Below are positions 1 through 64,000 of a DNA stretch of 64,000 nucleotides, piece after piece (position 1 is the stretch's first letter; every line of letters starts with the position of its first letter). Position numbers and translations under genes: made by a program. The DNA comes from Novosphingobium sp. (lineage in GTDB: Bacteria > Pseudomonadota > Alphaproteobacteria > Sphingomonadales > Sphingomonadaceae): NCBI GenBank assembly GCA_016719755.1, contig JADJYM010000015.1, positions 496,001 to 560,000 on the forward strand, read 5' to 3'. The notes beneath the pieces are model-generated. The model saw nothing but the letters and a program-made list of their open reading frames with translations. It searched no databases and had not been told where the DNA came from.

Positions 1-509
1 TTGTCTGCCGGGCCTTCGGTATTGCCCCAGTCGAAACCCTGCCTCGCGGCGCGCTTTTGCAGCTTTTCGGCGCGCAGCAGCGCGGGGAGAGCCAGTGCCA
101 CCCCGTCCAGTCCGCTGGTTGCCCCCTTGGCGGCCCGTTCGCTGGCCTTGGCGCCCTCCCAGCGGTCCTCGCGCGACTGGCCAAGGTCCGGGGCATCGCC
201 GAACACGTGGGGATGGCGCGCTTCCATCTTGGCGGAGATCGCTTCCGCCACGGCGCAGAAATCGAACAGCCCGGCCTCTTCCGCGATGCGGGAATGGAAC
301 ACGACCTGAAGCAGCAGATCGCCCAGTTCCTCCTTCAGCGCGGCCATGTCTTCCCGCGCGATGGCATCGGCCACCTCATAGGCTTCCTCGATGGTGTAGG
401 GTGCGATCGTGGCGAAAGTCTGGGCCACGTCCCACTCGCAGCCGGTTTGCGGATCGCGCAGGCGGGCCATGATTTCGAGCAGGCGGTCGAGCGGGGAACT
501 GTGCGGCAT
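1..509 (-). CDS. mazG: MazG nucleoside triphosphate pyrophosphohydrolase, 3' end cut by window edge
   Basis: MazG hydrolyses (d)NTPs to NMP plus pyrophosphate in the cytosol, limiting aberrant nucleotides and ppGpp-linked stress. Read leftward from the ATG at 509, the protein starts MPHSSPLDRLLEIMARLRDP and shows the family signatures CEWDVAQTF, the metal-binding EEAYEVADAI and KEELGDLLLQVVFHSRIAEE helices, and later ARHPHVFGD. About 169 residues are visible and no stop is reached, so the C-terminal part lies outside the window. It diverges from the acyl-CoA dehydrogenase gene across about 100 bases. Identification is firm; the far end is unknown. Confidence 0.93.
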   Translation of the reverse strand, partial: MPHSSPLDRLLEIMARLRDPQTGCEWDVAQTFATIAPYTIEEAYEVADAIAREDMAALKEELGDLLLQVVFHSRIAEEAGLFDFCAVAEAISAKMEARHPHVFGDAPDLGQSREDRWEGAKASERAAKGATSGLDGVALALPALLRAEKLQKRAARQGFDWGNTEGPAD

Positions 510-610
510 GACGCCACAGACCCGGGGCAGGCGATTCGCGCAAGCGGCGAGTTGTGGGGTGCCCCGCCGCGCGTTAGGCTGCACCCATAACCCGCTCAAA
601 GGCTTGACCC

Positions 611-2260
611 ATGGCATCGCTGCGCCCAGTTTCCAGCTTCGATACGCACGAGGTTTTCAATCAGCCGCCGCCGCTGGAGGACGTGAACCTGTTCACCAGC
701 GACCTTGGGCTGAGCGATGCGGTGCGCCGCGCCGGGGCGCAAGGTCATGGCCCGCGCCTTGCCGCGATGGGGGCGCGCGCCGGATCGCAAGAGGTTCTGG
801 GCTGGGGAGTGGAGGCCAACCGCGTTCTCCCCGTGCTGGAAACGCACGACCGCTTTGGCCACCGGATCGACGAGGTCACCTTTCACCCCGCCTATCACCA
901 GCTTATGGACCTTGGCCTTGGCAGCGGGATCGCCAGCCTTGCCTGGCAGGCAGAGGGGCAGGGGGTAGGGGCGCAGGGGGTAGGGGCGGGGCACGTCGCC
1001 CACACCGCGCTGATGCTGCTGCTCAGCCAGGCCGATTCGGGCACCAGTTGCCCGATGACCATGACCTATGCCGCCGTGCCCGCGCTGCGTGCCGAACCTG
1101 CGGTGGCGGAGGAGTGGGTGCCCCGGATTACTGCGGGAGCCTATGATCCGGCCTGCCGTCCGGCATCCGATAAGGCCGGGGTCACCATCGGCATGGCGAT
1201 GACCGAGAAGCAGGGCGGATCGGACGTCCGCGCCAATTCCACCCGCGCCGCGCCTGCGGGGGAGGAGGGCTGGTACCGGATCGATGGCCACAAGTGGTTT
1301 TGCTCCGCGCCGATGTGCGATGCCTTCCTGACGCTGGCCTATGCCGATGGCGGACTTACCTGCTTCCTGGTGCCGCGCTGGCTGCCGGACGGCACGCGCA
1401 ATGCCGGCTTCCGCGTGATGCGACTGAAGGACAAGCTGGGCGACCGCTCCAACGCCTCTTCCGAGATCGAGTACCACGGCGCCATGGCCCAGCGGCTCGG
1501 GCCGGAGGGGCGCGGGGTGGCCACGATCATCCAGATGGTCCAGCACACCCGGCTTGACTGCGTGACCGGGTCTGCCGCGCAGATGCGCTTCGCGCTCGCC
1601 AACGCCCTGTGGCACACTGCACACCGCTCGGCGTTTCAGAAGCGACTGATCGATCAGCCCGCGATGGCCGCCGTGTTGGCCGATCTGGCGCTGGAGAGCG
1701 AGGCGGCGACCGCCACCGCGCTGCGCCTCGCCCAGGCCTTCGATGAGAACGATCCGCTGGCCCGGCTGCTGACCCCGATTGCCAAGTACTGGGTGTGCAA
1801 GCGCGCTCCCGGCATGGTCTATGAGGCGATGGAGGCCCACGGCGGCATCGGTTATGTGGAGAGCGGTCCGATGCCGCGCCTGTTCCGTCAATCGCCGCTC
1901 AACGCGATCTGGGAAGGATCGGGCAATGTCATCGCGCTCGACGTGCTGCGCGCCGTGGCCCGGGAGCCGGAGAGCGTGGAGGCCTTGCAGGCATTCCTGA
2001 TGGGCCAGCGCGGCAGGAACGGTGCCTATGACCGGTTCGTCGCCGGGATCGATCTCGTCAAGGCCCGCGAAGGCACCGCGCGGCTGCTGGTCGAGCAAGC
2101 CGCGCTGGCCGCGCAGGCAGCAATCCTGCTGGCGTGGGATAACCCGCTGGCGGATGCATTCTGCCAGCTGCGGCTCGCTCCGCGCGGGATGGCCTATGGC
2201 GCGTTCGACGCCTCGCTCGATTGCGGCGCGATTATCGCCCGGGCGATGCCTCAGGTCTGA
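611..2260 (+). CDS. aidB: AidB-type acyl-CoA dehydrogenase
   Basis: A 549-residue flavoprotein of the AidB branch of acyl-CoA dehydrogenases, linked in E. coli to the adaptive response to alkylation damage (FAD-dependent; isovaleryl-CoA dehydrogenase-like, DNA-binding). The N-terminus has the AidB-typical pattern FDTHEVFNQPPPLEDVNLF; the FAD/substrate part shows MTEKQGGSDVRAN and the C-terminal part IWEGSGNVIALDVLR. Length fits the family (about 540-550). A five-residue insertion from a 15-base tandem duplication lies near residue 120. A transposon begins just downstream. The family is clear; the physiological substrate is not known. Confidence 0.93.
   Translation: MASLRPVSSFDTHEVFNQPPPLEDVNLFTSDLGLSDAVRRAGAQGHGPRLAAMGARAGSQEVLGWGVEANRVLPVLETHDRFGHRIDEVTFHPAYHQLMDLGLGSGIASLAWQAEGQGVGAQGVGAGHVAHTALMLLLSQADSGTSCPMTMTYAAVPALRAEPAVAEEWVPRITAGAYDPACRPASDKAGVTIGMAMTEKQGGSDVRANSTRAAPAGEEGWYRIDGHKWFCSAPMCDAFLTLAYADGGLTCFLVPRWLPDGTRNAGFRVMRLKDKLGDRSNASSEIEYHGAMAQRLGPEGRGVATIIQMVQHTRLDCVTGSAAQMRFALANALWHTAHRSAFQKRLIDQPAMAAVLADLALESEAATATALRLAQAFDENDPLARLLTPIAKYWVCKRAPGMVYEAMEAHGGIGYVESGPMPRLFRQSPLNAIWEGSGNVIALDVLRAVAREPESVEALQAFLMGQRGRNGAYDRFVAGIDLVKAREGTARLLVEQAALAAQAAILLAWDNPLADAFCQLRLAPRGMAYGAFDASLDCGAIIARAMPQV
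959..988 (+). repeat. 15-base tandem duplication inside aidB
   Basis: Two consecutive copies of a G-rich 15-base unit (CAGGGGGTAGGGGCG) lie in frame in aidB, encoding a repeated QGVGA-like pentapeptide just before the conserved GHVAHTALMLLLSQ stretch. The frame is preserved, so this looks like a tolerated slippage duplication. Confidence 0.8.
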
Positions 2261-2416
2261 GAGGGGAGCCTGGGGACAGCTCTGCCTATTGCCCATGTTT
2301 AAGAGTGATAATATATATTATGTTAATAGCGATACCGCAACTGTCCATGTAAACTGTGTCCAGTGTGATGGGGAAAGGCTTGCAGTCACGGCGGTCTTTC
2401 AACAGTATCAGCGACC

Positions 2417-3630
2417 GTGTCCACTTCGTTCGCCACGACGCCCTGGCAGGCAGCGCGTATCGAAATGCCCGGCGGCCGCCGGTCGTGGACGGTATTGGAT
2501 GATCACGGCGACGTCGTCGAGTGCCTACGTCATTGGATCGTCCATCTCGAGCAGACGCACGCGTCTCCGAACACGATCCGCGCGTATGTTCGCCATGTCG
2601 TCGACTTCGCGAACTTCCTCGGCGCCAACGGCGCCGGCATCCATGAAGCCACGGTTGCGCTCTACGACGGCTTCCTTGCCTGGCGGCTTGCCCGGCGAAA
2701 GGATGCCTTGCCGAGCCCGCGGCTGATCCTGCTGCGAAAGCAGGAAACGCGGGTTCTGGCGCCATCGACGCGCAACCAGATCCAGCTGGCGATCAAATCG
2801 TTCTACCGCTTCTATAACGGCACCGACGACTTCGCGGTCGATACGGCTGAGGTCAGCAAGGTCTATGACGGGCACCGGATCTACAAGCCGTTCCTCGAGC
2901 ATATCAGCCAGCGTCGCACGACGCGGCGCAAGGACCGCTATCTGTCGGGCGATCCCGGCCGTGTACAGCAGCAGGTGCTCAAGAAGCGCCTGACGCCAAG
3001 CGAGGTCCTGCGGCTGATCGAGGCGTGCGGTCTCGCGCGCGACGCGTTCCTGATCGTGCTGCTCTACAATACCGGTCTCAGGATCGGCGAAGCGCTGGGT
3101 CTGCGCCATGTCGACATCGACCTCGCTGAAAGGTCGTCTGGGTCGTTCCGCGCGAAGACAATGCCAATGGCGCCCGCGCCAAATCCGGCCGGACGCGCGG
3201 TGTGCCGGTCCACGACTACGTGCTCAACATGTACGTCGACTACCTCACCAGCGACGAATATCTCCCGGCCTTCGAGTCCGGAGCGGAGTACGTCTTCGCC
3301 AATGTGAAAGTCGGCATGATCGGGCACGCCATGAGCCTGTCCTATGCCCAAAAGCTCGCGGGCCTGCTCGAGCAGCGCACGCATATCGACTTCAGCTGGC
3401 ACATGTTCCGCCACAGCCATGCATCCGAAGCGATCGCGGCGGGATACAGCCTGCTCGAAGTGGCCGATCGCCTCGGACATGCCAGCCCGCAGACAACGGC
3501 CGCGTTCTACCAGCACCTGTTCGCCTCGGAAATCCGCAGGCTTTACCTCACAGGTCCCGACGAGGTGCATGAAAGGCTTGAGAAACTTCGCGAGGCAGAG
3601 CTTCTTAGAAGGGATATGCGATGGGCATGA
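2417..3630 (+). pseudogene. tnpA: TnpA tyrosine recombinase, single-base frameshift
   Basis: Probable Tn554-type TnpA integrase broken by a one-base deletion. The first frame (from 2417) carries the SAM-like core-binding domain and the first catalytic Arg in NTGLRIGEALGLRHVDID. Just after LAE, around 3126-3131, the sense passes to the next frame, reading VVWVVPREDNANGARAKSGR and on to the HxxR box (HMFRHSHA) and LGHASPQTTAAFYQH with the nucleophilic Tyr, ending at 3630. Restoring one A in the GAAAGG run gives GAA AAG GTC and a continuous protein of about 404 residues. As it stands, the first frame lacks HxxR and Tyr and should be inactive. A homopolymer sequencing error could give the same picture. 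It overlaps tnpB by 10 bases. Confidence 0.8.
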
Positions 3631-5750
3631 CGCCGCTGGCGCTCGTCGGCGGCACACCGCATGATACCGATCGCTACAGCAACTGGCTCGAAGCTCGGCT
3701 CGGGGGACTATCCCCCCTTCTCGTTGAGAATCCTGTCTGGTCAGACGCCATAATGAACGAGGTGTTCGGCCATTCCTGGCTGAGCCAGACATACGCAAGT
3801 CTGCCGCTCAGCGCTGCGGTTCCGGTGCTGACCAACGAGATCAAGGCCTACCTCGCGGCATCGGTGCTCGATGATCGCAAGGCCGACACCCAATGGTTCC
3901 AGCGCCGGATCCCGGTGATCCGATATCTCGTCGAGGAAGGCGCAAGCCTGCTTCAGCATTTTGGAGCGGGCTGTCTGGCGGACATCCCCCACCCGGGCTT
4001 CGGCGCGTCAGATGGCGATACTGCGAAGACGAAATGCCACAACGATGCCGTCCTCGAACTCTACGCCACATGGTACGGCGAACAGTACGGGCGGCGGAGG
4101 CAAAGCCAGACCCGCCAATGGATCCGGGACGGCGAGATCGTCACCACCCAGTATCGATCACCGGAAGTGCAGCTGTTCGGTGATATCCATCGCTTCTCGA
4201 TCATCAATCGGGCGCAGATGGCGCCGATGCATGACCGCGACATCATCTGGATCAACGATCTTTACAGCGAGGAGGACACGCGCTTCCGCGACCGGCAACG
4301 CCGAAGCGACACTTATCTGAACTTCCTGTGCTTCGAGCCTTGGCTGCGCCCGTTGATGCGCGGCTTCCTGCTCGACAAGGTCGCACATGGCGAACTTGCG
4401 CCGGCGACCCTTGTGGGAATGCAATCGCGCTTGCGAACCTTCGGGCAGTTCCTGCACGGCGAGGGCATCGCCGAGCCCGGGCGAGTCACTGAACTGACGA
4501 TGGAGCGTTACCTCGCATGGGGAAACGCGCGAAATGCCGCAGGCAAGAACTGGTACACCGACATCGTGCAACTCCTGCGCGCGGCTCCGGTCCTGCTGCC
4601 AGGCCAATGGCCGCGGATCGCACTCGACAAGCGCGCCGCACGGCGCATCCGTTACAAGCAGGCACCGGACGACCCGCGGAACCGGCTTTACGCATCACGC
4701 GAGGGTGCCAACCGGGCCGCCCCGCCGGAAGCCCTGGCGGCCATGGTGGCCAGGCTCGACGAACTGCCCGCCCCTATCCCGGTAATCTTCATGATCGGCG
4801 TCACGACCGGGGCGCGGGCCGAAGACCTGCATGCCCTGCTCTTCGACTGCCTGCGGCCCGATCCGCACGACACGCGCTTCATGCTGTTCACGTTCTGGCA
4901 GAACAAGGTCAGCCGCTGGAATACCAAGCCCTTGCTGGTCACCGATCCTGCGCACCAGGCGATGATCAAGCTGATCGAGGCGCAGCGGGATCATGTCCGG
5001 CAGCGTTACGGGCGCGTCACCAAATACCTGTTCCCGGTCTTCTCCGGCAAACGGGAGTCGTTCCTCGGCTACAACTGGACCTTGCAGGAACTCAAGATGC
5101 TGTGCCTCAGGCATGGAATCGTCGATGGCGAGGGCAAGCCGTTCGACTTCTCGTGGCATCCACTGCGCCACCATCGCGGGACGCAGATGGCGGCCGAAGG
5201 CCATGACATCCTCAGCATCATGTTCGAACTGGGCCATGCCTCGCCCGATATGGCGTCGATGTACGTCAACAAGCGTCTCGACCTCAAGAAGAACGCCTTG
5301 CTGCGGAAAGGTGGCGGCCAGTTCTTCACGATCGCGGGCAAGGTCGACGAGGCCGTCGGCGATCTCCTGCTGCGCAAGGAAACCATGCTGGCGACGCGGG
5401 TCAGTGGCGGCGCCTGTACGCTGCCCGGCCAGCTTGGCGAATGGTGCGAGCACGCCCATGCCTGCCTGACCTGCCGGTTCTTCCGCGCCGATGGCGACGA
5501 CCTCGAGCACTTCCGCTGCGAGCGCGCCGGACTTTACGTCGCGATCGAAGGCCTCGAACAGGAAGCGCGGGATTACGAGAAAGGCGGTCAGACCCGGTTG
5601 GCCGACATCACGCGCAAGCGGCTACAACGCAACAAGGACGCCGTCCACAACACCGACACCATCATCCGTTCCATCGAGGAGCACGGTCTCTACAAAGGTC
5701 AAAAGCAGCGCTACAGGCCGAGCGCTGCTCGGGAGGAAGCGACGCAATGA
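3621..5750 (+). CDS. tnpB: TnpB tyrosine recombinase of the Tn554-like element
   Basis: A 709-residue tyrosine recombinase, second member of the tnpABC trio. The catalytic set is intact: Arg in TTGARAEDLHAL, a Lys in the KVSRWNTKPL strand region, HPLRHHRG (HxxR), then LGHASPDMASMYVN with the second His and the Tyr. A C-terminal cysteine cluster (GGACTLPG, WCEHAHACLTCRFF, FRCER) suggests a zinc-binding ribbon, as is usual for long TnpB proteins. It overlaps tnpA by 10 bases and tnpC by 4 (ATGA), so the three are translationally coupled. GC is lower than in the flanking core genes, fitting transfer. Confidence 0.88.
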   Translation: MGMTPLALVGGTPHDTDRYSNWLEARLGGLSPLLVENPVWSDAIMNEVFGHSWLSQTYASLPLSAAVPVLTNEIKAYLAASVLDDRKADTQWFQRRIPVIRYLVEEGASLLQHFGAGCLADIPHPGFGASDGDTAKTKCHNDAVLELYATWYGEQYGRRRQSQTRQWIRDGEIVTTQYRSPEVQLFGDIHRFSIINRAQMAPMHDRDIIWINDLYSEEDTRFRDRQRRSDTYLNFLCFEPWLRPLMRGFLLDKVAHGELAPATLVGMQSRLRTFGQFLHGEGIAEPGRVTELTMERYLAWGNARNAAGKNWYTDIVQLLRAAPVLLPGQWPRIALDKRAARRIRYKQAPDDPRNRLYASREGANRAAPPEALAAMVARLDELPAPIPVIFMIGVTTGARAEDLHALLFDCLRPDPHDTRFMLFTFWQNKVSRWNTKPLLVTDPAHQAMIKLIEAQRDHVRQRYGRVTKYLFPVFSGKRESFLGYNWTLQELKMLCLRHGIVDGEGKPFDFSWHPLRHHRGTQMAAEGHDILSIMFELGHASPDMASMYVNKRLDLKKNALLRKGGGQFFTIAGKVDEAVGDLLLRKETMLATRVSGGACTLPGQLGEWCEHAHACLTCRFFRADGDDLEHFRCERAGLYVAIEGLEQEARDYEKGGQTRLADITRKRLQRNKDAVHNTDTIIRSIEEHGLYKGQKQRYRPSAAREEATQ

Positions 5751-6217
5751 CTGATCTACGGATCGCCACTCTCAACGATGCCCGCAGCCGTCGTAGCGCT
5801 GAAAAGCGCGCCGCGGTCGAGGACGCAATCATGCAACTGCGCGAGACCAGGCAGGCTGTGACGTTCGTCTCGGTGGCTCGTGAGGCCAAGGTCAGCCGTC
5901 AGTACCTCTACAATAACTTCGCCGATGAAATCGGCGAGGAACGCGTCGAGACCCGTGCAGAAACCGAGGTCATCGACGGCAAGAAGGTCCCGCTGCGAAC
6001 GCCCGAGGAATACCGGCACATCGAAGCGGCGCTCCGCAACAAGATCGAGCGGCTTGAGACCGAACTGCGGGATGCCCGTGCCGAAAAGGCCAAGGCGGAC
6101 CGAACGGCGGAACGTGAGCGCGGCAAAGCCGAACACTGGCGTCAGCTCTACACAGCTGTCCTGACGCGCGTGTCCCCTGGACAGTCCCCCGAACCGCTGC
6201 CGTCCGCCGAAGACTGA
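5747..6217 (+). CDS. tnpC: TnpC accessory transposition protein (DUF6262-like)
   Basis: A 156-residue protein that starts at the ATG overlapping the tnpB stop (ATGA), with a good GGGAGG Shine-Dalgarno about 10 bases upstream. The N-terminal half resembles a small helix-turn-helix (TFVSVAREAKVSRQYLYNN). Residues about 85-130 form a charged coiled coil (ALRNKIERLETELRDARAEKAK). In Tn554, TnpC is not a recombinase but affects frequency and orientation of transposition; the same role is inferred here from position and architecture. Confidence 0.78.
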   Translation: MTDLRIATLNDARSRRSAEKRAAVEDAIMQLRETRQAVTFVSVAREAKVSRQYLYNNFADEIGEERVETRAETEVIDGKKVPLRTPEEYRHIEAALRNKIERLETELRDARAEKAKADRTAERERGKAEHWRQLYTAVLTRVSPGQSPEPLPSAED

Positions 6218-6239
6218 ACCGTTCCGCTCCCATCGGGTT

Positions 6240-6302
6240 ACGATCAATCGAGTAGGAAGTGAGCCGCCTACGGCGTCTTGCACTTCCAACTCCCTTGATC
6301 GT
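6240..6302. repeat. 63-base nested imperfect hairpin downstream of tnpC
   Basis: Outer arms ACGATCAA (6240-6247) and TTGATCGT (6295-6302) are exact complements. Inside them GGAAGTG (6255-6261) pairs with CACTTCC (6281-6287), and inside that GCCG (6263-6266) pairs with CGGC (6271-6274) around a CCTA loop. Symmetric 7-base internal bulges separate outer and middle stems. No T-run follows, so it is not a standard intrinsic terminator; a transposon-end structure or mRNA stabiliser is possible. Confidence 0.65.
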
Positions 6303-6358
6303 CCAAATAATTAGCGAAACACAATGGACAGGCATAATGCCATCAAGCCATTGAAACT

Positions 6359-6382
6359 ACACCACAAGACATGACGTGGTGT
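6359..6382. repeat. Short hairpin near the right end of the transposon
   Basis: ACACCAC (6359-6365) and GTGGTGT (6376-6382) form a perfect 7-base-pair stem with a 10-base loop, directly before the AT-rich stretch that ends the element. It could serve as a recombinase or accessory-protein site, or as a weak terminator between the convergent tnpC and the leftward operon; neither is shown. Confidence 0.5.
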
Positions 6383-6433
6383 TGATATATGTTAAATATG
6401 GGCTGAGATAAAACAGGCGGGGCGGCCCCCCTG

Positions 6434-6604
6434 TCAGGTGGCAAAGCGCTCGATCAGCAGCGCCAGACCCACAAACACACCCAACCAGATCGCAGCCAGA
6501 GCAAGCTTGCGCTTCCCGCTGAGGCCGTGACCCGAAATCTCGCGGACGGCAAAAGCGAGAAAGGTCAACAGAACGACAATCCCGGCAAAGTCATATCCGT
6601 TCAC
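6434..6604 (-). CDS. Small two-helix membrane protein (56 aa), unrecognised
   Basis: Read leftward, a GTG at 6604-6602 overlaps the stop of the metallo-hydrolase gene (GTGA) and opens a 56-codon frame ending in TGA at 6434. The product starts MNGYDFAGIVVLLTFLAFAV and has a second hydrophobic run LALAAIWLGVFVGLALLIE, separated by a short polar, positively charged loop (GHGLSGKRK). Two transmembrane segments are therefore predicted. Translational coupling to an upstream conserved gene, and the fact that the frame stops cleanly before the transposon, support a real gene. Function unknown. Confidence 0.65.
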   Translation of the reverse strand: MNGYDFAGIVVLLTFLAFAVREISGHGLSGKRKLALAAIWLGVFVGLALLIERFAT

Positions 6605-7368
6605 GCCGTCAACTCCAGCCCGTCATAGCCGACATGGACGTGCGGCGGCACTTCGTCGCACAGGGTCCGGTAATCCATGCTCTTGTCGAGATGGGTCAGA
6701 ACGGCTTGCCTGGCCCGGACCGCCTCGATCAGTTCCAGCGCCATGCCCAGGTGCGCGTGGGTGGGATGCGGTTCGCGGCGCAGGCAATCGACAACCAGAA
6801 TGTCGACGCCTGCCAGAAGCTCGACCACGTCCCGCGTGATTGCACTGAAATCAACCGCATAGCCGATAGACTTGCCATCTGCATCGAAGCGGTAGGCCGT
6901 GCTTTGTGCCGGACCATGCGGCATCTGGCAGCTTGCCACCCCGAAGCCAGCGCACATCCGCAGCCGATCGAGGTTCTCAAGGTTCATGATCGTCGGATAA
7001 CCGTGCTGCCCGGCAAAGGCATAGGAAAACCGCTGGCGCAGCCGCCGCGCTGTTTCCTCCGCGGCATAGGCCGGGATCGGCCCGGCGCGGCCATAGCGGA
7101 AGGCACGCAGATCATCGAGGCCATGGGCATGGTCGGCGTGGTCATGGGTCCAGAACACGGCATCGATCCGGTCGACCCCATTGTCCAGAAACTGGCTGCG
7201 AAGATCGGGCGAAGTATCGACCAGCAAGCGGTTTCCGGCATTGCTTTCAACGATGATCGACACCCGGCTGCGGCGATTGCGCGGCTCGGCGGGATCGCAC
7301 AGGCCCCAGTCGTTGCCGATCCGGGGCACCCCGGTGGACGTGCCGCAGCCCAGGACTAGCAGCTTCAC
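6601..7368 (-). CDS. MBL-fold metallo-hydrolase, PhnP-like
   Basis: A 255-residue metallo-beta-lactamase-fold protein of the PhnP/RNase Z-like branch. It begins MKLLVLGCGTSTGVPRIG, has the di-metal motif THDHADHAHGLDDLR and the strand LVDTSPDLRSQ; a downstream VDFS and C-terminal THLDKSMDY supply further metal ligands. PhnP acts as a cyclic phosphodiesterase, but in operons with tatD and metG the substrate is unknown. Its ATG overlaps the tatD stop by 4 bases, so tatD and this gene are co-translated. Confidence 0.88.
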   Translation of the reverse strand: MKLLVLGCGTSTGVPRIGNDWGLCDPAEPRNRRSRVSIIVESNAGNRLLVDTSPDLRSQFLDNGVDRIDAVFWTHDHADHAHGLDDLRAFRYGRAGPIPAYAAEETARRLRQRFSYAFAGQHGYPTIMNLENLDRLRMCAGFGVASCQMPHGPAQSTAYRFDADGKSIGYAVDFSAITRDVVELLAGVDILVVDCLRREPHPTHAHLGMALELIEAVRARQAVLTHLDKSMDYRTLCDEVPPHVHVGYDGLELTA

Positions 7369-8141
7369 AGTGCCGCCTTGGCAAACAGCGCGAAGAAATT
7401 GCGGGTGGTCGCCTCGGCAAGCTGTTCAGGCGTTGTCCCGCGCAGCTCGGCCACAAATCGCGCCGTATCGGCGGTGAAAGCCGGCTCGCACACCCGCCCG
7501 CGATGCGGGATCGGGGCCAGGAACGGCGCATCGGTCTCAACCAGCAGCCGGTCCTCAGGCAGCTCCGCAGCTATCGCCTGCAAGTCCCTGGCATTCTTGA
7601 ACGTGACGATGCCGGAAAGCGAGATCGTCAGTCCCAGGTCGAGCATCCTGCGGCCAAATTCCGCCGAGGCGGTGAAGCAATGGATCAGCGCCGGAAAGGC
7701 CCCCTGCTCCATTTCCTCGGACAGGATCGCCGCCGTGTCCTCTTCCGCATCGCGGGTGTGGACGATCAGCGGCAGGCCGGTCTCGCGTGACACGGCGATG
7801 TGCCGCCGCAGCAGCGCCTGCTGGGTCGTGCGGTCGGAATGGTCGTAATAATAGTCCAGCCCCGTTTCGCCGATGGCAATCACCCTGGGGTGTGCCGCCG
7901 CTTCCAGCAGCGCGGCTTCCCCCATGTCGGCATGGGCATCGGCCTCGTGCGGATGGATGCCGACGCTGGCCCAGACATCGCTTTCGCGCTCCGCCGTGGC
8001 GATAACCTGCTGCCACTCGCGCTGCCGGGTGGAGATGGAGAGGAAGCCCCCTACTCCGGCGTCCCGGGCCCGCGCCAGCACGCCTTGCTGATCCTCGACC
8101 AGGCCCTTGTACTCAAGGTGACAGTGCGAATCGATCAGCAT
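7365..8141 (-). CDS. tatD: TatD family metal-dependent hydrolase / DNase
   Basis: A 258-residue TIM-barrel metal-dependent nuclease. Metal-binding and signature motifs are present: DSHCHLEY at the N-terminus, IGETGLDYYYDHS, VHTRDAEED, HCFTASAEF and ETDAPFLAP. Family members cut 3' to 5' single-stranded DNA/RNA and have been linked to oxidative-damage repair. It is the gene after metG (they share one base, TGATG-type overlap at 8141), the widespread metG-tatD arrangement. Confidence 0.93.
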   Translation of the reverse strand: MLIDSHCHLEYKGLVEDQQGVLARARDAGVGGFLSISTRQREWQQVIATAERESDVWASVGIHPHEADAHADMGEAALLEAAAHPRVIAIGETGLDYYYDHSDRTTQQALLRRHIAVSRETGLPLIVHTRDAEEDTAAILSEEMEQGAFPALIHCFTASAEFGRRMLDLGLTISLSGIVTFKNARDLQAIAAELPEDRLLVETDAPFLAPIPHRGRVCEPAFTADTARFVAELRGTTPEQLAEATTRNFFALFAKAAL

Positions 8142-9706
8142 CAGGCCGCGTCTTCCGCCGGAAGTTCAAGGCGCGGGAACACGCCGACCGGCTGCGCCAG
8201 GGTGAAACCGCTGGCCACAAGCCGCTGGTACCAGGTCTGGTCGTGAAGATCGGCATAGCTGCGCTCGCCCGCGGGAATGCCCATCTGGTCAAGCAGACGA
8301 TCCGCCGAGGACGGCACGACCGGACGGATGGCGATGGCCAGATTGCGCACGGCGACGAACAGGGTGAGCAGCACCGCGCGCATCCGGTCGGGATCGGTCT
8401 TGCGCAGGGTCCACGGCGCCTGTTCGTCGACAAACTGGTTGCAGGCGAAAACCGCGCGCATCCAGCTTTCCATACCGCTGGAGAAATCCAGTTCGTTGAA
8501 CGCCTTGATAAGGTCGTCGCTGCAGGCCTGGTCGATCTGCCGCAGGAGGGCACGGTCGACTTCTTGCGCACCGAAATCCGCAAGTTCGCCGTTCAGATTT
8601 TTGAAAATCATCGACAAAACCCGCTGGGCCAGGTTTCCGAAACTGTTTGCCAGCTCCGCATTCGAGCGGGTGACGATGGCTTCGGGCGAGTACGACCCGT
8701 CCTGTCCGAAGGCGACCTCGCGCATCAGGAAATAGCGCAGCGGATCAACCCCGAACTGCTGCGCCAGAGCCATCGGATCGGTGACGTTGCCAAGCGACTT
8801 GGATTCCTTCTGCCCGCGGTTGAGCAGGAACCCGTGGCTGAATACGTGCTTGGGCACCGGCAGGCCGGCGCTCATCAGGAAAGCCGGCCAGTAGACGGTG
8901 TGAAAGCGGGTGATGTCCTTGCCGATCAGGTGCAGACTGGCTGGCCAGTACTTTGCGTAATCGCCGGATTCATCGGGGAAACCCAGGCCGGTGATGTAGT
9001 TGGTCAGGGCATCGACCCAGACGTACATCACGTGGTTTTCGCTGCCCGGCACCTTGACGCCCCAGTCAAAGCTGGTGCGCGAGACGGACAGATCACGCAG
9101 GCCGCCTTCGACGAAGCGCATGATTTCGTTGCGGCGGCTTTCCGGGCGGATGAAATCGCCATCGCCCGCCGCGTAGAGATCGAGCAGCGGCTGCTGGTAT
9201 TTCGATAGCCGGAAGAACCAGCTTTCCTCGACCGTCCATTCGACCGGCGTACCCTGGGGCGAGAGCTTTTCGCCCCCCTCCCCGGCGACCAGTTCGCTTT
9301 CGTCGTAATAGGCCTCGTCGCGGACCGAGTACCAGCCCTCGTAGCGGTCGAGGTAGAGGTCGCCGTTGGCTTCCATCCGCCGCCACAGTTCCTGGACCGA
9401 GGCGTGGTGGCGCGGTTCGGTGGTGCGCAGGAAAACATCGTACGAGACATTCAGTCCATCGCACATATCAATGAAATGCTGCGACATTTCCGTTGCCAGT
9501 TCAGCCGGGGTAATGCCCAGGTCGCGGGCCTTCTGGGCCATCTTCAATCCGTGTTCGTCAGTCCCGGTCTGGAACCGCACGTCGCGGCCCATCTGGCGCT
9601 GGAAGCGGGCGATGACATCGGCGGCAATCGCTTCATAGGCATGGCCGATATGCGGCTTGCCGTTGGGATAGCTGATCGCGGTGGTCAGGTAATAGGGTTC
9701 GCCCAT
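8141..9706 (-). CDS. metG: Methionyl-tRNA synthetase
   Basis: Charges tRNA-Met with methionine. The class I fold is clear: ISYPNGKPHIGHAYEAIAAD with the HIGH signature near residue 20, and an anticodon-binding helical C-terminus. At 521 residues it is the short form without the C-terminal EMAP-like dimerisation domain. The second class I signature reads KESKS (residues 300-304) rather than the usual KMSKS; both lysines and both serines are kept. It sits between holB (26-base gap) and tatD in the leftward operon. Confidence 0.95.
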   Translation of the reverse strand: MGEPYYLTTAISYPNGKPHIGHAYEAIAADVIARFQRQMGRDVRFQTGTDEHGLKMAQKARDLGITPAELATEMSQHFIDMCDGLNVSYDVFLRTTEPRHHASVQELWRRMEANGDLYLDRYEGWYSVRDEAYYDESELVAGEGGEKLSPQGTPVEWTVEESWFFRLSKYQQPLLDLYAAGDGDFIRPESRRNEIMRFVEGGLRDLSVSRTSFDWGVKVPGSENHVMYVWVDALTNYITGLGFPDESGDYAKYWPASLHLIGKDITRFHTVYWPAFLMSAGLPVPKHVFSHGFLLNRGQKESKSLGNVTDPMALAQQFGVDPLRYFLMREVAFGQDGSYSPEAIVTRSNAELANSFGNLAQRVLSMIFKNLNGELADFGAQEVDRALLRQIDQACSDDLIKAFNELDFSSGMESWMRAVFACNQFVDEQAPWTLRKTDPDRMRAVLLTLFVAVRNLAIAIRPVVPSSADRLLDQMGIPAGERSYADLHDQTWYQRLVASGFTLAQPVGVFPRLELPAEDAA

Positions 9707-9732
9707 GGCTGGCGCGGCATCTTTCTGTAACT

Positions 9733-10710
9733 TCAGGATGCCGCTTCTCTAGGCATGGCGAGCGATGCCAGCAAGGCTCCGATTTCCATCGCCACCAGCG
9801 CGGGATCGAAGTTGTAGGTCGGCAACTGGGCACCCAGCCGCACCAGATCGCCATGGACCGCGATCACCCGCTCCTGCCGGGCGCGGCTGCCATGGCGCAA
9901 TTCGGCGGCAACGATCGCCCGGGCAAGGTCGGCGGCGGCCTGCTGACGCTCGCGGTCGGGCCGGGCGCCAATTGCCTCGGCCAGGGCGCCGCGCAGTTCG
10001 AAATGATCGTCGCCCTCGCGGATCAGGCGCTGCATGGCCTGGTGGAGCTTGCCAAGGTCCTGCTCCACGAACCGCAGCGCCGCGCCGGGCGAGCCTTCTG
10101 CGGCGGCAATCGCGGCAGCGCGGGTCGCGGCGTCGGCTTCTGGCGCTTCGGCCCTCAGAATCCGGTCGACCTCGGCCTCGGGCAGCGGACCGAACCGGAG
10201 CATCCGGCAGCGCGAGCGGATCGTTGGCAGCAGACGTCCGGGACGGTGCGCCACAAGCAGGAAATAGGTTCCCGCTGGCGGCTCCTCAAGGCTCTTGAGC
10301 AGCGCGTTGACCGCGTTCTTTTCCAGATCGTCCGCCGGATCGATGATGACGGCGCGGCGCCGACCCAGCGTGGGGCGGGTCACCAGCCGGTGCTGGATGG
10401 CGCGGATCTCGTCGATCGGGATCGAGCGCTTGCGGCGATAGGGCTGGCCATCATCGCGCTTCTTGGCCTCGTCCTTGTTCTCGGGCGGATGCTCGGGCAG
10501 CAGGATATCGGGATGCCGGTCTGCGGCAGGCTGGGGCATACCCGGTTCGGCGACCAGTTCGGCAGCGGCGGCGCGGGCGAACAGGCCTTTGCCTACTCCC
10601 TGCGGTCCCGCGAGAATCCAGGCGTGGTGCATCCGTTCGGAGCCAAGCGCGCTGCGCCATTCGTGCCAGGCTTCCTGATGGCCCGCCAAAGCTTTTGCCA
10701 GTGCCGTCAT
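9733..10710 (-). CDS. holB: DNA polymerase III subunit delta'
   Basis: Clamp-loader subunit of the replicative polymerase, 325 residues. The start at 10710 (MTALAKALAGHQEAWHEW) overlaps tmk by 4 bases (ATGA), which fixes it although the frame stays open further upstream. Motifs: RMHHAWILAGPQGVGKGLFARA (Walker-A-like loop with GKG instead of GKT/S, as delta' does not hydrolyse ATP), then DPADDLEKNAVNALLKSLEEPP and PTIRSRCRMLRF with the SRC arginine-finger motif. The order tmk-holB-metG-tatD is common in bacteria. Confidence 0.94.
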   Translation of the reverse strand: MTALAKALAGHQEAWHEWRSALGSERMHHAWILAGPQGVGKGLFARAAAAELVAEPGMPQPAADRHPDILLPEHPPENKDEAKKRDDGQPYRRKRSIPIDEIRAIQHRLVTRPTLGRRRAVIIDPADDLEKNAVNALLKSLEEPPAGTYFLLVAHRPGRLLPTIRSRCRMLRFGPLPEAEVDRILRAEAPEADAATRAAAIAAAEGSPGAALRFVEQDLGKLHQAMQRLIREGDDHFELRGALAEAIGARPDRERQQAAADLARAIVAAELRHGSRARQERVIAVHGDLVRLGAQLPTYNFDPALVAMEIGALLASLAMPREAAS

Positions 10711-11342
10711 GGTGCCACCCCGAAGCGGGCCAGCGCGGCCATGATCCGATCGTGAACCACCGCAGCCTCGCCATCGCCATCGATCCGGGCGAAGCGCTGC
10801 GGTTCTTCCTCGGCAAGCCGGGCAAAGGACGCCGCGACGCGCGCATGATAGGCCGCATCGCGCCCGCCGATCCGGTCGGTCGCATCGCCATCGCGCGCCG
10901 CGGTGCGGGCGGCGGCAACGTGCGGGGGCACCTCGATCAGCAGGGTGAGATCGGGCAGCAATCCTTCGCTGCCGACGCGGTGGAGGGCAAGGACATCGGC
11001 GTCCGACAGTCCGCCCGCCCCGCCCTGATAGGCGCGGCTCGAATCGACGAAGCGGTCGCAGATCACCCATTGGCCCTGCGCCAGCGCCGGACGGATCAGC
11101 CGCTCGACATGGTCGGAGCGCGCGGCGGCGAACAACAGCGCTTCGGCGCGCGGGTTCCAGCCTTCTCCGTCGGTGCCCAGCAGCAGAGCGCGGATGGCCT
11201 CGGCACCCGGAGTGCCGCCCGGTTCGCGGGTGACGACGCTGGCGATGCCCCGCGCCGCAAGCGCGGCGGCCAGCATCCGCGCCTGGGTGCTCTTGCCCGC
11301 CCCTTCGCCGCCTTCGAATGCCAGGAACCGTGCCGTGCTCAT
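10707..11342 (-). CDS. tmk: Thymidylate kinase
   Basis: Phosphorylates dTMP to dTDP for DNA synthesis. The 211-residue protein has the P-loop FEGGEGAGKSTQ, the DR motif CDRFVDSSRAYQGG and an arginine-rich lid region typical of bacterial TMKs. It overlaps the upstream PBP gene by 4 bases and holB by 4 bases, so dacC-like, tmk and holB are translationally coupled. Confidence 0.95.
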   Translation of the reverse strand: MSTARFLAFEGGEGAGKSTQARMLAAALAARGIASVVTREPGGTPGAEAIRALLLGTDGEGWNPRAEALLFAAARSDHVERLIRPALAQGQWVICDRFVDSSRAYQGGAGGLSDADVLALHRVGSEGLLPDLTLLIEVPPHVAAARTAARDGDATDRIGGRDAAYHARVAASFARLAEEEPQRFARIDGDGEAAVVHDRIMAALARFGVAP

Positions 11343-12511
11343 TCCAGCAGCCCTAGCAGGCCATTGACGATCCTGTCGATTGGTCCCGCCCTGCCAACCG
11401 CGCGCGCGGTGACGAGGGGAAGGTAATGCGGCGCCTGCCCCTCGACCCGCACTTCCAGCCCGGCTACCTGCGCTCCCTTGGGCAGCGGTGCCCGCAATGG
11501 GCCGGTATAGACGATGTTGGCGGTGACGCGCGGCGTGGTGCCCTTGGGCACGGTGATCGCGAATGCGCGCGGCAGGGCTAGGGGCACACGGCGGGCATCG
11601 CCCTGCTGGACCCGGGCTTCACCGATAATCTGCCCCGCCGCTACGAACGGCCGGCTGTCCCACGCGGCAAAGCCCCATTCGGCAAGGCCGCGCGCGGCAG
11701 AGGCGCGATCAGGTTCGGTCCGGGCGCCGCCCACCACCACGATCAGCCGCCGCCCGCCGCGCTGCGCCGCGCCAAGGAAATTGAACCCCGCTTCGAAGGT
11801 GTGACCGGTCTTGATGCCGTCCGCGCCTTGCAGAACCCCGGCGAAGGGATCGTGGCTGGTCAGCCGTGCGCCGCGCCAGTCCATCGCCTGATGGCCGAAA
11901 TAGCGGCGGTAAAGCTCTGGATGCTCAACGATCAGCGCCTGGGCCAGGCGAACCAGATCGCGCGCGGTGACCCGGGTCACGCCCCGGTCGGGCCAGCCGC
12001 TGGGCGTGCCGAAATGGCTGCCGGTCATGCCTAGCCGGACGGCGCGGGCGTTCATTGCCGCAGTCCACGCCTCGGTGCTGCCCAGCGCCGCTTCGGCAAG
12101 GGCGACGGAGGCATCGTTGGCCGAGACGGTGGTCATGCCCATCAGCAGGTCGCCCATGCGGACCTGCTCTCCGGGACGGAGCGACAGGCTGGTCCCCTTC
12201 CCCGCCCAGCGCTGTGCGGTTTGCGGACGTACTGTCACCACGGCCTGCTCGTTCAGCTTGCCCGCCTTGATCAGGTCGAAGGCAACCAGCGCGCTCATCG
12301 CCTTGGTCATCGATGCGGGCAGGAAACTGCGCTGTGCATCACGGGCGTAAAGCGTCTGCCCGGCGCTGAGATCAACCACCAGCGCAACCGGAGCAAGCGC
12401 GGCCTGGCGCGGCGGCGGCACGGGCTGCGGCGGCGCACTTGCGCCCCCCGCAGCTGCGGGCAGCGCGAGGGCCAGCATCAGCGGCAGCAACCTTGGCTTC
12501 AAGCCATCCAC
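11339..12511 (-). CDS. dacC: D-alanyl-D-alanine carboxypeptidase (PBP5/6 class)
   Basis: A 390-residue periplasmic serine DD-carboxypeptidase that trims the terminal D-Ala of peptidoglycan pentapeptides. It has a signal peptide (LPLMLALALPAAAGGASA), and the active-site triad of motifs SMTK (in LPASMTKAMSALVAF), SAND and KTG (in DGIKTGHTFEAG). A C-terminal PBP5-type beta domain follows. It lies downstream of rlpA-like and mltB-like cell-wall genes, forming an envelope module. Confidence 0.92.
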   Translation of the reverse strand: MDGLKPRLLPLMLALALPAAAGGASAPPQPVPPPRQAALAPVALVVDLSAGQTLYARDAQRSFLPASMTKAMSALVAFDLIKAGKLNEQAVVTVRPQTAQRWAGKGTSLSLRPGEQVRMGDLLMGMTTVSANDASVALAEAALGSTEAWTAAMNARAVRLGMTGSHFGTPSGWPDRGVTRVTARDLVRLAQALIVEHPELYRRYFGHQAMDWRGARLTSHDPFAGVLQGADGIKTGHTFEAGFNFLGAAQRGGRRLIVVVGGARTEPDRASAARGLAEWGFAAWDSRPFVAAGQIIGEARVQQGDARRVPLALPRAFAITVPKGTTPRVTANIVYTGPLRAPLPKGAQVAGLEVRVEGQAPHYLPLVTARAVGRAGPIDRIVNGLLGLLE

Positions 12512-12550
12512 TCCATCGCCCGGCGGGGGCCCGGCACGGACGGCTGAAGA

Positions 12551-13522
12551 TCAGTCGCCGCGCTGGATTCGGGCGTCGCTATACCCGGCGGCCCGGGCCT
12601 TCGCCAGCGCCGCCTGGGCGGCGGCGCGGTCGGAGAACGGCCCGCTGCGCACGCGCCACAGTTTGCCCGCCGGTTGCACTTGCCCCCCGCTTTTTGCGGC
12701 GGCAGCCCTGGCCCGTTCCTCGCTGGAATAGGCGCCGATCTGGACGACCAGAGCCCCTGCGGGAGCGGCGGCGGGCGGTTTCGGTGCAGCAACCTTGGCT
12801 GGCGGCGGCGTGGTGCCGGATGCGGGCACCGCGATTACCGGCTGCGGTTTCGGGATGGCCTTGGGCTTGCCCTTCGCGCTCTTGGGTTCCGGCTTTGGGG
12901 CCGGAGCAACCGCCGCCTTGGCCGGGGTTTCGGGTTCGGGAGCGGGAACCGCTGCCACGGTGACCCGTCCCTCCTGCTGGTCAAGCTTGCGTTGCAGAAC
13001 GGTAAGCAGCGACTTGGGCGTATCGAGCCGCGCCGGAGCGGGTTGACCGGCGCGCAGCGGCGCGCGGTCCACTTCGGGCGGATTGACGCGGCGCAGGCGA
13101 ATCGGCGCATCGCTGCGGCCCGCGATGCCCAGCTGCGCGGCGGCGCCGGGTGAAAGATCGACCAGGCTGCCGGCGCTCATCGGGCCGCGCCGTTCAAGGC
13201 GGACCAGGATCGTTCTGCCGGTTTCGAGCGAGGTCACCTCGACATAGCTTGGCAGCGGCAGGGTGCGGTGCGCTCCGGAAACGGAGGAGCCCCCTTCCCC
13301 GCCAGCCAGGGCACGCCCGACCGCATCGTAGTTCCATGTGTCAGCCGGAGTGTAGGTCACCCCGCCGACGGTGAAGGGAGCGCCCAGCACCATCGGATAA
13401 TCGGCCGCCGGGCCATTGGCGGGCGGCGGCAAGGCGGAGGCGCTTTTCGGTGATCCTCCGCCACAAGCGGAAAGCAGGACCAGCGCGATCAGCGGCAGGC
13501 TTCGGTTAACGGGCAATCTCAT
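12551..13522 (-). CDS. rlpA: RlpA-like lipoprotein with SPOR domain
   Basis: A 323-residue lipoprotein; I place the start at the ATG at 13522, giving a lipobox signal (LPLIALVLLSACGGG), rather than the TTG six bases upstream. A double-psi beta-barrel of RlpA type follows (AHRTLPLPSYVEVTSLETG, then SLVDLSPGAAAQLG), a Pro/Ala/Lys-rich linker, and a C-terminal SPOR domain (VVQIGAYSSEERARAA). SPOR domains bind denuded septal glycans. The conserved D in the RlpA NDRGP motif is replaced (ERRGP), so lytic activity is doubtful. Its start overlaps the end of the mltB-like gene. Confidence 0.85.
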   Translation of the reverse strand: MRLPVNRSLPLIALVLLSACGGGSPKSASALPPPANGPAADYPMVLGAPFTVGGVTYTPADTWNYDAVGRALAGGEGGSSVSGAHRTLPLPSYVEVTSLETGRTILVRLERRGPMSAGSLVDLSPGAAAQLGIAGRSDAPIRLRRVNPPEVDRAPLRAGQPAPARLDTPKSLLTVLQRKLDQQEGRVTVAAVPAPEPETPAKAAVAPAPKPEPKSAKGKPKAIPKPQPVIAVPASGTTPPPAKVAAPKPPAAAPAGALVVQIGAYSSEERARAAAAKSGGQVQPAGKLWRVRSGPFSDRAAAQAALAKARAAGYSDARIQRGD

Positions 13523-14555
13523 CTGCAAGCAACCCCACGGACAGAGCGTAGTAGTTCGAGCAGTTATACTGGAGGATAACCCTGTAATTCCCGGTTAACA
13601 GGAACGCGCCTTTGCCCGGACCGTCCGGTTCGAACAGCGCGGCCATGGTCCGGTCGGCAATCGGTGCCTGCGGCGAAACGCCCAGCGCGCGCCATTCGCC
13701 CACCGTTTTCCAATGCGAATGACGGGCGTGGACGCGCGGACAGGAGGGCGCCTCAAGCTGCGGCGAAAGGACCTCGCGGTCGAACCCGGCGGGCACGGAT
13801 GCGCGCACGCCCCACGGCTCGCCCTGCCGCCAGCCGGCATCGCGGAAGTAGTTGGCGATCGACGCAAGGGTGTCTGCCCGGCTGTTCCAGATGTCGGCCC
13901 GGGCATCGCCATCGCCATCCCTGGCCAGACGCAGGTAAACGCTGGGCAGGAACTGCGGATTGCCGAAGGCGCCGGCCCAGCTTCCCACCATCTGGCGGCG
14001 CTCCACGCCCCGGTCGGCCATTTTCAGCAGGGCGATGAATTCGGCCGTGAACAGATCACGCCGCCGCCCTTCGAAAGCGAGCGTCGCCAGCGAGCGGGCC
14101 AGATCGAAATCGCCCTTGTAACGGCCGTAATTGGTTTCGTGCCCCCAGATCGCCAGCAGGATCTTGGACGGAACGCCGTACTGCGCCTCGATCCCCGGCA
14201 GCAGCGCGGCCGCCGAAGCTGCCATTGCCTTTCCGCCGTTGATTCGCGCGGCATCGACATGGGTGCGGTAATAGGGCGCGAAGGCCGGAGGCGAATTGGG
14301 CGTTGAGCCCGGCTGCGCCCGGTCGAGCGCGATCACGCGGGGGTTGTAGGTCAGCCCGGCGGTCATCCGCTGGATCGTCGGTTCGCTCACCCCTTCGGCC
14401 CGGGCACGGGCGGCAAGGACATGGAGATAGGCCTGGAATCCTCCCTCGTGATCAACGGGATCAACCTGCGCCCCCGCCGGGCCGGTTGCGGGGCCGGCCA
14501 GCGCGAGAAGCAGACTGAGGGGAGCGGCAAACAGGGTCCTGCGAAGCGATGCCAT
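13506..14555 (-). CDS. mltB: Lytic murein transglycosylase (MltB family)
   Basis: A 349-residue periplasmic lytic transglycosylase that cleaves the MurNAc-GlcNAc bond. Starting at the ATG at 14555 gives a good signal peptide (MASLRRTLFAAPLSLLLALAGPATG). The catalytic glutamate lies in IWGHETNYGRYKGDFD, followed by the family motifs GSWAGAFGNPQFLPSVY and IANYFRDAGW. A longer frame from a TTG upstream would disrupt the signal peptide and is less likely. It overlaps the start of the rlpA-like gene, giving an mltB-rlpA-dacC-tmk-holB order. Confidence 0.9.
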   Translation of the reverse strand: MASLRRTLFAAPLSLLLALAGPATGPAGAQVDPVDHEGGFQAYLHVLAARARAEGVSEPTIQRMTAGLTYNPRVIALDRAQPGSTPNSPPAFAPYYRTHVDAARINGGKAMAASAAALLPGIEAQYGVPSKILLAIWGHETNYGRYKGDFDLARSLATLAFEGRRRDLFTAEFIALLKMADRGVERRQMVGSWAGAFGNPQFLPSVYLRLARDGDGDARADIWNSRADTLASIANYFRDAGWRQGEPWGVRASVPAGFDREVLSPQLEAPSCPRVHARHSHWKTVGEWRALGVSPQAPIADRTMAALFEPDGPGKGAFLLTGNYRVILQYNCSNYYALSVGLLADEIAR

Positions 14556-14662
14556 GCACCCGGTCTCGCACAGCAAGCGCCGGATTGGAACCGCAAAACG
14601 GGTGACAAGCGCCAGCAAGGCGGCTAGCGGCGACGAACGGACGGCGGACAAGCTCCGCCAGC

Positions 14663-14752
14663 GGACAGGTGGCCGAGTGGTTTAAGGCAGCGGTCTTGAA
14701 AACCGCCGTGGGTGCAAGCTCACCGTGGGTTCGAATCCCACCCTGTCCGCCA
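14663..14752 (+). tRNA. tRNA-Ser(UGA)
   Basis: A complete 90-base serine tRNA: acceptor GGACAGG pairs with CCTGTCC, D-arm GCCGAGTGGTTTAAGGC, anticodon stem GCGGT/ACCGC with loop CTTGAAA (anticodon TGA), a long class II variable arm (GTGGGTGCAAGCTCACC region), T-arm GTGGGTTCGAATCCCAC, discriminator G and encoded CCA at 14750-14752. Confidence 0.97.
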
Positions 14753-14789
14753 GTTCTTCAAGATGCTCGTTCGGCGCTGCGCCTTCGCT

Positions 14790-15842
14790 TCAGAACCAGC
14801 GCTTGCGGAACCACAGGGCCAGGTTCACCAGCGCGATCAGCACCGGCACTTCCACCAGCGGGCCGATGACAGCGGCGAATGCCACGGGCGATGCCAGCCC
14901 GAAGGCGGCGATGGCGACGGCGATGGCCAGTTCGAAATTGTTCGATGCCGCCGTGAAGGACAGCGCGGCCGTGCGCGGATAGTCAGCGCCGATAGCCCGA
15001 CCTGACACGAAAGCCAGCACGAACATCACAACGAAGAAGATCCCCAGCGGCACGGCAATGCGCAGCGCATCCATTGGCAGAGCGAGGATTTCCTCACCCT
15101 TGAGGCTGAACATGGCGACGATGGTGAACAGCAGCGCCACCAGAGTGACCGGGCTGATCGCGGGGAGGAATCGGCCTTCGTACCAGTCCGTGCCGCGCGC
15201 CTTGATCAGGGCGCGGCGAACCAGAAAGCCCGCGAGAAACGGAATGCCGAGATAGGTGAGAACCGCCTTTGCGATCGTGGCGAAATCGATCTCCACGATC
15301 TGCGCCTCAAGCCCGAAGACGGGCGGCAGGACGGTCAGGTAGAACCAGGCATAGGGCACGTAGAAGAAGATCTGGAACAGCGAATTGAACGCGACGAGGC
15401 CCGTCACATACTCCGCGCTTCCCCCGGCCAGCTGGTTCCAGACCAGCACCATGGCAATGCAGGGGGCGATTCCGATCAGGATCAGGCCGGTCATGTATTC
15501 CGGCTTGTCCGGCAGCAGCAGGGCGCCAAGCGCGAACATGAAGGCCGGGGCAACGATCCAGCACAGCACGAATGACAGGGCCAGGATCCTGCCGTTGCGG
15601 AACACCTGGCCCAGTTCCTCATAGCGAACCTTGGCCAGCGGCGGGAACATCATCAGGATCAGTCCGATGGCAATCGGAATGCTGGTCGAACCCACCGACA
15701 TCGCGCCAAGCGCGTGCGGCACGCCCGGCGCCAGCGAGCCCAGCGCGATTCCGGTCGCCATCGCCACGAAGATCCAGACCGTGAGATAGCGGTCGAGGAA
15801 TGACAGCCTGCTTTTCGGCGCGTCCATTGCATCCCTTGCCAT
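14790..15842 (-). CDS. acr3: Acr3-type arsenite efflux transporter
   Basis: A 350-residue, ten-helix inner-membrane permease that exports As(III). The ATG at 15842 follows the arsC stop with a one-base overlap and gives [20 protein letters not shown], typical of Acr3. The family motif with the essential cysteine, [20 protein letters not shown], is present, as is the C-terminal [18 protein letters not shown]. Last gene of the arsR-arsI-arsC-acr3 operon; it ends just after tRNA-Ser on the other strand. Confidence 0.94.
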
Positions 15843-16348
15843 CAGACTGCTCCTTCCATCTGGCCAATGCGGGCAAGGTGCTCCGCCAATTCGTTGCGGC
15901 CCATCGTTTCGAACGGCAGCGCGAGCAATGCCCGGGCCCGCAGGTCGAGCCACCGCCAGGTCTGTTCGAAAGCGGCGTCCACGGCCGCATCATCGCCCTG
16001 TACGTCTGCCGGATCGGGCAGGCCCCAGTGAGCCTTGAGCGGGGCGCCCATGAAAACCGGGCAGGCTTCCCCCGCGGCATTGCCGCAGACCGTGATGGCA
16101 AGGTCGATCACAGGTGCGCAAGGCCCCGTGAACTCGTCCCAGCTCTTCGAACGGAACGCGGCTGTGTCGATGCCCTTGCGGGCCAGCAGACGCAGCGCTC
16201 CGGGGTGCGGCACGCCCTTCGGCCTGCTTCCGGCGCTGTGGGCGATGATCCGCCCCCTGCCCAACTGCGCCAGAATCGCCTCACCCAGGATCGAGCGGGC
16301 GGAATTGCCGGTGCACAGCACCAGCACGCTGAACGGTCGGTCGGTCAT
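15842..16348 (-). CDS. arsC: Arsenate reductase ArsC, LMW-PTPase type
   Basis: Reduces arsenate to arsenite. The 168-residue protein has the phosphatase-like P-loop [10 protein letters not shown] (CX5R). Two further cysteines in [14 protein letters not shown] fit the three-cysteine relay of the thioredoxin-coupled class (S. aureus pI258 type), and a DP motif follows in GLPDPADV. It lies between arsI (9-base gap) and acr3 (one-base overlap), so arsenite is produced and exported by adjacent genes. Confidence 0.92.
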
Positions 16349-16357
16349 GACTTGCCT

Positions 16358-16840
16358 TCAACAGCAGGTGGAGGAGGAGGTTCTGGTCGGAGCCGTCACG
16401 GAAGGCGCGCAGCAGGCATTCGCGGCAGCGTTATCCGAAGCCAAACCGGCAAAATCCGGGCTTTCGCCATAGACGGTGCTGTCGCCCATGGTCAGGAAGG
16501 CTTCCCAGACGACACCATCGGGATCGCCGATCCAGCTCTTTTCCGACTTCGCATAGCAGCAGGTTGTCGCGCCTTCTTCCATCACCGGACCGTTGGCCGC
16601 TTTCAGGCGCCCATAGACCTCGGCCAGCTCTGCCTCATCCTCGACCTGAAGGCCAAGATGCTCGACACCCTTGGCAGCGCCGCACTTTTGCGAAATCGCG
16701 AAGTTGATGCGCGGATCGTCCAGCATCCATTTGGCATAGTCGGACTTCGTCACTGACGGCTCCGCGCCGAACAGGCTGGAATAGAAGGCGATCGAGGCAT
16801 CGAGGTCGGCAACCCCGACATGGACATGGAAACGCTTCAT
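16358..16840 (-). CDS. arsI: ArsI/CadI-type glyoxalase-fold dioxygenase (C-As lyase)
   Basis: A 160-residue vicinal-oxygen-chelate protein. ArsI is a Fe(II) dioxygenase that cleaves methyl- or aryl-arsenic(III) bonds, releasing As(III). The expected ligands are visible: His5, His61 and Glu113 for iron, and the vicinal pair Cys94-Cys95 (GATTCCYAKSEKSW) for the organoarsenical. The start at 16840 (MKRFHVHVGV) overlaps arsR by 4 bases. The tail is unusual, with extra cysteine pairs NACCAP and a terminal STCC, which may bind arsenic or metal. CadI-like proteins share the fold, so the substrate is inferred from residues and operon. Confidence 0.88.
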   Translation of the reverse strand: MKRFHVHVGVADLDASIAFYSSLFGAEPSVTKSDYAKWMLDDPRINFAISQKCGAAKGVEHLGLQVEDEAELAEVYGRLKAANGPVMEEGATTCCYAKSEKSWIGDPDGVVWEAFLTMGDSTVYGESPDFAGLASDNAAANACCAPSVTAPTRTSSSTCC

Positions 16841-17181
16841 GCGACGTCCCTTTCTTCGCAGGTTTGAGGGGGGCAGGCGGCAGCCGGTGAGCAGGACACT
16901 CCGCCGCAGCAATTTTCGGTCAGATAGCCCATCAGGCCGTTCATCGCGCCGAAGTTTGCCGAATAGATGATCGAGCGGCTCTGGCGGCGCTGGATGACCA
17001 GCCCGGCCTTGGCGAGCTGCGCAAGGTGGAAGCTCATCGAGGACGGCGCGACGCCAATTGCCTCGGCTATCAGGCCTGCGGGCATTCCGTCCGGTCCGGC
17101 CTGCACGAGCAGGCGAAAAACCGCGAGGCGGTGTTCCTGCGCCAGCGCGCCCAGCGCCTTGATGACTGCCTCTGGCTCCAT
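16837..17181 (-). CDS. arsR: ArsR family arsenic-responsive repressor
   Basis: A 114-residue winged-helix repressor of the ars operon. I choose the ATG at 17181 (MEPEAVIKALG) because GGAG lies 6 bases upstream; an upstream ATG at 17202 would sit inside the operator dyad. The DNA-recognition helix is in VAPSSMSFHLAQLAKAGLV. The inducer site is a C-terminal cluster, Cys91-Cys92-x4-Cys97 plus Cys103 and Cys108, like the C-terminal site of Acidithiobacillus ArsR rather than the ELCVCDL type. First gene of the operon; divergent from the KAS III gene. Confidence 0.9.
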   Translation of the reverse strand: MEPEAVIKALGALAQEHRLAVFRLLVQAGPDGMPAGLIAEAIGVAPSSMSFHLAQLAKAGLVIQRRQSRSIIYSANFGAMNGLMGYLTENCCGGVSCSPAAACPPQTCEERDVA

Positions 17182-17196
17182 GCCGAACTCCATAAA

Positions 17197-17239
17197 TTCC
17201 ATGATTCTTGAAATATGGAAATTATGGCCGGTTTGTCAA
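17197..17239 (-). promoter_or_regulatory. ars operon promoter and ArsR operator dyad
   Basis: On the minus strand, TTGACA (17239-17234) is followed after 17 bases by ATATTT (17216-17211), a plausible sigma-70 promoter. Overlapping the -10 and the transcription start is a dyad TTCCAT (17197-17202) / ATGGAA (17215-17220), with an inner TTC-TT-GAA also symmetric around 17208.5. Placement over the -10 fits repression by ArsR. Functional assignment is inferred. Confidence 0.65.
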
Positions 17240-17291
17240 ATGGAACTGGCCGCTTGGTGTCAGCCGGCCGAACGGTTAAACCCATGGCGGG

Positions 17292-18290
17292 ATGGCGGGA
17301 CAGGACTTCAGATTCGGAATAGCGAGCAGCGCCAGCTATTTGCCGCGCCGTGCGGTCACTGCGGATGAGCTGGCCGCGCTTTGCAGCATTCCGGCGGACC
17401 TCGTTGCCGCGCGCTATGGCGTGCGCCGCCGCCACTACGCCGCCCCGGACGAAACGAGTTCGGCGATGGCCGCGTGGGCGGCCGGGCAGGCGCTGGCCGA
17501 GGCCGGTTGGGAGCCCGCTTCGCTCGATGTGATCGTGGGTGCCTGCGGCGTGATGGAGCAGCCTATCCCCGGTACGGCGGTGCTGGTCCAGCGGCGGCTC
17601 GGGCTGGGCAGTTCGGGCATTCCCGCATACGACATCAACGCCACCTGTCTCTCGTTCCTGATGGCGCTGGACCGCGTGCTGGCGGGCTTTGCCCTGGGCG
17701 AATGGCGCCGTGCGCTGATCTTCTCCGCCGACATCGCCAGTGCGGCGCTGGACTATTCCGACCCGGAAGCCTCGCTGCTGTTCGGCGACGGGGCGGCAGC
17801 CGTGCTGCTGGAGGCTGACGGCCCGCATTGCCGCCTGTCCCATCGCTTCCGCACGTATGGTGAAGCCGCCGAGGCCTGCCGGCTGGAGGCGGGAGGCACC
17901 CGGCTGCGGCCCCGTGACGATCTGGAGGACTTCCTTGCCCGGTCGCGCTTCCGGATGAACGGGCGCGCTGTGTTCAGCGCCACGGCCCGGCAGTTTCCCG
18001 GCTTCCTGGAGGAAGTGCTGGGCGCCGCCGGGGTCGCACCTGATGGGATCGACCTGATCGTGCCGCATCAGGCCAGCGCTCCCGCGCTCGAACACCTCAA
18101 GCGCTCGCTACCCGGTGGCCATGCGCGCTGCGTCGATTGCTTCGCCGATGTCGGCAACCTGATCGCCACGTCCCTGCCCTACGCGCTGCATCTTGCGCGC
18201 GGCGAGGGGCGGTTGACGCCCGGTTCAACCGTGCTGCTGATCGGCAGTTCGGCGGGGGTTTCGCTTGGCGGCGCGGTGCTGCGGCTGTGA
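17292..18290 (+). CDS. Beta-ketoacyl synthase III (FabH-like), head of a biosynthetic cluster
   Basis: A 332-residue thiolase-fold enzyme with the full KAS III triad: Cys119 in INATCLSFL, His259 in PHQAS and Asn289 in DVGNLIATS. FabH-like enzymes condense an acyl-CoA starter with malonyl-ACP or another acyl donor, or transfer acyl groups. It is much more divergent than a housekeeping FabH and lacks fatty-acid synthesis neighbours, so a dedicated role in the following cluster is inferred. Its stop overlaps the GTG start of the reductase. The closest known analogies are OleA-like or alkylresorcinol starter enzymes; the substrate cannot be read from the sequence. Confidence 0.85.
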   Translation: MAGQDFRFGIASSASYLPRRAVTADELAALCSIPADLVAARYGVRRRHYAAPDETSSAMAAWAAGQALAEAGWEPASLDVIVGACGVMEQPIPGTAVLVQRRLGLGSSGIPAYDINATCLSFLMALDRVLAGFALGEWRRALIFSADIASAALDYSDPEASLLFGDGAAAVLLEADGPHCRLSHRFRTYGEAAEACRLEAGGTRLRPRDDLEDFLARSRFRMNGRAVFSATARQFPGFLEEVLGAAGVAPDGIDLIVPHQASAPALEHLKRSLPGGHARCVDCFADVGNLIATSLPYALHLARGEGRLTPGSTVLLIGSSAGVSLGGAVLRL

Positions 18291-19273
18291 ACAGGCGGAC
18301 CCTCGTCACCGGAGCGACCGGGGGTCTTGGGCGGGTGCTCGTGGCCCAGTTGCTGGCCGATGGCCGCGAAGTGCTGGCGCTGGGGCGCAATGTGGCGGTC
18401 GGCGCGGAGCTGGAGGCACAGGGGGCCCGGTTCGTGGCGACCGACCTGTGCGATCCGGCCTGTCGCCTGCCGCTGGATGGCGTGGGCACGATCTTTCATC
18501 TTGCCGCCCTGTCGGCGCCGTGGGGGCCTGAAGCAGCGTTCCATGCGGCAAACGTCACGGCGACGGAACGCCTGCTTGCCGACGCCCGCGCTGCGGGCGC
18601 CGCCCGCTTCATCCACGTTTCCACGCCGTCGATCTATGCGCGCCCGCGCGACCAGATCGGCCTGACCGAGGCTTCGCCGCTGCCGCCGCGCCTTGCCACC
18701 GCCTATGCCCGCACCAAGCTGGAGGGAGAGCAGGCGGTCCTTGCCGCGCATGGCGCCGCGCTGCACACCGTCGCGCTGCGGCCCCGCGCGATCATTGCCC
18801 CGCACGACACGGCCCTGCTGCCGCGCCTGCTGCGCGCGGCGGAGAAGGGCGCGATGCCGCTGCCCCGCAGCGGACGCGCGCTGGTCGAGCCAACCGATGC
18901 CCGCGACGTGGTTGCCGCCATGCTGGCGGCGGAAGCGCGCAGCGATGAGGCCGGAGGAAAGGCCTTCAACGTATCGGGGGGCATTCCGATCAGCCTGCGC
19001 CAACTGGTCAGCCACGTTTTCTCGCGGCTGGGCAAGCCGGTCCGGCTGGTGCCGGTGCCTGCCCGGTTCGTACTGGCCGCAGGGGCGCTGGCCGAAGCGC
19101 TGGCGCGGCGCGAGCCCGCCATTACCCGCCATGCCGCCCTGACCCTGGGCTGGTCGCAGACCTTCGATCTTGCCGCTGCAAGGCAGACGCTCGGCTGGGG
19201 ACCGCGTCACCACCCCCTTGCCGCGATCGACTGGGCGCTGGATGAGCGGCAGCGGGAGCAGAGCCATGCGTGA
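18287..19273 (+). CDS. NAD(P)-dependent epimerase/reductase (3beta-HSD/OleD-like extended SDR)
   Basis: A 328-residue extended short-chain dehydrogenase. The GTG start at 18287 overlaps the KAS III stop (GTGA) and places the dinucleotide-binding loop TGATGGLG at residues 8-15. The catalytic pair is Tyr140-x3-Lys144 (YARTK), with serines in HVSTPSIY just before. The C-terminal half (NVSGGIPISLRQL, RFVLAAGALAEALAR) matches the 3beta-hydroxysteroid dehydrogenase/OleD style. Together with the KAS III a beta-keto to beta-hydroxy reduction is a reasonable inference. It overlaps the next gene by 8 bases. Confidence 0.85.
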   Translation: MNRRTLVTGATGGLGRVLVAQLLADGREVLALGRNVAVGAELEAQGARFVATDLCDPACRLPLDGVGTIFHLAALSAPWGPEAAFHAANVTATERLLADARAAGAARFIHVSTPSIYARPRDQIGLTEASPLPPRLATAYARTKLEGEQAVLAAHGAALHTVALRPRAIIAPHDTALLPRLLRAAEKGAMPLPRSGRALVEPTDARDVVAAMLAAEARSDEAGGKAFNVSGGIPISLRQLVSHVFSRLGKPVRLVPVPARFVLAAGALAEALARREPAITRHAALTLGWSQTFDLAAARQTLGWGPRHHPLAAIDWALDERQREQSHA

Positions 19274-20105
19274 ACTCGCCTCGATCCCGCTGCTCACCGG
19301 GCACTGCCGCCATCCCGAGATGATGACCCTGCGCGGCGGGAGCCTGCTGCCGCGCAGCTATCCGGCGGTGGCCATGCTGCTGATCCACCCGCTCGAAGGG
19401 GCGATCCTGTTCGATACCGGCTATGATCCGGCGTTCCTGGCCGCGACCGAGCCGTTTCCGGAGCGGTTCTACCGCTGGGTCACCCCGGTCACGCTTGATC
19501 CGCAGCGGTCGGCCGCCGCGCAGTGCGCCGCGCTGGGCTATCCGCCGCAAGAGGTTCGCCACCTTGTCCTGTCGCACTTTCACGCCGACCATATCGCCGG
19601 AACCCACGCCTTTCCCAATGCCCGGATCCACTGCGCGCGGGCCGGACTGGACGAGGCGCACAAGGGCGGGCGGATCGCCGCAACCCGCCGGGGGGTGTTG
19701 CGCGCCCTGATCCCGCCCGATTTTACCGCGCGGGCCAGTTTCTTCGAGGATCGCCCCTCCTTCCCGCTGCCTTCGGCCTGCGCACCGTTTGATCGCGGGG
19801 CGGACCTGCTTGGCGATGGTTCGCTGCTGGCGGTGGAGCTTCCCGGGCATTGCCCCGGCCACTGGGGACTGGTGCTCAACGATGCGCGCTGGGGGCTGCA
19901 CTTCCTGGTCGCGGACGCCGCCTGGTCGCTTGACGCCATCCGCCGCGATGTTCCGCCCCCGGCGCTGACCTCGGGTCTGCTTGGCAACACCGGGCGCACG
20001 CGCGAGACGCTGCACCGGTTGCACCAGCTCCACCGCCGCAACCCGGACCTGCGGCTGACCCCGTGCCATTGCAGCGAGCGCGCGGCGGAGATTGCGGGGC
20101 CATGA
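19266..20105 (+). CDS. MBL-fold hydrolase, quorum-quenching-lactonase-like
   Basis: A 279-residue metallo-beta-lactamase-fold enzyme with the di-zinc motif HFHADH (His104, His106, Asp108, His109), His195/His199 in PGHCPGHWG, Asp217 and His268. Size and motif layout resemble N-acyl homoserine lactonases and related esterases. In the cluster it could hydrolyse or close a lactone, or release a thioester product; no substrate evidence exists. The ATG at 19266 overlaps the reductase end by 8 bases, and its stop overlaps the ATP-grasp start (ATGA). Confidence 0.85.
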   Translation: MRELASIPLLTGHCRHPEMMTLRGGSLLPRSYPAVAMLLIHPLEGAILFDTGYDPAFLAATEPFPERFYRWVTPVTLDPQRSAAAQCAALGYPPQEVRHLVLSHFHADHIAGTHAFPNARIHCARAGLDEAHKGGRIAATRRGVLRALIPPDFTARASFFEDRPSFPLPSACAPFDRGADLLGDGSLLAVELPGHCPGHWGLVLNDARWGLHFLVADAAWSLDAIRRDVPPPALTSGLLGNTGRTRETLHRLHQLHRRNPDLRLTPCHCSERAAEIAGP

Positions 20106-21253
20106 GCCGCTGGATCGTAACCGGCGCGCGCGCACCGGTTGCCCTCGATCTGGCGCGCGCCTTGCGCACGGCGGGGCACGAGGTTCATCTGGCCGACAGC
20201 GTCACCCCGTTCGCCGCGCGCGGGCTGCGACCGCGTCTGCCAATCCACCGCCTGCCACCCCCGCGCCAGGACTTTGCCGGGTTTCGGACAGGCATGCTGA
20301 CCCTGCTCGACCGGGTTGAAGATGCCATGGTGGTGCCAACCTGCGAGGAGGTGTTCTGGCTGGCCGAAGCGGCGCACCGCGACGGCTGGAGCGCGCGGTT
20401 GCTTGCTCCGCCCCTCGCCCTCCTTCGCCAGCTTCACTCCAAGGCCGATTTCGCCGGATTGGCGGGATCGCTCGGGCTGGACGCACCTGAAACCCATGTG
20501 CTGGACGCGCCATTCGCGGCGGAAGACCTGCCCTTCGCGCCGCAGGAACTGGTCCTGAAGCCCGAATTCTCGCGCTTTGCGAGTTCCACGCTGATCGCGC
20601 CGGGCGCGCGCCAGATCGCCGCCGTCCGCCCCGCTCCCGGGCGCTGCTGGGTGGCGCAGCGCCGGATCATCGGTGAGGAGGTCTGTTCGTGGGCCTTTGC
20701 GGTGGATGGGCGGATCACCGCCTTTGCCGCCTATCGCCCGCGCTGGCGGCAGGGCCGGGCCGCCGCATTCCAGATGGAGGCGGTGGCCCTGCCCGCCGTG
20801 CGCGAAGTGAGCGAGCGGATCACCGGCGCCACCGGCCTGACCGGCCATCTCTCGCTCGATACCATTGTCGATGCCGCAGGCCGGGTGTGGCCGATCGAAT
20901 GCAACCCCCGCGCGGTCAGCGGCCTGCATCTGTTCGATGCCGCGCCGGGCCTGGCCGGAGCGCTTAGCGCAGCTTCGGCCCTGCCCGAACCACCTGCCGG
21001 AACCCTGCGCCACCTTGCCCCGGCGATGGCCCTGCTTGGCCTGCCGTCCGCGCTGCTGTCCGGCCGAACTGGCGCCCTGTTGCGCGATTGGCGCGCGGGC
21101 GGGGACGCCATCGATCGCGAGCGAGGCGGCCTCGTCACGCTTGGTTGCCTGCTCGACGCCGCGCGCTTTGCCGCGATGGCGATCCGCTCCAGGCAATCTC
21201 CGGCAAGCCAGACCACCGCCGATATCGAGTGGGACGGGAAGCCGATGCCATGA
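20102..21253 (+). CDS. ATP-grasp ligase (carbamoyl-phosphate-synthase-like)
   Basis: A 383-residue ATP-grasp protein. Motifs: KADFAGLAGSLGLDAPET (residues about 114-131), the ATP-contacting ELVLKPEFSRFASSTLI (Lys153), GEEVCSWAFAVDGR near 191, and the metal-binding PIECNPRAVSGLHLF (Glu266, Asn268). Such enzymes activate a carboxylate as acyl-phosphate and join it to an amine, thiol or hydroxyl. The N-terminal part (SRWIVTGARAPVALDLARAL) resembles the Rossmann-like pre-ATP-grasp domain. Start and stop both overlap neighbours by 4 bases (ATGA). Confidence 0.86.
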   Translation: MSRWIVTGARAPVALDLARALRTAGHEVHLADSVTPFAARGLRPRLPIHRLPPPRQDFAGFRTGMLTLLDRVEDAMVVPTCEEVFWLAEAAHRDGWSARLLAPPLALLRQLHSKADFAGLAGSLGLDAPETHVLDAPFAAEDLPFAPQELVLKPEFSRFASSTLIAPGARQIAAVRPAPGRCWVAQRRIIGEEVCSWAFAVDGRITAFAAYRPRWRQGRAAAFQMEAVALPAVREVSERITGATGLTGHLSLDTIVDAAGRVWPIECNPRAVSGLHLFDAAPGLAGALSAASALPEPPAGTLRHLAPAMALLGLPSALLSGRTGALLRDWRAGGDAIDRERGGLVTLGCLLDAARFAAMAIRSRQSPASQTTADIEWDGKPMP

Positions 21254-22374
21254 CGGTGCAACTGCTGACCGATCCGGCACAGATGCGCGCCCTCGGCTCG
21301 CTTCCCGCAACCTTCGCCGCAAGCCTGGCGGAGCAGGGCACGCCGCAGTTCATTGCGAATGCGTCGTCTGCCATGCTGCTGGCCCGGGTGAACGGGCACG
21401 ATCTGCCGCTCACTGTCGACGATGGCGGACATGGCCGCAGCTATGTCGCCAGTCCGCACAGTGCCTATGTCGATTATGCCCGGCGCGAGATGGATCTGGT
21501 GGGGCTGCGTCATGGTCGCCGCGCGGTCGGCGCGGTGCTGGGGCTGACCGACCGGTTGCTGCGCGCGGCGCGGATCAACCGGGCGGTTCATGTCGACAAC
21601 TGGCTGCTTTCCACCAACCTTCACGGCGACTGGCAGGGCGAAGGCCTGCCTCAACTCCGCGCCGCGCTGTGCGAGCGCTATCCCGATCATTTCCTGATCC
21701 TGCGAACGCTGGACGCATGGTCCTGCCCCCGCCTGCTGGATGCCGTGCGGCGCGATGGCTGGATCATGGCTCCCGCCCGGCAGATCTGGGTGACCGACGA
21801 CCTGTCGCGCGACTGGCTGCCGCGCAAGGACCGCCTCAACGACCGGCGCATCCTGCGCCGCAGCGGCCTGACCATCGAGGAGCCGGAGCAGCTTTCCAGC
21901 GCCGATTGCGAACGGATCGCCCACCTCTACGCACTGCTTTATCTTGACAAGTATTCGCCGCTCAATCCCGCGTTTACCCCGGCGTTCATCGCCCTGCTGG
22001 ACCGCACTGGCCTGACCCGCTTTCGCCTCGCCCGGCGCGATGACGGAACGATCATGGCGGTGGCCGGGATGATCGCGCGCGGAGGCCATGCCACCTGTCC
22101 GGTCGTCGGCTACGATACCGCCCGCCCGCAGCACGAAGGGTTGTACCGGATCGCCTGCTACCTTGCGAGCGAGTGGACGCTGGAGCGCGGCCTCTCGCTC
22201 CACGGTTCGGCAGGAGCGGCGCAGTTCAAGCGGGCCAGAGGGGCGCGGGGGGAAATCGAATACATGGCGATCCATGCCCGCCACCTGTCCGCGCCGCGCC
22301 GCGCGGCCGCGCGCCTGCTGGCCGGCGTGCTGCAAGCAGCGGTCGTGCCGATGATGCGGAGGCAGGGATGGTGA
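21250..22374 (+). CDS. FemAB/GNAT-like acyltransferase
   Basis: A 374-residue protein whose C-terminal half (from about residue 240) reads as a GNAT/FemAB-type acyltransferase: FRLARRDDGTIMAVAGMIA, then GLYRIACYLASEWTLERG and LHGSAGAAQFKRARGARG, the pattern of BioF2/FemAB-like proteins that transfer acyl or aminoacyl groups. The N-terminal half also looks like a degenerate acyltransferase lobe. Within the cluster it could N-acylate an amine made or joined by the ATP-grasp ligase. It overlaps the ATP-grasp gene by 4 and the Rieske gene by 7 bases. Domain assignment is fair; reaction unknown. Confidence 0.75.
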   Translation: MTVQLLTDPAQMRALGSLPATFAASLAEQGTPQFIANASSAMLLARVNGHDLPLTVDDGGHGRSYVASPHSAYVDYARREMDLVGLRHGRRAVGAVLGLTDRLLRAARINRAVHVDNWLLSTNLHGDWQGEGLPQLRAALCERYPDHFLILRTLDAWSCPRLLDAVRRDGWIMAPARQIWVTDDLSRDWLPRKDRLNDRRILRRSGLTIEEPEQLSSADCERIAHLYALLYLDKYSPLNPAFTPAFIALLDRTGLTRFRLARRDDGTIMAVAGMIARGGHATCPVVGYDTARPQHEGLYRIACYLASEWTLERGLSLHGSAGAAQFKRARGARGEIEYMAIHARHLSAPRRAAARLLAGVLQAAVVPMMRRQGW

Positions 22375-23363
22375 GCGACTGGCCCCGGGCAATCGCGCAA
22401 GGCTGGCACCCGGTGGCCTATCGCCCCGAAGTCCGCGCCCGCCCCTTGCCGATCCAGCTGCTGGGCGAGAACCTGGTGGCCTTTCGCGATGCGGATGGCG
22501 GCATCGCGGTCTTGCAGGACCGCTGCCCTCATCGCGGAGTCCCGCTGTCGCAAGGACGCTTGCGGGACGGAACGCTGGTCTGCCCCTACCACGGCTGGCG
22601 CTTTGCCGGGGATGGGCGGCTGGTGGAGGTTCCGGGCGCGCGCACCTGCCCTCCGGTCAAGGCCCGGGCACTGCCGGTGCGCGAGGATGCGGGTCTGGTC
22701 TGGACCTGTCTTGCTGCCGATCCGCCGCCCTTCCCCGATCTCCCGCCTGTGATGAGCGACCCGGCGCTTGACCGCTTCTGGTGGCCGCTCGCGCCTTCGC
22801 GGGCCGGGCTGCTCGATGCGCTGGAAAACCATCTCGATCCGGCCCACCCGCATTTCGTCCACCCCTGGCTGGTCCGCCCGCCAACGGCGCGTCGGACCAC
22901 CCGGGTGGAAGTCCGCTCCGGCCCGTGGGGGGCGGAAGCACGCTATATCGAGCAGCGGGCCAACCGCGCGCTGCTGTCTGCCGTCATGGAGGGGGAGCGC
23001 AAGGCCGGGATCGGGCGGCTCTGGCCGCCCACTTGCGGCGAAGTGCGGCTGGAGAACGCGCGCGGCGCCATGCTTTCGATCGCGGTGGTGTTTTCACCGC
23101 TGGATCACGACCTGACCCGACCCTATGCCCATTTCGCCAGCACCCGCGGCCTGTTGCCCGCGTGGTTCAAGCGCGCGGCACTCAAGCTGTTCCACTTGCC
23201 GGTCCTGGCGCAGGACCGCCGGATGCTGGGCTGGCAGGCTGATGCACGCGGCCCCGGCGGTTTTGCGTTCGGTCCGCTGGATGTCCTGGCCCGCTCGATC
23301 CTGCGCCACGCCCACGGCGAACCTTCGCCGGAGGAAGAAGCGAGCTTCGAGCTCGACCTCTGA
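22368..23363 (+). CDS. Rieske non-heme iron oxygenase (aromatic-ring-hydroxylating type alpha subunit)
   Basis: A 331-residue oxygenase of the single-component-like Rieske family. The 2Fe-2S site is Cys53-x-His55 and Cys72-x2-His75 (CPHRG ... CPYHGW), and the mononuclear iron site is ENHLDPAHPHFVH. Such enzymes hydroxylate, demethylate or desaturate substrates using electrons from a separate ferredoxin/reductase, none of which is in this cluster. Length is close to the vanillate-demethylase/cholesterol-7-desaturase group. It starts inside the end of the acyltransferase gene and ends 6 bases from the convergent adenylating enzyme. Confidence 0.9.
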   Translation: MVSDWPRAIAQGWHPVAYRPEVRARPLPIQLLGENLVAFRDADGGIAVLQDRCPHRGVPLSQGRLRDGTLVCPYHGWRFAGDGRLVEVPGARTCPPVKARALPVREDAGLVWTCLAADPPPFPDLPPVMSDPALDRFWWPLAPSRAGLLDALENHLDPAHPHFVHPWLVRPPTARRTTRVEVRSGPWGAEARYIEQRANRALLSAVMEGERKAGIGRLWPPTCGEVRLENARGAMLSIAVVFSPLDHDLTRPYAHFASTRGLLPAWFKRAALKLFHLPVLAQDRRMLGWQADARGPGGFAFGPLDVLARSILRHAHGEPSPEEEASFELDL

Positions 23364-23369
23364 GGCCGG

Positions 23370-24644
23370 TCAGCCAGCCCTGAACTGGCGCATGACCCGC
23401 CGCAGCTTGCGATCGAACGGCACGGTGATCCCGCGCCTGACAATTACCTCCGGCACCAGTCCCATGGCGCCCAGCCGTGCCGCCAACGCCGCGCGGACTT
23501 TCGCCGCGACCGTCTCTGAAACGCCAGCATCAAGGTGGACGGTCAGCTCTGCCGGCGCGGTCTGCACCACCCGGTAATCGTCGATGGACGGATCGGCATC
23601 GATGATCGCGTTGCGCACCACGTCGGGGGTGACGGTGCGGATTTCGCCGGATGGAGCCGCGATCAACAACAAGTCATCGGCCCGGCCCGCGATACGCAGC
23701 ACCGGCTGATAGATCGAACCGCAGGCGCAGGGTTCGTCCGAAAGCTCGATCAGATCGTTCATGCGATAACGGATCATGGCCTGGGCGCGGCGGGTGAAAT
23801 CGGTCACCGCCGGCTCTGCCAGGCCCTGCCAGGTCGGGTCTTGCCGCCATTCGAAGTGGACCACGTCCTCGGCCAGATGCAGCGTCCCATGCGCGCAGCC
23901 CACCCCGAACAGCCCCTCGGTCGCCATGTAGATCTCGCGCACCCGAACGCCGGTGGCCTGCTCGATCACGGCGCGGTCCAGCGGATCGAGCACTTCGGCG
24001 CCGCTGAATATCCGCCGTGCCGTCAACTGCCCGCGTTCCGCGAGCAGCCGCAGGACCTTGGGCGGGGCGACAATCGTGTCCGGGGTGAACTGCACCAGCC
24101 TGTCCGCCCAGGCATCCACCCCTTGGGCAAGGTCGAAGAAGGCCAGCGAGGTCCGGCTACCGCTCGTCGCGCTGCGATAAAGGTCGGACAGCCCCGGCAG
24201 GGCCAGCGCCACCCGGTGCCGTCGCCACAGCGCGTCCGGCAAGGCCTTGGCCAGCAGGGTGCCAAGCCAGACAAACCGCTCCGCGTCGGTGATGACATAA
24301 TAGCCGCGATTACCGCTGGTGCCGGTGCTTTGCCCCACCACCGCCTCGCCGATGCGTTCGCGCCCTTCTGACAAGACTTCACGAACTGCATCAGTATCGA
24401 TTCCAAAGCGATTGAAATTCTGAAAGTTTCCAACAAGAATCGTTTTGTCGATCACGGGCAATGCCGCAAGGTCTTGGTGGGCGAAGGCGCGATAATACGG
24501 GAAATGGGTGGCGGCGTAATCCACCAGCCGTCGCACCTGCCGGTCCTGATACCGCACCAGCCGCTCACGGCTCGACAGGTGCCGGGCACGCAGGCGGGCC
24601 CGGGTATAGGCGGCAAGCACCAGCAGCATTGCGCGAGCGTCCAT
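23370..24644 (-). CDS. CoF/F390-synthetase-like adenylating enzyme
   Basis: About 424 residues of the phenylacetate-CoA ligase/coenzyme F390 synthetase-related superfamily. The nucleotide loop GQSTGTSGNRGYYV is clear, with YMATEGLFG and the C-terminal hinge RIAGRADDLLLI. These proteins activate a carboxylate as acyl-AMP. Start choice: GGAAGG lies 6 bases before the ATG at 24644; an ATG at 24650 and a TTG at 24674 are alternatives. It converges with the Rieske gene (6-base gap), so it is not in the same transcript but probably belongs to the same pathway. Confidence 0.8.
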   Translation of the reverse strand: MDARAMLLVLAAYTRARLRARHLSSRERLVRYQDRQVRRLVDYAATHFPYYRAFAHQDLAALPVIDKTILVGNFQNFNRFGIDTDAVREVLSEGRERIGEAVVGQSTGTSGNRGYYVITDAERFVWLGTLLAKALPDALWRRHRVALALPGLSDLYRSATSGSRTSLAFFDLAQGVDAWADRLVQFTPDTIVAPPKVLRLLAERGQLTARRIFSGAEVLDPLDRAVIEQATGVRVREIYMATEGLFGVGCAHGTLHLAEDVVHFEWRQDPTWQGLAEPAVTDFTRRAQAMIRYRMNDLIELSDEPCACGSIYQPVLRIAGRADDLLLIAAPSGEIRTVTPDVVRNAIIDADPSIDDYRVVQTAPAELTVHLDAGVSETVAAKVRAALAARLGAMGLVPEVIVRRGITVPFDRKLRRVMRQFRAG

Positions 24645-24773
24645 CCGCATCCTTCCCTGCCTGGGCAGGGCCAACCCCGCCCCAATTGCCCGCGATGGGG
24701 GCGATTACCGGGCCACCGACTTCCAGGCACTAACCGAATCGCAACTTACCTGCCGGTAATCCCCTTCGCCATC

Positions 24774-25121
24774 ATGACCAAGCCTTTGACATCCAATCTG
24801 AACATGGCCGATTCGACAGGCCGGGCGGAACGCGCCGCGATCAACCTGATCTGCGACGTGCGGCAAAGTTCGCGCCCGTGGCAACTGGTGCGGCTGGAAG
24901 ACCTGTCCGCCGAAGGCTTCCGGATCACCGGCCTCAATCAGCCGAGCCTCAACAAGCCCTTGTCGATCCGGATTCCGGGGATGCAGTTGCTGGTCGCCGA
25001 AGTGCGCTGGCAGGAAGGCCCCACCGTGGGCTGCGCCTTCAGGACGCCGCTGCACGTCGCGGTGTTCGAGCACCTGGTGCGCGTCGCCCACGAGGACGCG
25101 CGCATTCTGGGGCGCGGCTAG
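24774..25121 (+). CDS. PilZ domain protein
   Basis: A 115-residue single-domain PilZ protein, a likely cyclic-di-GMP receptor. It has an arginine-rich entry (GRAERAAINLICDVRQSSR) and the second motif in RLEDLSAEGFRI (D-x-S-x-x-G). The start at 24774 gives MTKPLTSNLNMADS; an internal ATG at residue 11 is possible. It is divergent from the adenylating enzyme and its last four bases overlap the end of lpdA on the other strand. What it controls cannot be inferred. Confidence 0.8.
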   Translation: MTKPLTSNLNMADSTGRAERAAINLICDVRQSSRPWQLVRLEDLSAEGFRITGLNQPSLNKPLSIRIPGMQLLVAEVRWQEGPTVGCAFRTPLHVAVFEHLVRVAHEDARILGRG

Positions 25122-26530
25122 ATGTGCAGCGCGCGGCCATAGGCGGCGAGCACGCTTTCGTGGAGCATTTCCGATAGGGTCGGGTGCGGGAACACGGTGG
25201 CCATCAGTTCGGCCTCGGTGGTTTCCAGCGTCTTGCCCACGACATAGCCCTGGATCAGTTCGGTCACTTCCGCGCCGACCATGTGCGCGCCCAGCAGTTC
25301 GCCGGTCTTCGCGTCGAACACGGTCTTGATGAAGCCTTCCGCCTCACCCAAGGCAATGGCCTTGCCGTTGCCGATGAACGGGAAAGTCCCGGCCTTCACC
25401 TCGTAACCCGCTTCCTTTGCCTTCGCCTCGGTCAGACCAACGCTGGCGACCTGCGGGTGGCAATAGGTGCAACCGGGAATATTGCGCTTGTCCATCGCGT
25501 GCGGATGAATTTCCGTGTTGCCCAGCTCTTGCGCGATCGCCTCGGCAGCGGTCACGCCTTCATGGCTCGCCTTGTGCGCCAGCCACGGTCCAGGAGTGAC
25601 GTCGCCGATGGCCCAGACACCGGGAACACTGGTGCGGCCGTAATCGTCGATCGCAATGATGCCGCGTTCGGCCTTAACGCCCAGCGCTTCGAGACCGATG
25701 TTTTCGGTGTTGGGGACGATGCCGACGGCAACGATGACGTGACTGAACTCGCCATCGACCAACTTGCCGTCCTTGCCCTTGATCTTCGCCTTTACGCCGC
25801 CTGTCCCAACATCGAGGCTCTCGACGCCCGCGCCGGTGAGGATCGTCATGCCCTGCTTCTTCAGCGCTTTTTCGAGGAAGGCTGAAACTTCTGCGTCCTC
25901 CACCGGTACGATCCGGTCCATCATCTCGACCACCGTAACTTCGGCGCCCATGTCATTGTAAAAGCTGGCGAACTCGATTCCGATTGCGCCCGATCCGATC
26001 ACCAGCAGCTTGCCCGGCATCTCGCTTGGGGTCATCGCGTGGCGATAGGTCCACACGCGCTTGCCATCTGCCTTGGCAAAGGGCAGGTCGCGGGCCCGCG
26101 CGCCGGTGGCGACAATGATATGTTTCGCCGTCAGGATCTCGGAGCCCTTGTCCCCGGCCACTTCCAGCTTGCCGCCTCCTTTTAGGGTGCCGGTGCCCAT
26201 GTGGACCGCGATCTTGTTCTTCTTCATCAGGTGGGTCACGCCCTGATTGAGCTGCTTGGCTACCCCGCGCGAGCGCTTGACCACCGCGTCCAGATCGGCG
26301 CGGATGTTGTCGGCGGCCAGCCCATAGGCCGCCGCGTGCTTCATCGTGTGCAGCACCTCGGCCGAGCGCAGCAGTGCCTTGGTCGGGATACAGCCCCAGT
26401 TGAGGCAGATCCCGCCCAGGTTCTCGCGCTCGACAACGGCGGTCTTCAGCCCCAGCTGCGAGGCCCGGATCGCCGCGACATAGCCGCCGGGACCGGAACC
26501 GAGGACGATGACGTCGTATTGCTGGGACAT
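25118..26530 (-). CDS. lpdA: Dihydrolipoyl dehydrogenase (E3)
   Basis: A 470-residue flavoprotein that reoxidises dihydrolipoamide of 2-oxoacid dehydrogenases, reducing NAD. FAD-binding GSGPGGYVAAIRASQLG, redox disulfide ENLGGICLNWGCIPTKALL, NAD-binding VIGSGAIGIEFASFYNDMG and the C-terminal HPTLSEMLHES with the catalytic His-Glu pair are all present. It lies in a leftward group with the E2 gene and a thioesterase; together with E1 genes located elsewhere it would serve pyruvate dehydrogenase. Confidence 0.96.
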   Translation of the reverse strand: MSQQYDVIVLGSGPGGYVAAIRASQLGLKTAVVERENLGGICLNWGCIPTKALLRSAEVLHTMKHAAAYGLAADNIRADLDAVVKRSRGVAKQLNQGVTHLMKKNKIAVHMGTGTLKGGGKLEVAGDKGSEILTAKHIIVATGARARDLPFAKADGKRVWTYRHAMTPSEMPGKLLVIGSGAIGIEFASFYNDMGAEVTVVEMMDRIVPVEDAEVSAFLEKALKKQGMTILTGAGVESLDVGTGGVKAKIKGKDGKLVDGEFSHVIVAVGIVPNTENIGLEALGVKAERGIIAIDDYGRTSVPGVWAIGDVTPGPWLAHKASHEGVTAAEAIAQELGNTEIHPHAMDKRNIPGCTYCHPQVASVGLTEAKAKEAGYEVKAGTFPFIGNGKAIALGEAEGFIKTVFDAKTGELLGAHMVGAEVTELIQGYVVGKTLETTEAELMATVFPHPTLSEMLHESVLAAYGRALHI

Positions 26531-26533
26531 TGC

Positions 26534-26905
26534 CTACTCCGAATGTGAAAGAGGCCGCGGGCGATCATCATCGCCCAGCAGCACGAATTTGAAGCGGCCC
26601 CGGGCAACTTCGACCGTTGCCTCGCCGTTGCGCTCACGCCCGATACCATGCGCATCGATGGTCAGCGAAGTGCGTCCCCGCTCGACGATCTCGGCGTAAA
26701 CGGAAAGCTCGTCACCAACCTGCATGGCACCTGGAAAGGTGAAGTCGGTCGCATGGACCACCACGGCCTTGCCCTGCCCCCGCCGCGAGGCGAGCGAGCC
26801 CGCGCCGAGCGCCAGCTGGCTCATCAGCCAGCCGCCGAACACCCCGCCATAGGGGTTGAGGTCGGTCGGCATGGCCGTGACGCGGATGACCAGTTCCTCG
26901 GCCAT
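26534..26905 (-). CDS. Acyl-CoA thioesterase (YciA-like hotdog fold)
   Basis: A 123-residue single hotdog-domain protein. The family stretch NPYGGVFGGWLMSQL with the active-site region, VHATDFTFPGAMQVGDELSVYAEI and an R/K-rich C-terminus fit the YciA/acyl-CoA hydrolase group. It would hydrolyse acyl-CoA thioesters in the cytosol. It sits between the PDH E2 gene (7-base gap) and lpdA (3-base gap), so it is co-transcribed with them. Confidence 0.85.
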   Translation of the reverse strand: MAEELVIRVTAMPTDLNPYGGVFGGWLMSQLALGAGSLASRRGQGKAVVVHATDFTFPGAMQVGDELSVYAEIVERGRTSLTIDAHGIGRERNGEATVEVARGRFKFVLLGDDDRPRPLSHSE

Positions 26906-26912
26906 TCGAGGA

Positions 26913-28160
26913 TCAGGCCAGAAGACCCAGCGGGTTTTCGACCAGATCTTTGAAGGCCTGCATCAGCTGGGCACCATCCGCGCCGTCGATGGCGCGGTGA
27001 TCGAAGCTGCCGGTGGCCGACATGACCGTGGCGACGGCCAGCGCGCCATCGACCACGTAGGGGCGCTGTTCACCCGCGCCGACCGCCAGGATCATCGCCT
27101 GCGGCGGATTGATCACCGCGTCGAACTGCTTGATCCCGAACATGCCAAGATTGGAGAGGCTCGCTGTTCCGCCCTGGTATTCGTGCGGCTGCAGCTTGCC
27201 CTCGCGGGCCTTGTCGGCCAGCGCTTTCATCTCGGCGGAGATCCGGGCCACGCCCTTGGTGGCGGCATCGACGATGATCGGGGTAATCAGCCCGGAAGGC
27301 GCGGCCACCGCGACCGAAATGTCGGCACGGGCATATTTGCGCAGTTCATCCCCCGCAAAGCTGACGTTGCACTTGGGTACCCGGACCAGCGCCTTGGCCA
27401 GCGCCTTGATCAAAAGATCGTTGACCGAGAGCTTTACGCCATCAGCTTCAAGTGCCTTGTTAAGTTCACCGCGCAGCTTGAGCAGGGCATCGAGCCTGAT
27501 ATCGACGGTAAGATAGATGTGCGGGATGGTCTGCTTCGCCTCGGTCAGGCGGCGGGCGATCACCTTGCGGACATTGCCCAGCTTTTCGGCTTCAAACGGG
27601 ATACCGAAATCGGGAACCGGGGTTGAAGCGGCGGCGGCAGCGGGCTTCGCGGCAGGGGCTGGAACACTTGCAACGGCTGGTACGGCGTTCTCGACGTCGG
27701 CCTTCACAATCCGTCCGTTCGGCCCAGACCCCTTGACCGCAGTCAGGTCCAGGCCCTTGCCGGCGGCAATCCGCCTGGCCAGCGGAGAGGCGACGATCCG
27801 CTCGCCTATGGGGGCAGGCGTGGGGGGCGGACTGTTGAGGGGGGCGGCAACGGTCGCCGCGACAGGAGCGGCTGCAGCGGCCTTGGGAGCAGGCGCGGCG
27901 GCGGGCCGGGCAGGTTCGTCCTCACCGGCGAGGGTTGCAATGACCGTACCGACCTTCACGCCTTCACTGCCAGCGGCAATGTCGATCGAGGCAATGACGC
28001 CTTCATCGACGGCTTCGAATTCCATCGTCGCCTTGTCAGTCTCGATCTCGGCCATGATGTCGCCGGAACGAACCGTGTCGCCGACTTTCACCAGCCACCT
28101 GGCCAGCGTGCCCTCCTCCATCGTCGGGGAAAGCGCGGGCATCTTGATCGCAATCGGCAT
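26913..28160 (-). CDS. pdhC: Pyruvate dehydrogenase dihydrolipoamide acetyltransferase (E2)
   Basis: A 415-residue E2 that transfers acetyl from lipoate to CoA. The start at 28160 ([17 protein letters not shown]) is the conserved lipoyl-domain N-terminus. One lipoyl domain ([12 protein letters not shown], Lys lipoylated), an Ala/Pro-rich linker, a peripheral-subunit-binding domain ([16 protein letters not shown]) and the catalytic domain with [14 protein letters not shown] follow in order. Downstream in the same direction are the thioesterase and lpdA. Confidence 0.95.
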
Positions 28161-28288
28161 CGTGGTGACAGTCCTTCGCTGGGGAGGCTGGTTGACGTTA
28201 CGTCCCTTGGCGAAAATGGCGCTTCGGGGCAAGACGCTTGCACCGAATACGATTGTATCGGATACCTCGATACCGGGGGAAAACAGCG

Positions 28289-28741
28289 ATGCGCGTCTAT
28301 CTGGTAATCATGGACGAAACCGACGAGGCCAACGTCGCGCTGCGCTTTGCCTCGCGCCGGGCGGTGCGAACCGGGGGCACGGTCCATCTGCTCGCGCTAT
28401 TGCCGCGCCAGCAGTTCGTGGCCTTTGGCGCCATCCAGGCCACCATCGAGGAAGAAGCGCGGGTGCGCGCCGAAGCGCTGGTGACGGCCGCCGCCGGTTC
28501 CTTGCTGAGCGAGGGCGCGAAACCGCCCGTCATCGCGGTCATCAGCGGCGACGGGGTGCAGGTGATCCGCGACTATCTGGCCCAGCACCCGGAAGTGTCC
28601 GCGCTGGTGCTGGGAGCGGCCGCCAGCGGTGGTCCCGGGCCGCTGGTTTCGCACTTCACGGCCAACGCGGGCCAGTTGCCCTGTCCGGTCTACATCATCC
28701 CCGGCTCGATGGCCGAGGGGGAACTGGACCGGCTGAGCTAG
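28289..28741 (+). CDS. Universal stress protein family (UspA-like)
   Basis: A 150-residue protein starting at the ATG at 28289 ([15 protein letters not shown]), which follows a GGGGGA Shine-Dalgarno. One Usp fold is visible, with [22 protein letters not shown] matching the ATP-binding G-2x-G-9x-G(S/T) motif loosely and PCPVYIIPG at the end. Usp proteins help survival under stress; the trigger is unknown. It is divergent from pdhC and its stop overlaps the end of rnr. Confidence 0.85.
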
Positions 28742-31008
28742 CGTTTGCGTCCCTGGTGGCGGATGTTGCCGGGGCGGCCCCGGCGACCGGCGAGGTGATC
28801 CCCCTTGCGCTTGAGCGGAAGCGGCCGCCCGCGCGGCTCGATCTGGCCTCCGGCGCTGTCCTCGGGCTCGAATTTCAGCGCCCCGGTCAAGGGGTTGGCT
28901 TCTGCAAGCCGCAACCGCAGGCGATCGCCCAGGGCAAAGCGGGTGCCGGTCTGCTCGCCTTCGAGGACCTGCGCCTTCTCGTCGTGGAAGAAGCGCTCCG
29001 CCCCCAGCACGGAAACCGGGACGAGGCCATCGCCGCCCAGGCTGATGATCGTCGCAAACAGGCCGAAGCGCTGGACACCGGTGATGCGGCATTCGAACAC
29101 TTCGCCGACCCGCGCCGACAGCCAGGCCGCGACATAGCGGTCGATGGTGTCGCGTTCGGCTTCCATCGCCCGGCGTTCGGCGGCGCTGATCGCCTCGCTG
29201 ACCCGCGACAGGTCGGCGCGGTCGCGGTCGGAGAGGCCGGAAAGCGCCGGGATTCCGTGCTTTGGCGCAGGCTGTTCAAGTCCATAGGCATCGACCAGCG
29301 CGCGGTGGACCAGCAGGTCTGCATAGCGCCGGATCGGCGAGGTGAAATGGGCATAGCTGCCCAGCGCCAGACCGAAGTGCCCGGCATTGCGCGGACCGTA
29401 ATAGGCCTGGGTCTGGCTGCGCAGAACGGCTTCCATTATGAGAGCCTTTTCAGACTCATCGGAAACATCCTTCAGCATCCGGTTGAAGAGCCCCGGAGTA
29501 ATCACCTGCCCTAGCGCCAGCTTGCGGTCGTACGTCGCCAGATAGTCCTTGAGCGCCACCAGCTTTTCCCGGCTGGGCGGTTCGTGGACCCGGTAAACAA
29601 CCGGAGAAACCTTTTCTTCCAAAGCCTTGGCCGCCGCGACATTGGCCGCGATCATGAAGTCCTCGACCACCCGGTGGGCATCGAGCCGTTCGCGCAGGGC
29701 GATTTCGGTGATCCTGCCCTGGGAATCGAGCACCACCCGTCGTTCCGGCAGTTCCAGCGCCAGCGGATCGCGATCATCCCGCGCCTTTTCGAGCGCGCGC
29801 CAGGCGGCCCAGAGGTTGACGAGATTGCTCGCGGCTTCCCCGGCGTCGATCCGGCGCTGCGCCTCTTCGTAGGCGATAACTTCCTGAATTTGAACGATTG
29901 CACGGCTAAACCGCCATGACGTCACCTTGCCGCTTGCGGAAATTGAAAGGTGGCAAGCCATGGCAGCACGGCTCTCACCGGCTCTGAGGCTGCACACATC
30001 GGCACTGAGCACTTCGGGAAGCATCGGCACGACGCGATCCGGGAAGTAGACCGAGTTGCCCCGCTTGCGTGCCTCGCGGTCGAGCTCGCCGCCGGGCCGG
30101 ACATAGAAGCTGACATCGGCAATCGCGACCAGCGCGCGGAAGCCGCCCTCGCCGTCCGGCTCGGCCCAGATTGCGTCGTCGTGGTCGCGCGCGTCGCTGG
30201 GATCGATGGCAACGATCGGCAGGTGGCGCAGGTCCTCGCGGCGATCCTCGGCCAGCGGCAGCTTCGCGGCGAGCTCACCCTCGGCCAGGGTGTCGGATCC
30301 GAATACGTGGGGGATGCCGTGCTTGTGGATCGCGATCAGGCTGAAGGCGCGCGGGGCGAGTGGATCGCCCAGCACTGCCGTGACCTTCACCCCGGAACGC
30401 GGCGACTTTCCGGCCGGTTCGGCCAGGACCAGCTGCCCGGCCTCTGCCCCGCCAAGGTCGGCAATCGGCATGGAATTGCGCTCGCGCTTGTCTACCGGGG
30501 CCAGCCAGCCCTTGCCCGATCCGTCGATTTCCACCACGCCCAGCATCTGGTCGGCGGCGGCGGGCAGTTTCTTCATCGGGTGGGCGATCCAGCCCATGGC
30601 CGTCTCTTCGGTGCGGGCCAGCACCCGGTCGCCCGAACGCAGCGCGGAGCCCCGGCCCTTTTCGCGCAGCCGCAGACGCGGCGGGGGCACGGCATCATCG
30701 GGGTTCCAGCTATCGGGAATGGCAATCGCCTCGCCGTCCTCGATCGCGACCACGCGCAGCACGGTAACGCGGGGCACGCCGCCCATGCGGTGGAAAGCGC
30801 TGCGGTTGCCGTCGATCAGGCCTTCATCGGCCATGTCGCGCAGCAGCGCCTTCAGGGCGATCTTCTCGTTCCCCTTGAGGCCGAAGGCGCGCGCGATTTC
30901 GCGCTTGCCAGCCGGTTCGGCGCTGCTGGCGATGAAATCGAGGATCTGCTTGCGGCTGGGCATTCCAGGCTGCGGCCTGGGACCGCGGGACTTTTCGGGA
31001 TTGGGCAT
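28738..31008 (-). CDS. rnr: Ribonuclease R
   Basis: A 3' to 5' exoribonuclease, 756 residues from the ATG at 31008 (MPNPEKSRGP). An N-terminal winged-helix segment (SRKQILDFIASSAEPAGKREIARAFG), cold-shock domains, the RNB catalytic core (IAIDPSDARDHDDAIWAE, with the metal-binding aspartates), an S1 domain and a basic Lys/Arg-rich tail are present, as usual for RNase R. It degrades structured RNA in quality control. Confidence 0.95.
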   Translation of the reverse strand: MPNPEKSRGPRPQPGMPSRKQILDFIASSAEPAGKREIARAFGLKGNEKIALKALLRDMADEGLIDGNRSAFHRMGGVPRVTVLRVVAIEDGEAIAIPDSWNPDDAVPPPRLRLREKGRGSALRSGDRVLARTEETAMGWIAHPMKKLPAAADQMLGVVEIDGSGKGWLAPVDKRERNSMPIADLGGAEAGQLVLAEPAGKSPRSGVKVTAVLGDPLAPRAFSLIAIHKHGIPHVFGSDTLAEGELAAKLPLAEDRREDLRHLPIVAIDPSDARDHDDAIWAEPDGEGGFRALVAIADVSFYVRPGGELDREARKRGNSVYFPDRVVPMLPEVLSADVCSLRAGESRAAMACHLSISASGKVTSWRFSRAIVQIQEVIAYEEAQRRIDAGEAASNLVNLWAAWRALEKARDDRDPLALELPERRVVLDSQGRITEIALRERLDAHRVVEDFMIAANVAAAKALEEKVSPVVYRVHEPPSREKLVALKDYLATYDRKLALGQVITPGLFNRMLKDVSDESEKALIMEAVLRSQTQAYYGPRNAGHFGLALGSYAHFTSPIRRYADLLVHRALVDAYGLEQPAPKHGIPALSGLSDRDRADLSRVSEAISAAERRAMEAERDTIDRYVAAWLSARVGEVFECRITGVQRFGLFATIISLGGDGLVPVSVLGAERFFHDEKAQVLEGEQTGTRFALGDRLRLRLAEANPLTGALKFEPEDSAGGQIEPRGRPLPLKRKGDHLAGRRGRPGNIRHQGRKR

Positions 31009-31051
31009 CGATCCGACGTGGCCCCGATTGGCGCGCCGCGCAAGTGCCGCG

Positions 31052-31639
31052 TCAGAACCGGACCGGTGCTTCGCCATAGCGATTGGGGCCGGGCGTGGAC
31101 TTGCGCACCCCAAAGATCACCAGCAGCACGATCGGCAGATAGGCCAGCAGCATCGACCATTCCTGCCCCTGGAGCATTTCAAGTTCGCTCGGCGGCTTCG
31201 CGCTGGAGCCGATCTTCGCCAGCGCTTCTTCCACCGCGGCGATCTGCCGCGGCAACCAGGCGAGATAGCCCAGATAGGCCAGCCCGGGCACCAGCGCCCA
31301 CCAGCCGGAAAGATCGCTGTCATGCAGCCGCCGGACAAGGCTGGCCGAAATGGCGAGCAGACTGGCCGCGCCCAGCCCCATGGCCAGCCACATCGAGGCG
31401 GCAACCGGGCCGGTTATCGCCTCCATCATCATGCCGTTCATCGCATCGGGATCGGCCCCGGTGCGAATCCCCGCGAACATCTGCGAAAACATCGTGACCA
31501 TCATCGGGATCGCCACCAGCATCCCCGCAACCATCTGGATCAGATAGAGGAACAGCACATAATACCAGAACGTCTGACGCGCATCGCGGCCAGAAAAATT
31601 CGCCAGATTGGCTAGGTTGTATCTGATCGATCCCAGCAT
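31052..31639 (-). CDS. DUF805 inner-membrane protein
   Basis: A 195-residue protein with about four transmembrane helices (FWYYVLFLYLIQMVAGML, MWLAMGLGAASLLAIS, ALVPGLAYLGYLAWL, SMLLAYLPIVLLVIFGV). The conserved DUF805 signatures are the N-terminal FSGRDARQTFWYY and the VRRLHDSDLSGWW loop, and it ends KSTPGPNRYG. Function of the family is not known. It lies between proS and rnr, all leftward. Confidence 0.88.
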   Translation of the reverse strand: MLGSIRYNLANLANFSGRDARQTFWYYVLFLYLIQMVAGMLVAIPMMVTMFSQMFAGIRTGADPDAMNGMMMEAITGPVAASMWLAMGLGAASLLAISASLVRRLHDSDLSGWWALVPGLAYLGYLAWLPRQIAAVEEALAKIGSSAKPPSELEMLQGQEWSMLLAYLPIVLLVIFGVRKSTPGPNRYGEAPVRF

Positions 31640-31670
31640 GCGCGCGCCCCTTTCGCCGGCGCAGCCACGA

Positions 31671-33203
31671 TCAATAGGCGCGGGCGACGTAAATCCGTTC
31701 GACCGCAGGCTTGCCGGTGAAGGGACACTGCCCCGAAACCGGCGCGTCGTCCATCGGGGTGTTGCGGATCGTCAGCTTCAGCGCCTTCAGCCGCGTGACA
31801 ACCGCTTCCAGTTCCTCGCCGGTCGGGCGCGACCAGACCAGTTCCACCCAGCCCGGATAGCGATTGCCATCGGCAAAGTGGGCTTCGATTCCAGCAAAAT
31901 CGGTCACGCCGCGCACGATCTGCGCGTCGCGGCGCGCGGTCGCCTCGGCGTGGAGGGCGCGCTGGATGTCTTCCAGCTCCGCTGCCGCGCGGGCGACGAA
32001 GGCATCGCGTGCTTCGCCCACGAAGTTGACCTTGCCGTCCTCGCGGTAGAGCCGGTCGCGGCGCAGGGCCGAAACTTGCCCGCCCGCTGCATCGCGTCCG
32101 CCGATTTCCAGGATCAGCGGCACGCCCTTCTTGACCCAGCCCCAGCGCTTTTGCGTGGCCTTGCCGGCCCGCTTGTCGAGCAGCACGCGGGCCGGTTCGC
32201 CCAGCACGGTCTGGCTGGCGAGCGCGGCGCGCAGTTCCTCGCAATAGGCCAGCAGCGCCGTGTCGCCATCATCGTCGCGCAGCATGGGCAGGATGACGAT
32301 CTGGTGCGGGGCGATGCGCGGCGGCACACGCAGCCCGTCATCATCGCCGTGAGTCATGATCACGCCGCCGATCAGGCGGGTGGAGACGCCCCACGATGTG
32401 GTGTGGCACAGCTGCTGGCTGCCTTCGCGGTCCTGGTAACGGATGCCCGCCGCCTCCGCGAAGCCGGTGCCGAGGTAATGGCTGGTGCCGGCCTGCAGCG
32501 CCTTGCCATCCTGCATCATTGCCTCGATCGAATAGGTCGCGACCGCGCCGGGGAAGCGCTCGTTCTCGGGCTTTTCGCCCGCGATCACCGGCATGGCGAG
32601 ATCGTCTTCGGCGTGGGCGCGGTACATTTCCAGCGCGCGCAGGGTTTCGGCCATCGCGTCGGCGCGGTCGGCGTGAGCGGTGTGGCCCTCCTGCCAGAGG
32701 AATTCGCTGGTGCGCAGGAACATCCGGGTGCGCATTTCCCAGCGCACCACGTTGGCCCACTGGTTGGTCAGCAGCGGCAGATCGCGCCACGACTGGACCC
32801 AGCGGCCCATCGCCTGGCCGATCACCGTTTCGGACGTGGGCCGCACGATCAGCGGCTCTTCCAGCCTGGCCTCGGGATCGGGGACCAGACCGCCCTTGCC
32901 GTCGGAAATCAGGCGGTGGTGGGTGACGACCGCCATTTCCTTGGCAAAGCCTTCAACGTGTTCGGCCTCCTTGGCGAAGTAGGACAGCGGGATGAACAGC
33001 GGGAAATAGCAGTTCTGCACGCCCGCCGCCTTGATCCGGGCGTCCATCAGGTGCTGAATGCGTTCCCAGATGCCGTAACCCCACGGCTTGATCACCATGC
33101 AGCCGCGCACCCCCGATTCCTCGGCCATTTCGGCCTCGGCGATGACTTCCTGATACCAGGCGGCAAAATCCTGTTCGCGGGTGACGGTAAGTGCGTGCTT
33201 CAT
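31671..33203 (-). CDS. proS: Prolyl-tRNA synthetase, archaeal/eukaryote-type
   Basis: Charges tRNA-Pro. The 510-residue protein starts at 33203 (MKHALTVTREQDFAAWYQEV). The N-terminal VIKPWGYGIWERIQHLMD, motif 2 region RWEMRTRMFLRTSEFLWQEGHTAH and the short C-terminal extension ending in a terminal Tyr (IYVARAY) mark the archaeal/eukaryote-like form without the bacterial INS editing insertion. Many other alphaproteobacteria carry the bacterial form of about 440 residues. Catalytic motifs appear complete. Confidence 0.94.
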   Translation of the reverse strand: MKHALTVTREQDFAAWYQEVIAEAEMAEESGVRGCMVIKPWGYGIWERIQHLMDARIKAAGVQNCYFPLFIPLSYFAKEAEHVEGFAKEMAVVTHHRLISDGKGGLVPDPEARLEEPLIVRPTSETVIGQAMGRWVQSWRDLPLLTNQWANVVRWEMRTRMFLRTSEFLWQEGHTAHADRADAMAETLRALEMYRAHAEDDLAMPVIAGEKPENERFPGAVATYSIEAMMQDGKALQAGTSHYLGTGFAEAAGIRYQDREGSQQLCHTTSWGVSTRLIGGVIMTHGDDDGLRVPPRIAPHQIVILPMLRDDDGDTALLAYCEELRAALASQTVLGEPARVLLDKRAGKATQKRWGWVKKGVPLILEIGGRDAAGGQVSALRRDRLYREDGKVNFVGEARDAFVARAAAELEDIQRALHAEATARRDAQIVRGVTDFAGIEAHFADGNRYPGWVELVWSRPTGEELEAVVTRLKALKLTIRNTPMDDAPVSGQCPFTGKPAVERIYVARAY

Positions 33204-33318
33204 GGCGCGGCGCGATAGCCGAGCGGACGGAAGGGGGCAAGGTTTGTGCGGTTCAAGGACAGCCTCGCGCCGACCTTCACCCTGAAACACGTTGTTGGGA
33301 GGACGCTGCGCCCCGCCC

Positions 33319-33879
33319 TCAATCCTTGGCGAGCTTGTCCAGCTTCTTCTGCATCTCGGCCATCTGCGCGCGCAGGGCGGCGATTTCGTCGTCCTGTTCC
33401 TGATCGTGCGATTTCGGTTCGGGCTCGGGTTCGGCCAGGCCGGGCATGAAGGCGGAAGCGGCGGCCTTGAACATGGCCATGTTCTGCTGCGCCAGCTTGG
33501 CCAGCGGGTTGGCGCCCAGGCTGTCTTCGAAAGCGGCGCGCAGCTTGGCCTGGTTGGTGCGGAAATTGTCCATCGAGGCTTCGAGGTAGTGCGGCACAAG
33601 GCTTTGCATCGAATTGCCGTACATCCCGATCAGCTGGCGCAGGAAGCTGACGGGCAGCATCTGCTCGCCCCCGGCACTTTCCTCTTCCATGATGATCTGG
33701 GTGAGGATCTGGTGGGTGATGTCGGTGCCGGTCTTGGCGTCGAGCACCTTGAAGTCCACCCCCTCGCGCGTCATTTTCGCGAGGTGGTCGAGCGTGATGT
33801 AGCTGGATGACTGGGTGTTGTAGAGTCTGCGATTGGCGTACTTCTTGATGACAACCGTCTCGCCCTTGGCTTCGCTCAT
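33319..33879 (-). CDS. phaR: Polyhydroxyalkanoate synthesis repressor PhaR
   Basis: A 186-residue regulator that binds PHA granules and represses phasin/PHA genes. The start at 33879 (MSEAKGETVVIKKYANRRLYNT) gives the hallmark PHB/PHA accumulation regulator DNA-binding domain, followed by the VDFKVLDAKTGTDITHQILTQII segment and a C-terminal coiled coil (LRAQMAEMQKKLDKLAKD). Upstream is a repeated TTGCAA element that may be its own operator. An in-frame start ten codons upstream is less likely. Confidence 0.93.
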   Translation of the reverse strand: MSEAKGETVVIKKYANRRLYNTQSSSYITLDHLAKMTREGVDFKVLDAKTGTDITHQILTQIIMEEESAGGEQMLPVSFLRQLIGMYGNSMQSLVPHYLEASMDNFRTNQAKLRAAFEDSLGANPLAKLAQQNMAMFKAAASAFMPGLAEPEPEPKSHDQEQDDEIAALRAQMAEMQKKLDKLAKD

Positions 33880-33926
33880 CACTCGATCCCCTGCCGTGCA
33901 GACCCGCACCCACGCGATGTTAGCAC

Positions 33927-33946
33927 TTGCAATAGTTGCAATGCAA
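33927..33946 (-). promoter_or_regulatory. Candidate PhaR self-operator
   Basis: TTGCAA (33927-33932) is followed three bases later by the perfect 11-base palindrome TTGCAATGCAA (33936-33946). PhaR proteins bind TGC-rich direct or inverted repeats near their own gene. On the minus strand the element lies between possible -35 (TTGCAT) and -10 (CTAACA) hexamers spaced 17 bases, so binding would block transcription. Confidence 0.5.
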
Positions 33947-33980
33947 CATTTCCATTGTGCGCAGCATCAGGGACACACGA

Positions 33981-35027
33981 TCAGCGCTGGAAGCGGCGCC
34001 CCAGCAAGGTGAGCAGTTCATACTGCGACAGGCCGCTGATGGCCGAAGCCTCTGGCAGGGCATAGTCGGCGCTCACCCAGTCCCCTTCGCGCAGGTGCGG
34101 CGCGGCGGTCAGGTCGATGATCGTCATGTCCATCGAGACGCGGCCCAGCACCGGCAGCGCGGCTCCATCGGCGCTGCGCATCGTGCCCTTGCCCGACCAG
34201 CAGCGCAGGTAGCCATCGGCATAGCCGATCGAGATCAGCCCGACGCGCATGGCCGCAGGGGCGATGAAGGTAGCGTTGTAACCCGCGCCATCCCCGGCGG
34301 CGAGCTGGCGCACCTGGATGATCGCCGCCTCTGGCCGCACCACCTGGCGGATATGGGGGGCGAGCGCACCGCACGGGACGCCGCCGTAAAGCGCGATGCC
34401 CGGACGGGTGAGGTCGCCGTGGTAGTCAGCGCCCAGCGCGATGCCTGCGCTGTTGGCCAGGCTGGCGCGGGCGTGGGGCACCATGCGCCGCGCCTCCTGC
34501 CAGCGCGCCAGTTGCACGGCGTTGAGCGGGCTGTCCTCTTCTGCCGAGGCAAGGTGCGAAAGCAGCGCGTCGATCTCTAGCCCCGCAACCAGCGGATCAG
34601 CCAGATCGGCAAGCGACAGCCCAAGCCGGTTGATGCCGGTATCCACCATCGCATGGCACGGCCCGCCCCCGGCATCGCGCCACAGCCGGGCCTGATGGAG
34701 CGAATTGATCACCGGACGAACGCCCAGCGCGCGGGCGAAGGCGCAATCCGCCGGGCTCAGCGGTCCGTGCAGCACGGCGACGGTTCCGGGCGCGGCAAGC
34801 GGAGCCACGCTCGCCGCCTCGCCCCAATGGGCGACGAAGAAATCGCGGCACCCGGCATCGCGCAGTACCGGCACGGCAATCGCCGCACCCAGGCCATAGG
34901 CATCGGCCTTGACCGCCGCGCCCGCGCTGGCCCGCCCCGACAGCGCATTGAGCGCGCGCCAATTGGCGGCGAGCGCCTCGCGGTCGATGATCAGGCGCAG
35001 CGCGGGCGGCGGTGGTTCAGGCGGCAT
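33981..35027 (-). CDS. alr: Alanine racemase
   Basis: A 348-residue PLP enzyme that makes D-alanine for peptidoglycan. The PLP lysine is Lys40 in AAVKADAYGLG and the second catalytic base is the Tyr in GAGYNATF; the SMDMTIIDLT strand is also conserved. Its start overlaps the end of the transporter gene by 11 bases, so the two are translated together. The protein is slightly shorter than most Alr (about 360) but intact. Confidence 0.94.
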   Translation of the reverse strand: MPPEPPPPALRLIIDREALAANWRALNALSGRASAGAAVKADAYGLGAAIAVPVLRDAGCRDFFVAHWGEAASVAPLAAPGTVAVLHGPLSPADCAFARALGVRPVINSLHQARLWRDAGGGPCHAMVDTGINRLGLSLADLADPLVAGLEIDALLSHLASAEEDSPLNAVQLARWQEARRMVPHARASLANSAGIALGADYHGDLTRPGIALYGGVPCGALAPHIRQVVRPEAAIIQVRQLAAGDGAGYNATFIAPAAMRVGLISIGYADGYLRCWSGKGTMRSADGAALPVLGRVSMDMTIIDLTAAPHLREGDWVSADYALPEASAISGLSQYELLTLLGRRFQR

Positions 35028-36648
35028 CTTGCTCGAAATCGCGCGGCGGTCCGCCCTTCAGCCCCCACAGCGCAACCAGGAAGGCCATCAGCACGACGAC
35101 CCAGGTGTACCATAGCCCGGAATAGGGATCGCCGGTCTTGGCGACGATGAAGCCGGAAATGAACGGCAGGAACCCGCCGAAATAGCCGGTGCCCAGGTGG
35201 TAGGGGATCGACATCGACGAGTAGCGGATGCGCGGCGGGAACATCTCCGCCAGCAGCGCCGCGACCGGGCCATAAGTCGCCCCGGACAGCGCCATCAGCA
35301 ACAGCAGCGCGCCAAGGATGATCGCGGTGTCGCCCCACGATGGCCTGACCTTGGAAAAGTCATAGCCCGCCTCGGTCAGCCAGGTCTGCAATTGCTTGCC
35401 GCGCGCCGCCTTGTCGGCCCAGGGATAGCTGTCGAGCGGCAGCGCCTTGCCGCCGACCGTGGCAACCAGGGTGTCGGACTTGCCAAGATCATAGCTGACC
35501 CCGGTGCCGGCCAGATCGCCCAGCAGGATCGCGCAGTTGGTCGTCTGCTCCTGCGCGAAGGGATTGTAATCGCAGACCGGGCCGGAAACGACCACCGGCG
35601 CGCGCTCCGCCGCGGCGGCAAGGCCCGGGTTGGCGTGGGCGCCGATCACCCAATAGGTCGGGAACAGCAGCAGCAGAGTCAGCGCATAGCCCCAGACAAT
35701 CGGCTTCTTGCGCCCGATCTTGTCGGAAAGGTGCCCGGCCCACAGGTAGAACCCCATGCCCAGCGCGGCGGCCAGGCCAACAATGACCTCGGCGGTGGTG
35801 TCCTCCACCCGCATCGCGGTCTTCAGGAATGTCAGGCCGCTGAACATCGCGGTGTACCAGATCACGGTCAGGCCCGCGGCGATGCCGAACAGGGCGATGA
35901 AGATCCGGCGCTTGTTGCCCGGATAGGTCAGGCTTTCGACAAACGGATTGCCGGCCAGTTCGCCTTCCTCGCGCATCGCCTGGAAAACCGGGCTTTCGGA
36001 AAGCTTGACCCGCATCCACAATGAGATGGCAAGCAGCGCGATCGACAGCAGGAACGGCACGCGCCAGCCCCATGATGCCCAGGTTTCCGGGCTCATCAGC
36101 GCCTTGCAGCCAAGCACCACGATCAGGCTGAGCACAAAGCCGCCAACCACGCTGGCCTGGATATAGCTCGTGAAATAGCCCCGCTTTTCCGGCGGGGCGT
36201 GTTCGGCGACATAGACCGCCGCGCCGCCGTATTCACCGCCCAGCGCCAGCCCCTGCAGGATGCGCAGCAGCAGCACCAGCGCCGGGGCGGCATAGCCGAT
36301 GCTTTCGGCCGAGGGGATCAGGCCGACGCCAGCCGTGGCGATCCCCATCAGCGTCACCGTGACAAGGAAGGTGTACTTGCGGCCCAGCTTGTCGCCCAGA
36401 TAGCCGAACAGCACCGCACCCAGCGGGCGGAACCCGAAGCCGACCGCAAAGCCCGCCCAGACCAGCAGCGTTTCCAGCGTGGCATTGCCCGAAGGAAAGA
36501 AGGTCTTGCCGATGATCGCGGCGAGCGTGCCGTAAATGAAGAAATCGTACCATTCGAACACGGTGCCGGCCGAAGAAGCGCCGATCACCAACCGGATATC
36601 GGCCGGTTTCGGCTCTACGCCTGGATGCCGTGCTGGCTCGCTGGTCAT
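35017..36648 (-). CDS. MFS transporter, MHS (metabolite:H+ symporter) family
   Basis: A 543-residue, 12-helix proton symporter. The start at 36648 (MTSEPARHPG) follows a GGGAG Shine-Dalgarno. MHS signatures are GTVFEWYDFFIYGTLA, GYLGDKLGRKYTFL and RILQGLALGGEYGGAA. Family members move dicarboxylates, proline or shikimate-like acids. About 100 residues (roughly 338-436), rich in polar residues and containing two cysteines, are inserted between two late helices, which explains the extra length over the usual 430-450. It lies between the IscU-like and alr genes. Confidence 0.88.
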   Translation of the reverse strand: MTSEPARHPGVEPKPADIRLVIGASSAGTVFEWYDFFIYGTLAAIIGKTFFPSGNATLETLLVWAGFAVGFGFRPLGAVLFGYLGDKLGRKYTFLVTVTLMGIATAGVGLIPSAESIGYAAPALVLLLRILQGLALGGEYGGAAVYVAEHAPPEKRGYFTSYIQASVVGGFVLSLIVVLGCKALMSPETWASWGWRVPFLLSIALLAISLWMRVKLSESPVFQAMREEGELAGNPFVESLTYPGNKRRIFIALFGIAAGLTVIWYTAMFSGLTFLKTAMRVEDTTAEVIVGLAAALGMGFYLWAGHLSDKIGRKKPIVWGYALTLLLLFPTYWVIGAHANPGLAAAAERAPVVVSGPVCDYNPFAQEQTTNCAILLGDLAGTGVSYDLGKSDTLVATVGGKALPLDSYPWADKAARGKQLQTWLTEAGYDFSKVRPSWGDTAIILGALLLLMALSGATYGPVAALLAEMFPPRIRYSSMSIPYHLGTGYFGGFLPFISGFIVAKTGDPYSGLWYTWVVVLMAFLVALWGLKGGPPRDFEQDAA

Positions 36649-36692
36649 GCTTGGATCTCCCACCCGTCGTTGGGCACGCTCTAACGCGGCAA

Positions 36693-37118
36693 TCAGGCGG
36701 AGGGAAGCGCCTCAAGCGCGGCCTTCCACGGCAGCAGGATCGCCCCGTGCCGCCCGGGATAGGCCTGCGCGGCGGCGATGGCGCCCAGTCCGGGCCAGTC
36801 CGGCAGCTCGGCGCCCTCCCCCAGCCACGCCTGAATCGCGGCCAGCGCGGCGGCAATCGCGGCGCGGTCCTGGCCGGTTGCGGCCTCGGCAAAGATCGCG
36901 GCGGATGCCTGACCCACGGCGCAGGCCTGCGCGCGCAGGCCGATCCGCGCGATCCTGCCGTCCGCGCCGCAGCCCAGCCCCATCTCGATCCGGCTGCCGC
37001 AGGCGGGCGAGCGGGCCGATCCGCTCAAGGGCAGGTCGTGCCCGGTTAGCGGAAAGCGGGCAAGCGCGGTCGCCAGCGCCAGGACTTCCGGCGTGTAAAG
37101 CACTGCGGCGGAAGCCAT
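36693..37118 (-). CDS. IscU/NifU-like iron-sulfur scaffold protein
   Basis: A 141-residue protein with the cysteine pattern of the NifU N-terminal fold: PACGSRIEMGLGCGADGRI and RAQACAVGQASAAIFAEA. Family members assemble or transfer Fe-S clusters. The sequence is short and Ala-rich compared with IscU, and no isc or suf genes are adjacent, so it is better described as an IscU-like protein. It lies 2 bases after cvpA. Confidence 0.8.
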   Translation of the reverse strand: MASAAVLYTPEVLALATALARFPLTGHDLPLSGSARSPACGSRIEMGLGCGADGRIARIGLRAQACAVGQASAAIFAEAATGQDRAAIAAALAAIQAWLGEGAELPDWPGLGAIAAAQAYPGRHGAILLPWKAALEALPSA

Positions 37119-37120
37119 GG

Positions 37121-37651
37121 TCAGTCCTTCTTACCCGCCGTGGCGGCGGCAGCGGCGGCTTCCTTGCGGCGCTCGGCGATCATCTGGACCAGCGCCTCGC
37201 TCGCCGCGTTGACGAAGGGATAGCTGCGCGACTGGGTGATCCAGGTCGGCCGGCCGCCCGCGCCCCAGACCGTGTCATAGCCCAGCACCAGCAGCGAGAA
37301 GGCCACGACCACGATCAGCATGCCCTTGATCGAGCCAAAACCAAAGCCCAGCACCCGGTCGATCGGGCCAAGCACGGAATTGCGGCTTGCCTCGCCCATG
37401 CGGTTGGCGAGCAGCTTGAAGATGGCATAGGGCACCAGCAGCAGGATCGCGAAAGCCAGCACCGCCGCGCCGCTTTCCGTGCCGATGTGCGGCACCAGCG
37501 CCTCGCTGAGCGGGGTGTGGAGCTGGCGGATCGCCACCATCGACACCACCCAGGCAGCGAGCGCCAGCACCTCTTGCACGAAGCCGCGCATGAAGCCTGT
37601 AATCGCGCCCAGTCCGACCAGGACCAGCACGGCAATATCGAAACCCGTCAT
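37121..37651 (-). CDS. cvpA: CvpA family inner-membrane protein
   Basis: A 176-residue protein with four predicted transmembrane helices, starting MTGFDIAVLVLVGLGAITGF and containing GFVQEVLALAAWVVSMVAI, both typical of CvpA (colicin V production protein). A polar Lys/Ala-rich C-terminus is cytosolic. Family function in purine/envelope stress is only partly known. It sits between radA and the IscU-like gene; radA-cvpA adjacency is common in alphaproteobacteria. Confidence 0.9.
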   Translation of the reverse strand: MTGFDIAVLVLVGLGAITGFMRGFVQEVLALAAWVVSMVAIRQLHTPLSEALVPHIGTESGAAVLAFAILLLVPYAIFKLLANRMGEASRNSVLGPIDRVLGFGFGSIKGMLIVVVAFSLLVLGYDTVWGAGGRPTWITQSRSYPFVNAASEALVQMIAERRKEAAAAAATAGKKD

Positions 37652-37662
37652 AGGTTTGGACC

Positions 37663-39030
37663 CTATGAGGCGCCCATGATCCGGTCAACGAGATTTGGGA
37701 GCATCGCGATGGCGGCGAATCGCGATCCGTCGCGCTTTTCGCTCGCTTCGCCGGGTCCGAAGGCACTGGTAAAGCCCAGCTTGGCGGCCTCACGCAGGCG
37801 CACTCCGGAATGGGCGACCGGGCGGACTTCCCCGGCCAGCGACACTTCCCCGAACCATACCGCATCGCGGCCCAGCGGCTTGTCGGCCAATGCCGATACC
37901 AGCGCTGCGGCCACCGCCAGATCGGCCGCCGGATCGGCGAGGCGATAGCCGCCCGCGACGTTGAGATAGACTTCCGCCGAGGAGAAATTGAGCCCGCAGC
38001 GCGCCTCCAGCACGGCAAGCAGCATGGCAAGCCGACCGCTGTCCCAGCCCACGACCGCGCGGCGCGGCGTGGCGCCGCTGGCCAGGCGGACGATCAGCGC
38101 CTGGATCTCGACCAGCACCGGCCGCGTCCCCTCGATTGCGGGGAACACCGCGCTGCCCGCTACCGGCTGTTCACGCCCCGAAAGGAACAGCAGCGATGGA
38201 TTGCCGACTTCGGCCAGCCCCTGCCCTTCCATGGCGAAGACGCCGATCTCGTCAACCGGGCCGAAGCGGTTCTTGATCGAACGGAGGATGCGGTATTGGT
38301 GGCTGCGCTCACCTTCAAAGCTCATCACCACGTCGACCATGTGTTCCAGCACGCGCGGTCCGGCGATCGAGCCGTCCTTGGTGACATGGCCGACCAGCAC
38401 CAGCGCCGCGCCGCTGTCCTTGGCATAGCGGATCAGTTCGAACGCGCAGGCACGGACCTGGCTGACCGTGCCCGGGGCGCCCTCGATCTGGTCGGAATGC
38501 ATGGTCTGGATCGAATCGATCACCAGCAGCGCCGGCGGGTCCATCATCGCCAGCGTGGTCAGGATGTCGCGTACCGAGGTTGCCGCCGCCAGCCGCACTG
38601 GCGCCCCGCCCAACCCCAGCCGGTCGGCGCGCAGCCGCACCTGCCCGGCAGCTTCCTCGCCGCTGATATAGACCGTTTCGGCCCCGCTTTTCGCCATATG
38701 GGCAGATGCCTGGAGCAGCAGGGTCGATTTGCCGATCCCGGGATCGCCGCCCATCAACACCGCCGAACCGGGGACAAGCCCGCCGCCCAGCGCCCGGTCG
38801 AATTCGGCAAGGCCGGTGGAGCGCCGCTTCAGCACCTCTCCGGGGGCATCGAGCGGGGCAAATTCAATCGGTCGGCCGCCGCTGGACAGGTCATGCTTCG
38901 CGGAAAAGACCGTTGCGGGCGCGTCTTCCGCCAGGCTGTTCCATTCGCCGCAATCGGCACACTGGCCCTGCCAGCGGGTGGCGACACTGCCGCAGGCCTG
39001 GCAGACATAGCGGCGTTTGGGCTTGGCCAT
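37663..39030 (-). CDS. radA: DNA repair protein RadA
   Basis: A 455-residue RecA-like ATPase acting in branch migration and recombination. From the ATG at 39030: a zinc finger (YVCQACGS and GQCADCGEWN), Walker A GGDPGIGKSTLLLQ, the RadA-specific KNRFGP motif, and a Lon-like C-terminal domain (VAGGYRLADPAADLAVAAALVS). Divergent from the patatin gene across 104 bases. Confidence 0.95.
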   Translation of the reverse strand: MAKPKRRYVCQACGSVATRWQGQCADCGEWNSLAEDAPATVFSAKHDLSSGGRPIEFAPLDAPGEVLKRRSTGLAEFDRALGGGLVPGSAVLMGGDPGIGKSTLLLQASAHMAKSGAETVYISGEEAAGQVRLRADRLGLGGAPVRLAAATSVRDILTTLAMMDPPALLVIDSIQTMHSDQIEGAPGTVSQVRACAFELIRYAKDSGAALVLVGHVTKDGSIAGPRVLEHMVDVVMSFEGERSHQYRILRSIKNRFGPVDEIGVFAMEGQGLAEVGNPSLLFLSGREQPVAGSAVFPAIEGTRPVLVEIQALIVRLASGATPRRAVVGWDSGRLAMLLAVLEARCGLNFSSAEVYLNVAGGYRLADPAADLAVAAALVSALADKPLGRDAVWFGEVSLAGEVRPVAHSGVRLREAAKLGFTSAFGPGEASEKRDGSRFAAIAMLPNLVDRIMGAS

Positions 39031-39134
39031 GGCCCGGCGATAATCGGAACGAACGGGGAACGCAAGCGCGATATGCACTTGTCCCCAAGCACCTGCTTGG
39101 CGCGGGGCGGGATTATCTGCCACTATGCCCGGCG

Positions 39135-41456
39135 ATGCGGCAGAAGGAACTCAGGATCGCGCTGGTCTGCTATGGCGGGGTTAGCCTGGCGATCTATATG
39201 CACGGGGTGACCAAGGAGCTGTGGAAGCTCGCCCGCGCCAGCCGCGCGTTCCACGGCGGCGAACGGCCGCATGGCGGTACCGAGGCGATCTACCTCAAGC
39301 TGCTGGAGCGCATCCGCGATCTCCACGCGCTCAAGCTGCGGGTCCTGCCCGATATCATCGCCGGGGCATCGGCAGGCGGGATCAACGGGGTGTTCCTGGC
39401 CCAGGCGATCCATTCCGGGCAGAGCCTCGATCCGCTGACCGATCTGTGGCTGGAGCGCGCCGACGTCGACGTGCTGACCGATCCCGACGCACGGCCGATG
39501 TGGAAGTTCGCGAAGTTCTGGGCGATGCCGCTGGTCTGGTTCATGCTCAAGCGCCCCGGCAACGTGGTGTCGGAAAGCGTCGCTCCGCAGACCCGCAGTG
39601 AAGTGCGGGCCAAGCTTTCCCGCCTGATCCGTTCGCGCTGGTTCGAGCCGCCATTCGGCGGTCTGGGCTTCTCGCGCCTGCTGTGCGAGGCGCTGGAGGC
39701 AATGCGCGCGGCGCCATCGGGCCTGCCGCTGCTGCCGCCGGGCCATCCGGTCGACCTGTTCGTCACCGCCACCGACTTTGCCGGCCATCTGCAGGAACTG
39801 CGGCTCAACAGTCCGCCCCTGATCGAAGAGAGCGAGCACCGCGTCTCGCTGGGGTTCCGATCGCCAACGCCTGCCGAAAGCGGCGCGGCGCTGGCTCATC
39901 CGCTGGAACTGATCTTCGCGGCCCGCGCCACGGCCAGTTTTCCGGGAGCCTTCCCGGCGCTGCGCCTGGCAGAGATCGACGCGCTGGCGCGCGAGCGCGG
40001 GCAGGACTGGGCGAGCCGCGCGGCCTTCGTTGCGCGGACCCTGCCCCAGCACGCCCAGCGCGGCGATCCGGAAACCGTGGCGCTGATCGATGGGTCGGTG
40101 CTGGTCAACGCCCCCTTTGCCGAGGCCATGGGCGTGCTGCACGACCGCCCGGCGCAGCGCGAGGTTGACCGGCGCTTTGTCTATATCGATCCGCATCCGG
40201 ACCGGGTTGGCGGGCTGCAACGTGGCGATCCGCGCCCGCCGGGGTTCTTTTCGGTGATCTTCGGCTCGCTCTCCTCGATCCCGCGCGAACAGCCGATCCG
40301 CGACAACCTTGAGGAAATCGCCCGCCACTCGCGTGAGCTGGAAAGCCTGCGGCGGATCATCGACGAGCTGCGCCCCGAAGTGGAGGAGGCGGTCGAAAAG
40401 CTGTTCGGCCACACCCTGTTCCTCGACAAGCCGACCGTCGCGCGGCTGACCGCCTGGCGGGCCAGGGCGCAGCAGGCGGCAGCCGAGCGCGCGGGCTATG
40501 CCTTTCATGCCTATGCCCAGGTCAAGTTCTCAGGCGTGATCGATGCGCTGGCCGACGTGGTCCACGCCGCCGCGCCGGACCTGTTGCTGCCCGGTCCGGT
40601 GCCGCTGGCCGATGCTTTCACGCGCCATCTGTCGCTCAATGGCCTTGACCGGATCGCGGGCAGCAAGGGCGGCGCATCCGATGCGGCGGTGGCGTTTTTC
40701 CGCGATCATGATCTTGGCTATCGCATCCGGCGGCTGCGGCTGCTGGCGCGGCGCCTGTCGGAGGACTGGGACGATATCGACCCGGAAGACCCGGGCGCCC
40801 GCGAACGCGCGCGCGATGCGGTCTACCGGGCGCTGGCGCTCTATTTCGACCGCGAGGCAAGCGCCTCTCTAGGGCCGGATTTCGGGCAGGTCGCGCGCGA
40901 GGCGTTGACCCGGCCGGACCACGTTCTGGCCGAAATCGCCAACCGCCGCCAGCTTCCCGCGACCGACCTGGTCGTCGATGCCCTGCTGGCCGAAGCCATG
41001 GCCGGCCTGCCCAAGGCGCTGCGCCGACGGGTGCTGCTGACCTACCTGGGATTCCCGTTCTACGACACGGTCACCCTGCCGCTGCTGCGCGGCGAGGGGA
41101 CGACCGAGTTCGATCCCGCCAAGGTCGACCGGATCTCGCCCGACGATTGCACCGCGATCCGCCAGGGCGGCGCGCAGGCGACGTTGCGGGGGGTGGAATT
41201 CTACAATTTCGGCGCCTTCTTCAGCCGCGCCTACCGCGAGAACGACTATCTGTGGGGGCGGCTCCACGGGGTGGAGCGGATGCTCGATCTGGTCGCCTCC
41301 GCGCTCCCGGTGGGGATGGAAATCGAGGCGGCGGAATTGCTGGCGCTGAAGCGCGAAGCGTTCCTGGCGGTGCTGGACGAGGAAGAACCGCGCCTGCGCA
41401 CCGATCCCGGACTGGTCGCCGGGATCAGGCGCGAGGTTGAGGCGATCCCGGTCTGA
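39135..41456 (+). CDS. Large patatin-like phospholipase (DUF3376 type)
   Basis: A 773-residue putative acyl hydrolase. An oxyanion-hole region CYGGVSLAIYMHGV precedes the nucleophile elbow GASAGG (Ser near residue 79), and the catalytic Asp is in LIDGSVLVNAPF (near residue 318). The long C-terminal region (from about residue 400) is the DUF3376-like helical part found in related actinobacterial and sphingomonad proteins. No signal peptide is evident, so it probably acts in the cytosol or at the inner membrane. The lipid substrate is unknown. Confidence 0.85.
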   Translation: MRQKELRIALVCYGGVSLAIYMHGVTKELWKLARASRAFHGGERPHGGTEAIYLKLLERIRDLHALKLRVLPDIIAGASAGGINGVFLAQAIHSGQSLDPLTDLWLERADVDVLTDPDARPMWKFAKFWAMPLVWFMLKRPGNVVSESVAPQTRSEVRAKLSRLIRSRWFEPPFGGLGFSRLLCEALEAMRAAPSGLPLLPPGHPVDLFVTATDFAGHLQELRLNSPPLIEESEHRVSLGFRSPTPAESGAALAHPLELIFAARATASFPGAFPALRLAEIDALARERGQDWASRAAFVARTLPQHAQRGDPETVALIDGSVLVNAPFAEAMGVLHDRPAQREVDRRFVYIDPHPDRVGGLQRGDPRPPGFFSVIFGSLSSIPREQPIRDNLEEIARHSRELESLRRIIDELRPEVEEAVEKLFGHTLFLDKPTVARLTAWRARAQQAAAERAGYAFHAYAQVKFSGVIDALADVVHAAAPDLLLPGPVPLADAFTRHLSLNGLDRIAGSKGGASDAAVAFFRDHDLGYRIRRLRLLARRLSEDWDDIDPEDPGARERARDAVYRALALYFDREASASLGPDFGQVAREALTRPDHVLAEIANRRQLPATDLVVDALLAEAMAGLPKALRRRVLLTYLGFPFYDTVTLPLLRGEGTTEFDPAKVDRISPDDCTAIRQGGAQATLRGVEFYNFGAFFSRAYRENDYLWGRLHGVERMLDLVASALPVGMEIEAAELLALKREAFLAVLDEEEPRLRTDPGLVAGIRREVEAIPV

Positions 41457-41474
41457 CCGGGAGCGTCCCGGTCA
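41454..41474. terminator. Bidirectional hairpin joining two convergent stop codons
   Basis: A perfect 9-base stem TGACCGGGA (41454-41462) / TCCCGGTCA (41466-41474) with a GCG loop. The TGA at one end is the stop of the patatin gene and the TGA at the other (minus strand) is the stop of dnaJ. Symmetry suits transcription termination from both sides, though no T-run follows. Confidence 0.55.
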
Positions 41475-42611
41475 CTCCGTCAGCCCTTCCCAGGCTTCCT
41501 TGATCCGGTCGAAGAAGCCCTTGGATTGCGGCGTTTCCTCGCCCGTCTCGGTTTCCTGCAGCTCGCGCAGCAGTTCCTTCTGGCGGGCGGTCAGCTTGGT
41601 CGGCGTTTCGACCATGATCTCCAGCACCAGATCGCCGCGCCCGCGGCCCTGCAGCACCGGCATGCCCTCGCCGCGCTTGCGCAGCTGCTTGCCGGACTGG
41701 ATGCCCGCCGGAATGTCGACCTTGATCCGCTTGCCGTCGAGGCCCGGTATCTCGATCTCGCGGCCCAGCGCCGCCGTGGTGAAGCTGACCGGAACGCGGG
41801 TAAGCAGCGTCGTCCCGTCGCGGTCGAACACGCTGTGGCGGCGGATGTGGATGAAGATGTAGAGATCGCCCGGAGGCGCGCCGTGCGGACCCGCCTCGCC
41901 CTTGCCGGCCAGGCGGATGCGGGTGCCGGTATCGACGCCCGGGGGAATGGTGACGTCCAGAGTCTGCGGTTTGTCGACCCGCCCCTCGCCCCGGCAGGAG
42001 CGGCACGGTTTGTCGATCACCTCGCCCCGCCCGTGGCAGGTCGGGCAGGTGCGCTCGACCATGAAGAAGCCCTGCTGGGCGCGGACCTGGCCGTGCCCGC
42101 CGCACAGGTTGCAGCGCCGCGCGCCGGTGCCCGGCTCCGCCCCCGATCCGTCGCAGGGTTCGCAGCGCGCGGAAACCTCTATCTCGATCTGCGCGGACTT
42201 GCCGTGAAACGCCTCGTCGAGGGTGATTTCCATGTCATAACGCAGGTCCGCGCCGCGCCGCGCCTGCTGGCGACCGCCGCCGCCGAATGCCGATCCGAAG
42301 ATCGTCTCGAAGATGTCGCCAAGGTCCGAGAATCCGGCCCCGCCGCCCATCCCGCCAGGCCCGCCGCCGCCGGACATGCCCTGCTTGAAGGCATCGTGCC
42401 CGAACCGGTCATAGGCTGCGCGCTTCTGCGGGTCCTTGAGGCACTCATAGGCCTCGCTGATCGCCTTGAAACGGGCTTCCGCCTCGGCATCACCGGGATT
42501 CTTGTCCGGATGCCAGCGCATCGCCAGCTTGCGGTACGAGGACTTGATCGTCGCATCGTCCGCTGTCCGCTCGATTTCGAGCAATTGGTAAAAGTCGGCT
42601 TCAATCGCCAT
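41472..42611 (-). CDS. dnaJ: Chaperone DnaJ
   Basis: The Hsp40 partner of DnaK, 379 residues. J domain with the HPD motif (RWHPDKNPGD), Gly/Phe-rich linker (MSGGGGPGGMGGGAGF), four CxxCxGxG zinc repeats (CEPCDGSG, CNLCGGHG, CPTCHGRG, CRSCRGEG) and C-terminal substrate-binding domains are all intact. It follows dnaK after a 68-base spacer carrying a strong hairpin. Confidence 0.96.
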   Translation of the reverse strand: MAIEADFYQLLEIERTADDATIKSSYRKLAMRWHPDKNPGDAEAEARFKAISEAYECLKDPQKRAAYDRFGHDAFKQGMSGGGGPGGMGGGAGFSDLGDIFETIFGSAFGGGGRQQARRGADLRYDMEITLDEAFHGKSAQIEIEVSARCEPCDGSGAEPGTGARRCNLCGGHGQVRAQQGFFMVERTCPTCHGRGEVIDKPCRSCRGEGRVDKPQTLDVTIPPGVDTGTRIRLAGKGEAGPHGAPPGDLYIFIHIRRHSVFDRDGTTLLTRVPVSFTTAALGREIEIPGLDGKRIKVDIPAGIQSGKQLRKRGEGMPVLQGRGRGDLVLEIMVETPTKLTARQKELLRELQETETGEETPQSKGFFDRIKEAWEGLTE

Positions 42612-42631
42612 GATCGCACCCCGGCCCCCAT

Positions 42632-42662
42632 CCCGCCATTCCGCGCGGGGCGGAATGGCGGG
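42632..42662 (-). other. Strong stem-loop in the dnaK-dnaJ spacer
   Basis: CCCGCCATTCCGC (42632-42644) and GCGGAATGGCGGG (42650-42662) form a perfect 13-base-pair stem with a 5-base loop in the leftward dnaK-dnaJ transcript. There is no T-run, so it more likely stabilises the upstream dnaK message, or marks processing, than terminates. Confidence 0.65.
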
Positions 42663-42679
42663 GGGCGTTCACAGCTTGC

Positions 42680-44599
42680 TCAGCCCTTGTTGTTCTCGTC
42701 GACTTCCGAGAATTCGGCGTCGACCACGTCTTCGGCCCCGTCCGCCGCCGCAGCGCCGGCCCCGGGTGAAGCGGCCGCGGCCTGCTCCTTCTCGTAGATC
42801 GCCTGACCCATCTTCATGGCCTGTTCGGTCAGGGCCTGGGTCTTGGCGGTCATCTCGGCGGAATCCCCGCTTTCGATCGCGGTCTTGAGCTCGGCAATCG
42901 CGGCCTCGATCGCGGACTTCAGTTCGCCGTCCAGCTTGTCGCCATGTTCGGCAAGCTGCTGTTCGGTGGCGTGGACCAGGCTGTCGGCGTTGTTGCGCGC
43001 CTCGGCCACTTCACGCCGCTTCTTGTCCTCTTCCGCGAACTTTTCCGCGTCCTTGACCATCTGGTCGATGTCCGCGTCAGACAGCCCGCCCGAAGCCTGG
43101 ATCTTGATCTGCTGCTCCTTGCCGGTGCCCTTGTCCTTGGCGGACACATTGACGATGCCGTTGGCATCGATGTCGAAGGTCACCTCGATCTGCGGCACGC
43201 CCCGGCGCGCGGCCGGAATGCCGACGAGGTCGAACTGGCCGAGCAGCTTGTTGTCCGCAGCCATTTCGCGCTCGCCCTGGAACACGCGGATCGTCACCGC
43301 CTGCTGGTTATCCTCGGCGGTCGAAAACACCTGGCTCTTCTTGGTCGGGATCGTGGTGTTGCGATCGATCATGCGGGTGAACACGCCGCCCAGCGTTTCG
43401 ATCCCCAGCGAAAGCGGGGTCACGTCGAGCAGCAGCACGTCCTTGACATCGCCCTGCAGCACGCCCGCCTGGATCGCCGCGCCCATGGCGACGACTTCAT
43501 CGGGGTTGACGCCGGTGTGCGGTTCCTTGCCGAAGAAGTCCTTCACCACTTCGCGCACCTTGGGCATGCGGGTCATGCCGCCGACCAGCACCACGTCGTC
43601 GATGTCCGCAGCCTTCAGGCCGGCATCGGCCAGCGCCTTGCGCATCGGTTCCTTGGTGCGTTCGATCAGGTTCATGACCATCTTTTCAAGATCGGCCCGG
43701 GTGATCGTTTCCACCAGATGCAGCGGTGTGGTTGCCCCGCCTTCCATGCGCGCGGTGATGAACGGCAGGTTGATTTCGGTGGTCTGCGCGCTCGACAGCT
43801 CGATCTTGGCCTTTTCGGCGGCTTCCTTGAGCCGCTGGAGGGCAAGCTTGTCGGTGCGGAGATCCATGTTCTCCTTCTTCTTGAACTGGTCGGCCAGCCA
43901 TTCGACCACCTGCGTGTCGAAATCCTCGCCGCCCAGGAAGGTGTCGCCATTGGTCGACTTCACTTCGAACACGCCGTCGCCGATCTCGAGGATCGAGACG
44001 TCGAAAGTGCCGCCGCCAAGGTCATAGACCGCGATGGTCTTGCCGTCGTTCTTGTCGAGGCCATAGGCCAGCGCCGCCGCGGTCGGCTCGTTGATGATCC
44101 GCAGCACTTCAAGACCGGCGATCTGGCCGGCGTCCTTGGTCGCCTGGCGCTGCGCGTCGTTGAAGTAGGCGGGAACGGTGATCACCGCCTGCGTCACCGG
44201 CTCGCCCAGATAGCTCTCGGCGGTTTCCTTCATCTTCTGCAGGATGAAGGCGCTGATCTGGCTGGGCGAATAGTCCTCGCCGCCGGCCTGAACCCAGGCG
44301 TCGCCGTTCTTGCCCTTGACGATGGTGTAGGGAACCAGCTCGGTGTCCTTCTTGGTCACCGGATCGTCAAAGCGGCGGCCGATCAGGCGCTTCACCGCGA
44401 AAATCGTGTTGTCACCGTTGGTCACGGCCTGACGCTTGGCAGGCTGGCCGATCAGACGCTCGCCATCCTTGGTGAAGGCGACGATCGAAGGCGTGGTGCG
44501 CGCGCCTTCGGAATTTTCGATGACCTTGGGCTTGCCGCCGTCCATGACGGCGACGCAGCTGTTGGTGGTGCCAAGGTCGATACCGATAACTTTACCCAT
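42680..44599 (-). CDS. dnaK: Chaperone DnaK (Hsp70)
   Basis: The 639-residue Hsp70 chaperone. From the ATG at 44599: [21 protein letters not shown], the phosphate loops [15 protein letters not shown] and [12 protein letters not shown], linker [16 protein letters not shown] and an acidic C-terminal tail ([17 protein letters not shown]). A heat-shock-like promoter lies upstream. Works with DnaJ (downstream) and GrpE (encoded about 2 kb to the right). Confidence 0.97.
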
Positions 44600-44689
44600 A
44601 CTTCCCCATCCTTCGGTCAGGTTTGACACCGCCCGGTGGCGCTCCCGGCAACCCGGCAAGCCCGCTCGGCGGCTCTGTAGACCGCGCCG

Positions 44690-44717
44690 ATATAGGAGCG
44701 GTTTTGCTTGGCACAAG
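44690..44717 (-). promoter_or_regulatory. Sigma-32-like heat-shock promoter of dnaK
   Basis: On the minus strand, CTTGTGC (44717-44711) is separated by 14 bases from CCTATAT (44696-44690). This matches the heat-shock promoter pattern CTTGAAA-N11-16-CCCATNT at most positions, including the CTTG core and 6 of 7 bases in the -10. The predicted start leaves a leader of about 80 bases before dnaK. Confidence 0.6.
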
Positions 44718-44776
44718 GGCACCGAGGGATTAGCGCTGCGCGGCAAGGTTTCCGCCGTTTTCATAAGGAGTTTGCC

Positions 44777-45307
44777 GTGAGGACCACCCCGCTCGCCGCC
44801 GCCGTTCTGGCCATAGCCGCCGTGTCGATGGGCGCCTGCCAGCAGCAGGCCGCCGAAGACAAGGGCGCGAGCCCGCCCGCCGCCAGCGCGGCGCCCGAAG
44901 CCAAGCCGGGCATGACGCTGAGCGAGGGACGGCTGGTCCTGCCCGCGGTCAAGGGCAATCCCGCGGCGGCCTATTTCACCCTGGCGAATGGCGGCAAGGG
45001 CACGGTCAGCATTGCCGCCGTGGCCATTGCCGGAGCCGCAAAGGCCGAGGTTCACCAGACGGTTGGCGGAACCATGAGCAAGGTCGACAGCGTCGATATC
45101 GACCCGGGCACCAACATCAGGTTCGAACCGGGCGGGCTCCACGTCATGGCCTTTGATCTTGATGCGGGGCTCGCCCCGGGCGGCACGGCGGAAGTGACCG
45201 TGACCTTCGCGGATGGCGACAAGCTGTCCGCCCCGCTGAAGCTTGAGGCGCGCGGCGCGGCGATGGATGACATGAAGGGCATGGATCACAGCGGGATGAA
45301 CCACTGA
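44777..45307 (+). CDS. PCu(A)C periplasmic copper chaperone
   Basis: A 176-residue lipoprotein or secreted Cu(I) chaperone. The GTG at 44777 is preceded by AAGGAG at the right distance and gives a signal peptide with a lipobox-like VSMGAC. The copper motif is the H...M...HxM pattern: [14 protein letters not shown] and GGLHVMAF. A Met/His-rich tail ([14 protein letters not shown]) adds metal-binding residues. Family members help load Cu(A) of cytochrome oxidase. Divergent from dnaK. Confidence 0.88.
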
Positions 45308-45378
45308 ACACGGGCGCCCCCGACCACCTCTGCCCCGCCGGCGGCGAACGAACGCTGACGGCGGGAGAGATCGCGCTG

Positions 45379-45807
45379 GTGCGCGCGATGTTCGGCCAGG
45401 CGGTGGACTGCGCGAAGGTGCGCATCCGCCGCCGTCGCTGGTGGCCGCTCCAGCCCCGCCGGATCACCATGGCGCCGATGGGGCACCTGCACTTCCATCC
45501 CGCGTCAGACAGCTACCGCGACGATTTCAGCGCGGCACCGATCGGTTTGCAGGCGCACTTCATCCACGAAATGACCCACGTCTGGCAGGCCCAGACCCGC
45601 GGCCGCTGGTTCCTGGTCCTGCGCCGCCATCCGTTCTGCCGCTATGACTACAGCCTCAAACCCGGCTGGCCGCTGGAGCGCTATGGGCTGGAGCAACAGG
45701 CCGAGATCATGCGCCACGCCTTCCTGCTGCGGCGGGGGGTCAAGCTGGCCGGGGTGGCGGGCAAGCAGGCCTATGACGCGCTGGTGGATTTCGCCGAGAG
45801 GAAGTGA
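45379..45807 (+). CDS. Vgr-related protein (sphingomonad family), start uncertain
   Basis: At least 142 residues. The core contains [21 protein letters not shown], a zinc-peptidase-like HExxH variant (HEMTH), then [10 protein letters not shown] and [16 protein letters not shown] recognise it as the protein usually called vgr-related in sphingomonads; its function is unknown. Annotated from the GTG at 45379, but the same frame continues upstream with protein-like sequence ([16 protein letters not shown]) back to 45304, without ATG, GTG or TTG. The real start may be a CTG overlapping the copper-chaperone stop (CTGA at 45304). Confidence 0.7.
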
Positions 45808-45847
45808 GCGGCCCCCCTACTCCGCCAAACTCCCCCCGCCCCCTTTC

Positions 45848-45913
45848 CCGTTCGTGTCGAGCCCAGTCGAGACACGAGGCGCACGGCGTCTCGAATACGC
45901 TCAAAGCGAACGG
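45848..45913. repeat. REP/BIME-like palindromic repeat
   Basis: A 66-base intergenic element bounded by CCGTTCG (45848-45854) and CGAACGG (45907-45913). Inside it, TCGTGTC and GACACGA form a hairpin around GAGCCCAGTCGA, and a second TCTCGA half-site follows. It resembles the dispersed extragenic palindromes with TCGAGACACG cores seen in many sphingomonad genomes (from memory, not searched). Confidence 0.65.
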
Positions 45914-45958
45914 AACGTGGTGCAGGGTTGGTAGTGGGCAAGGTACCGCTGAAACTTA

Positions 45959-46501
45959 ATGGATTTTTCGCAATCCAGCCTTAGCAGTCACGGCATGGAC
46001 TTGCAGGCAATCAGCAATCAGGAAGCATTGGACGGCATTGAGCTGTTGCTTGCTCGCAGCGATTTTCTTGACGCGTTCGCCGATCTCGAAACTGCGGTCC
46101 TTCGAGTGCTGCGGTCATGCGGCACCGTCCCCAAGGGTGAGCCATTCAGCCAAAGGGTCAAGGCATTGAAGACCGCTGAAAAGACCACCCTCATCGCCAA
46201 GAGCAACCATGCCCAGCGTGACCAGATCGCTGATGAGATCATGGCGCTCTTGCAGATAAGAGCGGACATTGTTCACAGCAGGATGTCGATCCGCACGATC
46301 GACGGAAAACTGGCCGCGTTCTTCTTGAATGTTCAGGAAACCGGCGCACTCTTTCCAGCGTGCCGGATCCTGAACCATTCCGAACTGAAGCAGTTGTCCA
46401 GTATGGTCACTCGCCTGACTGAACGGATCAGCGCACTGAACCGCGTCAATCCGGCTTCTTCGCCACGACCACCATCGCTGGGCGGAGCAGGCGTTCCTTG
46501 A
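45959..46501 (+). CDS. Probable HEPN-domain protein, orphan
   Basis: A 180-residue, mostly helical protein not assigned to a named family. Residues about 96-107 (ALLQIRADIVHS) carry the R-x4-H signature of HEPN RNases (Arg101, His106), preceded by helices FADLETAVLRVLRS and RVKALKTAEKTTLIAK in the arrangement usual for that fold. Base composition is clearly lower in GC than its neighbours, hinting at transfer. Its 3' end overlaps grpE on the opposite strand by 56 bases, so the C-terminal Pro/Ser-rich tail is encoded antisense to grpE. No antitoxin partner is adjacent. Confidence 0.6.
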   Translation: MDFSQSSLSSHGMDLQAISNQEALDGIELLLARSDFLDAFADLETAVLRVLRSCGTVPKGEPFSQRVKALKTAEKTTLIAKSNHAQRDQIADEIMALLQIRADIVHSRMSIRTIDGKLAAFFLNVQETGALFPACRILNHSELKQLSSMVTRLTERISALNRVNPASSPRPPSLGGAGVP

Positions 46502-47018
46502 TCATGTAGCCGGCCTGCAATTCCTGGATGATGGTGCCTGGTTCTGCATCGGCGGAGGGGACTTCCATCATCGCCTGATGCTGGTTGGGGTCGAGCGGCA
46601 GGCCCTTGGCGGCGATGCGGGTGATGCCGTGCTGGCCGAACACCTTGTCAAGCTCGCGCACGGTTGCCTCGATCCCGGCGACCAGGTTCTTCAGCTTTTC
46701 ATCCTCGCGCAGGTCGGCGGGGATCGCGTCCAGCGCGCGGGCCAGGTTGTCGGACACCGACAGGATGTCGCGGGCAAAGCCGGTGGCGGCATAGGTGCGT
46801 GCGTCGGCCACGTCCTTTTCCAGGCGGCGGCGCACGTTCTGCGTTTCGGCCTTGGCGTAGAGAATGTCCTGCCGGGCGGCTTCCAGATCGCCGCGCAGCT
46901 GCGCCAGCGCGTCGTCCAGCGCCGCACTGGCATTATCCAGATCGATCATGTCTTCGGGAACACCGGCCAGTTCGGCCTCGACCGCGGGGTCGACCTGCGG
47001 CTTCTTGTCATCACTCAT
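46446..47018 (-). CDS. grpE: Nucleotide exchange factor GrpE
   Basis: A 190-residue co-chaperone that releases ADP from DnaK. From the ATG at 47018 (MSDDKKPQVD): a long N-terminal coiled coil (LDDALAQLRGDLEAARQDIL ... RRLEKDVADART) and the C-terminal beta domain with PNQHQAMMEV and LQAGYMIKERLLRPAMV. It follows hrcA by 17 bases in the same operon. The GTG two codons upstream is an alternative start. Confidence 0.94.
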   Translation of the reverse strand: MSDDKKPQVDPAVEAELAGVPEDMIDLDNASAALDDALAQLRGDLEAARQDILYAKAETQNVRRRLEKDVADARTYAATGFARDILSVSDNLARALDAIPADLREDEKLKNLVAGIEATVRELDKVFGQHGITRIAAKGLPLDPNQHQAMMEVPSADAEPGTIIQELQAGYMIKERLLRPAMVVVAKKPD

Positions 47019-47035
47019 TGTCACTTGGAACCTGT

Positions 47036-48079
47036 CTATCCGATCAATTTGCCCAGCGACTGGGCGGTGAAATCCACCATGGGGACAAGCCGCGCATAAT
47101 TCAACCGGGTCGGCCCGATAACGCCCACCACGCCGACCACCCGGCCATCGCGGTCGCGGTAGGGCGAGGCGATGACGGACGAGCCCGACAGGGCGAACAG
47201 GCGGTTTTCCGAGCCGATGAAAATGCGCGTTGCATCGGCTTCACGCGCGGTTTCCAGGAGTTCGGCGACCGACTGCTTGTTTTCCAGATCGTCGAGCAGC
47301 ATCCGCACCCGTTCAAGGTCGGTCAGCGCGGCCTCGTCCAGCAGGTTGGAGGCACCGCGCACGATCAGCACCGGGCGGCTGGCCGCGTCCGCGCTCCACA
47401 CCGCCAGGCCCCGTTCCACCAGATCGCGGCTCGCCGCATCGAGCGCGCTGCGCCCCGCGCCGATCTCGGCCCGGATCGCCCGCACCGCCTCGGCCAGGGT
47501 GCGCCCGCCAAGGTGCGCGGAAATGTAGTTGGATGCCGCCTCCAGCGCGCCGGGAGGAAAGCCCTGGGGCAGTTCGACCACCCGGTTCTCCACCCCGCCA
47601 TCGGCCCCCACCAGCACGGCCAGCGCGCGGGTGGGCGATAACGGCACCAGTTGCAGCTGGGCCAGGCGCGGTTCGCGGCGCGGGACCATCACCACCCCGG
47701 CGGCGGCGGACAGTTCCGACAGGATCGCGCTGGTCGCGGTCAGCGCCGCTTCGATCGGGCCGGGCCGGGACAGCTGCCGCTCGATCGCCGCGCGTTCTTC
47801 CGCGCTGGGTTCGGCCACCTGCATCATCCCGTCGACGAACAGGCGCAGCCCCTGCTCGGTCGGCAGGCGCCCGGCGGACGTATGCGGCGCGGCGAGCAGG
47901 CCCAGCCCTTCCAGTTCGTGCAGGACCGAACGGATCGAGGCAGGCGAAAGGTTGAGCGCGCCCGCTCCCGCGAGGGTTTTCGATCCCACCGGCTGGCCGC
48001 TGGCCAGATAGCCTTCGACCACCAGGCGGAAGATTTCCCGGGCGCGGTCGGTCAGGTCTGAGATCGGCGGCATGGACAT
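47036..48079 (-). CDS. hrcA: Heat-inducible transcription repressor HrcA
   Basis: A 347-residue repressor that binds CIRCE elements at chaperone operons. From 48079 (MSMPPISDLTDRAREIFRLVV): winged helix with SGQPVGSKTLAGAGALNLSPASIRSVLHELE and the second motif SAGRLPTEQGLRLFVDG; the C-terminal part ends with VGVIGPTRLNYARLVPMVDF, diagnostic of HrcA. No convincing CIRCE copy is seen in this window, so its targets (for example groESL) are likely elsewhere. Confidence 0.95.
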   Translation of the reverse strand: MSMPPISDLTDRAREIFRLVVEGYLASGQPVGSKTLAGAGALNLSPASIRSVLHELEGLGLLAAPHTSAGRLPTEQGLRLFVDGMMQVAEPSAEERAAIERQLSRPGPIEAALTATSAILSELSAAAGVVMVPRREPRLAQLQLVPLSPTRALAVLVGADGGVENRVVELPQGFPPGALEAASNYISAHLGGRTLAEAVRAIRAEIGAGRSALDAASRDLVERGLAVWSADAASRPVLIVRGASNLLDEAALTDLERVRMLLDDLENKQSVAELLETAREADATRIFIGSENRLFALSGSSVIASPYRDRDGRVVGVVGVIGPTRLNYARLVPMVDFTAQSLGKLIG

Positions 48080-48199
48080 TGTGACGGGCAATGTGGATGG
48101 CCGTGCCCCCGTGTCAAGCGCCCTCCCCCGCGGCCCCCTTGCCAGCGCGCTCCGGGTGCCCCACAAGACCCTGATATTGGCGGTCAATAGGGGGCCACA

Positions 48200-48565
48200 A
48201 TGCACCGCTGGGGATTGTTGCTGGGTCTGGTCGTGGCTGGCTGCCAGGGCGCGGCAGAGCAGCCGCAGGCCAGCCAGACCGATCTGGCCGCCTCGCTCGA
48301 TACCTGCGATCCGCGCGGCGGGACGCTGCGGCAGGTCAGCGTGTTTGACGGACCGATCGAGGAAATGGCCGAACTGGTGCCGGACGAGAACGGCGATGCG
48401 TCCGGAAAATGGTTGCTGGAATCCGTCTACAAGGCCGGGCGCAGCGCGGCAGTGCGCTGCACCTATGCCGATGGAACCACGCGCGAGGTTACCCTGACCG
48501 TTCCGGTAAGCAGCTGCGATTATACCCGTGCAGGCGACGGCGCGATGACGCTGCGGTGCCGTTAG
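48200..48565 (+). CDS. Small hypothetical lipoprotein
   Basis: A 121-residue protein with an N-terminal lipoprotein signal (MHRWGLLLGLVVAGCQG, lipobox VAGC). The mature part contains cysteines in LDTCDPRGG, AAVRCTYADG, SSCDYTR and LRCR, probably forming two disulfides. No named function is recognised. It is divergent from hrcA and followed by rph after 63 bases. Confidence 0.75.
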   Translation: MHRWGLLLGLVVAGCQGAAEQPQASQTDLAASLDTCDPRGGTLRQVSVFDGPIEEMAELVPDENGDASGKWLLESVYKAGRSAAVRCTYADGTTREVTLTVPVSSCDYTRAGDGAMTLRCR

Positions 48566-48628
48566 ACTCGCCAAGCAGGCAGGCCGCTCATAAGGAGGGC
48601 CGAATCACAATCCGATCTGGAGAAACCC

Positions 48629-49345
48629 ATGCGACCTTCCGGCCGCGCGCCCGACGAGATGCGCACCATCAGCTTCGAACCGCACTACACCAAGCACGCG
48701 GAAGGTTCGGTCCTGATCAGCTTTGGCCACACCAAGGTGATCTGCACCGCCTCGGTGGAAGAACGTCTGCCGCCGTGGTTGCGCGGCAAGGGCGAAGGCT
48801 GGGTGACGGCGGAATATTCGATGCTGCCCCGCGCCACGCACACGCGCGGCAGCCGCGAGGCGGCAAAGGGCAAGCAGTCTGGCCGTACCCAGGAAATCCA
48901 GCGCCTGATCGGCCGCTCGCTGCGCGCCGTGACCGACCTCAAGAAGCTGGGCGAACGCCAGATCACGCTCGATTGCGATGTGATCCAGGCCGATGGCGGC
49001 ACCCGCACGGCGGCGATCTCGGGCGCCTGGGTGGCGCTGCGCATCGCGGTGGACAAGCTGATGGCCGCAGGCGCAATCACCGATGATCCGCTGACCCGCA
49101 AGGTCGCGGCGGTTTCATGCGGAATCTTCAAGGGCAACCCGGTGCTGGACCTTGATTACGACGAGGATTCATCGGCCGATGCCGACGCCAACTTCGTGCT
49201 GATCGAAGGCGGCCAGATCGCCGAGGTTCAGGCCACGGCCGAAGGCGCGACCTATGACGAGGAAGGTCTGCTGCGCCTGCTCCGCCTCGCCCGGATCGGC
49301 ACCGACCGCATCTTCGCGGCCCAGGCTGCGGCGGTGGCGAAGTAA
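48629..49345 (+). CDS. rph: Ribonuclease PH
   Basis: A 238-residue phosphorolytic exoribonuclease that trims tRNA 3' ends. It starts [18 protein letters not shown] and has [23 protein letters not shown] with the RNA-binding arginines and the catalytic aspartates in [13 protein letters not shown] lies 6 bases before the start. Its stop overlaps the rdgB start (TAATG). Confidence 0.96.
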
Positions 49346-49968
49346 TGCGCAGGCTGGGCGGCGAAACCCTGGTGATTGCCACGCACAATGCGGGCAAGCT
49401 GAAGGAAATCTCCGCCCTCCTCGCCCCCTTTGGGCTTGAATGCGTTTCGGCCGGGTCGCTGGGCCTGCCGGAACCGGATGAGACCGGCACCACTTTCGCC
49501 GAAAACGCGCTGATCAAGGCACGCGCGGCGGCGGAGGGTTCCGGCCTGCCCGCGCTGGCCGACGATTCGGGCCTGTGCGTCGATGCGCTGGGCGGACGGC
49601 CCGGCGTCTATACTGCCGACTGGGCCGAACGGCAGTGGTTCGAAGGCCCTGCCGGGCGCGACTGGTACATGGCCATGGGCAAGGTTGAGGGGCTGCTGAG
49701 CGAACTTGGCCCCGATGCCGACCGCTCATGCCACTTCGCCTGCGTGCTCGCCATCGTCTGGCCGGACGGGGAAAGCGCGGTCTACGAAGGGCGCGCCAAG
49801 GGCACGCTGACCTGGCCGCCGCGCGGAACCATGGGTTTCGGCTATGATCCGGTGTTCGTGCCGCTGGGCGACACCCGCACCTTTGCCGAGTTCGACCCCC
49901 AGGAGAAGCACGCCATCAGCCACCGCGCCGATGCCTTCGCCAAGCTGGTCGCGGAGCAGTTTGGGTAG
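49345..49968 (+). CDS. rdgB: RdgB/HAM1 non-canonical purine NTP pyrophosphatase
   Basis: A 207-residue enzyme that hydrolyses dITP/XTP, keeping deaminated purines out of DNA. The N-terminal [40 protein letters not shown] and [13 protein letters not shown] motifs are diagnostic. Coupled to rph by a one-base overlap, a common arrangement (rph-rdgB-hemW). Confidence 0.95.
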
Positions 49969-49995
49969 GTTGGGCTTCATCAAACCCAGAACGAC

Positions 49996-50070
49996 GTCAG
50001 TGCGAGCGTAGCGAAGCAATCCAGGATCGTCTTCAACCGCCGTGGATTGCTTCGCTACGCTCGCAATGAC
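49996..50070. repeat. Long intergenic inverted repeat between rdgB and hemW
   Basis: Two 28-base arms (49996-50023 and 50043-50070) are complementary at 27 of 28 positions around a 19-base loop; the core reads GCGAGCGTAGCGAAGCAATC. It fills most of the gap between rdgB and hemW. The motif looks like a widespread repetitive extragenic palindrome; it would form a very stable RNA hairpin in either direction. Confidence 0.85.
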
Positions 50071-50096
50071 GAGACGAATAGTGGTAAGCCCCGCTG

Positions 50097-51248
50097 ATGC
50101 CCCGCGCGCTCTACATCCATTGGCCATTCTGCCTCGCCAAGTGCCCCTATTGCGACTTCAACAGCCATGTCCGGGCCGGGATCGACATCGATCTGTGGCG
50201 CGCCTCGCTGCTCGCCGACATGGCCCATGAGGCGCAGGCCGGCCTGGTCGAGCCGCTCAGTTCGATCTTCTTCGGCGGCGGCACGCCTTCGTTGATGCCG
50301 CCCCGGCTGGTTGCTGACCTGCTCGAACAGGCGCGGCGCCTGTGGGGCTTTGCCGATGGGATCGAGATCACGCTGGAGGCCAATCCCTCCTCGGTCGAGG
50401 CGGCGAACTTCGCCGATCTTGCGCAGGCCGGCATCAACCGCGTCTCGCTCGGCCTGCAATCACTGGAGGACGAGGCGCTGCGGTTCCTGGGCCGCCTGCA
50501 CGATGCGGCGGAAGGACTGGCGGCGCTGGATGTGGCGCAGCGCCATTTCGCGCGGGTCAGCTTTGACCTGATCTATGCCCTGCCCGGCCAGACGCGCGAG
50601 GCATGGGCCGGACAGCTCTCCCGCGCGCTGGGCATGGGCACCGGGCACCTTTCGCTTTACCAACTGACGATCGAGCCCGGCACGCGGTTCGAGACCATGG
50701 TCCGTCAACGCCGGTTCGAGCCGCTGGACGATGATGCCGCCGCCGATCTGTTCGCGCTGACACAAGAGAAGACGCGCGATGCGGGCCTGCCTGCTTATGA
50801 AATCAGCAACCACGCCCGGCCCGGTGAGGAGAGCCGCCACAACCTGATTTACTGGCGCTATCAGGACTATCACGGGATCGGTCCCGGCGCGCATGGTCGC
50901 CGCTTCGGCCACGCCACCACGCGCCACCGCAAGCCGGAAAACTGGCTGGGCGCCGTCGCCGCGCAGGGCCATGGCACGCAGGACGAAGTGCCGCTGCTGC
51001 CCGCCGAACAGGCGAGCGAGGCCATGCTGATGGGTCTGCGGCTGGCGGAAGGGATCGACCTTGCCGCGCTGTCGGCGCGGTTCGGCTTTGCCGAAGGCGC
51101 GCTATGCGATCCGGCCAAGTTCGCCTTCTATGCCGCGCAGGGCCTCGTCTGGCGCCAAGGCTCGAGGATCGGCGTGAGCGAGGCAGGGATGCCGCTGCTC
51201 GATGGCCTGCTGGGCGAACTGGTCCCCGCCGCGCTGGTGGCGGCATGA
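50097..51248 (+). CDS. hemW: Radical SAM heme chaperone HemW
   Basis: A 383-residue radical-SAM protein that delivers heme. The cluster motif is Cys12-x3-Cys16-x2-Cys19 (FCLAKCPYCDF); GGGTPS and the HemW-specific HNLIYW motif are present, which separates it from HemN coproporphyrinogen oxidase. It starts after the long inverted repeat and overlaps xerC by 4 bases (ATGA). Confidence 0.93.
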   Translation: MPRALYIHWPFCLAKCPYCDFNSHVRAGIDIDLWRASLLADMAHEAQAGLVEPLSSIFFGGGTPSLMPPRLVADLLEQARRLWGFADGIEITLEANPSSVEAANFADLAQAGINRVSLGLQSLEDEALRFLGRLHDAAEGLAALDVAQRHFARVSFDLIYALPGQTREAWAGQLSRALGMGTGHLSLYQLTIEPGTRFETMVRQRRFEPLDDDAAADLFALTQEKTRDAGLPAYEISNHARPGEESRHNLIYWRYQDYHGIGPGAHGRRFGHATTRHRKPENWLGAVAAQGHGTQDEVPLLPAEQASEAMLMGLRLAEGIDLAALSARFGFAEGALCDPAKFAFYAAQGLVWRQGSRIGVSEAGMPLLDGLLGELVPAALVAA

Positions 51249-52135
51249 CCCGCGCTGACATTCTGGAAGCCTGGCAGGACCACCTTGCGCAGGGCCGCCG
51301 TCGCAGCCCGCATACGGTGCGCGCCTATGTTGCGACTGCCGCACGCCTGCTCGACACGTTGGGGGAAACCGACTGGCCCGCCCTTGCCCGGCTCGATGCC
51401 GCCGCGCTGCGCGGCCAGCTCGCCCGCCGCCGCGCAGAAGGCCTGATCAATGCTTCCGCCGCACGCGAGCTTTCGGCGCTCAAGGGCTTCATCGCGTTCG
51501 CGCGGGTGCAGGCGGGAATGACCGATCCGGCCCCGCCCCGGATGCGCGGGCCGCGCGTGAAGAAAGGGCTACCTCGCCCGGTCACCCCCGATGAGGCGGT
51601 CAATCTTGCCGCCACGGTCGAGGAAGATGCGGTCGTTGAATGGATCGGCGCGCGCGACCGGGCGGTCCTGCTGCTGCTTTACGGAGCGGGGCTGCGGATC
51701 GCGGAGGCGCTTTCGCTGACCGGGGCCGCCCTGCCGCTGGGCGAAGTGCTGGTCGTCACCGGCAAGGGCGCCAAGCAGCGCGCCGTGCCGCTGCTGCCAC
51801 TGGTGCGCGCCGGGGTGGAGGATTACCTCGCCAAGTGCCCATGGCCGGTGGCGCGGGATGTCCCGCTGTTTCGCGGCGCCAGGGGCGGGCCGCTGTCCCA
51901 AGGCATGGTGCAAAAGGCGATGGCCCGCGCGCGCGTGTCGCTCGGCCTTCCGGCCACGGCCACACCTCACGCCCTGCGCCATTCCTTTGCCACCCACCTG
52001 CTGGGCGCGGGCGCGGACCTGCGCAGCCTTCAGGAACTGCTCGGCCACGCCAGCCTTGGATCGACGCAGATCTACACCAAGGTCGATGCCGCGATCATGC
52101 TGGACGTCTACCGCAGCGCGCACCCGCGCGGCTGA
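51245..52135 (+). CDS. xerC: Tyrosine recombinase XerC
   Basis: A 296-residue site-specific recombinase that resolves chromosome dimers at dif with XerD. The SAM-like domain (SPHTVRAYVATAARLL) precedes catalytic residues: Arg in GAGLRIAEAL, Lys in VTGKGAKQR, HALRHSFATHL (HxxR), LGHASLGSTQIYT with the second His and the nucleophilic Tyr. The start at 51245 overlaps the hemW stop. Distinct from the transposon recombinases at 2.4-5.8 kb. Confidence 0.93.
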   Translation: MTRADILEAWQDHLAQGRRRSPHTVRAYVATAARLLDTLGETDWPALARLDAAALRGQLARRRAEGLINASAARELSALKGFIAFARVQAGMTDPAPPRMRGPRVKKGLPRPVTPDEAVNLAATVEEDAVVEWIGARDRAVLLLLYGAGLRIAEALSLTGAALPLGEVLVVTGKGAKQRAVPLLPLVRAGVEDYLAKCPWPVARDVPLFRGARGGPLSQGMVQKAMARARVSLGLPATATPHALRHSFATHLLGAGADLRSLQELLGHASLGSTQIYTKVDAAIMLDVYRSAHPRG

Positions 52136-52221
52136 ATTCGATCTTCGGCGTGATTGCCTATCGCTTCACCCCATGCTTAAGCATCGGGCACGCCGTTTGA
52201 GGCTTTTTCTTGGGGGAAGTG

Positions 52222-53802
52222 ATGAAGTTTGCCTGGTCTGGCCGCATTTGCGCTTCTGCCCTCATTGCCGTAGCAGGATCGCCCCTGTTCGCGCAGAGTT
52301 CGCCCACCGCTGCTTTCGATCCGGCCACCATCGTCCCCAAGGGCAGGATCAGTACCTACACGCACGGAACCTTTCCTGCGGAAGGGCAGCTTACCCATGC
52401 CGGGATCGATATTGCGGCGCCTTGTGCCTCATCAGCCGTGCAGGCGTGGCAGGACGGAACGGTTGCCGATGTCGTTTCATCGGTCGACGATCCCAATTTC
52501 GATAGCCTCGGATACATGGTCCTGCTGGATCACGGGGTGGTCAAGGAAGCTGGCAAGCGCACCTATTCACTGTACCTTCACCTCAACGAGCCGCCCCGCG
52601 CTGCCGACGGTGCCCTGCTTCAAAAGAACGATACGGTAGGCCGGGGCAGCCGGATCGGCGTGGTCGGGGCGACCGGAGCCGCTCAGGGCTGCCACCTGCA
52701 TTTCGAGCTCAGGCATTTTGCGGGCCGGTTCCACCCGGTCTGGAAAAACATCTACGGCAAGGGCGATCGCCGCAAATCCCAGGAATTTCTCGCAGGGTGG
52801 TCTGATCCCCAGCGCGTTGTGCTGGCGGCAGCGCCGGTTCAGGCGGTGGCGGCCCCTGATGGCGAGTATGTCACGACCTACTCACCGCCGAAGAACAGCC
52901 TGAAGGGCATTGTCAATCTGCCCGAACCCTCGCGGATACTGCCTGATAGCACCGAATGCTCGCGCGACCAGTTGGCAACGCTTGAGCGGCTCGCTAACCG
53001 CCGGGTCCATTGCTATGGCAAGGTTGAAGTCGCCGGGACGGACTATGTCCTGGCGCAGAACTGGCTGGCGACAGTCGAAGATCCCGGGCGGATGCAACTT
53101 GTCAGGAACGGCAAGCCCTTGGGCAGCATTGCCGCCATGCCGGGCGGTTGGATCGCCCCGGTCCTGACCCGCAGCGGCAATTTTGAAATCCTCTCGATCG
53201 CTCCACGGGGCGGGGTCGCCAAGACCAGCCTGCCATACCTGCGATACCGCATCGGCCCCAAGGGAGTCAGCCTGATCCCGGGCAATATGTTCGCTGCGGG
53301 AAAAAGTCCCGTGGATGAAGACCGGCGTCAGCTGCAGGCTGCGACGCGGACGGCTGCAAACAGCCAGGTAGCCAGCGATGCGCGCCCTGCGCCTCAGCCA
53401 GCAGCGCCTGCTGCGGGTTCGAACCCGCATTGCCGTTTCGCGCAATGGACCGGCGACGTTCCCAATATCGCCGACCTGTTCCTGTGCGATGAAACCCGGG
53501 CAATCGAAACCTTTTCGCGCGGAGCCAGGTTCGTGTTCAAACCGGATGCCGTCAGGTTCGCCGATGGCAAGTACCTGGTAAGAATGACTCTTCGCCCCAG
53601 CGCGACCTCTGCTTCGATCAACCGGATGCAGGATAAGTTCAACTGGAACGATTGGGTCTATGCAACACAGAACATCGCCTCGACAGAGGTCTTCTGTGCT
53701 TTCAATTCCAATCCGGTAGCCAAGGGGCAAACTGCGGTGGTTTCCGGAAAGCTGGACACTTATACGGCCAGCAGGATCATCCTCGTCTGCTCGCGGACCT
53801 GA
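52222..53802 (+). CDS. Secreted M23 (LytM-type) peptidase with unknown C-terminal region
   Basis: A 526-residue exported protein. The ATG at 52222 follows a GGGGGA Shine-Dalgarno and gives a signal peptide (MKFAWSGRICASALIAVAGS). The N-terminal third is a LytM fold with zinc ligands in HAGIDIA and the HxH of GCHLHFEL, so the metal site appears complete; it would cut peptidoglycan peptides or bind cell wall. Residues about 240-526 are not recognised and contain several cysteines (STECSRDQ, VHCYGK, PHCRFAQW, LFLCDE, EVFCAF), probably disulfide-bonded. Confidence 0.8.
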   Translation: MKFAWSGRICASALIAVAGSPLFAQSSPTAAFDPATIVPKGRISTYTHGTFPAEGQLTHAGIDIAAPCASSAVQAWQDGTVADVVSSVDDPNFDSLGYMVLLDHGVVKEAGKRTYSLYLHLNEPPRAADGALLQKNDTVGRGSRIGVVGATGAAQGCHLHFELRHFAGRFHPVWKNIYGKGDRRKSQEFLAGWSDPQRVVLAAAPVQAVAAPDGEYVTTYSPPKNSLKGIVNLPEPSRILPDSTECSRDQLATLERLANRRVHCYGKVEVAGTDYVLAQNWLATVEDPGRMQLVRNGKPLGSIAAMPGGWIAPVLTRSGNFEILSIAPRGGVAKTSLPYLRYRIGPKGVSLIPGNMFAAGKSPVDEDRRQLQAATRTAANSQVASDARPAPQPAAPAAGSNPHCRFAQWTGDVPNIADLFLCDETRAIETFSRGARFVFKPDAVRFADGKYLVRMTLRPSATSASINRMQDKFNWNDWVYATQNIASTEVFCAFNSNPVAKGQTAVVSGKLDTYTASRIILVCSRT

Positions 53803-53806
53803 CCCC

Positions 53807-54406
53807 TCAGCCGCGCGGTTTCCAGGTGATGACGCGCCAGATGTAGGCGAGGAGCGCCGCCGCGATGGTCCCGCCGATCAGCCAGTCCATCACCACGCCC
53901 GATTCCTTGAGGTAGCGGGCCAGCCACTCTCCGCCCCGGATCAGCGCGGCGTTCCACACCGCTGCTCCGGCAAACGTGAACAGCAGGAAACGCCAGTGCG
54001 ACATATGCGTCAGCCCGGCGGGCAGCGAGATGATCGTGCGCAGGAACGGAGAGAAGCGCAGCGCGAAGACGATCCACTGGCCGTGCCGCCGGAAGAACGC
54101 GGTGGCTCTTTCGATATCGTCCCATTCCAGCGTCAGCCAGCGGCCCCAGCGTGTCACCAGCGGCTCAAGCCGCTTGTAGCCAAGCTTGTGCCCGGCGAGG
54201 AACCAGACGTAATTGCCCAGGGTCGATCCCACGGTGCCGACCAGCAGCAGCGGCCAGAAGCTCATCGTCCCGCGCGCCACGGCGACCCCGCCCATGCCCA
54301 TGATGAGTTCGCTGGGGATCGGCGGGAACACGTTTTCGATCACCATCAGGGCGAAGATGCCCCAATAACCGCCCTGTTCGATCAGTCTGATGATGAGTTC
54401 GTTCAA
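53807..54406 (-). CDS. DedA family membrane protein
   Basis: A 199-residue inner-membrane protein with four to five helices. DedA signatures: IFALMVIENVFPPIPSE, GSTLGNYVWFLAGHKLG and RHGQWIVFALRFSPFLRTIISLPAG, the last with the conserved arginine. DedA proteins act in lipid (undecaprenyl phosphate/phospholipid) flipping and membrane homeostasis. Last gene of a leftward run after gshB. Confidence 0.92.
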   Translation of the reverse strand: MNELIIRLIEQGGYWGIFALMVIENVFPPIPSELIMGMGGVAVARGTMSFWPLLLVGTVGSTLGNYVWFLAGHKLGYKRLEPLVTRWGRWLTLEWDDIERATAFFRRHGQWIVFALRFSPFLRTIISLPAGLTHMSHWRFLLFTFAGAAVWNAALIRGGEWLARYLKESGVVMDWLIGGTIAAALLAYIWRVITWKPRG

Positions 54407-54448
54407 GTTGCGGGCTTTTCAATAAGGAGGATCAGCGCAAACGCGGCC

Positions 54449-55408
54449 TCATCGCATCGCCGCGTGGCGCCGCTCGATTGCATCCCAGATCAGCGCCGGG
54501 GTATCGGTGCCGTTGAAGCGGTCGATCGCCTGGATGCCGGTCGGTGACGTGACATTGATTTCAGTGAGATACTTGCCGCCGATCACGTCGATCCCGACAA
54601 ACACCAGCCCGCGCGCCTTCAGTGCCGGACCAAGCGCCGCGCAGATTTCCTCCTCGCGCGCGTTGAGCGTGGTCGGTTCGGCATAGCCTCCGGCGGCCAG
54701 GTTCGAGCGGAATTCGCCCGCGCCGGGACGGCGGTTGATCGCGCCGGCAACCTCGCCGTCGATCAGGACGATGCGCTTGTCGCCCTCGCTGATTTCCTCA
54801 AGGAACGGCTGGAACATGTGCGGTTCCACCCAGGCGTTGTCGAACAGTTCGATCAGCGCACCAAGGTTGCTGCCGTCGGCGGGAATGCGGATCACGGCCT
54901 TGCCGCCATTGCCGTGGAGCGGCTTCATCACCAGATCGCCGGGATAGCGGGCGTGAAACTCGCGCACGTCCTCAATCCGCCGCGCGACAAGGGTGGGCGG
55001 CATGAAGTGCGCGAAATCGAGCACGAAGACCTTTTCGGGCGCGTTGCGGACGCTGGCCGGATCGTTGACCACCAGCGTCTGCCCCTCCAACCGTTCGAGC
55101 AGGAAGGTCGCGGTGATGTAGGACAGATCGAACGGCGGGTCCTGGCGCATCAGCACCACGTCCACATCCCGCACCAGATCGATCTTGCGCGGTTCCTCGC
55201 GGGTGAAGTGATTGCCCGGCTCGCGGCGCACCGTGATCGGCGAAGCCCAGGCGGTCAGCCGGCCCTGATCGTAGGCAAGCGATTTCACATCGTAGTGATA
55301 GACGCTGTGCCCGCGCGCCTGGGCGGCGAGCATCAGGGCAAAGCTTGAATCCCCGGCGATGTTGATGCTTTCGATGGGGTCCATCTGGACGGCGACGCGC
55401 AGGCTCAT
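54449..55408 (-). CDS. gshB: Glutathione synthase
   Basis: A 319-residue ATP-grasp enzyme joining glycine to gamma-glutamylcysteine. It starts MSLRVAVQMDPIESINIAGD and contains VLMRQDPPFDLSYITAT, VMKPLHGNGGKAVIRI and the metal-binding end IDVIGGKYLTEINVTSPTG, all diagnostic. It is preceded by yraN in the same direction. Confidence 0.96.
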   Translation of the reverse strand: MSLRVAVQMDPIESINIAGDSSFALMLAAQARGHSVYHYDVKSLAYDQGRLTAWASPITVRREPGNHFTREEPRKIDLVRDVDVVLMRQDPPFDLSYITATFLLERLEGQTLVVNDPASVRNAPEKVFVLDFAHFMPPTLVARRIEDVREFHARYPGDLVMKPLHGNGGKAVIRIPADGSNLGALIELFDNAWVEPHMFQPFLEEISEGDKRIVLIDGEVAGAINRRPGAGEFRSNLAAGGYAEPTTLNAREEEICAALGPALKARGLVFVGIDVIGGKYLTEINVTSPTGIQAIDRFNGTDTPALIWDAIERRHAAMR

Positions 55409-55425
55409 GTCAGGCAGGCTCCAAC

Positions 55426-55779
55426 TCAGGGCATCAGGGCGTTCGCCATGTGGCGCGGGAAGCGCCCCGGCGCAAGGAGCAGCACGTCGATCCGCAAGGT
55501 ATCTCCTGGACGGGCATGACGTGCGGCCAGAACTTCGGCGGCGGCGGCGACCCGGCGCAGGCGGTATGGATCGACCGCGTGGTCAAGCTGAGCAGCGGTC
55601 GCGCGCCACTTCACTTCGATGAAGGCCAGTGTCCGCCCGCGCCGCGCGATCAGGTCTACCTCGCCGCGCGGGGTCTTCACCCGCTGCGCAACGATCCGCC
55701 AGCCTTTGAACCGCAGGTACCAGGCGGCGAGCGTCTCGCCTCGCCTCCCCCGCGCCTCGCGCTCGGCACGGCTGGTCAC
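55426..55779 (-). CDS. YraN family (UPF0102) protein
   Basis: A 117-residue protein with the nuclease-like core GEVDLIARRGRTLAFIEVKWR (D-x11-ExK, PD-(D/E)xK fold) and the N-terminal RGRRGETLAAWYLRFKGW. Biochemical role not established. Its start overlaps rsmI by 4 bases; the rsmI-yraN pair next to an LpoA-like gene mirrors E. coli yraL-yraM-yraN. Confidence 0.9.
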   Translation of the reverse strand: MTSRAEREARGRRGETLAAWYLRFKGWRIVAQRVKTPRGEVDLIARRGRTLAFIEVKWRATAAQLDHAVDPYRLRRVAAAAEVLAARHARPGDTLRIDVLLLAPGRFPRHMANALMP

Positions 55780-56606
55780 TTCAGTTCCATCGCCCGCGCA
55801 TACAGCGCCTTGCGGTCATGCCCGGTGGCGCGGGCGACTTCGGCGGCTGCCTGCGAGGGCTTGAGCGTGACGAGCGCGGCTCGCAGCAGGGCATCGGTAT
55901 CGGCCTCGTCCGGCATGGCCGCCTCGCCCGGTGGGCCGACCAGCAGGACAATCTCTCCCTTGGGCGGGTGGGCGGCATAGTAAGCGGCAATATCCTCCGG
56001 AGCGCCCGTGCGGCATTCCTCGAACTTCTTGGTGAGTTCGCGCGCCACGGCAACCTCGCGGTCCGGCAGCACCTCGCCGATCGCAGTCAGACTGTCGGCC
56101 AGGCGCGGGGCGGTTTCGTAGAACACCAGGGTCGCCTGCACCCCGCCCAGTTCCTCCAGCACGGCGCGGCGGGCCTTGTCCTTGGCGGGGAGGAACCCGG
56201 CGAACAGGAAGCGGTCGCTGGGCAGACCCGCCAGTGTCAGCGCGACCACGGCGGCGCTTGGCCCGGGGAGACTTGTCACCGCAATTCCCCGCTCGCGCGC
56301 GGCACGGACAAGGCGGTAACCGGGATCCGAGATCAACGGTGTCCCAGCGTCGCTGACCAGCGCGATGGGTTGCTGCGCCGCCAGACCCAGCAGGTAATCG
56401 CGCGTCGCCTCGCTGGCGTGATCGTCATAACGCACCAGCTTCTGCTTGACGCCCAGGTGCCGCATCAGCTTGCCGGTCACTCGTGTATCTTCACAGGCCA
56501 CCGCAACTACGCCACGGAGCACCCCGGCGGCGCGCAGCGATATGTCGCCCAGATTGCCAATCGGGGTGGCGACAATGTAGAGTCCCGGTTCAAGCGGCTG
56601 GTCCAT
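55776..56606 (-). CDS. rsmI: 16S rRNA (cytidine-2'-O)-methyltransferase RsmI
   Basis: A 276-residue SAM-dependent methyltransferase modifying C1402 of 16S rRNA. It starts MDQPLEPGLYIVATPIGNLGDIS and contains VACEDTRVTGKLMRHL, LVSDAGTPLISDPGYRLV and LPGPSAAVVALTLAGLP, all family hallmarks. Divergent from the LpoA-like lipoprotein gene across 38 bases. Confidence 0.96.
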   Translation of the reverse strand: MDQPLEPGLYIVATPIGNLGDISLRAAGVLRGVVAVACEDTRVTGKLMRHLGVKQKLVRYDDHASEATRDYLLGLAAQQPIALVSDAGTPLISDPGYRLVRAARERGIAVTSLPGPSAAVVALTLAGLPSDRFLFAGFLPAKDKARRAVLEELGGVQATLVFYETAPRLADSLTAIGEVLPDREVAVARELTKKFEECRTGAPEDIAAYYAAHPPKGEIVLLVGPPGEAAMPDEADTDALLRAALVTLKPSQAAAEVARATGHDRKALYARAMELK

Positions 56607-56644
56607 CCTCCCAGCTTTAGTGAGCCCGAAGGGAGCGGCAAGGC

Positions 56645-57781
56645 ATGATCGTAAAAGGGCTTTCGCGCCGGGTGCTGGTTGCGGTCAGTCTGGTGGCGCT
56701 GGCGGGGTGCCAGGTGGTACCCAAAGGGCCAAAGGGCCCGCCGCCCGCCCCGGAACCGACTGACAGCCTGCCCGCCGACAAGCAGCGCCACCGGATCGCT
56801 CTGCTGCTTCCGCTCAGCGGACAGAACGCGGCGTTAGGCCAGTCGCTGGCCAATGCCACGACCATGGCCCTGCTGGATACCAATGCCCAGTCGGTGCGGA
56901 TCACCTCCTACGATACCGCCGCGGGTCCGGCTGCTGCTGCCGCCCAGGCGATGAAGGATGGCAACCGGCTGGTGCTGGGACCGATCGCGGCCGCAGAGGT
57001 CGCCCCCGTGGCAGCTGCCGTGCGCGCCAGGGGCGTGCCCCTGATCACCTACAGCAACGAAGCCTCCGTCGCGGCGCGGGACGTTTTCGTGATGGGCAAC
57101 CTGCCGGAAAACTCGGTCGCCCGAACGGTGGGCTATGCCGCATCGCGCGGGGTGAGGCGCTATGCGCTGCTCGCCCCGAACGGTGACTATGGCACGCGCC
57201 TGCGCGGTGCCTATGCGGCGGCCATCACCGCTGCTGGCGGAACGTTCGTCACCAGCGAAGGCTATGACCGTGCCAACACGTCGGTGGTCAGCGCGGCACG
57301 GCGGCTGAAGGTGCGCGGCGGCTTCGATGCGGTGCTGATCGCCGACGGCCCGCGCTTTGCCGCACTGGCCGCGCCGCAGCTGAAGGCCCCGGGCGTGCGG
57401 ATCCTGGGCACCGAGCTGTGGAGCGGCGAAGCCTCGATCTCCGCCACCCCGGCGCTGCGCGGGGCCTGGTATTCGGCCGTGTCCGACGCGCGCTTCCGCC
57501 AGTTTGCGGATAGCTACAAGGCCCGCTTCGGCGCGGCCCCGTGGCGCACCGCGACGCAGGGGTACGACAGTGTGCTGCTGACCGTCCGGATTGCGCGCGA
57601 ATGGAAGGTCGGCACCCCCTTTCCCACCGCGCGGCTGGCCGACAGCGGCGGCTTCCTGGGGCTGGACGGTCCCTTCCGGTTCGGCGCCAACGGCATTGGC
57701 GAACGCGCGCTGGAAGTGCGCGAGGTGCGTGCCGGGGGCGTCACCGTGCTCAGCCCGGCGCCGGAAAAGTTCGCGGACTGA
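56645..57781 (+). CDS. LpoA-like penicillin-binding protein activator (LppC domain)
   Basis: A 378-residue lipoprotein (lipobox LVALAGC) with a periplasmic-binding-protein fold of the LppC/YraM type: IALLLPLSGQNAALGQSLANA near the start, then VLGPIAAAEVAPVAAAVRARGVPLITYSNEASVA-like strands. E. coli LpoA activates PBP1a from the outer membrane; the C-terminal LppC-type domain alone is present here. Divergent from rsmI, as in E. coli. Confidence 0.88.
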   Translation: MIVKGLSRRVLVAVSLVALAGCQVVPKGPKGPPPAPEPTDSLPADKQRHRIALLLPLSGQNAALGQSLANATTMALLDTNAQSVRITSYDTAAGPAAAAAQAMKDGNRLVLGPIAAAEVAPVAAAVRARGVPLITYSNEASVAARDVFVMGNLPENSVARTVGYAASRGVRRYALLAPNGDYGTRLRGAYAAAITAAGGTFVTSEGYDRANTSVVSAARRLKVRGGFDAVLIADGPRFAALAAPQLKAPGVRILGTELWSGEASISATPALRGAWYSAVSDARFRQFADSYKARFGAAPWRTATQGYDSVLLTVRIAREWKVGTPFPTARLADSGGFLGLDGPFRFGANGIGERALEVREVRAGGVTVLSPAPEKFAD

Positions 57782-57838
57782 CGATAACCCGGCCGCCACG
57801 CTTGCGCGGCGGAATCCCGATGTTCTATAGGCGTTCGC

Positions 57839-59824
57839 ATGGCCGACGACCTGTTTGACAAGCTCCCCGCCAGCAATGGCGATGCCTACGATGGTTCCGC
57901 AATCGAAGTGCTGGAGGGGCTTGAGCCGGTGCGCCGCCGCCCCGGCATGTACATCGGCGGCACGGACGAGCGCGCGTTCCACCACCTCGCCGCCGAAGTG
58001 CTCGACAACGCGATGGATGAAGCGGTGGCCGGCCACGCCAACCGGATCGAAGTGACGCTGGAGGAAGGCAATCGCCTGACCATCACCGACAACGGACGCG
58101 GCATCCCGGTCGATGAGCATCCCAAGTATCCAGGCAAGTCGGCGCTGGAAGTGATCCTGACCACGCTCCATTCGGGCGGCAAGTTTTCGGGCAAGGCCTA
58201 TGCGACTTCGGGCGGCCTCCACGGGGTCGGGGTCTCGGTGGTCAACGCACTGTCCACGCTGACCCGGATCGAAGTGGCGCGCGGCAAGGAACTGTTCGCG
58301 CAGGAATTTTCGCGCGGGATGCCGCTCGGGCCGCTCCAGCACCTTGGCGGAACGCCCAACCGGCGCGGCACCAGCGTGACCTTCGTGCCTGATCCTGAAA
58401 TCTTCGGGGCCGAGGCGAAGTTCAAACCCGCGCGGCTGTTCCGCCTGGTCCGCTCCAAGGCCTATCTCTTCGCGGGCGTCGAAATCCGCTGGAAATGCGC
58501 GCCCTCGCTCGCCAGCGAGGACGTTCCGGCAGAGGCCGTGTTCCAGTTCCCCGGCGGGCTGGCCGATCACCTGAAGGAACAGATCGGCGCGCGCGAATGC
58601 GTCACGACCCAGTTCTTTTCTGGCAGTCAGGACTTCCCCGGCGATGAGCAGGGCCGCGTCGAATGGGCGATTGCCTGGCCGCTGTGGTCCGACGGATCGT
58701 TCTCGTGGTACTGCAACACCATTCCCACGCCCGATGGCGGCACGCACGAGGCGGGCCTGCGCGCCGCGCTGACCAAGGGCGTGCGCGCATTCGGCGAACT
58801 GGTCGGCCAGAAAAAGGCCAAGGACATCACGCCCGAGGATGTCATTACCGGCAGCGAGGTGATGCTTTCGGTGTTCATCCGTGATCCCCAGTTCCAGAGC
58901 CAGACCAAGGACCGCCTGACCAGTCCGGAAGCCGCGCGCATGGTGGAGAACGCGGTGCGCGACCACTTCGACCACTTCCTGACCGACAATATGGAGCGCG
59001 GGCGCGCGCTGCTGGGCGCGGTCATGGAACGGATGGACGAACGCCTGCGCCGCAAGGCGGAACGCGAGGTCAAGCGCAAGACCGCGACCAACGCGCGCAA
59101 GCTGCGCTTGCCCGGCAAGCTGACCGATTGCACCGGCGAAGGCGACGGCGAAACCGAACTGTTCATCGTCGAAGGGGATTCGGCGGGCGGAAGCGCCAAG
59201 CAGGCCCGTGACCGCAAGACCCAGGCGATCCTGCCGATCCGCGGCAAGATCCTCAACGTCGCCAGCGCCACGGCGGACAAGATCCGCGCAAACAGCGAAA
59301 TCGCCGACCTTGGCCTCGCGCTGGGCTGTGGCACCCGCAAGGACTGCAACGCCGACAACCTGCGCTATGACCGGGTCATCATCATGACCGACGCGGACGT
59401 CGACGGGGCCCATATCGCCACCCTGCTGATGACCTTCTTCTTCCAGGAAATGCCCGATCTGGTGCGGCGCGGGCACCTCTACCTCGCCCAGCCCCCGCTC
59501 TACCGCCTGACTTGCGGCAAGGAGAGCGCCTATGCCCGCGACGACGCCCACCGCGCCGAGCTTGAGGCTACCCGCTTCAAGGGCAAGAAGGTGGAAGTCG
59601 GCCGCTTCAAGGGCCTGGGCGAAATGAACCCGCAGCAACTGCGCGAAACCACCATGGACCCGGCCAAGCGCAGCCTGCTGCGCATCACCCTGCCTCCCGA
59701 ATACGAAGGCCGCGCGGCGGTGAAGGAACTGGTCGACAAGCTGATGGGCCGCGATCCCGCCCAGCGCTTCATGTTCATCCAGAACCGCGCGGGCGAGCTC
59801 GACCCGGAGATGATCGACGCGTGA
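57839..59824 (+). CDS. parE: DNA topoisomerase IV subunit B
   Basis: The 661-residue ATPase subunit of topo IV, which decatenates daughter chromosomes. GHKL ATPase (EVLDNAMDEAVAGHA, ITDNGRGIPVDEHP, GGLHGVGVSVVNAL) and TOPRIM domain (LFIVEGDSAGGSAKQARDR, IIMTDADVDGAHIATLL) are intact. Length matches alphaproteobacterial ParE. Its stop overlaps the next gene. Confidence 0.96.
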   Translation: MADDLFDKLPASNGDAYDGSAIEVLEGLEPVRRRPGMYIGGTDERAFHHLAAEVLDNAMDEAVAGHANRIEVTLEEGNRLTITDNGRGIPVDEHPKYPGKSALEVILTTLHSGGKFSGKAYATSGGLHGVGVSVVNALSTLTRIEVARGKELFAQEFSRGMPLGPLQHLGGTPNRRGTSVTFVPDPEIFGAEAKFKPARLFRLVRSKAYLFAGVEIRWKCAPSLASEDVPAEAVFQFPGGLADHLKEQIGARECVTTQFFSGSQDFPGDEQGRVEWAIAWPLWSDGSFSWYCNTIPTPDGGTHEAGLRAALTKGVRAFGELVGQKKAKDITPEDVITGSEVMLSVFIRDPQFQSQTKDRLTSPEAARMVENAVRDHFDHFLTDNMERGRALLGAVMERMDERLRRKAEREVKRKTATNARKLRLPGKLTDCTGEGDGETELFIVEGDSAGGSAKQARDRKTQAILPIRGKILNVASATADKIRANSEIADLGLALGCGTRKDCNADNLRYDRVIIMTDADVDGAHIATLLMTFFFQEMPDLVRRGHLYLAQPPLYRLTCGKESAYARDDAHRAELEATRFKGKKVEVGRFKGLGEMNPQQLRETTMDPAKRSLLRITLPPEYEGRAAVKELVDKLMGRDPAQRFMFIQNRAGELDPEMIDA

Positions 59825-60300
59825 TGGAGGCTTACCCGGATCGCCTGGCGGCCATCCTCGGCGCAGTGAAAGCTCTCGCCGCTGAATATTATGCCCTTAC
59901 CGGCAAGCCATTGGGTGTGACCGGTGAAGTAGCTGAGTATGCGGCAGCAAGCCTGCTTGATCTGCAACTCGTGCCGCCTCGAACTGAAGGGTATGATGCC
60001 GTTCGCAATGTCGATGGTGTGACCCAGAAAATCCAGATCAAGGGCCGGGCGATATCAAGGCCCACCAAACCTGGTCAGCGGATTGGAACCATCAAACTTG
60101 ATGCCGACTGCGATATCGTGATGCTGGTCTTGCTAGAGACTGCGACGCTTGATCCGGTTGAGATCTGGGAGGCTGCCATGGCTGATGTCCGCTATCTCCT
60201 GACCGCTACCGATTCCAAATCGCGCGCACGGGGATCACTGGCGATTACCACGTTTCGGACCCGGGCAAGGAAAGTCTGGCCAAGCAAAGCTGAAGGTTGA
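59824..60300 (+). CDS. Small PD-(D/E)xK-like protein downstream of parE, function unknown
   Basis: About 158 residues. The ATG at 59824 shares a base with the parE stop; a GTG at 59821 is an alternative. I see a restriction-endonuclease-like pattern: Glu35/Glu38 in GEVAEYAAASLLDLQ, Asp58 in GYDAVRN, then QIKGR with Gln71 and Lys73, followed by strands GTIKLDADCDIVMLVLLE. DUF6998-type proteins look similar. GC is lower than in parE and in the DUF4139 genes. The fold call rests on motif spacing only. Confidence 0.6.
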   Translation: MEAYPDRLAAILGAVKALAAEYYALTGKPLGVTGEVAEYAAASLLDLQLVPPRTEGYDAVRNVDGVTQKIQIKGRAISRPTKPGQRIGTIKLDADCDIVMLVLLETATLDPVEIWEAAMADVRYLLTATDSKSRARGSLAITTFRTRARKVWPSKAEG

Positions 60301-60326
60301 TCCGCTGCCGCCACGGCGGGGTTGGC

Positions 60327-60354
60327 TTGACAGGACGCGGGCGAACCTTAGCAC
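60327..60354 (+). promoter_or_regulatory. Possible sigma-70 promoter of the DUF4139 pair
   Basis: TTGACA at 60327-60332 is followed after 16 bases by TAGCAC (60349-60354), about 25 bases before the ATG. The -35 is consensus; the -10 is poor. Confidence 0.35.
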
Positions 60355-60379
60355 ATGGGCCTGGAGAGGACACCAACCC

Positions 60380-61738
60380 ATGTCTCACCGCGCTTTCCTG
60401 TTCACCCTCCCGCTTGCCGCCCTCGCCGGGCCCGCGCTGGCGGAACCGGGGCTCGACGTCACGATCTATGCCGACAACCAGGCGCTGATCGAGGACACGC
60501 GCACGATCACCTTCACTGGCGGGCGCCAGACGGTTGAGTTCAGGAACGTCTCCGCCCAGATCCGGCCCGAAACCGCGACGTTGAGCGCGAAGGACCTGGC
60601 GATCATCGAGCAGAACTTCGACTATGATCTGCTCTCCCCCGCCAAGATCATGGAAAACGCGGTCGGCCAGACGATCACGCTGGTCCGCACCAACCCGGCG
60701 ACTGGCGCGGAAACGCGCGAGACAGCGACCGTGCTGGCGGCGAACGGCGGGGTGGTGCTCCAGATCGGCCCGCGGATCGAGGTGCTGCGCGATGATGGCC
60801 TGCCGGTGCGGGTGATCTTCGACAAGGTGCCGCCCAACATGCGCGCCGAACCGACGCTGTCGATGAACGTCCAGGGCGCGGCTGGCACGCGCGAGGCGGC
60901 GCTGCGCTATCTCACCCCGGGGCTTGGCTGGCGCGCGGACTATGTCGCGCTGTATGACGAGGACAAGGCCCAGATCGACGTCCAGGGCTGGGTCACGCTG
61001 ACCAACAATTCCGGCACGACCTACCAGAACGCCAGCACCCTGCTGGTCGCGGGCACCCCGCAGCTGATCGGGCGCGGGGGCGGCGGCACCCTGGGGGCGA
61101 TGATCGAGGCGGGCACCGAAAGCGGCACGCGCGAACGGCTGGGTAATTTCTACCTCTATCCGCTGGCCGAGAAGACCACGATCGCCAATCTCCAGACCAA
61201 GCAGGTCAGCTTTCTGGATGTCCACGGCGTGCCCGCGACTCACGGCTACGAGATCCAGATCGGCTGGCTTCAGAACTCTACCGTGCCGCTGAATGTCGCC
61301 ACGACCTACCAGTTCTCCAGCTCGGCCAAGGGCGGGCTGGGCGACCAGCTGCCGGCCGGAGTGGTGCGCTTTTACCTGCGCGACAAGCGCGGCCAGCCGC
61401 AGTTCATTGGCGAAAAGGCGATTCCCCATACCCCGATGGGATCACGCCTGTCGATCAACACCGGCGATGCCTTTGACGTGAAGGTCCAGCCGGTGATGGA
61501 CAGCCGCACCCGGGTCAACAGCAGCCGCTGGAAAACGGCGATGCGCTATGTTGTGACCAATGCCCTGCCCAAGCCGGTCAAGGTGCGGGTGGTCCAGAAC
61601 GGGCTGTGGGGCGATACCCGACTGGTCGATCCCAGCCAGCCGGAAGAATGGAAGGACGCCACCCGCGCCGCCTGGCTGGTCGAGGTTCCCGCGAACGGCA
61701 AGACCGAGCTGACCGTCACTTTCGACAGCCGTTACTGA
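60380..61738 (+). CDS. DUF4139 domain exported protein
   Basis: A 452-residue exported protein with a clear signal peptide (SHRAFLFTLPLAALAGPALAE). The mature protein is beta-rich; LTPGLGWRADYVALYDEDKAQIDVQGWVTLTNNSGTTYQNA is the typical DUF4139 core region. It ends NGKTELTVTFDSRY. Function of the family is unknown. It is followed by a second, paralogous-looking gene after 8 bases. Confidence 0.85.
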   Translation: MSHRAFLFTLPLAALAGPALAEPGLDVTIYADNQALIEDTRTITFTGGRQTVEFRNVSAQIRPETATLSAKDLAIIEQNFDYDLLSPAKIMENAVGQTITLVRTNPATGAETRETATVLAANGGVVLQIGPRIEVLRDDGLPVRVIFDKVPPNMRAEPTLSMNVQGAAGTREAALRYLTPGLGWRADYVALYDEDKAQIDVQGWVTLTNNSGTTYQNASTLLVAGTPQLIGRGGGGTLGAMIEAGTESGTRERLGNFYLYPLAEKTTIANLQTKQVSFLDVHGVPATHGYEIQIGWLQNSTVPLNVATTYQFSSSAKGGLGDQLPAGVVRFYLRDKRGQPQFIGEKAIPHTPMGSRLSINTGDAFDVKVQPVMDSRTRVNSSRWKTAMRYVVTNALPKPVKVRVVQNGLWGDTRLVDPSQPEEWKDATRAAWLVEVPANGKTELTVTFDSRY

Positions 61739-61746
61739 GCGCGGCC

Positions 61747-63381
61747 ATGCGCTGGCTTGCCGCCCTGCCTGTGGCACTCGGTCTGGCCGGGCCAGCCTTG
61801 GCTGATGACATCGCCGCGTCCGAGCCGCGCGACCTGTCGGTCACGATCTACCGCGATCCGGGGCGCGGCGGCGGCGGACAGATCCAGCTTGGGCGGCTCG
61901 GCGGCTTTGCGGTCATCACCGAAACCCGCACGGTTACCCTGCCTGCCGGCAAGCACCGGCTGCGCTTTGTCGGCGTCGTTGACGGGATCGTGCCGGAAAG
62001 CGCGATCGTCACTGGCCTGCCGGGCGGGGTGATCGAGAAGAACCGCGATGCCGCCCTGCTCTCTCCCGCCGCGCTGTTCCGCGCGTTTCAGGGCCGGGCG
62101 ATTACCCTGAAACGAACAAGCCGCGTCACCGGCAAGGCGGTGACCCTGCCCGCGCAGCTGGTTTCCGCCGGACCGGACGGCGTGATCTTCCGCACTGCCG
62201 AGGGCGAGGAGGCACTGCGCTGCACGGGCCTGGCCGAAACGTTCAGCTATGACCGCGCCGCAGAGGGGCTTTCCGCCCGCCCGGTGCTTTCGGTCCTGAC
62301 AAGCACCAGCCGCCCGGTAACGGCCGAGATCAAGCTGACCTATCTTGCCGAGGGGTTCGACTGGAGCGCCAGCTACACCGCCGATGTCGATCCCGCTGGC
62401 AAGTCGCTCAACCTTGGCGGGTGGATCACTCTCGCCAATGGCAATTCCGTCTCGCTGCCCGATGCCCGCACCCAGATCGTCGCGGGCGGCCTCAGGCGCG
62501 AGGATGCGCGGCGGCTGCGCGGCGTGGCCCCGCAGGTTTCGCTCAATTGCTGGCCGCAGCAGCGCACCCACCAGATCCCGCGCAAGCCCGAGCGGCCCTA
62601 CGCGCTTGTTTCGCCCTACCGTGAGCAACCGGACGGGGAAGACGATGCCTATCTGAGGGACTCGAACATCGTCGTGACCGGCTCACGCGTGATGCGCAGT
62701 TACGAAGCCATGCCGGCCCCGGCCATGGTCGCGCCGCCGCCCCCTCCCCCGCCGCCGCAGGCCGAGCAGCTGGGCGATCTCAAGCTCTATCGCCTGCCTG
62801 AACGCACCACCATCGCGGCGCGGCAGATGAAGCAGAGCCGCCTGCTCGACCAGCCGGAAGTCACCTTCGAACACGTGCTCGACGTCGAACTTTCAGCCTT
62901 TGACAATGGCGCGCCAAGCGAAGTTGGCCGGGTGGAGGAGCCGAACTATTCCACCCCGCGTCCGGTCACGCTGGTGCGTACCCGCAATGACAAGGCGAAC
63001 GGCCTTGGCCTGCCCCTGCCGGCCGGGCAGCTGGTGGTCCGGCAGGGCCATCAGGGCCGGATGCTCCCGGTCGGCCAGCCCGCGCTGCGCGACACGGCGG
63101 AGGATGAGAAGATCGAACTGCGGCTCAACGCCGCCAGTGATATCACGGTCGAACGCCGCACCGTGCGGGTCGCCAGGCGCAAGCAGTGGCAGCACCTGAA
63201 ATTCACCAGCGCGCGCGGCGAGCCTGCGACCATCGAGGTCCGCTTCACCAATTCCGCCGCGATGCGCTTTGATTTCGGCGACAAGGCCGAGACCTTCCGC
63301 CGTGATGGGGAGCAGGTCCTCAGGCTGCAGATCTCTCCCGACAGCACCCACGAGCTGGCCTATACCGTAAGCTGGAACTGA
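61747..63381 (+). CDS. Second DUF4139-type exported protein with TonB-box-like linker
   Basis: A 544-residue exported protein; the ATG at 61747 gives MRWLAALPVALGLAGPALADD. The architecture echoes the upstream gene: DLSVTIYRDPG near the start, AEGFDWSASYTADVDPAGKSLNLGGWITLANGNS in the middle and HELAYTVSW at the end. It differs by a 60-residue insertion near residues 285-345 containing NIVVTGSR, followed by a run of eight prolines. The NIVVTGSR string is like the TonB-box region of sphingomonad TonB-dependent receptors. Function unknown. Confidence 0.8.
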   Translation: MRWLAALPVALGLAGPALADDIAASEPRDLSVTIYRDPGRGGGGQIQLGRLGGFAVITETRTVTLPAGKHRLRFVGVVDGIVPESAIVTGLPGGVIEKNRDAALLSPAALFRAFQGRAITLKRTSRVTGKAVTLPAQLVSAGPDGVIFRTAEGEEALRCTGLAETFSYDRAAEGLSARPVLSVLTSTSRPVTAEIKLTYLAEGFDWSASYTADVDPAGKSLNLGGWITLANGNSVSLPDARTQIVAGGLRREDARRLRGVAPQVSLNCWPQQRTHQIPRKPERPYALVSPYREQPDGEDDAYLRDSNIVVTGSRVMRSYEAMPAPAMVAPPPPPPPPQAEQLGDLKLYRLPERTTIAARQMKQSRLLDQPEVTFEHVLDVELSAFDNGAPSEVGRVEEPNYSTPRPVTLVRTRNDKANGLGLPLPAGQLVVRQGHQGRMLPVGQPALRDTAEDEKIELRLNAASDITVERRTVRVARRKQWQHLKFTSARGEPATIEVRFTNSAAMRFDFGDKAETFRRDGEQVLRLQISPDSTHELAYTVSWN

Positions 63382-63447
63382 CCGGCCCCGCTTCACTCAA
63401 CTGATCGTTCACAGGCGCCGATTCACCGCTTGATAAACTCAACTCAT

Positions 63448-63481
63448 TCGATAGAGTTTGAACTCTACCGATTCGGTAGAG
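63448..63481. promoter_or_regulatory. Double palindromic operator upstream of the DUF4349 gene
   Basis: Three alternating copies of one half-site: TCGATAGAGTT (63448-63458), its near complement AACTCTACCGA (63461-63471), and TCGGTAGAG (63473-63481). The last two form a perfect 19-base palindrome; the first two pair with one mismatch. The array lies 18 bases before the DUF4349 start codon. This is the layout of an operator bound by two regulator dimers (TetR or similar), but no regulator gene is within the window. Confidence 0.65.
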
Positions 63482-63499
63482 ACTTGTGGGAGAGTCACC

Positions 63500-64000
63500 A
63501 TGCGCCTGCCTCGCACTGCCCTCATTGCCTTTATCGCACCCGCCTTGCTGCTTTCCGCCTGCTCCGCCGAAAAGGCTGAAGATGGCGCGCCAGCCACTTC
63601 CGAAGCGGCTTCCGGCAACGCTGCTGCCAGCGCCCCAGATGCGGCCGGGCCCGGCATTGGCGGCGCGGTCGCACGGGGGGTCGCCTTTACCTATGCCTAT
63701 GCCTTCACTCTTCCGGCCAAGTCCGTATCGACAGTCCAGCGCGAACACGCCGCAGCCTGCGAACGGCTTGGCGCGGCGCGCTGCCGGGTGACGGGGATGA
63801 GCTTTGAGCAGCCGGGATCGGAGGATGTATCCGCCCGGCTTGACCTGCTGCTTGCGCCCGATCTGGCCCACCGCTTCGCCAGCGAGGGCATCGCTGCGGT
63901 CGAACGCGCCAAGGGCAAGCTCGATCATGCTTCGGTCAACGGAGAGAACGCGGGCGATGCGATCAAGGTATCGCAGGCCGACAGCGCAGCGATCCAGGCC
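63500..64000 (+). CDS. DUF4349 lipoprotein, 3' end cut by window edge
   Basis: 167 residues are visible. Lipoprotein signal with lipobox LLSAC, a low-complexity Ala/Ser linker, then VAFTYAYAFTLPAKSVSTVQREHAAACERLGAARCRVTGM, the typical opening of DUF4349 proteins, which continue with a coiled coil and two membrane helices. The end lies outside the window. Placed behind a strong palindromic operator. Confidence 0.8.
   Translation, partial: MRLPRTALIAFIAPALLLSACSAEKAEDGAPATSEAASGNAAASAPDAAGPGIGGAVARGVAFTYAYAFTLPAKSVSTVQREHAAACERLGAARCRVTGMSFEQPGSEDVSARLDLLLAPDLAHRFASEGIAAVERAKGKLDHASVNGENAGDAIKVSQADSAAIQA

Follow-up and report, generated by a model that had tools for sequence, protein, structure and literature searches.

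A conserved four-gene core with exchangeable partner genes in a bacterial cluster tentatively read as a lipid-type pathway

What is made by a compact seven-gene locus for which no pathway could be named? In the window, a 64,000-nucleotide stretch of a Novosphingobium sp. contig, ORF calls place on the forward strand a KAS III protein (g1, 17292-18290), an SDR with a GTG start (g2, 18287-19273), an MBL hydrolase (g3, 19266-20105), an ATP-grasp protein (g4, 20102-21253) and a GNAT protein (g5, 21250-22374), followed on the same strand by a Rieske protein with an ambiguous start (g6, 22368 or 22371 to 23363); an F390-like ligase (g7, 24644-23370) lies on the reverse strand, convergent to g1-g6. 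The junctions from g1 to g6 overlap by 4, 8, 4, 4 and 4 bases, the last becoming 7 with the g6 ATG at 22368, and 6 bases separate the 3' ends of g6 and g7. These coordinates confirm the compact layout of overlaps and a 6-base convergent gap described in the sequence-only reading, whose motifs were all found (C119/H259/N289, YARTK, HFHADH, PIECNPR, CPHRG/CPYHGW and STGTSG) and whose gene names agree with the Pfam and NCBIfam results. Its remark that the seven-gene unit in the window holds no carrier, regulator or exporter also stands. That reading could match the set to no nameable pathway, and PMC full text (subscription papers and preprints lie outside this scope) likewise gave no description of the cluster or its product. 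We conclude that the seven genes form one biosynthetic unit and represent a real, widely shared bacterial pathway.

Four products scored above Pfam cut-offs, namely g1 (ACP_syn_III), g2 (Epimerase/3Beta_HSD), g3 (Lactamase_B) and g6 (Rieske), and g7 is the sole product to pass a curated NCBIfam cut-off, g1-g6 passing none. Residue conservation was counted in alignments of 67-98 relatives per family. The best NCBIfam match of g1 is the generic KAS III family PRK07204, below its cut-off, and C119, H259 and N289 are invariant in 98/98 aligned relatives. By profile scores g1 sides with CorB/MxnB rather than FabH, and it split from five FabH-type sequences at 100% in a grouping composed without OleA, PqsD, DarB and PpyS. 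At the position of the OleA/PpyS base Glu, before a conserved Pro, g1 carries Ile92, and all 98 relatives have I or L there; the relevant part of PMC4578411 describes a hydrophobic residue (V94) in place of this Glu in CorB/MxnB. On this grouping g1 is a KAS III-type ketosynthase of a CorB/MxnB-like group, and the joining of two acyl chains, as done by CorB and MxnB, is predicted for it by analogy. CorB and MxnB (corallopyronin and myxopyronin) are its nearest solved relatives, with the same Cys/His/Asn triad and no OleA/PpyS Glu, but they differ from g1 in acting on chains bound to type I PKS carriers, whereas the window unit is without a PKS or carrier gene and has a reductase, a hydrolase and a ligase. 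The olefin/beta-lactone pathway OleABCD also clusters a ketosynthase with an OleD-like SDR and an adenylating enzyme; however, g7 is of the PaaK/F390 type and not OleC, and there is no OleB. A plain OleA analogue is disfavoured because g1 lacks the catalytic Glu of OleA.

The reductase g2 is an extended SDR with the YxxxK motif (YARTK), and its nearest NCBIfam family is OleD, at 172 bits against a cut-off of 580. In g3, which is AHL-lactonase-like and carries the HxHxDH motif, the metal-site residues H104, H106, D108, H109, H195 and D217 are invariant in 98/98 relatives; its AttM score of 68.6 bits falls below the equivalog cut-off of 390, and from its sequence g3 may be a thioesterase or a lactonase. 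By curated score g7 belongs to TIGR02304 (F390 synthetase-related protein; 297 bits against a cut-off of 252), a family whose NCBIfam name carries no function. K413 of g7 is invariant in 88/88 relatives, and no Pfam family matched the protein. In a control set of 14 named genomes, TIGR02304 was matched at E<=0.001 in six and above its cut-off in one. Within PMC full text we found neither a function for TIGR02304 nor its placement in a g1-g7 pathway; an F390 synthetase is mentioned in a ladderane-type cluster with a different gene set in the part of PMC2649909 concerned, and the corresponding excerpts of PMC5467263 and PMC9823363 merely list a gene of that name.

Among the other products, g4 is a PRK06849-like ATP-grasp ligase in which E266-R270 is invariant in 96/96 relatives. 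Its predicted structure confirms the ATP-grasp fold and is nearest, among the matches listed, to L-amino acid ligase, PylC, GAR synthetase and PurK, a range that spans amine ligases and carboxylating enzymes; on the model, g4 is a candidate ligase resembling amino-acid ligases or purine-pathway ATP-grasps. The model of g5 (pLDDT 96.5) has a double-GNAT fold by Foldseek and VIA-align, nearest among the matches listed to Sbb17/Sba18, FemX and MprF, in a comparison that AHL synthases lay outside. The fold of AHL synthases is GNAT-like too. Acetyltransf_6, at 21.7 bits just below the Pfam cut-off of 22, is the sole Pfam family on g5 and was detected in 25/53 members; neither FemAB nor LPG_synthase was among the Pfam matches. 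The predicted fold is common to g5, FemX, Sbb17 and MprF, the last of which attaches an amino acid to a lipid, but g5 is only 10-19% identical to these proteins and has no membrane flippase part; as modelled, it may perhaps be aminoacyl-tRNA-dependent. In g6, the residues C52, H54, C71, H74, H159, H164 and D282 are invariant in 78/78 relatives, and the protein is a Rieske non-heme iron oxygenase.

Are the seven genes inherited together? An alignment scan of the genome collection with g4 gave 473 relatives, and the best 80 of 473 loci were kept. All seven genes occur within the fetched stretches at 47/80 loci, which is no independent count because the loci were selected by g4; a further 15 lack only g5, five lack g5 and g6, one lacks only g6, three lack only g7, and nine are partial, several of them on short contigs. 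As to the absences of g7, the genome of L049 has no match, and those of L056 and L064 have marginal ones (<=22 bits). Strong matches in 398 Pseudomonadota genomes, the window's own included, number 8 for g4, 10 for g7, 11 for g3 and 4 for g5, at thresholds chosen after the score gap was seen (>250 bits for g4, >200 for g7 and >190 for g3); weaker, uncounted matches came to 72 for g4 and 87 for g7 at E<=0.001 and 27 for g3 at E<=1e-20. Ten of these genomes share g3 and g7 (g3 alone in 1, g7 alone in 0; P = 4.5e-19), with g3 within 5 kb of g7 in 10/10 genomes having a strong g7, and six hold g4 together with g7 (g4 alone in 2, g7 alone in 4; P = 1.1e-9). Two genomes (G070 and G345) have a strong g4, yet the other six genes are absent from the surrounding 18-19 kb, and g5 stands by itself in G407.

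Among the 36 other genomes of the window's genus, TIGR02304 was matched in one (G008), below cut-off, and g4 was matched strongly in G008 and weakly in G020 (1.8e-32). Since the cluster is rare in the genus and g3 and g7, as well as g4 and g7, co-occur, we conclude that it is accessory and moves as a block. Gene order varies between lineages. Distances correlate for all 21 gene pairs (r 0.53-0.86, with 0/200 permutations as high), as calculated on 16-35 loci per pair drawn from 35 loci more than 30% apart in g1, with species kinship uncontrolled. The sequence-only reading had staked its case on the seven genes not proving rare together in other genomes; this comparison was run, and the claim withstood it, co-occurrence being far beyond chance.

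The pathway is nevertheless organised around fewer than seven genes. At 98 g1-bearing loci, g2 and g3 are found in 98/98 and g7 in 92/98. Four genomes of one family have a strong g7 and no g4 match, and their locus consists of g1-g2-g3-g7; among 111 loci, assembled in different ways, the quartet occurs without g4-g6 at ten, two of them from Escherichia coli. Because the quartet exists without g4-g6, a seven-gene minimal unit is ruled out. The combination put forward in the earlier reading therefore holds as a co-inherited unit, but its conserved core is g1, g2, g3 and g7, with g4, g5 and g6 exchangeable.

In E. coli Nissle 1917 the order is narI, g1, g2, g3, g7, a PAP2 gene, a sterol-desaturase/fatty-acid hydroxylase gene, an acyl-CoA desaturase gene and tRNA-Tyr. 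At least 80% of this 6.9-kb block is present in 671/5,426 complete E. coli genomes, Nissle 1917 among them, a sample that is biased (~12% positive), probably by an overweight of clinical lineages; block identity is at least 95% in 670 of the 672 matching E. coli records. Guessed keywords retrieved no description of the E. coli locus from PMC full text. The PAP2/hydroxylase/desaturase set also accompanies the core at L146, L147, L148 and Burkholderia L159, and is absent from L149, the fourth of the genomes with a strong g7 and no g4.

Other lineages carry other partners. A sulfotransferase and a TetR gene join the core on plasmids of Paracoccus and Ketogulonicigenium (L160, L161 and L172), and the annotated stretch of Paracoccus TOH holds TetR and g1 only. 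At L160, genes for an NRPS, a phosphopantetheine-binding protein and an AMP-binding protein lie close by. On a Rhizobium plasmid (L163), a DUF3419 gene and a g5 homologue are present, replacing g4; DUF3419 includes the betaine-lipid enzyme BtaA. A GT21 gene and a small unknown protein occur in Fusobacterium and also in G214, there without g7, the two pairs being 34% and 23% identical, and on a Pseudomonas plasmid (L174) the quartet stands alone amid hypothetical genes. At 17 loci, of the window and sulfotransferase types, a TetR homologue is found close to the cluster; identity between the types is only 24-30%, which makes this a weak sign of common regulation. The g4 and g5 genes also occur side by side on a Deinococcus plasmid with no core genes around them, and in two Armatimonadota MAGs without a surrounding core, with TIGR02304 on another contig. 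A division of labour between core and headgroup genes fits these loci, because the g4-g5 pair exists alone and the DUF3419-g5 swap is seen at L163. Judged by family, the partner genes elsewhere would serve mostly lipid or headgroup chemistry. A list of 45 neighbour families was named by eye from crude calls of at least 70 aa, which small carrier genes could escape.

Based on these results, we tentatively favour, with somewhat less than even confidence, a lipid-type pathway in which a conserved four-gene core is combined with exchangeable tailoring genes. The CorB/MxnB-like g1 would join two acyl or beta-ketoacyl thioesters supplied by the host, the OleD-like g2 would convert a keto group to a hydroxyl, g3 would release a carboxylic acid as a thioesterase or lactonase, and g7 would adenylate the freed acid, making it ready for coupling. 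In the window, g4 and the FemX/MprF-like g5 would then put an amino-acid-type head on the amphiphile, which g6 would oxidise. The product is probably a lipid-type amphiphile with exchangeable heads, the head in the window being probably aminoacyl. The analysis itself establishes the gene unit, its conservation and co-inheritance, the conserved catalytic residues, the predicted folds of g4 and g5 and the swapping of partners; we infer all substrates, the order of steps and the lipid nature of the product. More speculatively, and as a possibility on which we would not rely, g1-g2-g3-g7 may define an undescribed bacterial lipid class in which two chains are linked by a C-C bond into a scaffold whose logic resembles that of mycolates. 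Its headgroup would differ by lineage (aminoacyl in the window type, elsewhere sulfate, glycosyl, DUF3419-derived or PAP2-processed), and the class would extend over many Proteobacteria, some Bacilli, Fusobacterium and ~12% of complete E. coli in the biased sample.

A described parallel in logic is Caulobacter ceramide synthesis. As set out in the part of PMC9386255 concerned, it combines, like the window unit, an SDR of the epimerase type with an enzyme for acyl activation and N-acyltransferase logic, and a GT21-type partner recurs in two variants of the cluster. In contrast to that pathway as outlined there, the window unit has no serine palmitoyltransferase or dedicated ACP and would form its C-C bond by KAS III; Pfam and NCBIfam searches of the seven cluster products gave no match to serine palmitoyltransferase. 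The parts belong to known families, and their combination and the design of a core plus an exchangeable head appear to be undescribed. In PMC full text we found no function for this widespread and conserved pathway, whose core reaches hundreds of complete E. coli genomes. Working out what it makes would bring to light a lipid class, or else a metabolite, that is new, and would assign a role to the orphan family TIGR02304 and, beyond polyketide assembly lines, to CorB-like ketosynthases.

The locus could instead make a diffusible small molecule or signal, such as a pyrone, a lactone or an N-acyl compound, by CorB-type head-to-head condensation and lactonisation, with g3 as a lactonase and g4 and g5 decorating the product; we consider this unlikely. 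It draws some probability from the ketosynthases, because the closest solved ones make alpha-pyrones (according to portions of PMC4578411 and PMC4901931), and photopyrones are signals (in the same portion of PMC4578411). The resemblance of g3 to AHL lactonase points the same way, as do an HlyD-type gene (L015) and a transporter-like gene (in Novosphingobium) near some clusters. However, neither a receptor nor an exporter common to many lineages was recognised among the 45 neighbour families (by eye, on crude calls), and the adenylating g7 accompanies g1 nearly as constantly as do g2 and g3. Because the partners elsewhere (PAP2, fatty-acid hydroxylase, desaturase, GT21 and DUF3419 among them) belong mostly to lipid or headgroup types and the nearest folds of g5 are aminoacyl transferases, a signal is not the better reading; the N-acyl or lactone signal suggested from the sequence alone is conceivable and less supported.

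Catabolism or modification of a hydrophobic acid or a sterol-like compound of external origin, by an SdmA/SdmB-like Rieske enzyme and SDR, a CoA-ligase-like g7 and the hydrolase, is improbable. Catabolic pathways often include Rieske, SDR, MBL and PaaK-like enzymes, and g2 and g6 match SdmB and SdmA at 69 and 63 bits, far below the NCBIfam cut-offs. Against this, the ketosynthase triad of the core is intact in 98/98 relatives and the quartet exists without the Rieske gene at 10/111 loci, and biosynthetic pathways are the typical setting of ATP-grasp ligases and FemX/MprF-like folds.

A divergent ars operon (ArsR, ArsI/CadI-like, ArsC and ACR3, the ArsI/CadI-like and ACR3 names given partly by eye; 14790..17202, reverse strand) adjoins the cluster, with 89 bases between arsR and g1. 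An arsenic-linked pathway is suggested by this divergent placement and by an ArsR-family gene before g1 in Paraburkholderia L010 (no match to the window ArsR at E 1e-5), but is highly improbable and, as a general link, rejected, because window-type ars genes occur at 2/80 related loci within the fetched stretches (both Mesorhizobium amorphae, L069 and L094, ~8 kb off; many contigs end at <10 kb), TetR lies near g1 in other relatives, and the single promoter-like site in the arsR-g1 gap faces arsR. The operon is probably a chance neighbour outside the pathway, and its promoter region may or may not have been co-opted. An imperfect 18-nt inverted repeat (17190..17227) lies over the arsR start and is perhaps an ArsR operator.

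In the window, the cluster (17292-24644) lies beside an ars operon (ArsR, an ArsI/CadI-like glyoxalase, ArsC and ACR3; 14790-17202, minus strand), from which it is divergently oriented, and a tRNA-Ser (tga) is found upstream of that operon at 14663-14752. At 69.6% G+C, the cluster exceeds both the window as a whole (66.5%) and the ars operon (63.7%), whose ArsI/CadI-like glyoxalase contains vicinal cysteines.

In two related Novosphingobium loci (L008, 1368-4846; L067, 2366-5845), a transporter-like gene and an AMP-binding gene, both named by eye, reside between the TetR-type gene and the KAS III gene (g1), with the two being fused, as called, in L067; the neighbour family to which these genes belong touches five loci. 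Near the cluster of an Acetobacteraceae MAG (L026), a CRISPR-like repeat array, recognised as a repeated peptide, occupies 16933-20074.

The Rieske-like match in Paraburkholderia sp. PREW-6R (L010) is in two pieces at 11255-12152, where no gene is listed. In Sphingomonas sp. 1F27F7B (L019), the full cluster is accompanied by an additional F390-like ligase gene (g7) and by another Rieske-like match that is weaker than the first (4747 and 6039).

Core genes (g1, the SDR g2, the MBL hydrolase g3 and g7) are also carried by very large Pseudomonas plasmids of 0.9-1.0 Mb. Core genes are dispersed among hypothetical genes in one plasmid (L164) and form the quartet in another (L174), while a third (L013) carries g7 and the ATP-grasp gene g4, with a KAS III homologue located ~18 kb away on the same plasmid.
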